A DNA stretch of 46,267 nt from contig JAQGMY010000062.1 of NCBI GenBank assembly GCA_028292105.1, positions 1-46,267 of the forward strand, written 5' to 3'. This DNA is from Ramlibacter sp. Its GTDB lineage: Bacteria > Pseudomonadota > Gammaproteobacteria > Burkholderiales > Burkholderiaceae_C. The position numbers and the translations under genes are program-made. The notes beneath the pieces were generated by a model. That model searched no databases. It was not told where the DNA came from and was given only the letters and a program-made list of their open reading frames with translations. This document shows, in pieces, positions 1 to 46,267 of this stretch; position 1 is the first letter of the stretch; each line of letters begins with the position of its first letter.

Positions 1-28
1 GATCGGCCCCCACCCCTAAAATGGACGC

Positions 29-880
29 GTGCCCATCCTCAACGCCGACCTCCACTGCCATTCCGTGGTCTCCGACGGCACGCTCACGCCCGAAGCCCTG
101 GCGGCGCGGGCGGCTGGCAACGGCGTGGAGCTCTGGGCGCTGACCGACCATGACGAGATCGGCGGCCAGCAGCGGGCGATGGCCGCCGCCCATGCGCATG
201 GCATGAAATACCTGACCGGCACCGAGATCTCGGTCACCTTCGCGGGTGAGACGGTGCACATCATCGGGCTGGGCTTCGACCCGGAGGATCCCGAGATGAA
301 GCGCGGCCTGCAGGAAACCCGCGGCGGGCGCGAGGACCGGGCCAGGGAAATCGCCGCCGGCCTGGCGCAGGTCGGCATCCAGGACGCCTACGAAGGCGCG
401 CTCAGGTACGTCGGCAATCCGGAACTGATCTCGCGCACCCATTTCGCCCGGTTCATGGTGGACAGCGGCGTCTGCAAGGACACCGGCGACGTGTTCCGCC
501 GCTTCCTCACCGACGGCAAGCCTGGCTACGTGCCGCATCGCTGGGCTTCCCTCAAGCACGCGGTCGAGTGGATCACCAAGGCCGGCGGCATCGCCGTGAT
601 CGCCCACCCGGCGCGCTACAAGTTCACCGCCAACGAGGAGTACGCGCTCTTCACCGAGTTCAAGGCGCATGGCGGCCGCGGCGTCGAGGTGGTCACGGGC
701 AGCCACACGCCGGCCGAGTACGTGAAATATGGCGAGACGGCCCGGGAGTTCGGCCTGGCCGCCTCGCGCGGCAGCGATTTCCACAGCCCGGACGAAAGCC
801 ACACCGACCTTGGCAAGCTGCCCAACCTGGCGGCGGGGCTGACCCCGGTCTGGGAACTGGTGGCCGATCGCATCCGGTGA
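29..880 (+). CDS. PHP-domain phosphoesterase (3',5'-nucleoside bisphosphate phosphatase / RNase AM-like)
   Basis: GTG start; DLHCHSVVSDGTL, DHDEIGG, IAHPARY and GSDFHSPDE metal-binding motifs of the PHP family. Confidence 0.9.
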   Translation: MPILNADLHCHSVVSDGTLTPEALAARAAGNGVELWALTDHDEIGGQQRAMAAAHAHGMKYLTGTEISVTFAGETVHIIGLGFDPEDPEMKRGLQETRGGREDRAREIAAGLAQVGIQDAYEGALRYVGNPELISRTHFARFMVDSGVCKDTGDVFRRFLTDGKPGYVPHRWASLKHAVEWITKAGGIAVIAHPARYKFTANEEYALFTEFKAHGGRGVEVVTGSHTPAEYVKYGETAREFGLAASRGSDFHSPDESHTDLGKLPNLAAGLTPVWELVADRIR

Positions 881-1788
881 GCGGCACCGGCGCCCAGCGA
901 CTGCGCGGCGCCGGCCCTCTGGTCGGCATCCTGCTGGTGATAGCCGCCGGCGCCTGCTTTTCCGCCCTCGACACCACGACCAAGTGGGTCAGCGCCTCGC
1001 TGCCGCTGCTGATGGCGCTGTGGTGCCGCTACTTCTTCCAATCACTCGCGACCACGGCCGTGGTGCTGCCCACCCGTGGCTGGCAGGTCTGGCGCACGCG
1101 CCGGCTGGCCTGGCAGCTGGTGCGCGGGTTGCTGCTGCTCACCAGCAGCCTGCTCGCCTTCATCAGCCTGCGCTACCTGCCGGTGGGCGAGTTCACCGCC
1201 ATCGTCATGATCACGCCGCTGGTGGTGACGCTGCTGGCGGCCACGCTGCTCAAGGAGCACGTCTCGGGCCTGCGCTGGCTGCTGGTGGCAGGCGGCTTCG
1301 CCGGCACGGTGATCATCATCCGCCCGGGCGGCGCCAGCTTCGGCTGGACCAGCCTGCTGCCATTGGCGCTGGTGGCCAGCAACGCCAGCTTCCAGGTGCT
1401 CACCAGCAAGCTGGCGCGCACCGAAGATCCGGTGACCATGCACATGTACACCGGCTGGACCGGCACCATCGTCGCTTCGCTGGCGCTGCCCTTCGTCTGG
1501 GTGACGGTCACGGACCCGTGGGTGTGGGCCGGGCTCGCCTTCATGGGACTGATGGGAACGGTCGGCCACTTCCTGCTGATCCTGGCCTACTACCGGGCGC
1601 CCGCCGCCACGCTCACGCCCTACCTGTACAGCCAGATCGCCTTTGCCATGCTGGGCGGCTTCCTCGTGTTTTCCCACGTGCCCGACCACCTTTCCATGGC
1701 GGGAATCGTCATGATCGCGGTCTGCGGCGCCGCCGGCGCCTGGCTGACGGTGCGCGAAAGGCGTGGGCCGCGAGCCGCTGCCTCCTGA
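877..1788 (+). CDS. DMT/EamA family transporter
   Basis: GTG at 877 overlaps the previous stop (GTGA); about 10 hydrophobic helices, EamA-like duplication; trimmed from ORF 568..1788. Confidence 0.85.
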   Translation: MSGTGAQRLRGAGPLVGILLVIAAGACFSALDTTTKWVSASLPLLMALWCRYFFQSLATTAVVLPTRGWQVWRTRRLAWQLVRGLLLLTSSLLAFISLRYLPVGEFTAIVMITPLVVTLLAATLLKEHVSGLRWLLVAGGFAGTVIIIRPGGASFGWTSLLPLALVASNASFQVLTSKLARTEDPVTMHMYTGWTGTIVASLALPFVWVTVTDPWVWAGLAFMGLMGTVGHFLLILAYYRAPAATLTPYLYSQIAFAMLGGFLVFSHVPDHLSMAGIVMIAVCGAAGAWLTVRERRGPRAAAS

Positions 1789-1795
1789 GACCAAG

Positions 1796-2431
1796 ATGGC
1801 CCAGTTCTTCGACCTGCATCCGGACAACCCGCAGCCGCGCCTGCTCAAGCAGGCCGTGGCCATCCTCGCGTCGGGAGGTGTCGTCGCCGTGCCGACCGAC
1901 TCCAGCTACGCCATCGCCTGCCACCTCGACGACAAGGCAGCCGCCGACCGCCTGCGCCAGATCCGCCGCGTCGACGACAAGCATCACCTGACCTTGCTGT
2001 GCCGCGACCTGAGCGAAGTCGCCAACTACGCGCGCGTGGACAACAAGCAATACCGGTTGCTCAAGTCCGCCACGCCCGGTCCCTACACCTTCATCCTCGA
2101 GGCCACCCGCGAAGTGCCGCGCCGCGTGAGCCATCCGCAGCGCAAGACCATCGGCTTGCGCGTGCCGGACCACAAGGTGCTGCAGCAGTTGCTGGAGCTG
2201 CTCGGGGCCCCGTTGTTGTCCACCACCCTGATGGATCCGCAGGACGGCGAGATCCTGAACGAGCCCGGGGAGATCCGGCGCCGTTTCGAAAAGCAGCTGG
2301 CCGCGGTGATAGGCGCCGGCCCCTGCGCCGACCAGCCCACCACGGTGGTGGACCTCACCCCCATGGGCCAGGGCGGGGACGCCGTGCTGGTGCGCCAAGG
2401 CCGCGGCGATGCCTCGGTATTGGGGCTCTGA
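1796..2431 (+). CDS. L-threonylcarbamoyladenylate synthase family protein (Sua5/YciO/YrdC)
   Basis: GGVVAVPTDSSYAIACHLDD, KHHLTLLCRDLSEVA, GPYTFILEAT, RRVSHPQRKTIGLRVPDH motifs; start may be 1763 or 1796. Confidence 0.88.
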   Translation: MAQFFDLHPDNPQPRLLKQAVAILASGGVVAVPTDSSYAIACHLDDKAAADRLRQIRRVDDKHHLTLLCRDLSEVANYARVDNKQYRLLKSATPGPYTFILEATREVPRRVSHPQRKTIGLRVPDHKVLQQLLELLGAPLLSTTLMDPQDGEILNEPGEIRRRFEKQLAAVIGAGPCADQPTTVVDLTPMGQGGDAVLVRQGRGDASVLGL

Positions 2432-2443
2432 GACAATGGGGCG

Positions 2444-3112
2444 GTGGATTTCAACAACCTCATACAGACCGTCCTGATCTATGCACTGCCGGTGCTGTTC
2501 GCCATCACCGTGCACGAGGCCGCGCACGGCTACGTGGCGCGCTACCTGGGCGACAACACGGCGTACGTGCAAGGCCGGGTCACGCTCAACCCCCTGAAGC
2601 ACATCGACCCCATAGGCACCATCCTGATGCCGCTGATGCTGTACTTCGCCACTTCCGGGGCCTTTCTTTTCGGCTACGCCAAGCCGGTGCCGGTGAACTT
2701 CAGCCACTTGCGCCGCCCCAAGCGCGACATGGTTTGGGTGGCGCTGGCCGGTCCCGCCTCCAACTTCATCCAGGCGATCCTGTGGGCGCTGCTGTTCACG
2801 ATCCTGGTCGGCAGCGGGGCGCAGGAGCGCTTCTTCCTCGACATGGCCAAGGCGGGCGTGCTGGTGAACCTGGTGATGTGGGCCTTCAACCTGTTTCCGC
2901 TGCCGCCGCTCGATGGCGGCCGGGTGCTGGCCGGGCTGCTGCCGGCGCGCCAGGCGATCGCCTTCAGCCGCATCGAGCCCTGGGGTTTCTTCATCGTCAT
3001 GGGCCTGGTGCTCGCGGGCATCGTCGGCACGATCTGGCTGCGGCCCCTGATGGCGGCCGGTTACTGGGTGATCAGCGTGCTGATGGCCCCGCTGAACCTC
3101 CTGCTGAACTGA
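2444..3112 (+). CDS. Site-2 protease family protein (M50 metallopeptidase, membrane)
   Basis: HEAAHGYVA zinc motif, NPLKHIDPIGT, NLFPLPPLDGGR second motif, several TM segments. Confidence 0.9.
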   Translation: MDFNNLIQTVLIYALPVLFAITVHEAAHGYVARYLGDNTAYVQGRVTLNPLKHIDPIGTILMPLMLYFATSGAFLFGYAKPVPVNFSHLRRPKRDMVWVALAGPASNFIQAILWALLFTILVGSGAQERFFLDMAKAGVLVNLVMWAFNLFPLPPLDGGRVLAGLLPARQAIAFSRIEPWGFFIVMGLVLAGIVGTIWLRPLMAAGYWVISVLMAPLNLLLN

Positions 3113-3116
3113 ACGC

Positions 3117-4409
3117 ATGCGCCCGATCGAACGCTTCCTCACCGGCATCACCACCACCGGCACGCCGCACCTGGGCAACTACGTGGGCGCGATCCGCCCG
3201 GCGGTCCAGGCCAGCAAGCGCGAAGGCACCGAGAACTTCTACTTCCTGGCGGACTACCACGCCCTGATCAAGTGCGACGAGCCGGCGCGGATCCAGCGCT
3301 CCACGCTGGAGATCGCCGCCTGCTGGCTGGCCGCGGGACTCGATGCGCAGCAGGTGTTCTTCTATCGGCAGTCGGACATCCCCGAGATCCCGGAGCTGAC
3401 CTGGCTGCTCACCTGCGTCACCGGCAAGGGCGTGCTCAATCGCGCCCACGCCTACAAGGCGCAGGTCGACAAGAACCTCGCCGCCGGCGTCGACGCGGAC
3501 GCCGAAGTGACGGCCGGCCTGTTCATGTATCCGGTGCTGATGGCCGCCGACATCCTGCTGTTCCAGGCGCACAAGATCCCGGTGGGGCGCGACCAGATCC
3601 AGCACATCGAGATGGCGCGCGACATGGCGCAAAGCTACAACCATCTGTACGGCGAGCACCTGGTGCTGCCGGAGGCGGCGGTCGACGAGTCCGTGGCGCT
3701 GCTGCCCGGGCTGGACGGGCGGAAAATGAGCAAGAGCTACGACAACGTGATCGCGCTGTTCGGGCCGCGCGAGCAGGTGCGCAAGCAGATCTTCTCGATC
3801 GTCACCGACTCGCGCGCACCGGGCGAACCCAAGCAGGTCGAGGGCTCGGCGCTGTTCCAGATCTACCAGGCCTTCGCGTCGGCGCAAGAGACGCAGCAGT
3901 TGCGCCAGGCCTATGCGGACGGCATCGCCTGGTCGGACGCCAAGCAGCTGCTGTTCGAGCGCATCGACCGCGAAGTGGCGCCCATGCGCGAGCGCTACGA
4001 GCAACTGGTGGCCAATCCGCACGCGCTCGAAGAGATCCTGCAAGCCGGCGCCGCCAAGGCGCGCGCCCGGGCCACCCCTTTCCTGCGCGAACTGCGCCAC
4101 GCGGTGGGGCTGCGCAACCTCGCGGCGAGCGCGGCCACCGGCAAGAAGGCGCAGGCCAGGGCGGCGCTTCCCAGCTTCAAGCAGTATCGCGAAGCCGATG
4201 GCCGGTTCTACTTCAAGTTCGTCGATGCGCAGGGCCGCTTGCTGCTGCAGAGCGCCGGCTTCGCTTCACCCAAGGAAGCCGGGCAGTTCATCGCGCAGCT
4301 GAAGGCGTCCCAGGCGCTGCCCGACGCGGCGATGGCGACGCCGCCGGACGGTGTCGAAGCCGGGCAGGTGACGACCGCGCTGAAGCACCTGGCCGACAGT
4401 GGAAACTAA
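3117..4409 (+). CDS. trpS: Tryptophan--tRNA ligase
   Basis: TTGTPHLGNYVGAIRP (HIGH-like), FLADYHALI, GRKMSKSYDN (KMSKS); 430 aa with C-terminal extension. Confidence 0.96.
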   Translation: MRPIERFLTGITTTGTPHLGNYVGAIRPAVQASKREGTENFYFLADYHALIKCDEPARIQRSTLEIAACWLAAGLDAQQVFFYRQSDIPEIPELTWLLTCVTGKGVLNRAHAYKAQVDKNLAAGVDADAEVTAGLFMYPVLMAADILLFQAHKIPVGRDQIQHIEMARDMAQSYNHLYGEHLVLPEAAVDESVALLPGLDGRKMSKSYDNVIALFGPREQVRKQIFSIVTDSRAPGEPKQVEGSALFQIYQAFASAQETQQLRQAYADGIAWSDAKQLLFERIDREVAPMRERYEQLVANPHALEEILQAGAAKARARATPFLRELRHAVGLRNLAASAATGKKAQARAALPSFKQYREADGRFYFKFVDAQGRLLLQSAGFASPKEAGQFIAQLKASQALPDAAMATPPDGVEAGQVTTALKHLADSGN

Positions 4410-4487
4410 GGCGTTACTACCGAGGTGCTCACCGTGGAAGCAGTATCCTTGCCGCTCGTAGCCGCTGGAATCACATTGTCGAAAATC

Positions 4488-5081
4488 ATGACTGTCTACG
4501 TCATCGACGACCACCCGCTGATGCGGGAGGCCGTGGTGATGCTGCTGCGCCGGATGCGTCCGGGCGCCAACGTCGTCGAACTGGATCGCATCGGCGGCGT
4601 CGAAGCCGCCGTCAAGCAGCACGGTGACCCGGACCTCATCACGCTGGACCTCAAGCTGCCGGACACCACCGGCACTTCGGGTGTGCACGAACTCAAGAAG
4701 CGCTTCCCGCAGACGCCGCTGGCGGTGCTCTCCGCTTCCCCGGCCAGCGACGCCGAGGAGCAGTGCATCGAGGCCGGCGCCGACATCTACATCGAGAAAT
4801 CCTCAGGGGCCCAGGAAATCGGCAACGCGCTGCGTGCGCTGCTGTCCGCCGACGGCCAGTTCGAGGAGCTCGCGCCGACCGACAGCAAGCTGTCGAAGCG
4901 GCAAAAGCAGTTGATCGTGATGCTCGATCGCGGTTTGTCCAACCGCGAGATCGCCGACGAACTCGGCATCAGCGAGCACACGGTCAAGGTCCACCTGTGG
5001 CGCCTGTTCCGCCGCCTGGGCGTCAAGAGCCGCACGCAGACCATCCACTTCGCCCGCACTCACGGCATGTTGACCAGCTGA
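4488..5081 (+). CDS. NarL/FixJ-type response regulator
   Basis: VYVIDDHPLMREAV receiver, DLITLDLKLPD phospho-Asp, C-terminal LSNREIADELGISEHTVKVHLWRLFRRLGVKSRTQ HTH; ATG 4488 preferred over GTG 4425. Confidence 0.93.
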   Translation: MTVYVIDDHPLMREAVVMLLRRMRPGANVVELDRIGGVEAAVKQHGDPDLITLDLKLPDTTGTSGVHELKKRFPQTPLAVLSASPASDAEEQCIEAGADIYIEKSSGAQEIGNALRALLSADGQFEELAPTDSKLSKRQKQLIVMLDRGLSNREIADELGISEHTVKVHLWRLFRRLGVKSRTQTIHFARTHGMLTS

Positions 5082-6475
5082 GCGACCGAGGTCACCGCGC
5101 GTTCGGCAGCGGCGCGCGGGTCGGTCGGCTTGAGCATCAGCCGGAACACCGTGCCCTTGCCTGGCCGCGAGGCCAGCGACAAGGGGTGCCCCAGGATGTT
5201 GGTCAGGCGCGCCACGATGTACAGGCCCAGGCCGAAGCCGTCCTCCGTGCCGGCGTGGCTCGGGACCTTGTAGAACTCGCGGAAGATCTCGCGCTGGTGC
5301 CCCGGCGCGATGCCCCGGCCGGTATCCCAGATCTCGATGCGCAGCCCCTGGCGCGTGGCGCGCGACGCCACGAGGATGCCGCCTTGCTGGGTGTACTTCA
5401 CCGCGTTGGAGATCAGGTTGCCCACCACCCGCTGCAGCAGGATCGGGTCGGACACCGCCGTGCCGGGGCGCACGTGCACCCGGAACTGCAGGCCCTTGGC
5501 TTCGCACAGCGGCCGGTATTGCAGCTCCAGGTCGTGCAGCAGCTTGGCCAGGTGGACCGGCTCGATGTTCAGCCGGATCTTGCCGGAGTCGAGCCTGGCC
5601 AGGTCGAACAGCGAGTCGAACAACTGGTTCACCGCCTTGGTCGATTCGACGATCTTCGGCGCCAGTTCGTGCACCAGCTCCGGCTCGCTTCCCAGCCAGT
5701 CGGCGTAGAGGCCCAGCGCGTGCACCGGCTGGCGGATGTCGTGGGCGGCGCTGGCGAGGAAGCGGTTCTTGATCTCGACGGCGTCGAGCGCCGCCTGCGT
5801 CTGGCGGGTGAGCGATTCGATCAACTGCGTATTGCGGAACTGCAGCTCGAAATTCTTGCGCTGCGTGTGGTGCAGCCGGTCGCCGGCCTGCAGCAGCACC
5901 TGCCAGAACAGCAGCAGCAGGGTCACCACCCACCAGTGGTAGGCCGGCCCCTGCAGCTGCAGCTCCATTCCCATGCGCCAGGCCATCACCGCCAGCGCCG
6001 TCGCCGCCAGGGTGTTCAGGTAGGTGCGCATCGCGGCGCGCAGGCTGGAAAGGGTGTTGATCGAGACCATCGCCAGTCCGGCCAGCGCCAGCCAGCAAAT
6101 GAACTGGTCCGCGAGTGACGAGCGGTCGAAATACAGCACCGTCATCAGGCCCCACACCAGGGCGGACAGCGGCCACACCCACTGGTAGCGGCGAAAGAAC
6201 GCCAGGTGTTCGCTGGTGCCGCGATCCACCACTTCGCGCTGGTAGCGGCGCAGGATTGCGAAACGGGCGGCCGCGGTGGCCAGCCCCGCCAGCACCCACA
6301 GCGTCAGCAGCAGCGGCGAGGCATCGGCCCACAGCACCCCCGCGATGATCGCCACCAGCAGCAGCCCCACCCACTGCGTATTGCGCTGGGTGCGCATCAG
6401 GTTGCGAACCAGTTCGCCTTCGACCCAGCGCGCCTCCTCGGAGCTCGTGGGCGTCGGCAGACTCTCTGATTTCAT
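5060..6475 (-). CDS. Membrane sensor histidine kinase
   Basis: Multi-TM N-terminus, SAAHDIRQPVHALGLYADWL H-box, NLISNAVKYTQQGG N-box, DTGRGIAPG and GFGLGLYIVARL G-boxes; 3' end overlaps the response regulator. Confidence 0.93.
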   Translation of the reverse strand: MKSESLPTPTSSEEARWVEGELVRNLMRTQRNTQWVGLLLVAIIAGVLWADASPLLLTLWVLAGLATAAARFAILRRYQREVVDRGTSEHLAFFRRYQWVWPLSALVWGLMTVLYFDRSSLADQFICWLALAGLAMVSINTLSSLRAAMRTYLNTLAATALAVMAWRMGMELQLQGPAYHWWVVTLLLLFWQVLLQAGDRLHHTQRKNFELQFRNTQLIESLTRQTQAALDAVEIKNRFLASAAHDIRQPVHALGLYADWLGSEPELVHELAPKIVESTKAVNQLFDSLFDLARLDSGKIRLNIEPVHLAKLLHDLELQYRPLCEAKGLQFRVHVRPGTAVSDPILLQRVVGNLISNAVKYTQQGGILVASRATRQGLRIEIWDTGRGIAPGHQREIFREFYKVPSHAGTEDGFGLGLYIVARLTNILGHPLSLASRPGKGTVFRLMLKPTDPRAAAERAVTSVAQLVNMP

Positions 6476-6681
6476 GAAGCGAGTCTAGAACAAGCCTTCC
6501 GACTGTCCTGCAAACGCGAAGGAACGCACCGACAGAGCTATGGTCCCCGTCCTACATTGCAGTTCACCTCTTGCATCCAGACTCGTCTTTACGTTGACCT
6601 GATGCTCCCGAGACGGCAGCGTAAACACCCTGGACACAGGGCCCCACCCGGTGTTCGCATTTCAACCTTGCAGAGGACCCC

Positions 6682-6909
6682 ATGGACTCCCAAACCGCCG
6701 CCCACGACACCGATAACATCAAGACCACGCCGAAGAAGTCGCTCCGCGGTTTCGCTGCGATGGACCCGCAGCGCCAGCGGGAAATCGCCAGCCTCGGAGG
6801 GCGTGCCGCCCACCAGAGCGGGCATGCCCACGAGTTCACCAGCGAAGAAGCGCGGGCCGCGGGCAAGAAGCGCCACGCCCGCGCCGGCGACGCGCCTCGC
6901 GCCAGCTGA
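6682..6909 (+). CDS. KGG/GsiB-like stress-induced small protein
   Basis: RGFAAMDPQRQREIASLGGRAAHQSGHAHEFTSEEARAAGKK, KGG-repeat-like motif; 75 aa. Confidence 0.8.
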   Translation: MDSQTAAHDTDNIKTTPKKSLRGFAAMDPQRQREIASLGGRAAHQSGHAHEFTSEEARAAGKKRHARAGDAPRAS

Positions 6910-6994
6910 ACTGCCCCAGCCGTAGGACGCGGCGGTCCGGGCCTGGGCTGCGGGACTGACAGTTCCGCCCCGGCCCGCACCCTAGGATGCACCC

Positions 6995-7348
6995 ATGCCG
7001 TCCGCAACCGCAGCGCCGTCCACGCCCTCTTCTCTCCCTGCCTGCTCCGCTCCGGCGCAAGTGCATGCTTGCCCGGCGCAGCAGCTGGCGTCAGCGTATC
7101 GCGCGCTCTGGCTCGCCACCCTGTCGCTGATGACGGCCTTCATGCAGACGCAGGCGCCGGCGCATCGCCACCTCATCGCGGGCCGCATAGGCCGCAACTT
7201 CGAAACCCTCTCGCACCCGAACGACTGCTTCGACAGCGGCTGCCGCGCCACCTTTGCCGGCCTGGCCCAGCATTGGGCGCAGAAGGCGGAGCAGTTCGCC
7301 CCCCGGTCCCGGGACGAGCGCAAGGGTGTAGTCGCCGCGCTGCTCTAA
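6995..7348 (+). CDS. Hypothetical protein
   Basis: ORF with coding-like composition between KGG and Ku genes; no recognised motif. Confidence 0.45.
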   Translation: MPSATAAPSTPSSLPACSAPAQVHACPAQQLASAYRALWLATLSLMTAFMQTQAPAHRHLIAGRIGRNFETLSHPNDCFDSGCRATFAGLAQHWAQKAEQFAPRSRDERKGVVAALL

Positions 7349-7475
7349 CCAGGCTAAGCGGCCACCCTAGGCAAGCGCCATGGCAGTGGACGCAGGACTA
7401 CAGCGGCGCCGTCCGGCGTCCGACATGCCTTCCGTGCACACATTCGCAAACTCGCCGAAACATTCGGAAGCGCTT

Positions 7476-8477
7476 ATGGCAGATACCAAGGGCATGGCGA
7501 AAACCTCCACGCGCTCGCTGTGGAAAGGCGCCATCACGTTCGGGCTCGTCCATATTCCCATCGGGCTCTATTCGGCCACGGAGGAGAGCGACGTCGACTT
7601 CGACTGGCTCGACAAGCGCACGATGGACCCGGTCGGCTACAAGCGCATCAACAAGCGCACCGGGCAGGAGATCGACAAGGACAACGTGGTCAAGGGCGTG
7701 GAGCATGGCAAGGGCAACTATGTGGTCCTGTCGGCCGATGAGATCGCCGAAGCCTACCCCCGCACCACGCAGACCATAGAGATAGAGGCTTTCGTCGACG
7801 TCGACGAGGTGCCGTTCGTCTATCTCGAAAAGCCGTACTACACGGCGCCGATCAACAAGGCGGACAAGGTCTACGCGCTGCTGCGCGAAGCCCTCAAGGA
7901 AACCGGCAAGGCCGGACTCGCCAAGGTCGTGATCCGCAGCAAGCAGCACCTTGCGGTGGTGCTGCCCTGCGGGCCGGCGCTGGTGCTGAACCTGCTGCGC
8001 TGGGGCGGCGAGGTCCGGTCCGCCGACGACCTGCCGCTGCCGGCCAGCGGCAAAGCGGGCGTCAAGGACGCCGAACTGGCCATGGCCAAGCACCTGATCG
8101 AGGACATGAGTGGCCACTGGAGCGCCACCGAGTACCAGGACAATTTCCACGACGCCGTCATGAAGCTGGTGGAAGCCAAGGCCAAGGCCGGCGAATCCGA
8201 GGCGGTGGCCCCGCTGGAAGAAGCGCCGCCAGCGCAAGGCGCCGACGTCATCGACCTCACCGAACTGCTGCGGCGCAGCCTGAGGGGCGGCGCCCGGACG
8301 GAATCCGCACCGGCGAAGAAGGCAGCTTCGTCGACGACCGCGCACAAGACGACGGCTTCCCGCAGCCGCAAGCCCGCCGCGGAGCGCGCCGCGGCTGCCA
8401 GTCCGCCCCGCAAGCGCGCCGCCCCGGCCGCCAAGCGGGCCACCGCCAAGACTTCACCGGCGCGACGCGCCGGCTGA
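7476..8477 (+). CDS. ku: Ku protein, non-homologous end joining, with basic C-terminal tail
   Basis: SLWKGAITFGLVHIPIGLYSATEESDVDFDWLDKRTMDPVGYKRINKRTG is the bacterial Ku signature; KKAAS..RKPAAERAAA..RKRAAPAAKRATAK tail. Confidence 0.95.
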   Translation: MADTKGMAKTSTRSLWKGAITFGLVHIPIGLYSATEESDVDFDWLDKRTMDPVGYKRINKRTGQEIDKDNVVKGVEHGKGNYVVLSADEIAEAYPRTTQTIEIEAFVDVDEVPFVYLEKPYYTAPINKADKVYALLREALKETGKAGLAKVVIRSKQHLAVVLPCGPALVLNLLRWGGEVRSADDLPLPASGKAGVKDAELAMAKHLIEDMSGHWSATEYQDNFHDAVMKLVEAKAKAGESEAVAPLEEAPPAQGADVIDLTELLRRSLRGGARTESAPAKKAASSTTAHKTTASRSRKPAAERAAAASPPRKRAAPAAKRATAKTSPARRAG

Positions 8478-8489
8478 CCGAGAGCGAAC

Positions 8490-8993
8490 ATGGACATGAC
8501 CGTTTACCTGGCCGCCTGGCTGGCCGCGGCGCTGCTGGCAGTCGCCGGCCTGAGCTGGGTGCTCGCGCGCTACAAGCGCCGGCACGACATGCGCCGCATC
8601 CAGGCGCATGACCTGCTGCACGCCTTGCAGCGCTATTCCGGATGGGTCTGCGCCCAGCGCCTGGCCGCGGTGTTCCAGGGGGAGGGACCGGAGGCCGCCG
8701 CGGCGCTGGACCAGGCCTGCTCCGTCCGCGCCGCCTGGTTTCCCGAGCTCGCCGGCGACATGGCGGAGGTGCTGGCCGTGCACAACCGGCTGATCAACTT
8801 CCTGAGCAACCAGCAGGCCCTGTGGCTGCGCGACCCCGAGCACTGGCTGGAGTCGGAGCACGACAAGCGCTTCATGGCCCTGTGGAAGCAGCACCGCATC
8901 GCCCTGCAGGCCCTGCAGTCCAAGGTGGAACAGGTCATCAGCATGCGGATCCAGCCAGCTTCGGCGCCGCGCCGCAACACGACCTATGCCTGA
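8490..8993 (+). CDS. Hypothetical protein with N-terminal TM anchor
   Basis: MDMTVYLAAWLAAALLAVAGLSWVLARY TM helix, then helical soluble region; no family recognised. Confidence 0.65.
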   Translation: MDMTVYLAAWLAAALLAVAGLSWVLARYKRRHDMRRIQAHDLLHALQRYSGWVCAQRLAAVFQGEGPEAAAALDQACSVRAAWFPELAGDMAEVLAVHNRLINFLSNQQALWLRDPEHWLESEHDKRFMALWKQHRIALQALQSKVEQVISMRIQPASAPRRNTTYA

Positions 8994-9489
8994 AATGACC
9001 CACGAGGAAACGGAGGACGCCATGAAAAACCCGATGGGAACGCTGGGCGCGGTGGCCGCCGGCGCACTGGCGATGTATTACCTCGACCCGGACCTGGGCG
9101 CGCGCCGGCGGGCGCTGCTGACAGACCTGGTGCGCAGCGGCCTGCCGGGCGACAGTGGCCGCCGGGGCCGCGGGCCGCAGGCGCGGCGGACCTACCAGCG
9201 CGGCACGGAGGGCGACCCGCGCAGCGATGCCGCCCTGCGTGACCGCATCCAGGGCCGGCTCGGCCGTCTGGTGAGTTTTCCCGGCGCCCTGCAGGTGAGC
9301 GTGAGCGATGGCGTGGTGCGGCTTGCCGGCCGCGTGCTGGCCAAGGAGCGCGACGGCCTGCTGGCCCAGTTGCGGGACATGGAGGGCGTGCAGAAACTGG
9401 TGAACGCCATGACGGCGCACGACAATCCGCAGGAAGTGGCCAGCCGCGGCGCCGCCGCAGCGGCTGCCGCTGCCTCCCTCGCTGCCTGA
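8986..9489 (+). CDS. BON-domain protein
   Basis: DAALRDRIQGRLGRLVSFPGALQVSVSDGVVRLAGRVLAKERDGLLAQLRDMEGVQKLVNAM (BON fold pattern); start could be 9022. Confidence 0.8.
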   Translation: MPEMTHEETEDAMKNPMGTLGAVAAGALAMYYLDPDLGARRRALLTDLVRSGLPGDSGRRGRGPQARRTYQRGTEGDPRSDAALRDRIQGRLGRLVSFPGALQVSVSDGVVRLAGRVLAKERDGLLAQLRDMEGVQKLVNAMTAHDNPQEVASRGAAAAAAAASLAA

Positions 9490-9563
9490 CCGCTGTTGCG
9501 GCAATCTCCTGTTTGCTGCGCCGGAGCTGGCGGCTACCATGGGTGCCGCCCCGAAAGCATCGC

Positions 9564-9854
9564 ATGAGTCGTTCCTCCCGCTGGATCGCCGCCGCCGCCC
9601 TGGCGCTGGTGCTGCTGGCCGTGTGCGTCTACTACCGCCTCTGGGGCGGCGTGGCGCTGCTGGCGGTCGCCGCTGCCGGCTCCGCCTGGTACCGCATCCA
9701 GGTTTCTCGCGGGGAAGCCACCGAGCAGTTCTTCGGTGATTTCGGCGAGGAGACCCGCCTGACCGCGTTCCAGGGTGGCTCGCCCAGCGAGATGCCCGTC
9801 GACCGCTCGGAGCGGCAACAGGCTCAGCCGCACCAGCCTCCCGCCGGCTCCTGA
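9564..9854 (+). CDS. Hypothetical membrane protein
   Basis: Two hydrophobic segments at N-terminus, 96 aa. Confidence 0.5.
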   Translation: MSRSSRWIAAAALALVLLAVCVYYRLWGGVALLAVAAAGSAWYRIQVSRGEATEQFFGDFGEETRLTAFQGGSPSEMPVDRSERQQAQPHQPPAGS

Positions 9855-9984
9855 TCAGGCACCGGCTCCGTCCCGCCGTCATCCTTCCGTCCCACCGCCA
9901 CAGACGCACGGAGCCTACACACCCGTCCAGCTGGCACACCTACCTTGCAGCCATGCATCGCATGTAACCCTGGAGGTGACACCC

Positions 9985-11355
9985 ATGAAGTCGAACAAAG
10001 TCCGCACCCACTTGGCCGCCCTGATGCTGCTCGCGCCGGTCGCCGCCACCCTGGTCGCCCAGCCTGCCGCCGCGCAGCAGCGCGCCGTGGTGGCCCAGCC
10101 CTCCATCTCCACGATGTCGATCAACGCCGATGCGGGCCTGTCGCCCGGATCGACCCTGCGCATCAGCGTTTCGGCGACGCCGAATGCGTCGCGGGCCACG
10201 CTGGCGCTGGGCGAGAGCGGGGTGGTGGTGCCGCTGCGGCAGCAAGGGCCAGGCAACTACACCGGCACCTATGTCGTGCGTCGCAGCGACCGGCTCGACC
10301 CGATGCAGCTGATGACGGCGCGCGTGACCTTCGGCAGCCAGACCTATTCGCGCCAGTTCAACTATCCCCCCGGCTTCCAGGCGCAAGCCATGGGCGCCGC
10401 GCCCGCCGCCGCCCCGAACCCCATCGAACGCTTCGTGATGCGGCCGGCGGGGCGGGCCGAGCCTGGCCGCGAGCTGCGCTTTCGCCTGGTGGGGGCGCCG
10501 GGCGGCGACGCCTGGATGGACATCCCGGGCGTGATCAACGGCGTCGACCTGGCAGAGACCCGGCCAGGCGTCTACGAAGGCACTTACACCGTGCGCCGCC
10601 GTGACAACCCGGACGCCTTCCGCAATGCCGTCGCGACGCTGCGCACCGGCAATCTCCGGGCCACCGCGCGCGTGGACAACAACTGGCGCGAGCCGGAGCC
10701 GCAACAAGCGCGCGACGAACGCGCGCCGCAGATCCTCGACCTGCTGCCCGCCAACGGCGAGCGGGTGGGCGATCGTGGCCGCACGCACATCGCCGCCCGC
10801 CTGTCGGATGAAGGCACCGGCGTGGACCCGGGCTCGGTGCGCATGCGCCTGAACGGCCGCGACGTCACCGGCGAGGCGCGGGTCACGCCCGAAGAGATCC
10901 ACTACCGGGGTGACCTGGCCCCCGGCCGCTACACCGTGGAAGTCAGCGTGAAGGACGTGGCCGGCAACACGACCACCAAGTCGTGGGGCTTCGACGTGAG
11001 CCCGGGCGGCGAGCGCCGCGGCGAGGCGCCCACCGGGCTGCCGCTGCAGCTGACCAGCCATGCCAACAACGCGGTGGTCGATGCCCAGGGCAACCTGCTG
11101 CTGCAAGGTCGCACCGTGCCGGGCGCCACCGTGCGCGTCCAGGTCGAGTCGGTGGCCAACGTCGGCGGCTTGCTCGGCGTGACCCAGCCGGTGGCGGACG
11201 CCACCGTGCAGGCCGACCGCAACGGCATCTTCAGCGTCGGTGTCCAGCCTCGCAGCCTGCCGATCCCCGGCATGCGCTACGACATTCGCCTGACGGCCAC
11301 CAGCGGCGGCCAGAGCTCCGAAGAGCGGCTGACGCTGATCCAGCGCCAGGGCTGA
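9985..11355 (+). CDS. Secreted protein with duplicated beta-rich/Ig-like modules
   Basis: Signal peptide MKSNKVRTHLAALMLLAPVAATLVAQPAAAQ; internal repeats GNYTGTYVVRRSD / GVYEGTYTVRRRD; C-terminal Ig-like segment GRYTVEVSVKDVAGNTTTKSW; followed by a terminator. Confidence 0.8.
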   Translation: MKSNKVRTHLAALMLLAPVAATLVAQPAAAQQRAVVAQPSISTMSINADAGLSPGSTLRISVSATPNASRATLALGESGVVVPLRQQGPGNYTGTYVVRRSDRLDPMQLMTARVTFGSQTYSRQFNYPPGFQAQAMGAAPAAAPNPIERFVMRPAGRAEPGRELRFRLVGAPGGDAWMDIPGVINGVDLAETRPGVYEGTYTVRRRDNPDAFRNAVATLRTGNLRATARVDNNWREPEPQQARDERAPQILDLLPANGERVGDRGRTHIAARLSDEGTGVDPGSVRMRLNGRDVTGEARVTPEEIHYRGDLAPGRYTVEVSVKDVAGNTTTKSWGFDVSPGGERRGEAPTGLPLQLTSHANNAVVDAQGNLLLQGRTVPGATVRVQVESVANVGGLLGVTQPVADATVQADRNGIFSVGVQPRSLPIPGMRYDIRLTATSGGQSSEERLTLIQRQG

Positions 11356-11372
11356 AAGCGCCACCTGCCTGC

Positions 11373-11396
11373 AGCCCCGCTTCGGCGGGGCTTTTT
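11373..11396 (+). terminator. Rho-independent terminator
   Basis: AGCCCCGC-TTCG-GCGGGGCT followed by TTTT, 18 bp after the stop of the 9985..11355 CDS. Confidence 0.9.
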
Positions 11397-11596
11397 CATG
11401 CGCCGCAACTTTGTCACGAACCGACCCGCGCGGCTGGACGGACGGCCTCTGTCGCCGTCCGGGCGGTCTGGCGTTCCCGGGGGTTCGTCACGATACTCGT
11501 CGAAACACTTCCCGGACTTCAGAGCAGGGGCCAGGGGAGAGATGCAAGGGGAAAAGTCGTTGGGAAGGCCCGGGTGCAAGCGGGTCGGGAGAGTGG

Positions 11597-11622
11597 GCCC
11601 CGCATGAGCGGGGCTTTTTTTT
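11597..11622 (+). terminator. Second Rho-independent terminator with no ORF directly upstream
   Basis: GCCCCGC-ATGA-GCGGGGC followed by TTTTTTTT. Confidence 0.85.
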
Positions 11623-11717
11623 GCATGCGCCACATCCTTAAGCCGCGGCGGGGATAACCCCAAGTCGCCAGCCAGCCGGCGCCAGCACACTGTCGGGCAG
11701 CATTGGGAGGGAGGACC

Positions 11718-12197
11718 ATGATCCTGGTCAAGACGCAGCTCGGGCACCACGCCCTGAAGGACCGGTCGGCGGTGGCGCTCAGCCCGCGCCAGCGCGCGGC
11801 GTTCATCATGATCGACGGCCGCCGCACGGTGGACCAGATCCTGAGCGCCTCCCAGGCCGCGGGCGTCACCGCCGACGACATCGACCGGCTGGTACAGACG
11901 GGCGTGGCGCAGGAAGCGGGGGCGGACCTGCCCGCGTATGCGCCGACCACCGCGGCCGAACTCGCGCCGCTGGCGGACGCGGCGCAACCGACGCGATCGG
12001 GCAACCAGAAGCGCTACGACGCCGCCTACCCGATCGCCTGCCAGCTCACTGCCGGCCTCGGCCTGCGCGGCTTCCGCCTGAACCTGTCGGTGGAAGGCGC
12101 CCGGACCTACGACGACCTGCTGGCGCTGGGCATGAAGATCAAGGAAGCGGTCGGCGACGACAAGTTCGAGCCGCTGCGCAAGGCGCTCAAGAACTGA
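11718..12197 (+). CDS. Hypothetical protein
   Basis: 159 aa; RBS-like GGGAGGGAGGACC just upstream of ATG; no named domain recognised. Confidence 0.7.
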   Translation: MILVKTQLGHHALKDRSAVALSPRQRAAFIMIDGRRTVDQILSASQAAGVTADDIDRLVQTGVAQEAGADLPAYAPTTAAELAPLADAAQPTRSGNQKRYDAAYPIACQLTAGLGLRGFRLNLSVEGARTYDDLLALGMKIKEAVGDDKFEPLRKALKN

Positions 12198-12283
12198 AGC
12201 ACCCGGCGCTGGCCTGCTCCCGCTGAGCCACACGGCCGGGGCGGCCGGTGGCAGGATGGGGCTGTCCTTGCCGCACGGAGCCC

Positions 12284-12529
12284 ATGAATCGCAGGATCTT
12301 CGCCCTCGGGTGCCTGGCCGCCCTTGCCGCGGGCGACCCGGCCAGCGGCCTGGCCGCCAGCGCGCAGCCGTCGCCCACCGGCTGGTCCAGGTTGCGCCGA
12401 AAGCTGATGCGCAGCCACGTGGTGATCCTGCTGGTGGCCGGCGTCGCCATTGGCGTCGGCGCCTGGTGGCACCGGCCCGGCAAGTCCGGCTCCAGAAGAG
12501 ACTCCCGCCGCCCTTGGGAGCGCAACTGA
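12284..12529 (+). CDS. Hypothetical small membrane protein
   Basis: Hydrophobic segments MNRRIFALGCLAALAAG and VVILLVAGVAIGVGAWW. Confidence 0.4.
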   Translation: MNRRIFALGCLAALAAGDPASGLAASAQPSPTGWSRLRRKLMRSHVVILLVAGVAIGVGAWWHRPGKSGSRRDSRRPWERN

Positions 12530-12651
12530 GAGCGCGCGAGATGACGATGTCCGGCACCGAGCCGTTGCGGCCGTTCGCGGCGCGATGCGCGAGGAGCGCG
12601 CGGGACCTGGTGTCCGCGGGGGCGTGGGGCCGCACCCGCTAAAGTCGCGCC

Positions 12652-14055
12652 ATGCACGATGTCCTGATCATCGGCGGCGGCAACGCCGCCCTCTGTGCCG
12701 CGCTGATGGCCCGCGAAGCCGGCGCCAGCGTGCTGCTGCTGGAATCCGCGCCGCGTGAATGGCGCGGCGGCAATTCGCAGCACACCCGCAACCTGCGCTG
12801 CATGCACGACGAGCCGCAGGACGTGCTGCTCGACGCCTACCCGGAGCAGGAGTTCTGGCAGGACCTGCTGAAGGTCACCGGCGGCAACACCGACGAGGAA
12901 CTGGCCCGGGTGGTGATCCGTGCTTCGTCCAGCTGCCGACCCTGGATGCGCAGGCACGGCGTGCGCTTCCAGCCCGCGCTCGCCGGCACGCTGCACCTGT
13001 CGCGCACCAACGCCTTCTTCATGGGCGGCGGCAAGGCGCTGGTCAACGCCTATTACCGCAGCGCCGGCAACCTGGGCGTGCAGGTCCGCTACGACGCGCC
13101 GGTGGACAGTCTCGAACTGGCGGACGGCCGCTTCGTCGCCGCGTTCGTGAAGGGCGAGCGCATCGAAGCGCGGGCCTGCGTGCTGGCGTCGGGAGGCTTC
13201 GAATCGAACCGCGAGTGGCTGCGCGAGGCCTGGGGCCGCAATGAGCGCGGCGAATGGCCGGCCGACAACTTCCTGATCCGCGGCACCCGCTTCAACCAGG
13301 GCGTGCTGCTCAAGCACATGATGGCCCAGGGCAGCGACATCATCGGCGACCCGACGCAGGCGCATTGCGTGGCCATCGATGCGCGCGCGCCGCTGTACGA
13401 CGGGGGCATCGTCACGCGCGTCGACGCCGTGTCGCTCGGCGTGATGGTCAACCGAGAGGCGGTGCGCTTCTACGACGAGGGCGAGGACTTCTGGCCCAAG
13501 CGCTACGCGATCTGGGGCCGGCTGGTGGCGCTGCAGCCCGGGCAGATCGGCTACTGCGTCATCGACAGCAAGGCGGTCGGGCGTTTCATGCCGCCGGTCT
13601 TCCCCGGCGTCCAGGCCGACACCCTGCCGGAGCTGGCGCGCGCGCTCGGCCTGGACCAACACCGCTTCATGCAGACCTTGAACGACTACAACGCCGCCTG
13701 CCGCGTCGGCAACTTCGACCACACCGTGCTGGACGACTGCCATACGGAGGGGCTGGCGCCGGCCAAGAGCCATTGGGCCCGCCCGCTGGACCTGCCGCCG
13801 TACTACGGCTATGCGCTGCGGCCCGGGATCACCTTCACCTACCTCGGCCTGAAGACCGACGCCCGGGCGCGTGTGCATTTCGGCGGCGTGGCGAGCGAGA
13901 ACCTGTTCGTGGCCGGCGAGATGATGGCCGGCAACGTGCTCGGCAAGGGCTACACCGCCGGTGTCGGCATGAGCATAGGCACGGCCTTCGGCCGCATCGC
14001 CGGCAGCGAAGCGGCGCGTGCCGCACTGAAGAAGGCGGACCATGCAGTCGCTTGA
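12652..14055 (+). CDS. tcuA: FAD-dependent tricarballylate dehydrogenase TcuA
   Basis: [20 protein letters not shown] dinucleotide fold; fumarate-reductase-like FAD domain [44 protein letters not shown]; overlaps a TcuB-like gene. Confidence 0.88.
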
Positions 14056-15187
14056 AGCCCTGGCCCGACAAGCGGCCGCCCTGGCGAACGGGGGCGGGGC
14101 CGTCGCGGAGGTGTCGCGCCAGATGGAAATCTGCAATGCCTGCCGGTATTGCGAAACCTTCTGCGCCGTGTTCCCCGCGATGACGCGCCGGCTCGCGTTC
14201 AGCCCGGGCGACGTCCACTACCTGGCCAATCTTTGCCACAACTGCGGCGCCTGCCTGCATGCCTGCCAGTACGCGCCGCCCCACGAGTTCGCGGTGAACG
14301 TGCCGCAGGCGATGGCGCAGGTGCGGCGTGAAACCTACGAGGCGTATGCCTGGCCGCGATCGCTGGGGGCGCTCTATCGGCGCAACGGCCTGGTGCTGGC
14401 ACTCGCCACTGCCGGCGGACTGGCCCTCTTCCTGGTGCTGGTGCTGGCGCTGGGTGGGACGCTGGTGCACCAGCCAATGGCGGGCAACTTCTACGCGGTC
14501 TTTCCGCACTCGCTGATGGTGGCGATGTTCGGGGCTGCCTTCGGCTGGGCCGTGCTGGCGCTTGCGATCGGCACCGCCAGGTTCTGGCGCGGCCAGTCAC
14601 CGGGGCCGGTGACCCCGGCCGCGGCCGCCGAAGCGGCGAAGAACGCGCTGGCGCTCACCTACCTGGATGGCGGCCACGGCGACGGCTGCAACGAGGAAAG
14701 CGACCGCTTCACGCTGGTGCGCCGGCGCTTCCATCACCTGACCTTCTACGGCTTCCTGCTTTGCTTCGCCTCCACCTGCGTGGCGACGCTGTACCACTAT
14801 GCGGGCCAGCCGGCGCCCTACGCGATCGCCAGCGCTCCCGTGCTCCTTGGCACCGTCGGCGGACTCGGCCTGCTCGCGGGTCCGGCCGGCCTGCTCTGGC
14901 TGAACCTGCGCCGGCATCCCCTGCATGGCGATGCGCGGCAGCGGCCCATGGACCGCGCGTTCATCGTGCTGCTGTTCGCCACCAGCCTGACCGGTCTGGC
15001 GCTGCTGGCCTGGCGCGACACGGGCGGGATGGCCTTGCTGCTGGCGGTGCACCTGGGGACCGTCATGGCCTTGTTCCTCACCTTGCCCTATGGCAAGTTC
15101 GCCCACGCCGTGTACCGAAGCGCGGCGCTGCTGAAGTGGGCGATCGAGCGGCGGCAGCCGAACCGCCTGCAAGTCGGCGCCGATTGA
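14042..15187 (+). CDS. tcuB: Tricarballylate utilization 4Fe-4S protein TcuB (CitB-like)
   Basis: Two Cys clusters [15 protein letters not shown] and [19 protein letters not shown] followed by TM helices; 14-bp overlap with tcuA. Confidence 0.88.
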
Positions 15188-15322
15188 CCCCGGCGCGGGC
15201 CCGGCCTGTTGCCGCGGCGCGACTGGCAGGATGCCATTCCCCCGGCTTGCTCCTATAGTCTGCGCACAAGACCGTAGAAGCGAACGCCCCCGCCCCTGTG
15301 ACGGTGGAGCCTGGAGACGTCC

Positions 15323-16903
15323 ATGGGGAAAATCATCTTCGCGCCCGCTTTCCGGGTGCTCGACCGGCTGGGCCTGCTCGCCGGCTTCGCCCTGGTGGCC
15401 GCGCTGTTCGTCACGCCGGCGGCCCTTGCGTTGTGGTCCGCCGTGCCGCGCGAGACGCTGGTGCCGCTGGCCGTCGCCGGGCTGCTGCTGGGCCTGTATC
15501 TCCTGGCGGCGCTGCACGCCTTCATGGTCGCCGGCATCGACGGCATGATCTCCGTGACCGACCGCATCGCCAGCGGTGAGCTGGTGACCGCCGACGCGGC
15601 GGTCGAAGGGGTCTCGCGGCGGCACGAAGCAGCCCGGCTCTGGGCGTCGATCCTGCGCATGAACGAAAGCCTCGCCCGGATCGTGACGCAGGTCCGCACC
15701 AGCGCGCAAAGCATCGACGGTGGCGTGCGCACGATCGTCGAGGGCAACCGGCAGCTGTCGGAGCGCACGCAGGAGCAGGCGGCGTCGCTGGAGGAAACCG
15801 CCGCGGGTGTCGAGCAACTGGCTTCCTCGGCCCGCCAGAACGCCGAGAACTGCGCGCGCGCCAGCGAACTGGCCGGCGCTTCGCGCCAGGTCGCTGCCCA
15901 CGCGTCCGAGCGCATGCAGGAAGCGGCGGCGACCATGGAGGAGATCGACGCCAGCTCGCGCCGGGTCGCCGAGATCCTCGCCACCGTGGAAGGCATCGCC
16001 TTCCAGACCAACATCCTGGCGCTCAACGCTGCCATCGAGGCGGCCCGGGCCGGCCAGCAGGGCCGCGGCTTCGCGGTCGTCGCCGGTGAGGTGCGCAACC
16101 TGGCGCAACGCAGCGCCGAGGCCGCGCGCGAGATCCACGGGCTGATCCGCCGGTCCAGCAGCAGCGTCGAGAAGGGCCGCGCCCTGGTCGATTCCGTCGG
16201 CGCCACGATGGGCGAGGTGGTCGGCAGCGTCGAAAAGGTCACGCGCGTGCTCGGCGAAATCGCGCTGGCGTCGCGCGAGCAGAGCGCCGGGGTCGAGGAG
16301 ATCAACCGGGCCGTCGGCTCGGTGGATGCCGCCACGCAGCAGAACGCGGCGCTGGTCGAGCAAGCCGCGGGATCCGCCGCCGCCTTCCAGCGCGAGACCG
16401 CCCTGCTGATCGACGTGGTCGGCCGCTTCAAGACCGACCGCGGCGAGGATCGCGGCCGGGTGATCGCGCTGGTGAAGGCGGGCGTGGAACACGTGCGCAA
16501 GCGCGGCGTGCAGCAGGCCTGCGCCGACTTCATGGACCGCCAGGGCGGCTTCTGGAGGGGCGAGGACTACCTGATCGTCCTGACCATGGACTGCACGGTC
16601 CTGTGCCTGCCGCCCAAGCCGCAGCTGGTGGGCGACAACCACCGCGATTTCAAGGACGCCAGCGGCAAGCTGTTCACGCTGGAAAAGATCGAGCTGGCCA
16701 AGTCCGCCGGCCGCGGCTGGGTCGACTATGCGACCACCAATCCGGTGACCGGGCGCGAGGAAGCCAAGTCGGCCTACATCGAGCGGATCGGTGACGTGCT
16801 GGTCTGCTGCGGCATCTATCGCAAGGAGGCCGCGGCAGCAGCGACCATGGCGCAGCCTGCCGCCTACCTCGAATCGTCCTGGCCGCAGCTGGGGCGGGCC
16901 TGA
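15323..16903 (+). CDS. Methyl-accepting chemotaxis protein with C-terminal Cache-like domain
   Basis: MCP hairpin [49 protein letters not shown]; two N-terminal TM helices; C-terminal [65 protein letters not shown] resembles sCache_2. Confidence 0.9.
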
Positions 16904-16920
16904 AGCGCGGCGCCGCACTT

Positions 16921-16938
16921 ATTCACGGAACGTGAGTT
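16921..16938. promoter_or_regulatory. Putative TetR operator (autoregulatory copy)
   Basis: ATTCAC-GGAAC-GTGAGTT dyad about 30 bp upstream of tetR start; same half-sites as 17678..17696. Confidence 0.6.
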
Positions 16939-16968
16939 ATCGCGCCCGTCGGCCCTAGAATCCGACGG

Positions 16969-17634
16969 ATGGTGACCCCGGCCAAGAAGAAGTCCGCAGC
17001 AGCCGCTCCGCTCGACGCCCGCAAGCGCGACGCCGACCGATCGCAAAAGGCGATCCTGGTGGCGGCGCGGCGCGAGTTCGCGCGGCATGGACTGGGCGGC
17101 GCGCGCATCGAGCGGATCGCCGACGAAGCCGAGGTGCACAAGCGCCTGGTCTACTACTACTTCAAGGACAAGGACGGCCTCTTTTCCGCGGTGCTGGAGA
17201 GCGTGTACGCCGAGATCCGGGACGCCCAGCTGTATCTCCACCTGCAGGACATGCCGCCCCTGGCCGCCCTGCGCCGGCTGGTGGAGTTCACCTGGGACTA
17301 CTACATCGCCCACCCGGAATTCATCACCTTCCTCAACAGCGAGAACCTGCATCGGGCCAAGCACCTCGCCGCGTCGCCGCGCATTCGCGAACTGAATTCG
17401 CCGCTGGTCAGGACGCTGGAGGACATCGTCAGCCGCGGTCAGGAGCAAGGGCAGTTCCGCTCCGGCATCGACCCGATGCAGCTGTATTTCACCATCGCCG
17501 GTTGCGCCTATTTCTACCTGTCCAACATCCACACGCTGTCGGTCGGCTTCGACCGGGAGCTGTCCAGCCCCAAGCTGTTGATGCAAAGGGTCAACCACAT
17601 CGTCGAGGTCGTGGTCGCCTACGTGCTGCGGTAG
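16969..17634 (+). CDS. TetR/AcrR family transcriptional regulator
   Basis: AILVAARREFARHGLGGARIERIADEAEVHKRLVYYYFKDKDGLFSAVLE HTH signature. Confidence 0.93.
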   Translation: MVTPAKKKSAAAAPLDARKRDADRSQKAILVAARREFARHGLGGARIERIADEAEVHKRLVYYYFKDKDGLFSAVLESVYAEIRDAQLYLHLQDMPPLAALRRLVEFTWDYYIAHPEFITFLNSENLHRAKHLAASPRIRELNSPLVRTLEDIVSRGQEQGQFRSGIDPMQLYFTIAGCAYFYLSNIHTLSVGFDRELSSPKLLMQRVNHIVEVVVAYVLR

Positions 17635-17677
17635 GGCGCGGGGTCGCCCGCTTGCCTGCGGCCGGGATTTCCATAAG

Positions 17678-17696
17678 AATTCACCGACAGTGAATT
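17678..17696. promoter_or_regulatory. Putative TetR operator
   Basis: Perfect inverted repeat AATTCAC-CGACA-GTGAATT between tetR and the amidohydrolase gene. Confidence 0.7.
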
Positions 17697-17711
17697 AATG
17701 CGGAGTCTCCA

Positions 17712-18728
17712 TTGAAGAAGATCGACAGCTACGCCCACATCTTTCCGCGCGCCTATTTCGACCGCATGGCGGCCACCGCCAAGGACAAGGGGGCCATCAA
17801 GCGCTGGCTGACCATCCCGGTGCTGTACGACCTCGACGCCCGCCTGAAGATGATGGAGGAGTTCCCGGACTACCAGCAGCTGCTGACGCTGTCGATGCCG
17901 CCCATCGAGGTGATCGCCGGCCCCGAGGACTCGCCCGAGATGGCGCGCCTGGCCAATGACGGCATGGCGCAGATCCGCGATGCGCATCCGGACAAGTTTC
18001 CCGCCTTCGTCGCCTCGCTGCCGATGAACAACGTACCGGCCGCGCTGGAGGAGATGGAGCGCGCGATCACGCAGCTGGGCGCGCGCGGCATCCAGGTCTT
18101 CACCAACGTCAACGGCCGCCCGCTGGACGACGAGGAGTTCCTGCCGATCTTCGAGGCGGCGGTGAACAAGTACGACGTGCCGATCTGGATGCACCCCGCG
18201 CGGGGCGCCGGCATGAGCGACTACGCGAGCGAGAAGAAGTCCAAGTACGAGATCTGGTGGACTTTCGGCTGGCCGTACGAGACCAGCGCGGCGATGACCC
18301 GCATGGTCTTCTCCGGCTTCTTCGACCGGTGGCCCAACCTGAAGGTGATCACCCACCACATGGGCGCGATGATCCCGTTCTTCGACGGTCGCGTCGGCCC
18401 CGGGCTGGACCAGTTCGGCAGCCGTACTTCGGACGAAGACTACGAAGGGCTGCTCAAGCGCATGCCCAAGCGCCCGATCGACTACTTCCGCATGTTCTAC
18501 GCGGACACGGCGCTGGCCGGCGGCCGCAGCGGCATCCGGTGCGGCCTGGACTTCTTCGGCGCCAAGCAGGTGGTGTTCGCCTCCGACTGCCCGTTCGACC
18601 CGGAAGGCGGCCCGATGTTCATCCGCACCATCCCGGAAGCGATCGACTCGCTGGGACTGCCGGAAGACGAGCGGGAAGGCATCTACTTTCGCAACGCATT
18701 GCGCTTGCTGAAGATGCCCTGCTGCTGA
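17712..18728 (+). CDS. Amidohydrolase-2 family protein (ACMSD-like decarboxylase/hydrolase)
   Basis: TTG start; KIDSYAHIFP, VPIWMHPARG, LKVITHHMGAMIPFFDGR, QVVFASDCPFDPEGG motifs. Confidence 0.87.
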   Translation: MKKIDSYAHIFPRAYFDRMAATAKDKGAIKRWLTIPVLYDLDARLKMMEEFPDYQQLLTLSMPPIEVIAGPEDSPEMARLANDGMAQIRDAHPDKFPAFVASLPMNNVPAALEEMERAITQLGARGIQVFTNVNGRPLDDEEFLPIFEAAVNKYDVPIWMHPARGAGMSDYASEKKSKYEIWWTFGWPYETSAAMTRMVFSGFFDRWPNLKVITHHMGAMIPFFDGRVGPGLDQFGSRTSDEDYEGLLKRMPKRPIDYFRMFYADTALAGGRSGIRCGLDFFGAKQVVFASDCPFDPEGGPMFIRTIPEAIDSLGLPEDEREGIYFRNALRLLKMPCC

Positions 18729-18754
18729 CAACCACGGACCCCGAGACGCAACAC

Positions 18755-19723
18755 ATGAAAAACATCGCCATCCTTTCCTTCGCGCTCGGCCTGATCGCCG
18801 CGGCGCCCTTCGCGGCGCAAGCGCAGAACTATCCGGAACGGCCGGTCCGCATCGTGGTGCCCTTCCCGCCCGGCGGCACGGTGGACCTGGTGGCGCGCGT
18901 GCTGGCCCAGAGCCTTTCGGAACAGACCGGCCAGACCTTCCTCGTGGACAACCGGCCGGGCGCCAGCGGCGCGATCGGCAGCGACGCGGTGGCCAAGGCG
19001 GCACCGGACGGCTACACGCTGCTGGTGCAGTCGCCGACGCTGATCGCCAGCCCGCTGATCAATCGCCGGGTGCCTTACGACGCCATCCGCGACTACCGGC
19101 CGATCGCGATGCTGGGCTCGGTGCCGATGGTGATGACCGTGCATCCGTCGATCCCGGCGAACAACCTCAAGGAGTTCATGGTCCTGGCCCGCGCCAACTC
19201 CGGCAAGTTCGCCTTCGGCACTTCCGCCGTCGGCTCTCCCATGCACCTGGCGACCGAGGCGCTGAAGAAGGAAGGCAAGCTCGAGATCCCGACCATCATC
19301 TACAAGGGCACCTCCGGCGCGCTCAACGATGCGCTGGGCGGCCAGATCACCGGCCTGATCGATGCGATCCCGTCGACCGCACCTCACATCGCCGCCGGCA
19401 AGCTCAAGCCGCTGGCCGTCACCACCAGGCGGCGGGTGCCCAGCCTGCCGAACGTGCCCACCGTCGCGGAGTCCGGGTTTCCGGAGTTCGAGATGGTCAC
19501 CTGGTACGGCCTGTGGGCGCCGCGCGGGCTGCCCGAGCCGATCGCCAGGAAGCTCGAAGCGCTGTCGCAGAAGGCCATGGCCTCCAGGACCGTCACCGAG
19601 AAGCTGGCGCCGCAGAGCTTCGAGTTCCGGGTGCTGGTGGGCGACAGCTTCAGCGGCTTCATCACCCAGCAGCTCGCGTCCTATGCACGGATCGTGAAGG
19701 ACGCGAACATCCAGGGCGAGTGA
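18755..19723 (+). CDS. Tripartite tricarboxylate transporter substrate-binding protein (Bug family)
   Basis: Signal peptide, YPERPVRIVVPFPPGGTVDLVARVLAQSLSEQTGQTFLVDNRPGASGAIGSDAVAKAAPDGYTLL Bug signature. Confidence 0.94.
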   Translation: MKNIAILSFALGLIAAAPFAAQAQNYPERPVRIVVPFPPGGTVDLVARVLAQSLSEQTGQTFLVDNRPGASGAIGSDAVAKAAPDGYTLLVQSPTLIASPLINRRVPYDAIRDYRPIAMLGSVPMVMTVHPSIPANNLKEFMVLARANSGKFAFGTSAVGSPMHLATEALKKEGKLEIPTIIYKGTSGALNDALGGQITGLIDAIPSTAPHIAAGKLKPLAVTTRRRVPSLPNVPTVAESGFPEFEMVTWYGLWAPRGLPEPIARKLEALSQKAMASRTVTEKLAPQSFEFRVLVGDSFSGFITQQLASYARIVKDANIQGE

Positions 19724-19907
19724 GGGCGGCAACGGCCGCGTCCGGCACGTCGCGGTTGATTCGTTGAAACGCCGTGTGCTTCACCCGGCTTCGAGCTGCA
19801 GCCCCGGGGCCGCGCAGCGCCATCGCCGTGACGCCGCCAAAGTAGCAATGCCGCAGCGCCAGCGCGTAGGCGTCGAGCGCCTGCAGCAGGATCGAGTGAT
19901 GTTCATT

Positions 19908-19930
19908 CTCGTTTTTTTGTCAAAAACGAG
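19908..19930. repeat. Inverted repeat (operator or hairpin candidate)
   Basis: CTCGTTTTT-TTGTC-AAAAACGAG, perfect 9-bp arms, intergenic. Confidence 0.7.
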
Positions 19931-20108
19931 ATCCGTTCATACTCCTGGACTGGCGAGCTGCCCGCAGGCGCCGGGCCCGGTGTCCCAAGAGGGATACGAT
20001 CCATAAAACCTGGCGCCGGACCAAAGTGAAATTGTGGACATGAGATATGGCGGGCGTTGATATCCGAAGCCTGGACACTGCGATGCTGCGAACACCGGAC
20101 GCCCTGCC

Positions 20109-21695
20109 ATGACGTCCCCCGCCGCCAACTCCCTCTGGTCGCCCTTGCGCCTGCCCGCCTTCCGCGGGCTGTGGCTTGGCAGCGCCATCTACTTCACCGG
20201 CAACGCCATGCAGGTCATGGCGGCGTCCTGGCTGATGGTGGAGCTCACGGGCTCCTCCTTCCTGGCCGCGCTGGTGCAGACGGCCGTGTTCCTGCCGATG
20301 TTCCTGCTGGCGCTGCCCGCCGGCGTGCTGGCGGACACGACCGACAGGCGTGGATTGATCCTCAAGGCGCTCGGCGTCCAGGTCGGCGTCCTGGTCGTGC
20401 TGTCCGTGCTGGCGCTGCTCGGGTGGGCCGGTCCGGCGGCCTTGCTGGTGTTCACCTTCGCCGCGGGCTGCTGCACCGCGCTGCTGTCGCCGGCCTGGAA
20501 CACCAGCGTCGCCGACACCGTCCCGCGCGAGGACATGCCGCAGGCGATCACCGCCATGTCGATCGCATGGAACAGCGCCCGCGCGCTGGGGCCGTCGATC
20601 GCCGGTTTCGTGTTCGCCTGGCTGGGCGCCGGCTGGGTGTTTGCCCTGGCGGTGGCGAGCGCAGTGGCGATGATGCAGGCAGTGCGCATATGGCCGCCGG
20701 CGGAGCACCCGAAGTCGCCGCTGCCGGCGGAGCGGCTCTGGAGCGGCACGGTGGCCGGCCTGCGCTATGCACGGCACTCACCCATGATCCTGGCCCAGTT
20801 GCTGCGCACCGTCGCTTTCAGCGGCAGCGGGTCCGCGCTCTGGGCGCTGCTGCCTGCCATTGCGGCGCAACACCTGCAGCTCGGCGCGGCGGGCTTCGGC
20901 TTCCTCATGGGCTGCCTCGGCACCGGCGCAGTCGCCGCGGGGCTGGTGCTGGGCAAGTTGCGCGCCAGGCTGGGACTGGAACGGCTGGTCGCCGCCGGCA
21001 GTTTCGTTTTCGCGGCGCTGATGGTCATCGCAGCGTTCGTGCGCATTCCGGCCGTGGTGTTCGTGAGCCTGGCGATCGGCGGCGCCGGCTGGATGGCGGT
21101 GATGGCGACCTTCAACACAGCCACGCAGTCGAGCGCGCCGCCGTGGGTGCGGTCGCGCGCCGTGGCGCTGCACACGGTCAGCGCCCTGGGTTCGTTCGCC
21201 ATCGGCTCGGCCTTCTGGGGCGCGGTGTCGGGGCTCGCGGGACTGCCGTTCGCCCTGTGCCTGGCCGCCCTCTCGATGGTCGCGGGCGTCTTCCTGGCCC
21301 GCAAGTTCCCCTTGCGCATGGGCGACGCGCAGGAGATCACGCCGGTGGCGCTCTGGGAAGACACGTTCATCGCGAACCAGCCCCTGCCCGACGACGGACC
21401 GGTGTCGGTGGAAGTGGCGTATCGGGTCAACACGGGCGAGGCCGAGGAATTCCTGCACGCCGTGAGCCAGCTGCGGGCCTCGCGCCGCCGCGACGGTGCG
21501 ACCCTGTGGCGCGTGTACCGGGACCTGGGCGACTCCTCGCGTTACGTCGAGCGCTTCATCGTCGCGTCCTGGGCCGACTACCTGCACCAGCGCTCGCGCG
21601 GCACGCTGGCCGACCAGGAACTGGAGGCCCGCGTTCGCGAATTCCTGCGCGCGGACCAGCCGGTGACGACGCAGCGCTACATCGCCGAGCGCTGA
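20109..21695 (+). CDS. MFS transporter (MFS_3 type) with C-terminal dimeric alpha/beta-barrel-like domain
   Basis: Multiple TM helices, GVLADTTDRRGLILKALGVQ MFS loop; C-terminal soluble VEVAYRVNTGEAEEFLHAVSQLRASRRRDGATLWRVYRDLGDSSRYVERFIVASWADYLHQ. Confidence 0.9.
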   Translation: MTSPAANSLWSPLRLPAFRGLWLGSAIYFTGNAMQVMAASWLMVELTGSSFLAALVQTAVFLPMFLLALPAGVLADTTDRRGLILKALGVQVGVLVVLSVLALLGWAGPAALLVFTFAAGCCTALLSPAWNTSVADTVPREDMPQAITAMSIAWNSARALGPSIAGFVFAWLGAGWVFALAVASAVAMMQAVRIWPPAEHPKSPLPAERLWSGTVAGLRYARHSPMILAQLLRTVAFSGSGSALWALLPAIAAQHLQLGAAGFGFLMGCLGTGAVAAGLVLGKLRARLGLERLVAAGSFVFAALMVIAAFVRIPAVVFVSLAIGGAGWMAVMATFNTATQSSAPPWVRSRAVALHTVSALGSFAIGSAFWGAVSGLAGLPFALCLAALSMVAGVFLARKFPLRMGDAQEITPVALWEDTFIANQPLPDDGPVSVEVAYRVNTGEAEEFLHAVSQLRASRRRDGATLWRVYRDLGDSSRYVERFIVASWADYLHQRSRGTLADQELEARVREFLRADQPVTTQRYIAER

Positions 21696-21708
21696 GGCCG
21701 ACGGCGCC

Positions 21709-22050
21709 TCACTTCACCGGCAGCAGCGGAATGAAGACCCGGCCCTCCTGCACGCGCACCGGGTAAGTCCTGATCGGCACCATGCAGGGCGGCGCTTCCA
21801 CCGCGCCGGTGCGGATGTTGAAGGCGCCGTTGTGGAAGTCGCATTCGACGATGTCGCCGAGGATGCAGCCCTCCGACAGGGAGCCGGGGCCGTGGGTGCA
21901 GCGGTCGTCGGTGACGAAGAATTCACCGTCCACGTTGAAGACCGCGAGCTCGGCCCCGTCCCTCTCCACCTTGACGGCGAACCCCGGCGCGACGTCGTGC
22001 GTGCTGCAAAGAGCCGTCCAGTTGCCGGCGGCGAGTGGGGGCGCGGACAT
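21709..22050 (-). CDS. Rieske 2Fe-2S ferredoxin (non-heme oxygenase ferredoxin subunit)
   Basis: DDRCTHGPGSLSEGCILGDIVECDFHNGAFNIRTG (CxH...CxxH Rieske motif); divergent from the oxygenase gene. Confidence 0.92.
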   Translation of the reverse strand: MSAPPLAAGNWTALCSTHDVAPGFAVKVERDGAELAVFNVDGEFFVTDDRCTHGPGSLSEGCILGDIVECDFHNGAFNIRTGAVEAPPCMVPIRTYPVRVQEGRVFIPLLPVK

Positions 22051-22090
22051 CCAGGCTCCTTGGGGCCATGCAAAAGCCGATGCTATCATC

Positions 22091-22127
22091 GTTCCTCTAT
22101 AGGTGACGCCGTTCCCCATAGAGGAAC
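22091..22127. promoter_or_regulatory. Inverted repeat in the divergent ferredoxin/oxygenase promoter, candidate IclR operator
   Basis: GTTCCTCTAT ... ATAGAGGAAC perfect 10-bp arms, 17-nt spacer; GTTCC also repeats directly at 22091 and 22111 (20 bp apart). Confidence 0.65.
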
Positions 22128-22141
22128 ACTCGGAGAAGCCA

Positions 22142-23428
22142 ATGCTGAACCAGGAACAGAACGCCCTCCTCACCCAGACCGGTCCCGGCACACCGATGGG
22201 CGAGCTGTTTCGCCGCTACTGGCTGCCCGCCTTGCTGGCCGAGGAGGTGGCCGAGGCGGACGGCGCGCCGGTGCGGCTGCAACTGCTGCACGAGCGGATG
22301 GTGGTGTTTCGCGACACGCAAGGGCGCCTGGGCGCGATCGAGGAGTTCTGCGCCCACCGCGGCGTCTCGCTCTGGTTCGGCCGCAACGAGGAGAACGGCA
22401 TCCGCTGCCCGTACCACGGCTGGAAGTACGACGTGCACGGCGCTTGCCTGGAGGTGCCTTCGGAGCCCGCCGAAAGCGGCTTTTGCGACAGCATCAAGCT
22501 CAAGGCTTACCCGGTGGTGGAGCGCGGCGGCATCGCCTGGATCTACATGGGCCCGCCGCAGCTGCAACCCCCGCTGCCCGAATACGAATTCGCCACCGTG
22601 CCCCGGGTGCAGAGCTACACCTCCAAGCGGCTGCAGGAATGCAACTGGCTGCAGGCGCTGGAAGGCGGCATCGACTCCAGCCACGTGTCGTGGCTGCACA
22701 GCAGCAGCCTGAAGTCCGACCCGCTGTTCCAGGGCTCCAAGGGCAACGAGTACAACCTGAGCGACCGCAAGCCGGTGTTCGAGGTCTCGAATGGCGACGC
22801 CGGCCTCTTCATCGGCGTGCGGCGCAACGCCGAGGAAGGCTCGTACTACTGGCGCATCACGCCGTGGCTGATGCCTTGCTTCAGCATGGTGCCGCCGCGC
22901 GCCGACCACCCGCTGCACGGCCACTTCTGGATTCCCATCGACGATGAGAACTGCTGGGCCTGGAGCTTCGACTACCACCCGACCCGCGCCTTGAAGGACT
23001 CGGAAGTCGAGGCGATGAAGGCCGGCAAGGGCGTGCACTCGCTGAACATCCCGGGCACCTACCGCCCGGTGCAGAACAAGGACAACGACTACCTGATCGA
23101 TCGCGCCAGGCAGAAGGCCGGCCAGTTGTTCAGCGGCGTCGAGGGCATCGCGATCCAGGACGCCTCGCTGCAGGAGAGCATGGGAGCGATCCAGGACCGC
23201 ACCCGCGAGCACCTGGTGTCGACCGACAACGGCATCATCATGGCGCGGCGCCTGCTGATGAAGGCGGCGCGCGCGCTCGCCGACAAGGGCGTGCCGCCGC
23301 CCGGCACGCTGCCGCAACAGCAGCGGGTGCGTTCGGCGGCGCTCGTGCTGGCAACGGACACGCCGTACCTGGAAGCCGCGCGCGAGGCGCTGCGCGCCGA
23401 GCCGGGCAAACCGCACGCCACGGTTTGA
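22142..23428 (+). CDS. Rieske aromatic ring-hydroxylating oxygenase alpha subunit (phthalate 4,5-dioxygenase-like)
   Basis: CAHRGVSLWFGRNEENGIRCPYHGWKYD Rieske motif; catalytic iron site EGGIDSSHVSWLH. Confidence 0.92.
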   Translation: MLNQEQNALLTQTGPGTPMGELFRRYWLPALLAEEVAEADGAPVRLQLLHERMVVFRDTQGRLGAIEEFCAHRGVSLWFGRNEENGIRCPYHGWKYDVHGACLEVPSEPAESGFCDSIKLKAYPVVERGGIAWIYMGPPQLQPPLPEYEFATVPRVQSYTSKRLQECNWLQALEGGIDSSHVSWLHSSSLKSDPLFQGSKGNEYNLSDRKPVFEVSNGDAGLFIGVRRNAEEGSYYWRITPWLMPCFSMVPPRADHPLHGHFWIPIDDENCWAWSFDYHPTRALKDSEVEAMKAGKGVHSLNIPGTYRPVQNKDNDYLIDRARQKAGQLFSGVEGIAIQDASLQESMGAIQDRTREHLVSTDNGIIMARRLLMKAARALADKGVPPPGTLPQQQRVRSAALVLATDTPYLEAAREALRAEPGKPHATV

Positions 23429-24219
23429 GCCGCCCGAGCGTGGCCGACGCAGCGCCCGGATCCACCAGCCGCTTGTCTTCGGTCGCCGCCTCGTTGCGGC
23501 TGCTGAAGGCTTTCACCGCGCAGGAACCGGAGATCGGCATCAGCGAACTGGCCCGCCGGCTCGGGCTGGGCAAGAGCACGGTCCATCGGCTGGCCAGCAC
23601 GCTCAGCGCCGAAGGCTTCCTGGAGCAGAACCCGCAGGACGGCCGCTACCGCCTGGGGCTGGCGCTGTTCTCCCTGGGTACCCTGGTGCGCAGGCGCATG
23701 GACATCGCCACCGAAGCACTGCCGCACCTGCATACGCTGCGGGAAAAGAGCAACGAGACGGTGCACCTGGCGGTGCTGGACGGCGAGGACATCGTCTACC
23801 TCTACAACCTCGAGAGCCAGCAGGCGATCCGCATCCGGTCCTACCTCGGCGTGCGCAAGCCGGCGTTCTGCACGAGCGAGGGCCGGGCGATCCTGGCTTT
23901 CAGCCCGGCCGATGCGGTCGCGCGCGCATTGCCGCCAAAGCTCGCCGCCCGCACCGCAGCCACGCTGACCGACGCGGCCGCCGTGCGCCGGGCGCTCGAC
24001 GAAGTGCGCCGCGCCGGCTATGCCGTCGACGACGAGGAGAGTGAAGAAGGGCAACGCGGGATCGCCGCGCCGGTGCGCGATGCCAGCGGCAGCGTGGTCG
24101 CCGCCGTCGGCATGGCCGGGCCGATCCAGCGCCTGACGAAGAAGAGCCTGCGCGGCATGGTGCCCCTGGTGATGGAGACCGCCGACGTGCTGTCGGCCCG
24201 GCTCGGTTACCGCGCCTAG
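23425..24219 (+). CDS. IclR family transcriptional regulator
   Basis: TTG start overlapping oxygenase stop; ISELARRLGLGKSTVHRLASTLSAEGFLEQNPQDGRYRLG HTH; RRAGYAVDDEESEEGQRGIAAPVRD effector-domain motif. Confidence 0.93.
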   Translation: MSRPSVADAAPGSTSRLSSVAASLRLLKAFTAQEPEIGISELARRLGLGKSTVHRLASTLSAEGFLEQNPQDGRYRLGLALFSLGTLVRRRMDIATEALPHLHTLREKSNETVHLAVLDGEDIVYLYNLESQQAIRIRSYLGVRKPAFCTSEGRAILAFSPADAVARALPPKLAARTAATLTDAAAVRRALDEVRRAGYAVDDEESEEGQRGIAAPVRDASGSVVAAVGMAGPIQRLTKKSLRGMVPLVMETADVLSARLGYRA

Positions 24220-24266
24220 GCCGATCCCGCCTTGACCCGGTCGCGGCGGTTCGCGATCCCGCCGGG

Positions 24267-24662
24267 CTAGTTCCGGTACGGCCGCGGCGGATTCATCGGC
24301 GGCGGTGCCGGCCGCGGCGCGGGCAGCGCGGACGGCGCGGCTCCCGGCTGCACCAGGACCGCCGGCGCACGCACCGGCATCGAGCGGCCTACGCACTGGC
24401 TGAACGTCTGGGCGTAGACCAGGCTGTGATGCTGGGGCAGCTGCCACGCCGCGCACCAGGCCTCCGCGCCGCACCGCGCCTCGAGCACTTCATAGGCAAC
24501 CGGACGGGTGTCCGGCACCTCCGCCGCCAGGGCCGGCAGCGAGCACTGCTGCGGGATGGTGATCATGGCGGACTGGTTGACCGGCTCGCGCGTGGCGCAG
24601 GCCGACAGCAGGAGACACACGGCAATGGCGGGAAGGAGCCGGAGGGCTGGCAGCGAAGTCAT
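24267..24662 (-). CDS. Putative lipoprotein of unknown function
   Basis: Lipobox LLLSACAT after a hydrophobic signal; Pro-rich C-terminus. Confidence 0.65.
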   Translation of the reverse strand: MTSLPALRLLPAIAVCLLLSACATREPVNQSAMITIPQQCSLPALAAEVPDTRPVAYEVLEARCGAEAWCAAWQLPQHHSLVYAQTFSQCVGRSMPVRAPAVLVQPGAAPSALPAPRPAPPPMNPPRPYRN

Positions 24663-24768
24663 GGCGCCGAGGTTACCGCAGCTCGCCTGTTCCCGCAGGC
24701 GCTCCCCGCCGTTTACGATGGGCGAGGTCCGCGCCCGCGGCATCCCGGTTGATTCGTCAATCCACGTT

Positions 24769-24788
24769 GATCAAGCTCGATCAAGCTC
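24769..24788. repeat. Tandem 10-bp direct repeat upstream of the decarboxylase-like gene
   Basis: GATCAAGCTC GATCAAGCTC; overlaps palindrome TTGATCAA (24767..24774). Confidence 0.55.
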
Positions 24789-24837
24789 TTAAAGTCCGGC
24801 CAAATCACGACCACAACAAAGTTTCCAGGAGACTTCT

Positions 24838-25821
24838 TTGAGCAAGCTCACGCTATCCATCGGCATCAATGACTACGACCACGTCCGGGACCTGCTCTCC
24901 GGCCGGGTACAGGCGGAAGGGATCGACCTGCTGCCCAGCGTCCTTCCGGTCGAGGAAATCTTCTACCGCTTCATCAAGTTCCGCGAGTGGGACGTGGCGG
25001 AGATGTCCTTCGCCAAATACATCTCCCTGACCTCCCAGGGCGGTGACGGCCTGACGGCGATCCCGGTGTTCCCCTCGCGCGTGTTTCGCCAGTCGTCCTT
25101 CTACGTGCGCGCCGGCAGCGAGCTGAAGTCTGCCGCGCAACTCGCCGGCTGCCGCATCGGCGTGCCGGAGTGGGCGCAGACGGCCTCCATCTACAGCCGT
25201 GGCTATCTCACCGGCAGCGTGGGGATCCCCTTGACGGCGATCGACTGGGTCCAGGCGGGGGTGAACGAAGCCGGCCGCGCCGAGAAGGTCGAGATCAAGC
25301 TGCCGGACCAGGTGCGCCTGACGCGCCGCCCGGACAGCAACCTGAACACCCTCCTGCTCGGCAACGAGATCGACGTCGTGCTGTCCGCGCGCCCGCCGCG
25401 CGGGTTTGCCGAGGGCAGCATCGTTCGGCTGTTCGATGACTCGGCTGCGGTCGAGCGTGCCTGGTACCAGGAGACGGGAATCTTCCCGATCATGCACGTC
25501 ATCGCCATCCGCAAGGAGCAGCTCGATCGCCATCCCTGGATCGCCACCAACCTCTTGAAGGCTTTCACGCAGGCCAAGGATCGCAGCGTCGAGCGCGCCC
25601 TCGACATCACCTGCTCGCACTTTCCGCTACCCTGGATTCCGGAGGCGGCCAAGTCCGCGCAGGCGACGATGGGGAACGACTTCTGGCCGTACGGGATCGA
25701 GCCGAACCGCCCGACGCTGCAAGCCTTCGCCGATTTCGCTTTCGAGCAGGGCGTCTGCCACAGGCGCGTCGCGCTGGAGGAACTGTTCCCCGTCCAGGTC
25801 CAGAGCAGCGTCAAGGTCTGA
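24838..25821 (+). CDS. 4,5-dihydroxyphthalate decarboxylase-like / NMT1-like periplasmic-fold protein without signal peptide
   Basis: TTG start; LSIGINDYDHVRDLLSGRVQAEGIDL, ELKSAAQLAGCRIGVPEWAQTASIYSRGYL, NDFWPYGIEPNRPTLQAFADFAFEQG typical of DHP-decarboxylase annotations. Confidence 0.8.
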   Translation: MSKLTLSIGINDYDHVRDLLSGRVQAEGIDLLPSVLPVEEIFYRFIKFREWDVAEMSFAKYISLTSQGGDGLTAIPVFPSRVFRQSSFYVRAGSELKSAAQLAGCRIGVPEWAQTASIYSRGYLTGSVGIPLTAIDWVQAGVNEAGRAEKVEIKLPDQVRLTRRPDSNLNTLLLGNEIDVVLSARPPRGFAEGSIVRLFDDSAAVERAWYQETGIFPIMHVIAIRKEQLDRHPWIATNLLKAFTQAKDRSVERALDITCSHFPLPWIPEAAKSAQATMGNDFWPYGIEPNRPTLQAFADFAFEQGVCHRRVALEELFPVQVQSSVKV

Positions 25822-25846
25822 AGATTCGCATGCGCAAGGAGCAATC

Positions 25847-26815
25847 ATGAAGTTCAAAACCATCCAGCGCCTGGTGGGTGCCGTCCTGCTCTGCGCCGCT
25901 GCGGCCGCGAGCGCGCAGCAGTATCCCTCCAGGCCCATCAAGATCCTGGTGCCCATCCTGGCCGGCGGTGCGCCGGACATCGCAGCCCGCGTGCTCGGCC
26001 AGGCGCTTTCGGAAGCGTTCAAGCAGCCGGTGGTGGTCGACAACCACCCGGGCAGCAACGGCAACATCGCCGCCGACATCGTCGCCAAGGCAGCTCCCGA
26101 CGGCTACACGCTGCTGCTGGCGGCCGACAGCGGGATCGTCATCAACCCGCACGTCTACGCCAAGATGCCCTTCAATCCCCTGAAGGACCTGGTGCCGGTG
26201 GCTACCGTCGCGGCCAACCAGTTCGTGCTGACGATCAACCCGAACCTGCCGCCCAAGACCTTCAAGGAATTCATCGAGTACGCCAGGAAGGCGAACCCGC
26301 CGCTGTACTACGCCTCGGGCGGAAATGGCGGACAGCACCACCTGATCATGGAAATGCTCAAGCAGCGCGCGGGGATCAACATGGTCCACGTGCCGTACAA
26401 GAGCGGCGCAACCGCCACCACCGCCGCCGTCGGCGGCGAAGTCGCGGCCATGTTCGCCGGCAGTTCCAACGCGGCGCAGATCAAGGCCGGCAAGCTGCGG
26501 GCCATCGCGGTGACCAGCCCCACGCGCGCGCCCGAATATCCGGACGTGCCGGCGATCGCCGAGACCTACCCGGGCTTCGACGCGAAGATCTGGCTGGCCC
26601 TGTTCGCGCCCGCCGGCACGCCGCCGGAAATCATCGAACGCCTGCGCACCGAAACGCAGAAGGCCTTGCGCACGCCCGCCGTGCAGCAGCGCCTGGCCAA
26701 CGCCGGCGGCATGGAGCCGCTGATCCTGAGCCCCAAGGAATTCGAGGACCTCATCCAGCGCGACGACCGCAAGTACGGCAAGCTGGTCAAGGACCTGGCC
26801 ATCAAGATCGACTGA
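25847..26815 (+). CDS. Bug family tripartite tricarboxylate transporter substrate-binding protein
   Basis: YPSRPIKILVPILAGGAPDIAARVLGQALSEAFKQPVVVDNHPGSNGNIAADIVAKAAPDGYTLL. Confidence 0.94.
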   Translation: MKFKTIQRLVGAVLLCAAAAASAQQYPSRPIKILVPILAGGAPDIAARVLGQALSEAFKQPVVVDNHPGSNGNIAADIVAKAAPDGYTLLLAADSGIVINPHVYAKMPFNPLKDLVPVATVAANQFVLTINPNLPPKTFKEFIEYARKANPPLYYASGGNGGQHHLIMEMLKQRAGINMVHVPYKSGATATTAAVGGEVAAMFAGSSNAAQIKAGKLRAIAVTSPTRAPEYPDVPAIAETYPGFDAKIWLALFAPAGTPPEIIERLRTETQKALRTPAVQQRLANAGGMEPLILSPKEFEDLIQRDDRKYGKLVKDLAIKID

Positions 26816-27626
26816 GTTCCAGCGGGGCGAAATGCCGCAGCAGCGCGGCATTGAACGCCTGCGGCTGTTCCACGTTGGGCAGGTGACCGGCGTCCGCGAT
26901 CACTTCGATGCGCGCACCCGGCACCAGCGCCTGCAAGTCCCGCATGGCCTGCGGCAACGGGCCATCGTTGGCGCCCACGATGAAGGTGGTGGGCACGCGG
27001 ATCTCGCCCACGCGCGGGAGGTAGTCCAGCCCCTGGATGGCCTGGGCACTGCCGACGAATCCATCCACCTGCGTGTGCCCGATCGCCTGCGCCAATGAAC
27101 GCACCGCGGCGCTTTGCCGGGCCAGGAAAGCGGCGCCGAACCAGCGCTCGAGGGTGGCAGTGGCCAGGCTGGCGCAGCCCTGCGCCCGTGCCAGTGCCAT
27201 CCGCTCGTCCCACATGCCCCGCATCGCGGCCGGCGTGTCGGCCCGCGCATCGCAGATGCACAGGCTCAGCAGCCGGTCGCCATGGTGGATGCCCAGGCCG
27301 AAGCCGGTCATCCCGCCCAGGGAAAGGCCGACGAAGTGCGCCCGCGCGATACCGAGCGCGTCCAGCACGCGCACGTTGTCGGCAGCGAGGTCCTCGATGC
27401 GGTAGGGCGGCGGCGGCGCCTCCGACTGGCCGTGGCCGCGGCCATCGACGCAGAGCACCTGCAAGCCGCGGCTCGCCAGCAGGCGTGCCTGCTCCTCCCA
27501 CATCGCACTCGACGCGAGGATCGAGTGGTTCATCAGGACGGCAGGCGCCGCGGCGTCCCCCCAGCGGTGCACGGCAAGACGAGCCGGTGGGCCGGGGATG
27601 ATTTCGACCCGGGGTTGGATGTTCAT
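26802..27626 (-). CDS. Alpha/beta hydrolase (3-oxoadipate enol-lactonase PcaD-like)
   Basis: VDGRGHGQSEAPP, HFVGLSLGGMTGFGLGIHH nucleophile elbow, DAGHLPNVEQPQAFNAAL catalytic His. Confidence 0.88.
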   Translation of the reverse strand: MNIQPRVEIIPGPPARLAVHRWGDAAAPAVLMNHSILASSAMWEEQARLLASRGLQVLCVDGRGHGQSEAPPPPYRIEDLAADNVRVLDALGIARAHFVGLSLGGMTGFGLGIHHGDRLLSLCICDARADTPAAMRGMWDERMALARAQGCASLATATLERWFGAAFLARQSAAVRSLAQAIGHTQVDGFVGSAQAIQGLDYLPRVGEIRVPTTFIVGANDGPLPQAMRDLQALVPGARIEVIADAGHLPNVEQPQAFNAALLRHFAPLELSRS

Positions 27627-27795
27627 GTGGGTACAGCCTGGTGTTGCGGATGCGGCAAGTGTGCAGTGCCGGCTGCCGCTGAGCCGGTTGCGCGTCGCGG
27701 CGATTGATAGCGTTTGGCGATGGACTGAGAAGAAATTCGAGCTTCCCCCCGGCGCGCCCTGCTCTTACAGTTCGGCAGCTTCTGAAGGGGAACAC

Positions 27796-28983
27796 ATGCG
27801 GGTGGTTGTCGTCGGTGCGGGGATCGGTGGCCTGGCGGCCGCGCTGGCGCTCATGTTGCGCGGCTTCGAGGTGCAGGTGCTGGAACAGGCACGCGAGCTG
27901 CGCGAAGTCGGCGCCGGCCTGCAGATCAGCCCGAACGGCAACCGCACGCTGGCGGCGCTCGGCCTGGCCGATGCCGTGGCGCGCATCGCCGCCGAACCGG
28001 CCGGCAAGAAGGTGCGCCTTTGGAACACGGGCCAGACCTGGAACCTGTTCGACCTGGGCGCCAGCTCGCGCGAGCGCTATGGGTTTCCCTACCTCACGGT
28101 GCATCGCGCCGACCTGCACCAGGTGCTGATCGACGCGGTGAAGGCACGCCATCCTGAAGCGATCAGGATGGGCGTTCGCATCGACGGCGTGGAGCAACGC
28201 GGCCACGAAGTGATCGTGCGCAGCGGCGACTCCGTGGTGGCGGTGGCCGACGTCGTCATAGGCGCCGACGGCGTGCACTCGCAGGTTCGCCAGTGCCTGA
28301 TCGGGCCAGACCGCCCGACCTTTTCCGGGATCATCGCCTGGCGTGGCGTGATCGAGGCCTCGCGCCTGCCCGCCCACCTGCGCCAGCCCTACGGCTACAA
28401 CTGGGTGGGACCCGGCGCGCACGTCATCCACTACCCGATGCGCCGCGGCGAGCTGATCAACTTCGTCGGCGCCGTGGAGCAGCAGGGCTGGGAAGTCGAG
28501 TCCTGGTCGACCGTCGGCAGCACGCAGGAATGCCTGTCCGACTTCGCCGGCTGGCACGATGACGTGCAGACGCTGATCCGATCGCTGCAGACACCGTACA
28601 AGTGGGCCCTGATGGGGCGCGAGACGCTGACGCGCTGGAGCTACGGCCGCGTCGGCCTGCTCGGTGATGCCTGCCATCCGACGCTTCCCTTCCTGGCCCA
28701 GGGCGCCGTGATGGCGCTGGAGGACGGCCTGGTGCTGGCGCGTTGCCTGGAGCAATGGCGCAGCGATCCGGTGATGGGCCTGCAGCGGTTCGAGCAGGCC
28801 CGCGTGGAGCGCACCAGCCGCATCGTCGAGGGCTCCGCCGCCAACGCCAAGCGCTTCCACAACCCGCAACTGGCGCACGCCGAAGGGGCGGCGAAATACG
28901 TGGACGAACAGTGGAGCGAGCAGCGCGTGAAGGAGCGCTACGAGTGGCTGTTCGAGTACCAGGCCGACACCGTCGCCCTTTGA
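27796..28983 (+). CDS. FAD-dependent monooxygenase (salicylate / 3-hydroxybenzoate 6-hydroxylase-like)
   Basis: VVVVGAGIGGLAAALALMLRGFEVQVLEQ (GxGxxG), DVVIGADGVHSQVR (DG motif), GRVGLLGDACHPTLPFLAQGAVMALEDGLVLARCL (GD motif). Confidence 0.9.
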   Translation: MRVVVVGAGIGGLAAALALMLRGFEVQVLEQARELREVGAGLQISPNGNRTLAALGLADAVARIAAEPAGKKVRLWNTGQTWNLFDLGASSRERYGFPYLTVHRADLHQVLIDAVKARHPEAIRMGVRIDGVEQRGHEVIVRSGDSVVAVADVVIGADGVHSQVRQCLIGPDRPTFSGIIAWRGVIEASRLPAHLRQPYGYNWVGPGAHVIHYPMRRGELINFVGAVEQQGWEVESWSTVGSTQECLSDFAGWHDDVQTLIRSLQTPYKWALMGRETLTRWSYGRVGLLGDACHPTLPFLAQGAVMALEDGLVLARCLEQWRSDPVMGLQRFEQARVERTSRIVEGSAANAKRFHNPQLAHAEGAAKYVDEQWSEQRVKERYEWLFEYQADTVAL

Positions 28984-29047
28984 TCCTGCCGAACCGGAGA
29001 CGAACCATGCCGCCCGCCCACCGCAACCGCCACCAGCCCATGCTCGC

Positions 29048-30397
29048 ATGATCGCGCTGAACGCCACGCACGATCCGGCGCGTCGCAGCTGGCTCGCCTC
29101 GGCCAACACGCCCGGCGCCGACTTCCCGATCCAGAACCTGCCGCTGGGCATGTTCTCGCTCCAGAGCGAAGCCGATGCAGCGGCGCCGCGGCCAGCTGTC
29201 GCCATCGGCGACCAGGTGGTCGACCTGCGCGCGCTGGATGCGGCCGGCCTCTTCTCCGGCGACGCGGCGCGGGCAGTGCGCGCCGTGGCGCCCTCGGACC
29301 TCGGCCTCAACGCGATGATGGCGCTCGGCAACCAGCCCGCTTCGGCCTTGCGCGCCCGCCTGTCCGAGCTGCTGCGCGAAGGCGGCGACAGCGGCCTGCG
29401 CGAGCGCGCCGGCACCCTGCTGCATTCGCAGGCCGACGTGCGCATGCACCTGCCGTGCCGCATCGGCGACTACACCGACTTCCTCACCTCCTACCCGCAC
29501 ACCGAGCGGCACGGGCGCTTCAAGGGCCTGGCCGACCCGGTGACGCCGGTGTTCCATTCGCTGCCGGTCGCCTATCACGGGCGGGCCTCTTCGATCCGCG
29601 TGTCGGGCACGCCGGTGCGGCGGCCCAACGGCCAGTGGAAGGCGGCCGACGGCAGCATCCAGTTCGGCGCAGTGGAAGCGATGGACCTCGAGCTCGAACT
29701 GGCCGCGCTGGTGGGCGCCGGCACCAGGCTGGCCGAGCCGGTTCCGCTGGACCAGGCCGGCGAGCACATCTTCGGCTACGTCCTGCTGAACGACTGGTCG
29801 GCCAAGTCCGTGCAATGGTGGGAGCAGATGCTCGGCCCCTTCCTGGGCAAGAGCTTCATGAGCAGCATCTCGCCCTGGGTCGTGACCGCGGAGGCGCTGG
29901 CCCCGTTCGCCATGCGCGCACCGGCGCGCCGGCCCGAGGCGCCGCCGCTGCTGCCTTACCTGCACAGCGCGCAGGACCGCGAGCGCGGCGGGCTCGACAT
30001 CGCGCTGGAAGCGTGGCTGTCGACCGCGGCCATGCGCGAAACCGGCAGCGGCCCGGTGCGGCTGGCCGCCACGCACCTCTCCAACCTGACGTGGACCTTC
30101 GGCCAGATGCTCACGCACCACTGCTCGAACGGCTGCGACCTCCATCCCGGCGACCTCATGGGCAGCGGCACGGTGTCCGGAGAGCGCGATGACGAGCGCG
30201 CCTGCCTGACCGAGATCGCCAGCGCCGGCAAGGAGCCGCTGCACCTGCCCAATGGCGAGGAACGCCGCTGGCTGCAGGACGGCGACGAAGTGACCTTGCG
30301 CGCGCGCGCCGGTGGCGAAGGACGGGTGGCGATCGGCTTCGGCCCCTGCGCCGGCCGCATCCTGCCGGCCCTGCCCTACCCGTTGCCGAAGGCCTGA
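29048..30397 (+). CDS. fahA: Fumarylacetoacetase
   Basis: DFPIQNLPLGMFS, DYTDFLTSYPHTERHGRFKG, YHGRASSIRVSGTPVRRPNGQ, DLELELAALVGAGTRLAEPVPLDQAGEHIFGYVLLNDWSAKSVQWWEQMLGPFLGKSF. Confidence 0.95.
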   Translation: MIALNATHDPARRSWLASANTPGADFPIQNLPLGMFSLQSEADAAAPRPAVAIGDQVVDLRALDAAGLFSGDAARAVRAVAPSDLGLNAMMALGNQPASALRARLSELLREGGDSGLRERAGTLLHSQADVRMHLPCRIGDYTDFLTSYPHTERHGRFKGLADPVTPVFHSLPVAYHGRASSIRVSGTPVRRPNGQWKAADGSIQFGAVEAMDLELELAALVGAGTRLAEPVPLDQAGEHIFGYVLLNDWSAKSVQWWEQMLGPFLGKSFMSSISPWVVTAEALAPFAMRAPARRPEAPPLLPYLHSAQDRERGGLDIALEAWLSTAAMRETGSGPVRLAATHLSNLTWTFGQMLTHHCSNGCDLHPGDLMGSGTVSGERDDERACLTEIASAGKEPLHLPNGEERRWLQDGDEVTLRARAGGEGRVAIGFGPCAGRILPALPYPLPKA

Positions 30398-30404
30398 CGC
30401 GACG

Positions 30405-31229
30405 ATGTACCCGTTCCGCTACGAGCGCCCGCTGGATGTCGCCGAGGCCGTGCGCCTGCTGCGCGAGCATCCGGAGGCGCGGCCCTTGTCGGGTGGCATG
30501 ACGCTGGTGCCCGCGCTCAAGCACCGGCTGGCGCGGCCCTCGCACCTCATCGACCTGTCGCGGCTGGAGGCCTTGCGCGGCATCGCCGTACAAGGCGGCG
30601 TGCTGCGGATAGGGGCGGCCGTGCGGCACGCCGAGGTGGCCGCGTCGCCGGTGGTGCACGGCGCCATTCCGGCGCTGGCGAACCTCGCCGGGAACATCGG
30701 CGACCCGCAGGTGCGGCAGCGCGGCACCCTGGGCGGCTCGATCGCCAACAACGATCCCGCGGCGGACTATCCCTCGGCCGTGCTCGCGCTGGATGCCACG
30801 GTGGTGACGGACCGCCGCCGCATCGCGGCCGACGATTTCTTCACCGGCATGTTCGACACGGCGCTGGACGCGGGCGAGATCGTCACGGCGGTCGAATTTC
30901 CGCCCGCTGTTCAGGCCGTGTATTGCAAGCACCGGCATCCGGCGTCCGGCTACGCACTGGTCGGCGTGTTCGTCGCGCAGACCGTTGCGGGCCTGCGCGT
31001 CGCGATCACGGGCGCTGCACCCTGCGTGACGCGCTGGGCCGAGGCCGAGGCGCGACTGGCGGCGCACCCCGCCCGATCACCGGCCGCTCTCGAAGGGCTG
31101 GAGCTTTCGCCGCAAGGCCTCAACGAGGACCTGGCCGCCACTGCCGCCTACCGCGCGCACCTCGCAGGCGTCCTGCTGCGTCGCGCACTCTCCCAACTCA
31201 CCGCACCGCAAGCGGCCGCGGCGGACTGA
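30405..31229 (+). CDS. Molybdenum hydroxylase FAD-binding subunit (CoxM/XdhB-like)
   Basis: [62 protein letters not shown] flavin motifs. Confidence 0.92.
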
Positions 31230-31236
31230 ACGCTTC

Positions 31237-32226
31237 ATGGAATTCACCGGAACCCAGCTCATCCCCGCCCGGCGTGCCGCAGTCTGGGCGGCGCTCAACG
31301 ATCCGGCCGTGCTGCAGCAGTGCATCCCGGGTTGCGAACGGTTCGAAGCCACCGCTCCCGGCGAATGGACAGCCGTGGTGATGGCGGCGGTGGGGCCGGT
31401 GAAGGCGCGCTTCACCGGCAGCGTGAAGCTCGATGACATCCAGCCACTGGCCGGTTACCGCCTGGCCGGGCAGGGACAAGGCGGCGTCGCCGGCTTCGGC
31501 AAGCTGCAAGCGCGCGTGCGACTGCGCGACGAGGCCGGTGACACCCGACTCGACTACACCGCGCAGGCGCAGGTCGGCGGCAAGCTGGCGCAGATCGGTT
31601 CGCGGCTGGTGACGGGCGCGGCCCGGAAGATCGCCGACCAGTTCTTTTCCTCGTTCAATGCGCTGCTGAGCGGCGGCGGCGCCGGCTCTTTCGCGCCCGC
31701 CACCGCAACGGCAGTGCATGCGGGCGACAGCGGGCTGGCGGCGGTGAAGCTCACCGTCAACGGCCGGCCCGTGCAACGCCAGGTGGAAGCGCGCCTGCTG
31801 CTGGTGGACTTCCTGCGCAAGGACCTCGGCCTGACCGGCACGCACGTGGGCTGCGACACCACGCAGTGCGGCGCCTGCACGGTCCATCTCGATGGCGTGG
31901 CGGTCAAGTCCTGCACGCTGCTGGCGGCGCAGGCCAGCGGCGGCGTCGTCACCACCATCGAGGGGCTGGCGCCCGAAGGCGGGCTGCACCCGCTGCAGCA
32001 GGCCTTCCACCGCTGCCATGCGCTTCAATGCGGCTTCTGCACTCCGGGAATGATCATGGCGGCCGACGGCCTGCTGCGCAGCGGCTGCACGATCGACGAC
32101 GCCAGCATAGCGCGCGGCCTGGAAGGCAATCTGTGCCGCTGCACCGGCTACGTGCACATCATCGAAGCGGTCAAGCAAGCCGCAAGGGCCATGGGCGTGC
32201 CCACCGCCGAGGGTGCCGCGCCATGA
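31237..32226 (+). CDS. CoxG-like SRPBCC domain fused to 2Fe-2S subunit (CoxS-like) of Mo hydroxylase
   Basis: N-term [34 protein letters not shown]...[11 protein letters not shown] (CoxG); C-term [17 protein letters not shown] and [10 protein letters not shown]...GNLCRCTGY two [2Fe-2S] motifs in one uninterrupted ORF. Confidence 0.92.
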
Positions 32227-34577
32227 TCGGCCAGCGGCTCGCGCGCCACGAAGACCAGCGGCTGATCACCGGCCGCGGCCAGTACACCGACGACCTCGAC
32301 CTCCCCGGCCAGGCCTGGGCCGCTTTCGTGCGCTCTCCCCACGCGCACGCGCGCATCGCCGCCATCGGCGTGGAGGTCGCCCGCGGCATGCCCGGCGTGG
32401 TCGCCGTGCTGACCGGCCAGGATTACGTGGACGACGGCTACCGTGGCATCGACCACATCCCCAACCCGATCGACGCGGTGAACCACCAGGCCAAGGCCTT
32501 CGTCCAGTCGAGCACCGGCCGTGTCTACGAGCGCCGGCAGTGGCCGCTGGCGATCGACAAGGTGCGGCACGTCGGCGACGCCGTGGTGATGGTGGTGGCC
32601 GAAACGGCGAACCAGGCACGGGACGCCGCCGAAGCCGTGGCCGTCGAATACGAGGTGCTGCCGGCGGTGGTGCGCGCCGACGACGCGATGGCGGACGGCG
32701 CTCCGCAGCTGTACGAGGACCTGCCGCGCAACCTGTGCTTCGAGACCGAGCTCGGTGACCGCGCGGCCGTCGACACCGCCTTCGCCGCCGCCGCCTGCGT
32801 GGTGCGGCGCGAGTTCCGCAACAGCCGCATCGTCAACAGCCAGATGGAGCCGCGCTCGGCCATCGGCCACTACGACGCCGCGCAGGACCGCTGGCTGCTG
32901 ATCTCCGGCAGCCAGGGCGTGAACCGCCAGAAGATGGGCCTGGTCGATGCATTCGGTGTGCCCGCCGATCGCATCCGCGTGGTGTCGCCCGACGTCGGCG
33001 GCGGCTTCGGCCCGCGCAGCTCGCTCAACATGGAGCCGGTGGCAGTGCTCTGGGCGGCCCGCCGCATCGGCCGCGCCGTCAAGTGGACCAGTGACCGCAG
33101 CGAAGCCTTCGTCACCGACTACCAGGGCCGCGACCTCCTGATCCGCGCCGCCGCCGCCTTCGATGCCCAGGGCCGCATGCTGGCGCTGGACAACCACCTG
33201 ATCGGCAACGTCGGCGCGCACGCGGTGTCGTACGTGCCCATGTCGAATGCAGCGCGCGTGACGACCAGCGTCTACGACGTGCCGGCCGTGGCGCTGAACA
33301 TCTCGGCGGTGATGAGCAACACCGTGCCGACCGGCCCCTACCGCGGCGCCGGCCGGCCGGAGACGATGCATGCGATCGAGCGGGTGCTGGACGTTGCGGC
33401 GCGCGAACTCGGCATCGACCGGGTGGAGATCCGCCGCCGCAACCTGATCCCGCGCCACACGCTGCCGCGCCTGAGCCCCATGGGCCTGCCGTACGACGCC
33501 GGTGATTTCGCCGCCAACATGGAGCGCGTGCTGCAGCTGTCCGACTGGGCAGGCTTCGAGGCGCGTCGCGCCGAGTCGGCTGCGCGCGGGCAGCTGCGCG
33601 GCATCGGGCTGGCCAACTACATCGAGTCGCCGGTGGGTGCGCCGCGCGAGCGCATCGAGCTGGAGATGCGCACCGACGGCCAGCTGGATGTGGTCGCAGG
33701 CACGCAGTCCAGCGGCCAGGGCCACGAGACCACCTTCCTGCAGGTGCTGAGCGAGCACCTGGGGCTGCCGCCCGAGCGCATGCGGCTTCGCACCGGCGAC
33801 ACCGATTTCGTCAAGACCGGTGGCGGCACGCACTCCGACCGCTCGATGCGGGTCGGCGGCACGCTGCTGGTGCAGGCCTCGGCCAGGCTGCTGGAGCGCG
33901 CGCGCGCTGCCGCCGCGGAAATGGTGAAAGCGCAGCCCGATCGGCTGGAGCGTCACGCCGACGGCTTCGTGTTCAAGCGGGCCTGGTGGAGCGACCGCCT
34001 GCTTTCCTGGGCCGACATCGCCGGGCACGTGGCGGAGCGGGGCCTGCCGGACGACCGCGAACAGAAGAAGCTCGTTGCCGAAGCGGAGTTCTTCGGCCGC
34101 ATGCCCGCCTACCCCACGGGCGCCGCGGTTTGCGAGCTCGAGGTCGATCGGGAAACCGGCGACGTCCAGTTGCTGCGCTACGCCGCAGTGGACGACGTCG
34201 GGCGCGCCATCAACCCCTTGATCCTGGAAGGCCAGATCCACGGCGGCCTCGCGCAAGGCCTCGGCCAGGCTCTGGGGGAACAGTACGCCATCGACGACCA
34301 TGGCCAGGTGCTCTCGGGCTCCTACATGGACTACCGGCTGCCGCGCGCCGGCCTGTTGCCGCCGCTCACCGTGGAGCTCACCAACGACCCGACGCAGGGC
34401 AACCCGCTGGGCGTGAAGGGCGGTGGCGAATGCGGCATCACGCCGGCGACCGCCGCCACCTTCAATGCGCTGGCCGATGCGCTGTCCGCGTACACCCGGC
34501 AGGAAATCCCCATGCCCGCCACGGCGCTCGCGCTGTGGCAGCTGATGCAAGACCGCCAGGAGACCCTTCATGCATGA
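32223..34577 (+). CDS. Molybdenum hydroxylase Mo-cofactor subunit (CoxL/XdhA superfamily)
   Basis: ATGA overlap with preceding gene; [82 protein letters not shown]. Confidence 0.95.
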
Positions 34578-35319
34578 CACCCCCGGCGACGGCGCGGGCG
34601 ACGTGGTGGCGATCCGCCGCCACAACGCCGTGCTGCACATCACGCTCAACACGCCCGCCAACGGCAACCTGGTGAGCGCGCAGATGGGCTCCGCCATCAT
34701 CGCCGCCCTCTCCGGGCTGGACCCGCAGGTGCGATTGGTGGTGTTGCGCGGCGCCGGCGCGGACTTCTGCGCCGGCCGCGTCTCGCCCACACCGGCCAAA
34801 GGTGCGCCGCCGCCCTCGGCGGAGCGCCTGCGCCAACTGGTGGCGCAGCCGGCGCTGGACCTGTACGACGCCATCAAGGCAGCGCCTGCGCCCACCCTGG
34901 CCGTGGTGCAGGGCCGCGCGACCGGGGTCGGCACGGCGCTGGCGGCGGTGTGCGACATCACGCTGGCCGCGGACGACAGCCGCTTCCAGATCCCGGAGAT
35001 GGAGCGCGACATCCCGCCGACGCTGGTGATGGCTGCGCTGTGCGACCGCGTGCCGCTCAAGACCCTGAGCTACCTGGTGTTCAGCCGGCGCGAATGGAGC
35101 GGCCGCGAAGCGCAAGCGGGCGGGCTGGTGAGCCATTCGGTGCCGGCCGCGCAACTGGAACAGGAAGCGCAGGACCTCATCGCCACCCTGGTGGGCTGCT
35201 CCGCGGTGGCGCTGCGCGCCTGCAAGCAGTACCTGGCGCACGCACCCGGCATGACGGCGCAGGCGGCGAGCGCTTTTGCCGGACACCTGGCTGGCACGGC
35301 GCTGTCGGCGCGCTATTGA
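34570..35319 (+). CDS. Enoyl-CoA hydratase/isomerase (crotonase) family protein
   Basis: VRLVVLRGAGADFCAGRV, KAAPAPTLAVVQGRATGVGTALAAVCDITLAADDSRFQIPEMER crotonase motifs. Confidence 0.9.
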   Translation: MHDTPGDGAGDVVAIRRHNAVLHITLNTPANGNLVSAQMGSAIIAALSGLDPQVRLVVLRGAGADFCAGRVSPTPAKGAPPPSAERLRQLVAQPALDLYDAIKAAPAPTLAVVQGRATGVGTALAAVCDITLAADDSRFQIPEMERDIPPTLVMAALCDRVPLKTLSYLVFSRREWSGREAQAGGLVSHSVPAAQLEQEAQDLIATLVGCSAVALRACKQYLAHAPGMTAQAASAFAGHLAGTALSARY

Positions 35320-35345
35320 GCATCGAACAACACACGGAGACACCC

Positions 35346-36353
35346 ATGAACCATTCGAACTCCAGGGCGCTGCAACGCCGTCACCTGCTGGCGCTGGCCG
35401 CGGGCGCCGGTTTCGGCGGCCTGCCTGCGCTGCTGCACGCGCAGCCGTCCGCCGCCGCCTGGCCGGACAAGCCGCTGCGCATGTTCGTGGGCTACGCCGC
35501 CGGCAGCGGCATCGACAACACGGCGCGGCAACTGGCGCGCCAGATGGAAGTCGTCTGCGGCCAGCCGGTGGTGATCGACAACCGCGCGGGGGCGCTCGGC
35601 AACCTGGCGGCACAAGCGGTGGCCGCCGCCAGGGGCGATCCGTACACGCTGCTGTTCACGCCCAACTCCACCCACGCCGCCAACATCCACCTGTTCAAGA
35701 AGCTGCCCTTCGACCCCGTCAAGGACTTCACGCCGGTGGGCAGCGTGGCGACCCTGGGCTTCGTGCTGGTGTGCGACCCGGCGGCGGTGAAGGTGAACAA
35801 CGTGCAGGAGCTGGTCGCGGCCGTCAAGCGCGAGCCGGGCAAGTGGGCCTACGGCACCGGCAACGCGACCGGGCTGGTGGCCGGGGCGATGTTCAAGACG
35901 CTGACCGGCACGGACCTGCTCTCGGTCCCGTACAAGAGCGTGCCCCCGGCGATGACGGACCTGATGGGCGGCCGGCTGCAACTGGTGTTCGCCGACGCGA
36001 CGCTGGCGATCCCGCTGGTCAAGGCCGGCAAGCTGCGGGCCCTGGCCGTCACCGGGTCGCGCCGCATGGCGGCCCTGCCCCAAGTGCCCACCATGGCTGA
36101 ATCCGGCGTGCAGAACTACGACCTCACCGGCTGGTTCGCGGTCTTCCAGCCGGCCGGCGTCTCCCCCGAACACAACGCCAGGATGGCCGCCATCGTGCAG
36201 CGCGCGTTGCACGATCCGCAGCTGGTCGAATCCCTGCGCAACATCGGTGCCGAAGCGGAAACGTCGACCCCCGACGAGCTCGCCCGGCGCGTCGCAGCCG
36301 ACACGCAGAAGTGGGGCCGACTGGTGAAGCTCGCGGGCATCGAGCCCGAGTAG
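35346..36353 (+). CDS. Bug family substrate-binding protein (possible Tat signal)
   Basis: QRRHLLALAAGAGFGG N-term; WPDKPLRMFVGYAAGSGIDNTARQLARQMEVVCGQPVVIDNRAGALGNLAAQAVA. Confidence 0.92.
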   Translation: MNHSNSRALQRRHLLALAAGAGFGGLPALLHAQPSAAAWPDKPLRMFVGYAAGSGIDNTARQLARQMEVVCGQPVVIDNRAGALGNLAAQAVAAARGDPYTLLFTPNSTHAANIHLFKKLPFDPVKDFTPVGSVATLGFVLVCDPAAVKVNNVQELVAAVKREPGKWAYGTGNATGLVAGAMFKTLTGTDLLSVPYKSVPPAMTDLMGGRLQLVFADATLAIPLVKAGKLRALAVTGSRRMAALPQVPTMAESGVQNYDLTGWFAVFQPAGVSPEHNARMAAIVQRALHDPQLVESLRNIGAEAETSTPDELARRVAADTQKWGRLVKLAGIEPE

Positions 36354-36387
36354 CACCCGCCGGCACCGACGAGGCGGCACGTATGAT

Positions 36388-36406
36388 CGAGCCCCATCAC
36401 GGCTCG
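36388..36406. promoter_or_regulatory. Inverted repeat immediately upstream of the LysR start codon
   Basis: CGAGCC-CCATCAC-GGCTCG, extendable with a one-base bulge (ATCGAGCC/GGCTCGgTCGAT). Confidence 0.5.
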
Positions 36407-36410
36407 GTCG

Positions 36411-37313
36411 ATGAACCTCAACCTGCGGCAACTCAAGGCCTTCCTGGGCGTTGCGCACACCAGCAACTTCACCAAGGCGGCGCAACAGCAGCACCTGAGC
36501 CAGGCAGCGCTGTCGGCCAGCATCCGCGAGCTGGAGGCGCAGCTGCGCTGCCGGCTGTTCGAACGCACCACCCGCAGCGTCGAACTCACGGCTGCCGGCC
36601 GCGAATTCCTGCCGGTGGCGCAGCAGGTGGTGGACGCCCTCGAAGGTGCGGCGCTCGAACTCCAGCGCCTGGGCGACGCCAAGGTCTCCCGGCTGCGCCT
36701 GGGCTTCACGCCGATCCTGGCGTCCAACGTGGTCCCCGAACTGCTGGAGGAATTCCAGCGCCAGTTCCCGCTGGTGCAGGTCGACGTCGTGGATGCAGCG
36801 CCCACTGAATTGCTCGAAGCGCTGGAGGCGGATCGCCTGGATGCCGCCTTCGGCGCGTTCGCCCGCAAGCGGTCGGGCCTGACCCAGTTGCAGATCGCGC
36901 CGGCCACGCTGATGCTGGTGTACTCGGACCAGTTCTCCGCCATCGGCGAGCGCATCGGCTGGCCCCAGGTCTTCGACTACCCCCTGATCACGCTCAACGA
37001 CCGCAGCCCGGTGCAGCAACTGATCACCGAGATGGCGCGGCAGGTCGAGGCGGAAATCCGCTCGCCGATGGTGGTGAACCACCTGGAGACCGCTCTCGGG
37101 ATGGTGGAGAAGGGCTTCGGCGTCGCCCTCTTCCCCTCGTTCGCGCAGGCGGCCTGGCGCCGCTACCAGGTGCGCGCCAGCGAAATCTATCCGGCGGTCA
37201 GCCTCGGCTACTTCAGGATCATGAAGTCCGGCAAGGAAGTCGGCAGCGCGGTGGAAGGCATGACGCAGTTGCTGATCCAGCGACTGCACAAGCCGGCGGC
37301 CGCGGCCGGCTGA
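36411..37313 (+). CDS. LysR family transcriptional regulator
   Basis: MNLNLRQLKAFLGVAHTSNFTKAAQQQHLSQAALSASIRELEAQLRCRLFERTTRSVELTAAGREFL. Confidence 0.95.
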   Translation: MNLNLRQLKAFLGVAHTSNFTKAAQQQHLSQAALSASIRELEAQLRCRLFERTTRSVELTAAGREFLPVAQQVVDALEGAALELQRLGDAKVSRLRLGFTPILASNVVPELLEEFQRQFPLVQVDVVDAAPTELLEALEADRLDAAFGAFARKRSGLTQLQIAPATLMLVYSDQFSAIGERIGWPQVFDYPLITLNDRSPVQQLITEMARQVEAEIRSPMVVNHLETALGMVEKGFGVALFPSFAQAAWRRYQVRASEIYPAVSLGYFRIMKSGKEVGSAVEGMTQLLIQRLHKPAAAAG

Positions 37314-37317
37314 CGCG

Positions 37318-38289
37318 CTATTCCGCCGTTGCGCCCGTGCTCTTGACGACGCCTGACCACTTGCGGGTCTCCTCGTCGATGAACCTGGCAAATTCCGCGG
37401 GCGTGCTGGCCTGGCCCTCCGCGCCCAGCTGCTTCATCTGGGCGACCATCTCCGGCAGGTGCAGCGCAGACACGACGGCCGCATTCAGCCGCTGCACGAC
37501 GGCTGGCGGCGTGCCGGCCGGCGCCACCAGGCCGCTCCAGAAGTCGGCCGACACCGTCTTGAAGCCCGCCTCCGCCACCGTGGGCACGCCGGGGGCGAAG
37601 GGCGAGCGCTTGTCGCTCAACACCGCCAGCGTGCGGGCGCGGCCGGAACTGACCGCCGTGCCCGTGGTGCCGATGGCGTCGACGGTGAAGCTGGCTTCAC
37701 CGGACGCGACCGCCGTGATCGCCAGCGCACCGCTGCGATACGGCACATGGGTGCCCTTGATTCCCAGGTTGTCCAGCAGCAGCGCGCCGGCCAGGTGGCC
37801 GATCGAGCCGACGCCGGCGGAGGAGTAGTTGATGGCGGTCGGGTTCTTGCGGGCGTAGTCGACGAACTCCTTCAGGTTGTTCGCCGGCAAGCCCGCATGG
37901 ATGATCATCACCTGCGGCCCGCGCGCCACCATGGCCACGGGCGTGAACGCGCGGACGGGGTCGTAAGGCAGCTTCGCGTACAGCGAGGGGTTCACCGCCA
38001 GCGTGCTGCTGCTGCCGTACAGCAGCGTGTAGCCGTCGGCAGGCGAGCGCGCCACTTCGGCGGCGCCCACGCTGCCGCCGGCTCCCGCCTTGTTGTCCAC
38101 CACCACCGGCTGGCCGAGGGAGGTGGAGAGCTTCTGGGCGATCGCGCGGGCGGCGATGTCCGTCGGCCCGCCGGGGCCGAAGGGGACGACCAGCCGGATG
38201 GCCTTGCTCGGATAGGCGTCCGCCGGCTGGGCGTGCGCGCCGGCGCCGGCAAGGCAGGCAAGCGCCAGGAGGGTGGCCGCAACCTTCAT
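37318..38289 (-). CDS. Bug family substrate-binding protein (tandem copy 2)
   Basis: YPSKAIRLVVPFGPGGPTDIAARAIAQKLSTSLGQPVVVDNKAGAGGSVGAAEVARSPADGYTLLYG. Confidence 0.94.
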   Translation of the reverse strand: MKVAATLLALACLAGAGAHAQPADAYPSKAIRLVVPFGPGGPTDIAARAIAQKLSTSLGQPVVVDNKAGAGGSVGAAEVARSPADGYTLLYGSSSTLAVNPSLYAKLPYDPVRAFTPVAMVARGPQVMIIHAGLPANNLKEFVDYARKNPTAINYSSAGVGSIGHLAGALLLDNLGIKGTHVPYRSGALAITAVASGEASFTVDAIGTTGTAVSSGRARTLAVLSDKRSPFAPGVPTVAEAGFKTVSADFWSGLVAPAGTPPAVVQRLNAAVVSALHLPEMVAQMKQLGAEGQASTPAEFARFIDEETRKWSGVVKSTGATAE

Positions 38290-39269
38290 TCCGGCTTGAT
38301 GTTCAGCTTGTCCAGCACGACTTGCCAGCCCTTGCGGTCCGCCTCGATGTAGCGCGCCAGTTGCTCGGGCGTGCCGGGGCGGGGATAGACGCCCAGGTCG
38401 CGCGACTTGGCGACGATGTCCGGCAGCAGCAGCGCGTCGGCCATGTCGCGATTGAGCTTGGCCAGGACGTCGGCGTGCACGCCCTTGCGCGCGATCACGG
38501 CGAACCAGCCCTGCGCCTGGGCGCCGGGCACCGTCTGCGTCGCCAGGGGGAAACGCTCCAGGCCGGGTTCCACGCGATCGGCCATCGATGCGAGGACGCG
38601 CATCTTGCCGCCCTCGACGTTGCCGGCCACGATGTTGTACGACTCGACCATCATCTTGGTCTGTCCGCCCAGGGTGCCTTGCATGGCCTGCGCACCGCCC
38701 GGATAGTGCACGTGCAGGAACTGCGCGCCGGCCTGCATGCCCAGCAGCGCGGCCGCCAGGTGGGGCGCGGTGCCGCGGCCGTTGTCCGCGACCTCCACGG
38801 ATTCGGGCTTGGCCTTGGCAGCGGCAATCAGGTCACCGAGCGTCTTGTACGGGGAGTCCGCCGGGACCGACAGGATGAAGGGCGTGACCGCGGCCAGGGT
38901 GACCGGCACGAAGTCGCGGTTGAAGTCGTAGGTCACTCCCTTGATGGTGCTGGGCGCCACCGATATCGCGGACCCCTGCACGAAGCCGAAGGTGGTGCCA
39001 TCGGGCGCCGCGTTCATCAGCGCCGTCATGCCGATCACGCCGCTGCCGCCGGGGCGGTTGTCGACCAGGACAGGCTGGCCCCATTTTTCCGTCAGCTTGA
39101 CGCTGACCTGCCGGATCAGCACGTCCGGCGCGGAGCCGGCCGGGAAAGGCACGATGAAGCGCACCGCCTGCGTCGGCCACCTGGCGGCGGGAGTCTGGGC
39201 TTGGGCCGAAGAGATGGCGCCGGCAGCGGCGAGAAGCAGCGCGAACGCGCGCGCCTGGGGGAATTTCAT
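38286..39269 (-). CDS. Bug family substrate-binding protein (tandem copy 1)
   Basis: MKFPQARAFALLLAAAGAISSAQAQ signal; WPTQAVRFIVPFPAGSAPDVLIRQVSVKLTEKWGQPVLVDNRPGGSGVIGM; 4-bp overlap with next gene. Confidence 0.92.
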   Translation of the reverse strand: MKFPQARAFALLLAAAGAISSAQAQTPAARWPTQAVRFIVPFPAGSAPDVLIRQVSVKLTEKWGQPVLVDNRPGGSGVIGMTALMNAAPDGTTFGFVQGSAISVAPSTIKGVTYDFNRDFVPVTLAAVTPFILSVPADSPYKTLGDLIAAAKAKPESVEVADNGRGTAPHLAAALLGMQAGAQFLHVHYPGGAQAMQGTLGGQTKMMVESYNIVAGNVEGGKMRVLASMADRVEPGLERFPLATQTVPGAQAQGWFAVIARKGVHADVLAKLNRDMADALLLPDIVAKSRDLGVYPRPGTPEQLARYIEADRKGWQVVLDKLNIKPE

Positions 39270-39411
39270 CGGATCCTTCAGGGTCGTTGGGGCCCGCACC
39301 CAACGCGCGGGCCAAACGCCGATGGTCGCCGTGAAGTGGCGAACGCGTTTACGAGGAAACCCTGAAGCCCCGCCCGCCGCCACGGGAGGGGCTGCGCGCC
39401 ACTGCGCCGGA

Positions 39412-39777
39412 TCAGCGCTGCTGGTGCTTGCTGCCCTTTGCGCTGCCACCGGACGAATCGCCAGCGCCGGTGGAGGCACCCGAGGCACCCGAAGCGCCGG
39501 ATGTGCCGGATGCGCCCATCGTGCTGGCGTCGCCCTGGCCGCTGCCGGACCCCTGCGTGTCCTTCTTGTCCTTGCCGGTGACCTTGTTCAGCGCGTGCTT
39601 CGTTGCGGTGCCGAGCTTGTGCACGCCGGTCTTGGCTTTTTCCACGATGGAGGTCCCGCTGCCCGATGGCGAGCCGGCAGTCGAGCCGGAGCTGCTGCCA
39701 CTGGTGTCGTTCTGGGCGAAGGCGGCCGCGCCGGCGAGAGCCAAGGCGCTGGCGAGGATGAGCGTCGGGAATTTCAT
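39412..39777 (-). CDS. Small secreted low-complexity Ser/Gly/Ala-rich protein
   Basis: Signal peptide MKFPTLILASALALAGAAAFAQ; SSSGSTAGSPSGSG and GASGTSGASGASGAS repeats. Confidence 0.7.
   Translation of the reverse strand: MKFPTLILASALALAGAAAFAQNDTSGSSSGSTAGSPSGSGTSIVEKAKTGVHKLGTATKHALNKVTGKDKKDTQGSGSGQGDASTMGASGTSGASGASGASTGAGDSSGGSAKGSKHQQR
39473..39517. repeat. 9-bp imperfect tandem repeat, five units, in-frame
   Basis: GAGGCACCC GAGGCACCC GAAGCGCCG GATGTGCCG GATGCGCCC. Confidence 0.75.
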
Positions 39778-39871
39778 GAGTTGCTCCTTGATGGTTTCCG
39801 GATGCTGTATCAGAGCGCGCGCGGCTGTCGGCGTTTGTCGGACAGAGCAGGTTCCGGTCGTCAGGTCGCGA

Positions 39872-40235
39872 TCACGTGCTCGGCAGCTGTCCAGCGCCTG
39901 CCGCCACGTCGTCATGGCCGGAGAGGAAAACCGGGCCCGCCAGGAGCAGCTTGGCTGGCGCAAGCAATACCCTTGAGCATGGGACTGCGGCAACCGTCTC
40001 CACCATCTTGCGGGCGGTTGCGCTCCCGTCGAACGCGATGGCGAACCTCTGCGAGCTGCGGAATTGGGCGGAGGCGACCAGGATCGGTCGCTGCAGCGCG
40101 CGGATGGCACGTTCGACGTTGTGGTCCAGGTGATGCCGCCCGGCGACCGCCGAAGGGTGGTGGTGCCGACCCATCACGAACAGCCGCGTGGCGGGTGTCG
40201 CCGGCTCCGTCGACGCATGCAATGACCTTTTCCAT
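39872..40235 (-). pseudogene. Decayed universal stress protein (UspA-like) gene
   Basis: MEKVIACVDGAG start in one frame, TRLFVMGRHHH..HHLDHNVERAIRALQRPILVASAQFRSSQRFAIAFDGSATARKMVETVAA in a second frame, then SPMLKGIACA back in the first; N-terminal core shortened. Confidence 0.75.
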
Positions 40236-40244
40236 CCTGGCTCC

Positions 40245-41720
40245 TCAATGGTCCACGAGCTCCACCGCGCCTGGCTGGTCGTGAAGGGAAAACTTCTCGA
40301 CCAGTGTCGCGCTCGCCTCGTTCAGGCCGACGACTTCGACGCTGGTGCCATCGCGCCGGAACTTCATCACCACCTTGTCCAGTGCGCTGACGGCGGTGAT
40401 GTCCCAGAAATGCGCGCGGCTCAGGTCGATGCGGACGGCGGTGAGGACCTCCTTGAAATCGAAGCCGTCCAGGAAGCTGTCCGCCGAGGCGAAGAACACC
40501 TGGCCCACCACGCGATAGGCGCGCGTGTCGCCGGCGCTGGTGCTTTCGACACGCAGGAGCCGGCCCACCTTGCTGGCGAAGAAGATCCCGCTCAGGAGCA
40601 CGCCCACGAAGACGCCCTTGGCCAGGTCGTGGGTCGCGACCACGACGACCACGGTCGCCACCATCACGATGCTCGAGCTCGGCGGATGCTTTCGCAGGTT
40701 CTTGAGGGACTCCCAGCTGAAGGTGCCGATGGACACCATCACCATGACGGCGACCAGTGCCGCCATCGGGATCTGCTTGACCCAGTGACCGAGGAAGACG
40801 ACCATGACCAGCAGGAAGACGCCGGCGCACAGCGTCGACAGCCGGCCCCGTCCGCCGGACTTCACATTGATGACGGACTGGCCGATCATGGCGCAGCCGG
40901 CCATTCCGCCGAGCAGGCCCGAGACAATGTTGGCAGCGCCCTGGCCCACGCATTCGCGGTTCTTGTCGCTGGGGGTGTCCGTCAGGTCGTCGACGATCGC
41001 CGCGGTCATCATCGACTCCAGCAAGCCCACCACGGCCAGCGTCAGCGCATACGGAAAGATGATCTGCAGCGTCCGCAGGTCGAGCGGAACGCCGGGCAGC
41101 AGGAAGACCGGCAGGCTGTCAGGCAGTTGGCCCATGTCCCCCACGGTCCGGATGTCGAGCCCCATCGCCATCGCGACGCCGGTCAGCACCACGATGCAGA
41201 CCAGCGGTGAAGGCACCGCCTTCGTGAGCAGCGGGAACAGGTAGATGATGCCCAGGCCCGCCGCCACCATGGCGTACACCGGCCACGGCGCGCCGACCAG
41301 CTCGGGCAACTGCGCCATGAAGATCAGGATGGCCAGCGCGTTGACGAACCCCGTGACGACCGAACGCGACACGAACTTCATCAGGACACCGAGCCGCAGC
41401 CAGCCGGCCAGGATCTGCAGGGCGCCGGTGAGCAGGGTTGCCGCCAGCAGGTACTGCAGGCCATGTTCCTTGACCAGCGTGACCATCACCAGCGCCATCG
41501 CCCCGGTGGCCGCGGAGATCATCCCCGGGCGGCCCCCGGTGAACGAGATGACCACGGCGATGCAGAACGAGGCGTAGAGGCCGATCTTCGGGTCGACGCC
41601 GGCGATGATCGAAAAGGCGATCGCCTCGGGGATCAGGGCGAGGGCGACGACCAGTCCGGCGAGCAGGTCGCCGCGAATGTTGGAGCCCCAGTCCCGGCGG
41701 GTGGAGGTAAGGAATGGCAT
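40245..41720 (-). CDS. SulP family inorganic anion transporter with C-terminal STAS domain
   Basis: [35 protein letters not shown] SulP signature; many TMs; C-terminal [46 protein letters not shown]. Confidence 0.94.
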
Positions 41721-41887
41721 GTTTTGGTGAGCAGTGTCGCCGGCACGGGCAGGCAATCGTGCTGGGGAGGAAGGGAGCGCACAGCGCCGCGGGCCGCGGC
41801 AGGCGCGCAGCCTGCGCAGGCCAGGACCTGCGGGCGTAGTACGGCAGGCATTCTAAGCACCGGCGCCGGCCGTCACTCCCCGGGATG

Positions 41888-43108
41888 TCAGGCGAGCGGC
41901 CCCAGGAAGGGCTCGCCGGCGAAGGTGTCGGGCTGCGGCTCGAGCAGCTGCGGCCAGTGGTCATTGGTGATCGCTGGCCGCAGGTGGGCCGGTCGTGGCT
42001 TGCCGTCCCAGCCAACCTGCTCCATCCCGCTGTACACCTGCAGCGCGTAGCCATCGGGGTCCAGCGCCAGCAGGTTGTGGCCCATGCCGGGCGTGAGCTC
42101 CTGCGGCAGGTAGCGCAAGGCCACGCCGCGCTCCTGCAGGAAGCCGCGCGCGCGGCACAGCTGGCTGTGGTCCCCCACCTCCAGCCCGAAGGACAGCAGC
42201 GGCGTGCCGGGCCGCAAGCCGAGCCGCTCGCGCAGCGCCGCCGGATAGAGCGCCACCGAGTGATGCTCGGTGCCGGTGCGCAGGAAGTGGCAGCGCTCGC
42301 CTTGCCACACCACTTCTTCGGTGACGGCCAGGCCCAGGTCATCGCGGTAGAAGGCCAGCGCCTGCTGCATGTCGTCGACGAACAGCCGCACCGGCCCGAC
42401 GCGCGTCACCTTGAACGGGCGCCCCAGCAGCACGCCGCCGACGTCGTGCACCTGCGGCAGGGCTTCGGTGTCGCGCAGGCCCTCGGTGATGCCGACGCCC
42501 CGGGCCATGCCGGCCTCGACCTCCGCAGCTTCCGCCCGGTGCGGCAGCTGCGGCGGCGCCATGTAGCGCTTGTCGTGCATCGCCGCCGGCTTGCTGTAGC
42601 CATCCCAGCCGATCTGCTCGATGCCGTAATAGAGCTCATTGGCGACGCCGGCCCGATCGAGCGGATAGAAGTGCCAGTTGGAGCCCGGCGTATCGCGCCC
42701 GGCGCGATGCACCTTCAAGCCGCGGCCGCTGAACCACTCGTGACCCCGCACCACTTCTTCCAGGCTGCCGACCTGCCAGGTGACCTGGTTGATGGTGGCC
42801 GGCGGCACGCCCGGCGGCGGCGGGTACACCGCGTTCATCACCGCTTGCGGGAACAGCACGAACGAATGGTGATCGCTGCCGTGCCGCAGGAAATAGCCGG
42901 TGGTGGCGCCGACCTTGCCCTGCATGTCCACCGGCACGCGGGCGGCGAAGTCGAGCGGATCCGAGAGGCGGAAGCCGAAAGTCTCGCGATAGAAGCGCAG
43001 CGAAAGGGCGGCGTCCTGCACGTTGATGCCGAAGTGGCCGAGGCGCCGGATCTTGAACGGCCGCGGATAGCGGAAACCGCCGACGGGGAAGGAGGACGGC
43101 GAGCTCAT
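41888..43108 (-). CDS. Two-module VOC (glyoxalase/extradiol dioxygenase-type) protein
   Basis: Module 1 LGHFGINVQDAALSLRFYRETFGF...GSDHHSFVLFP...ELYYGIEQIGWDG; module 2 GPVRLFVDDMQQALAFYRDDLGL...GTEHHSVALYP...LQVYSGMEQVGWDG. Confidence 0.9.
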   Translation of the reverse strand: MSSPSSFPVGGFRYPRPFKIRRLGHFGINVQDAALSLRFYRETFGFRLSDPLDFAARVPVDMQGKVGATTGYFLRHGSDHHSFVLFPQAVMNAVYPPPPGVPPATINQVTWQVGSLEEVVRGHEWFSGRGLKVHRAGRDTPGSNWHFYPLDRAGVANELYYGIEQIGWDGYSKPAAMHDKRYMAPPQLPHRAEAAEVEAGMARGVGITEGLRDTEALPQVHDVGGVLLGRPFKVTRVGPVRLFVDDMQQALAFYRDDLGLAVTEEVVWQGERCHFLRTGTEHHSVALYPAALRERLGLRPGTPLLSFGLEVGDHSQLCRARGFLQERGVALRYLPQELTPGMGHNLLALDPDGYALQVYSGMEQVGWDGKPRPAHLRPAITNDHWPQLLEPQPDTFAGEPFLGPLA

Positions 43109-43220
43109 GGGCAGGTTGTTCTCCGTTGCCCGCTGGACCGCGTGCGGCTGCACGCGGCGGCGGGAAGTGCATGGTAGGGCCAGGGTGGCCGTGCTGCTAC
43201 TAGAGAAAGCGCGTAGATCG

Positions 43221-43238
43221 ATCCGGAAAGTTCCGGAT
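43221..43238. promoter_or_regulatory. Operator-like palindrome between divergent VOC and amidohydrolase genes
   Basis: ATCCGGAA-AG-TTCCGGAT, perfect 8-bp arms. Confidence 0.65.
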
Positions 43239-43309
43239 GTACGAAAGACCGCCGGCACCTTCCAATGCTTCGGATCCAAGGCCATGCCGGTCGTCAAGGG
43301 AGACAGAAG

Positions 43310-44359
43310 ATGAGTCAGAACGATGCCGTTCAGCGCGGCTACCAGCGCATTGCCACCGAAGAGGCGTGGGCCACGCCCGAACTGATACAGCGCTACCGCG
43401 ACCTGCTCGCGGGCACGGAGTTCGACGATCCGGGTTTTCGCAACCTGTGGGGCTTCTTCGCGACCAGCGACACGCCGCGCGCGACCGACCTGCGCGACCG
43501 CATCCAGGACCTCGACGAACGCCGCCTCGCCGACATGGACGCCGCCGGCATCGACATGGCGCTGCTGCTGCTGACAGCCCCCGGCGTGCAGGTCTTCGAT
43601 GCGCCCGAGGCCGTGGCCCTGGCACGCTCGACCAACGACCTGCTGGCCGCGACGATCCGCCGCCACCCGACACGCTTCGCCGGGCTGGCCGCAGTGGCCC
43701 CGCAGGATCCGCGCGCTGCTGCCCGGGAGATCGAACGCGCGGTGCGGCAGCTCGGGCTGAAAGGCGCCGTCATCAACTCGCACACGCAAGGCGAATACCT
43801 CGACGACGAGAAGTTCTGGGACATCTTCGCCGCGGCCGAGGCGCTGGACGTGCCGATCTACATCCATCCCAATTCGCCACCGCCGGCGATGATCCAGCCC
43901 TTCCTGCCACGCTGCCTCGATGCGGCGATCTTCGGCTTCGCCTGCGAGACCGGGCTGCATGCCCTGCGCCTGATCGTGTCGGGCGTGTTCGACCGCTTCC
44001 CCAAGCTGCAGATCGTGCTGGGCCACCTCGGCGAAGGCCTGCCGTTCTGGCTGTCGCGCATCGACTTCATGCATGCCGGCATCGTGCGCAGCAACCGCAG
44101 CCCCGGCGCGCAGCCGCTGCGCAAGAAGCCGAGCGACTACCTGCGCGAGAACTTCTACTACACCACCAGCGGCATGGCGTGGGAGCCGAGCGTGACCTTC
44201 GTGCAGCAGCAGATGGGCATCGAGCGGGTGATGTACGCCATGGACTACCCCTACCAGTACGTGCCGGAAGAAGTCACCCAGATGGACCGGCTGCCCTTGT
44301 CGCCCGAACACCTGAAGATGTTCTACGAGTCGAACGCGCGCACCGTCTTCAAGCTCTAG
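43310..44359 (+). CDS. Amidohydrolase-2 family protein (gamma-resorcylate decarboxylase/ACMSD-like)
   Basis: RIATEEAWATPELIQRYRDLL, VPIYIHPNSPPPAMI, LQIVLGHLGEGLPFWLSRID, RVMYAMDYPYQYVPEEV. Confidence 0.9.
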   Translation: MSQNDAVQRGYQRIATEEAWATPELIQRYRDLLAGTEFDDPGFRNLWGFFATSDTPRATDLRDRIQDLDERRLADMDAAGIDMALLLLTAPGVQVFDAPEAVALARSTNDLLAATIRRHPTRFAGLAAVAPQDPRAAAREIERAVRQLGLKGAVINSHTQGEYLDDEKFWDIFAAAEALDVPIYIHPNSPPPAMIQPFLPRCLDAAIFGFACETGLHALRLIVSGVFDRFPKLQIVLGHLGEGLPFWLSRIDFMHAGIVRSNRSPGAQPLRKKPSDYLRENFYYTTSGMAWEPSVTFVQQQMGIERVMYAMDYPYQYVPEEVTQMDRLPLSPEHLKMFYESNARTVFKL

Positions 44360-44368
44360 GCACGCAGC

Positions 44369-45346
44369 ATGAACATCCTCTCCCTTGCCGTCGCGGCAGC
44401 AGTCTGGTGCGCGGCCTTGCCGGCGCTGGCGCAGGCACCGGCCGCCGACTACCCGAACAAGCCGATCCGGCTGGTGGTGACCTTTCCTCCGGGTGGAAGC
44501 TCGGATGCCGGCGCGCGCATCGTCGCGCCCAGGCTGGCCGAGCGCCTGGGGCAGCCGGTGATCATCGACAACAGGCCGGGTGCGGGCGGCGGTCTCGGGC
44601 TGGAGGTCGTGGCGAAGGCGCCGGCCGACGGCTACACGATCGTGCTGGCGTCGGCCGGCGGCCTCACGGCCAACCCCTCGCTCTACAAGCGGCTCAACTA
44701 CGACCCGGTCAAGGACTTCGCGCCGGTCACGCTGTTCGGAACCAGCCCCTTCGTGCTGGTGGCCGGGGCGCAGGTGCCGGTGCAGACCGCGCGCGACGTG
44801 GTGGCGCTGGCGCGCAGGGAGCCGGGCAAACTGAGTTATGCATCGGGCGGGAACGGCACCGCCATGCATCTTTCGGGCGAGTTGTTCAAGGCGGTCACCA
44901 GGACCTTCATCGTCCACGTACCGTACCGCGGCAGCGGCCCCGCCGCCCTGGCGGTGATGTCGGGCGACACGGCGCTGGGCGTCGCCGACCTCGCCACCAT
45001 CCAGCCGCAGCTCAAATCGGGACGGCTCAAGGCCATCGGTGTCCTGAGCAAGGAGCGTTCGCCGCTGGCGCCGGACATCCCGACCTTGGCCGAGAGCGGC
45101 GTTCCGGGTTACGAGTCGAACGGCTGGTTCGCCATCCTGGCCCCCGCCGGAACGCCGCCGGCGATCATCAACAGGCTCAACGCCGAGCTGAATGCGGTTC
45201 TGCGCTCGCCCGAGATCCGCGAACGCTTCGCCTCGGCCTGGCTCGAGCCCTTGCCCAGCACGCCCGGGGAACTCGCCGCCTTGATGAAGACCGAGACGGT
45301 GAAGTGGGCGAAGGTGATCAAGGACTCCGGCGCCAGGATCGACTGA
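44369..45346 (+). CDS. Bug family substrate-binding protein
   Basis: YPNKPIRLVVTFPPGGSSDAGARIVAPRLAERLGQPVIIDNRPGAGGGLGLEVVAKAPADGYTIV. Confidence 0.94.
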   Translation: MNILSLAVAAAVWCAALPALAQAPAADYPNKPIRLVVTFPPGGSSDAGARIVAPRLAERLGQPVIIDNRPGAGGGLGLEVVAKAPADGYTIVLASAGGLTANPSLYKRLNYDPVKDFAPVTLFGTSPFVLVAGAQVPVQTARDVVALARREPGKLSYASGGNGTAMHLSGELFKAVTRTFIVHVPYRGSGPAALAVMSGDTALGVADLATIQPQLKSGRLKAIGVLSKERSPLAPDIPTLAESGVPGYESNGWFAILAPAGTPPAIINRLNAELNAVLRSPEIRERFASAWLEPLPSTPGELAALMKTETVKWAKVIKDSGARID

Positions 45347-45459
45347 AGCCCGCTCACCCCGGAGCGGCGCGCAGGTTGCGAGGCAACCACCCACGAAGGC
45401 GCGGCCCATCGGTCGCCACAGGCGTGAACTCGCGGTTGGCGGATTAGTCTACGGCTTGC

Positions 45460-45498
45460 GGGGACGACCCCGTCGATGCATCACACGGGGACGGCCCC
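45460..45498 (+). ncRNA. Guanidine-II riboswitch (mini-ykkC) upstream of sugE
   Basis: Two small hairpins with ACGR loops: GGGG-ACGA-CCCC (45460..45471) and GGGG-ACGG-CCCC (45487..45498), 15-nt linker, 13 nt before the SMR gene ATG. Confidence 0.92.
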
Positions 45499-45511
45499 GC
45501 GGAACCGCCAT

Positions 45512-45832
45512 ATGTCCTGGGTCATCCTCTTCATCGCCGGCCTGTTCGAGGTCGGCTGGGCGATCGGTCTGAAGTACACCGATGGCTTCAGCCGCCTGTG
45601 GCCCAGTGTCGGCACGGCGGCCGCGATGCTGGTGAGCGTGCTCCTGCTGGGGACGGCCATGAAGGAGCTGCCAGTGGGCACGGCCTATGCGGTCTGGACA
45701 GGAATAGGCGCGGTAGGCACCGCGATCCTGGGGATCTACCTGTTCGGGGACTCCGCGTCGCCGGCGCGCCTGGCCTGCCTCGCGATGATCGCGGCCGGCA
45801 TCGTGGGGCTCAAGATCTTTTCGAACAGCTGA
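45512..45832 (+). CDS. sugE: SMR family guanidinium/quaternary ammonium exporter SugE (Gdx)
   Basis: [55 protein letters not shown] signature; ATG 45512 chosen because the earlier ATG 45476 lies inside the riboswitch. Confidence 0.94.
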
Positions 45833-45878
45833 ATGGATGAGCGACCAGCCTTCTTCGCGCGGCCGTGGTCATCGACCA

Positions 45879-46265
45879 TCACGGCTTGGCCAGCTCGAAC
45901 GGAGCCGCCGGAAGCAAGACGGCGCGAACGAACTCATCCCGCCCGCTGAACCCTGGCAGGATTGCGGCGGCGGCCTGGGTGAGTTCGGCAGACCAGAGCG
46001 CGGCGCGATCCGGCTCGTTGCCGCTTTCGAAAAAGTGCTCGGCAAGCTTGCGCTGCTGCGCGGTGCCCTGAAGTACCGCCTCTCTCACGAACAGGTGCCG
46101 CAGCCAGTCGCGCACCTCCGCATCAGTCGCGCGACCTGACAGGGCGATTCCCTTCAACACCGCCCAGGCCTGGCGAAGGCGCCACAGCTCTCGTGGGTTG
46201 GTGAGTTTCAGCGTGATGGCCAGGTCCGCAAAGGCCTCGGCTTCGACAGGGGTGGACTTGCCAAG
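45879..46265 (-). CDS. Partial protein of unknown function (5' end beyond the window)
   Basis: Frame stays open to the window edge: ...STPVEAEAFADLAITLKLTNPRELWRLRQAWAVLKGIALSGRATDAEVRDWLRHLFVREAVL... Confidence 0.55.
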   Translation of the reverse strand, partial: LGKSTPVEAEAFADLAITLKLTNPRELWRLRQAWAVLKGIALSGRATDAEVRDWLRHLFVREAVLQGTAQQRKLAEHFFESGNEPDRAALWSAELTQAAAAILPGFSGRDEFVRAVLLPAAPFELAKP

Positions 46266-46267
46266 GG

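Follow-up and report, generated by a model that had tools for sequence, protein, structure and literature searches.

The locus analyzed here raises the question of whether a TetR-family regulator of Ramlibacter sp. controls both its own gene and an adjacent amidohydrolase-Bug gene pair through two inverted repeats of the same design, as an earlier note on this DNA had proposed. The locus lies within a stretch of 46,267 nucleotides, which is referred to as the window. The coordinates of its features are listed in Table 1.

Table 1. Predicted features of the tetR-amidohydrolase-Bug locus in the window
Feature	Coordinates	Strand	Evidence or remark
Operator 1 (predicted)	16921..16937	.	Proposed autoregulation site; 8 orthologous loci also have a dyad ahead of tetR
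TAGAAT, possible tetR -10	16956..16961	+	Read from sequence; inference only
tetR, TetR-family regulator, 221 aa	16969..17634	+	TetR_N, TetR_C_29; AlphaFold2; fold search
Operator 2 (predicted)	17678..17696	.	Proposed repression site before amidohydrolase; conserved in 8 orthologous loci
Amidohydrolase (Amidohydro_2), TTG start	17712..18728	+	Pfam E = 2.5e-33
Bug/TctC periplasmic solute-binding protein	18755..19723	+	Pfam TctC E = 2.1e-63

Regulator and neighboring genes

The protein identities given in the earlier note agree with the Pfam assignments, which are TetR_N and TetR_C_29 for the regulator, Amidohydro_2 for the enzyme, and TctC/Bug for the binding protein. In the regulator, TetR_N (PF00440) covers residues 29 to 75 (E = 3.5e-14; 52.8 bits against a cutoff of 24), and TetR_C_29 is matched with an E value of 4.4e-44. 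The AlphaFold2 model of the regulator (mean pLDDT, 91.6) has an all-helical fold with a C-terminal ligand-binding and dimerization domain, and the best Foldseek matches of the model are TetR-family structures, with TMq values of 0.63 to 0.79 in the top ten. The recognition helix spans residues 58 to 65, with His57 at its start. RutR and other solved TetR-family regulators (PDB 6z1b, 4jyk, and 3npi) are nearest in both fold and sequence and share the plan of an N-terminal helix-turn-helix followed by an all-helical ligand and dimer domain; however, these solved relatives are only approximately 25% identical to the window regulator, and their gene context differs. The regulator is not RutR itself, as it scored 56.9 bits against a cutoff of 368 for TIGR03613 and 52.3 bits against a cutoff of 230 for NF011584.

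The Bug gene begins 26 bp after the amidohydrolase gene on the same strand. The amidohydrolase is related to ACMSD and 5-carboxyvanillate decarboxylase, with 3ij6 and 4icm as relatives in the PDB. Enzymes of the ACMSD and 5-carboxyvanillate decarboxylase type are expected to carry an N-terminal HxH (or ExH) metal-binding motif. Where that motif is expected, the window protein reads IDSYAH, and 3ij6, its closest solved relative, which is uncharacterized, reads IDAYAH. Upstream of tetR lies a chemoreceptor-like gene (15323-16903), in whose product the MCP signaling domain (residues 181 to 336) precedes a C-terminal sCache_2-type match (residues 412 to 507), the reverse of the usual order. Directly upstream of that gene is tcuA-tcuB (12652-15187), encoding an FAD-dependent tricarballylate dehydrogenase and its 4Fe-4S partner.

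Predicted operators and their rarity

Both dyads were found at the places claimed for them. Operator 2 (AATTCAC-CGACA-GTGAATT) has perfect 7-bp arms separated by a 5-bp spacer and ends 15 bp before the TTG start codon of the amidohydrolase gene, and operator 1 (ATTCAC-GGAAC-GTGAGT) lies 31 bp upstream of the tetR ATG. The arms of operator 1 are imperfect, with one T/G pair broken, but its core and spacing match those of operator 2, and this likeness outweighs the strength of its own palindrome. The possible -10 hexamer of tetR, TAGAAT, lies between operator 1 and the ATG, 7 bp ahead of the latter. A strict sigma-70 scan of this region of the window found no promoter, that hexamer included. At operator 2, a -10-like hexamer that is clean in related loci is interrupted or less clear (CATAAGAAT).

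Dyads with 7-bp arms are not in themselves rare; the window contains 77 perfect ones with spacers of 3 to 8 bp. The shared ATTCAC-N5-GTGA core and its spacing, the central claim of the earlier note, are far less common. With up to one mismatch, this pattern occurred 5 times in the window, compared with 1.09 expected, and none of 100 shuffles gave 5 matches (4 of the observed 5 are the two operators counted on both strands). When the two intergenic intervals were dinucleotide shuffled, the agreement between the two sites was equaled in only 6 of 20,000 shuffles.

The two operators are also nearly unique in the source assembly (4.53 Mb; 84% complete). With up to two mismatches, AATTCACN5GTGAATT has only three matches there. 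Two of these are operators 1 and 2; the third, where the coding sequence of an enoyl-CoA hydratase-like protein begins, was taken as a chance match, and the pattern read backwards as a control gave no matches in the same assembly at the same threshold. The shorter TTCAC-N5-GTGAA has two further exact occurrences in the source assembly, one within the coding sequence of a Bug protein and the other before a prkA-like gene; neither was counted in the regulon, and the letters of the latter recur in G025, a related genome. The sequence TTCACCTACAGTGAA is common to L001 (G000:C72:8493) and G025:C9:952747, read from opposite strands of the two contigs. Its copy in the source genome is approximately 100 bp ahead of the prkA-like serine protein kinase gene, and the sequence is probably an element different from the tetR operators. 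The sites recognized in the window genome are only those ahead of tetR and ahead of the amidohydrolase-Bug pair.

Conservation in orthologous loci

Nine orthologous loci were compared, comprising the window and eight relatives obtained from a GTDB genome scan and from searches of relatives, namely, G025 (L034), two Variovorax loci (L055 and L056), four Hydrogenophaga loci (L057 to L060), and G483 (L138). Across the eight relatives, identity to the window was 73 to 80% for the regulator and 83 to 89% for the amidohydrolase; the amidohydrolases found in plasmid records were all less than 60% identical. All nine loci, which represent only a few independent lineages, retain the amidohydrolase-Bug pair and carry two matching dyads, one ahead of tetR and one ahead of the downstream operon. 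The dyads flanking tetR are kept in 9/9 loci, while much of the surrounding sequence has diverged. Lack of such conservation had been named in the earlier note as grounds for rejecting its proposal; with the dyads conserved throughout and nearly unique in the source genome, autoregulation together with control of the amidohydrolase-Bug pair is supported computationally.

The target-side dyad of each of the eight relatives shares part of its left arm with a -10-like hexamer (CATAAT, TACAAT, TATAAT, or AATAAT), and in several of them this dyad is preceded by a GC hairpin and a T-run resembling the tetR terminator. These two features fit an operon with its own promoter that would be blocked by the regulator.

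The downstream operon of L034 opens with genes for a Gfo/Idh/MocA oxidoreductase and a DUF993 protein, followed by the amidohydrolase-Bug pair. All four N5 matches with up to two mismatches in the 5.5 Mb of G025 fall within one cluster of approximately 14 kb, where one lies before tetR, one before the gfo-DUF993-amidohydrolase-Bug operon, and the other two in tandem before a porin gene. The tandem dyads (L223:2688-2778; G025:C11) are 72 bp apart and approximately 90 to 180 bp ahead of this Gram-negative porin gene, which is likely an extra regulon member in this nearest relative that is not seen in the window. The same stretch also encodes a xylose-isomerase-like protein, a DUF4147/MOFRL (glycerate-kinase-type) protein, and an enolase, neighbors that hint at breakdown of the substrate towards glycerate.

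Spacer length and the paralogous regulator

The spacer of the dyads is not uniform among the orthologues. It is 5 bp at both sites in five loci (the window, L034, L055, L056, and L138) and 6 bp at both sites in the four Hydrogenophaga loci. Full concordance of the 18 spacings under random pairing has a probability of 0.003, a figure weakened by shared ancestry. The two operators of a genome change spacing together, and so spacing would most simply be set by the regulator. In the regulator tree, the nine orthologues were joined with support of 100/99, and Hydrogenophaga (100/98) was sister to the N5 group (94/86), a topology that suggests a single N6-to-N5 switch as the simplest history. Because some of the orthologues, and a paralogue as well, use N6 spacing, the genome-wide scan for TTCAC-N5-GTGAA suggested in the earlier note would, by itself, miss orthologous operators.

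All nine genomes, Hydrogenophaga included, encode this paralogous TetR, which shares 57 to 62% identity with the window regulator, and Bug-gfo-DUF993 genes lie at or near its locus in most of them. The copy in the source genome (G000:C484:5255-5869) is 58% identical and is accompanied by two N6 sites. In the set compared, the paralogous TetR_C_29 regulators of Bug-gfo-DUF993 operons in Burkholderiaceae showed identities of approximately 55 to 63%. They resemble the window group in the half-site (TTMAC/GTKAA), in having dyads before tetR and before Bug or gfo, and in having the target-side site next to a -10-like hexamer. In contrast, they have an N6 spacer and Asn57, whereas the window group has N5 and His57, and they are predicted to govern Bug-gfo-DUF993 operons rather than the amidohydrolase-Bug pair. 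All sites that were clear enough to read in the paralogue set had a 6-bp spacer; at some of the loci, one of the two sides showed no clear site.

Several residues vary along with the spacing. Residue 57 is His in 5/5 N5 proteins, Asp in 4/4 Hydrogenophaga proteins, and Asn in 27/27 paralogues, and residue 59 is Lys in Hydrogenophaga only. Residues 121, 170, 192, and 208 are distinct in the N5 proteins, and Hydrogenophaga proteins carry the commonest paralogue state at these positions. In the AlphaFold2 model, residues 170, 192, and 208 sit in the last helices, through which TetR-family proteins generally dimerize. These associations between residues and spacing are correlations on a single branch and not demonstrated causes. 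A partial parallel is found in classical TetR (Tn10), in which V36F/E37A/P39K alters operator specificity, with tetO-4C5G as the operator (PMC6515661). The specificity residues of this variant appear to match residues 56, 57, and 59 here, with 57 and 59 aligning with Glu37 and Pro39; the equivalence was judged by eye, and the variant was engineered to change base specificity, whereas the change seen here is natural and concerns half-site spacing.

The N5 spacing may help to keep each paralogue off the sites of the other. Keeping them apart may also be the reason for the change, a hypothesis weakened by Hydrogenophaga, which has the paralogue and yet keeps N6 at the sites of both regulators, so that spacing alone is not a universal separator. 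A more specific proposal can be offered only tentatively, at somewhat less than even odds. The regulator and both of its operators may have moved together from N6 to N5 in a sub-lineage that has an N6 paralogue, with 1 bp of geometry, residue 57, and the C-terminal helices (residues 170, 192, and 208; likely dimer interface) separating the two paralogous regulons. In the open-access literature subset searched, no direct precedent was found for DUF993, for this gene set, or for a spacing change between paralogous TetR regulators.

Mode of regulation

The reading that best accounts for these observations, with a probability of roughly 0.88, is that the regulator is an autoregulated, local TetR-family repressor that acts on ATTCAC-N5-GTGAAT dyads, also controls the amidohydrolase-Bug pair, and is released by a ligand. 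As a homodimer, it would bind the dyad at its own promoter and the dyad over the amidohydrolase-Bug promoter, which it would thereby repress, and it would let go upon binding a substrate-derived ligand, presumably related to the compound imported by the Bug protein. The regulator would represent the N5 branch of a group whose other members, like the C484 paralogue, have N6 dyads.

Some TetR-family proteins activate, and the regulator could instead be an activator, or a mixed repressor and activator, working from the same sites. The failure to find a strong promoter in the window would suit a promoter that depends on an activator, but in the orthologues the target-side dyad overlaps the -10-like hexamer and the sequence immediately after it, a position that would block RNA polymerase rather than recruit it, which makes activation improbable and repression the favored prediction. 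An even smaller probability attaches to ownership of the dyads by another regulator, either the N6 paralogue or an unrelated palindrome-binding protein, with the adjacency of tetR being incidental. The half-sites of the 58% identical paralogue are nearly the same, but the locus encoding it in this genome carries separate N6 sites, and in N5 genomes the N5 dyads travel with the window-type tetR, further weak matches in other genomes being scattered. That the dyads are chance inverted repeats is hardly credible. However common 7-bp arms are in the window, the sequence and spacing shared by the two sites, their near-uniqueness in the genome, and above all their conservation in every orthologous locus refute this explanation.

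The predicted repressor and its sites are otherwise an ordinary local switch, of a kind that is common, and the unusual part is the concerted 1-bp change in spacing. The locus offers a well-defined and testable regulator-operator pair for an uncharacterized uptake or catabolic operon of Burkholderiaceae. N5 and N6 orthologues, together with a paralogue in the same cell, would make a clean system for studying how a TetR dimer shifts its half-site spacing and for asking whether one spacer base suffices to separate paralogous regulators.
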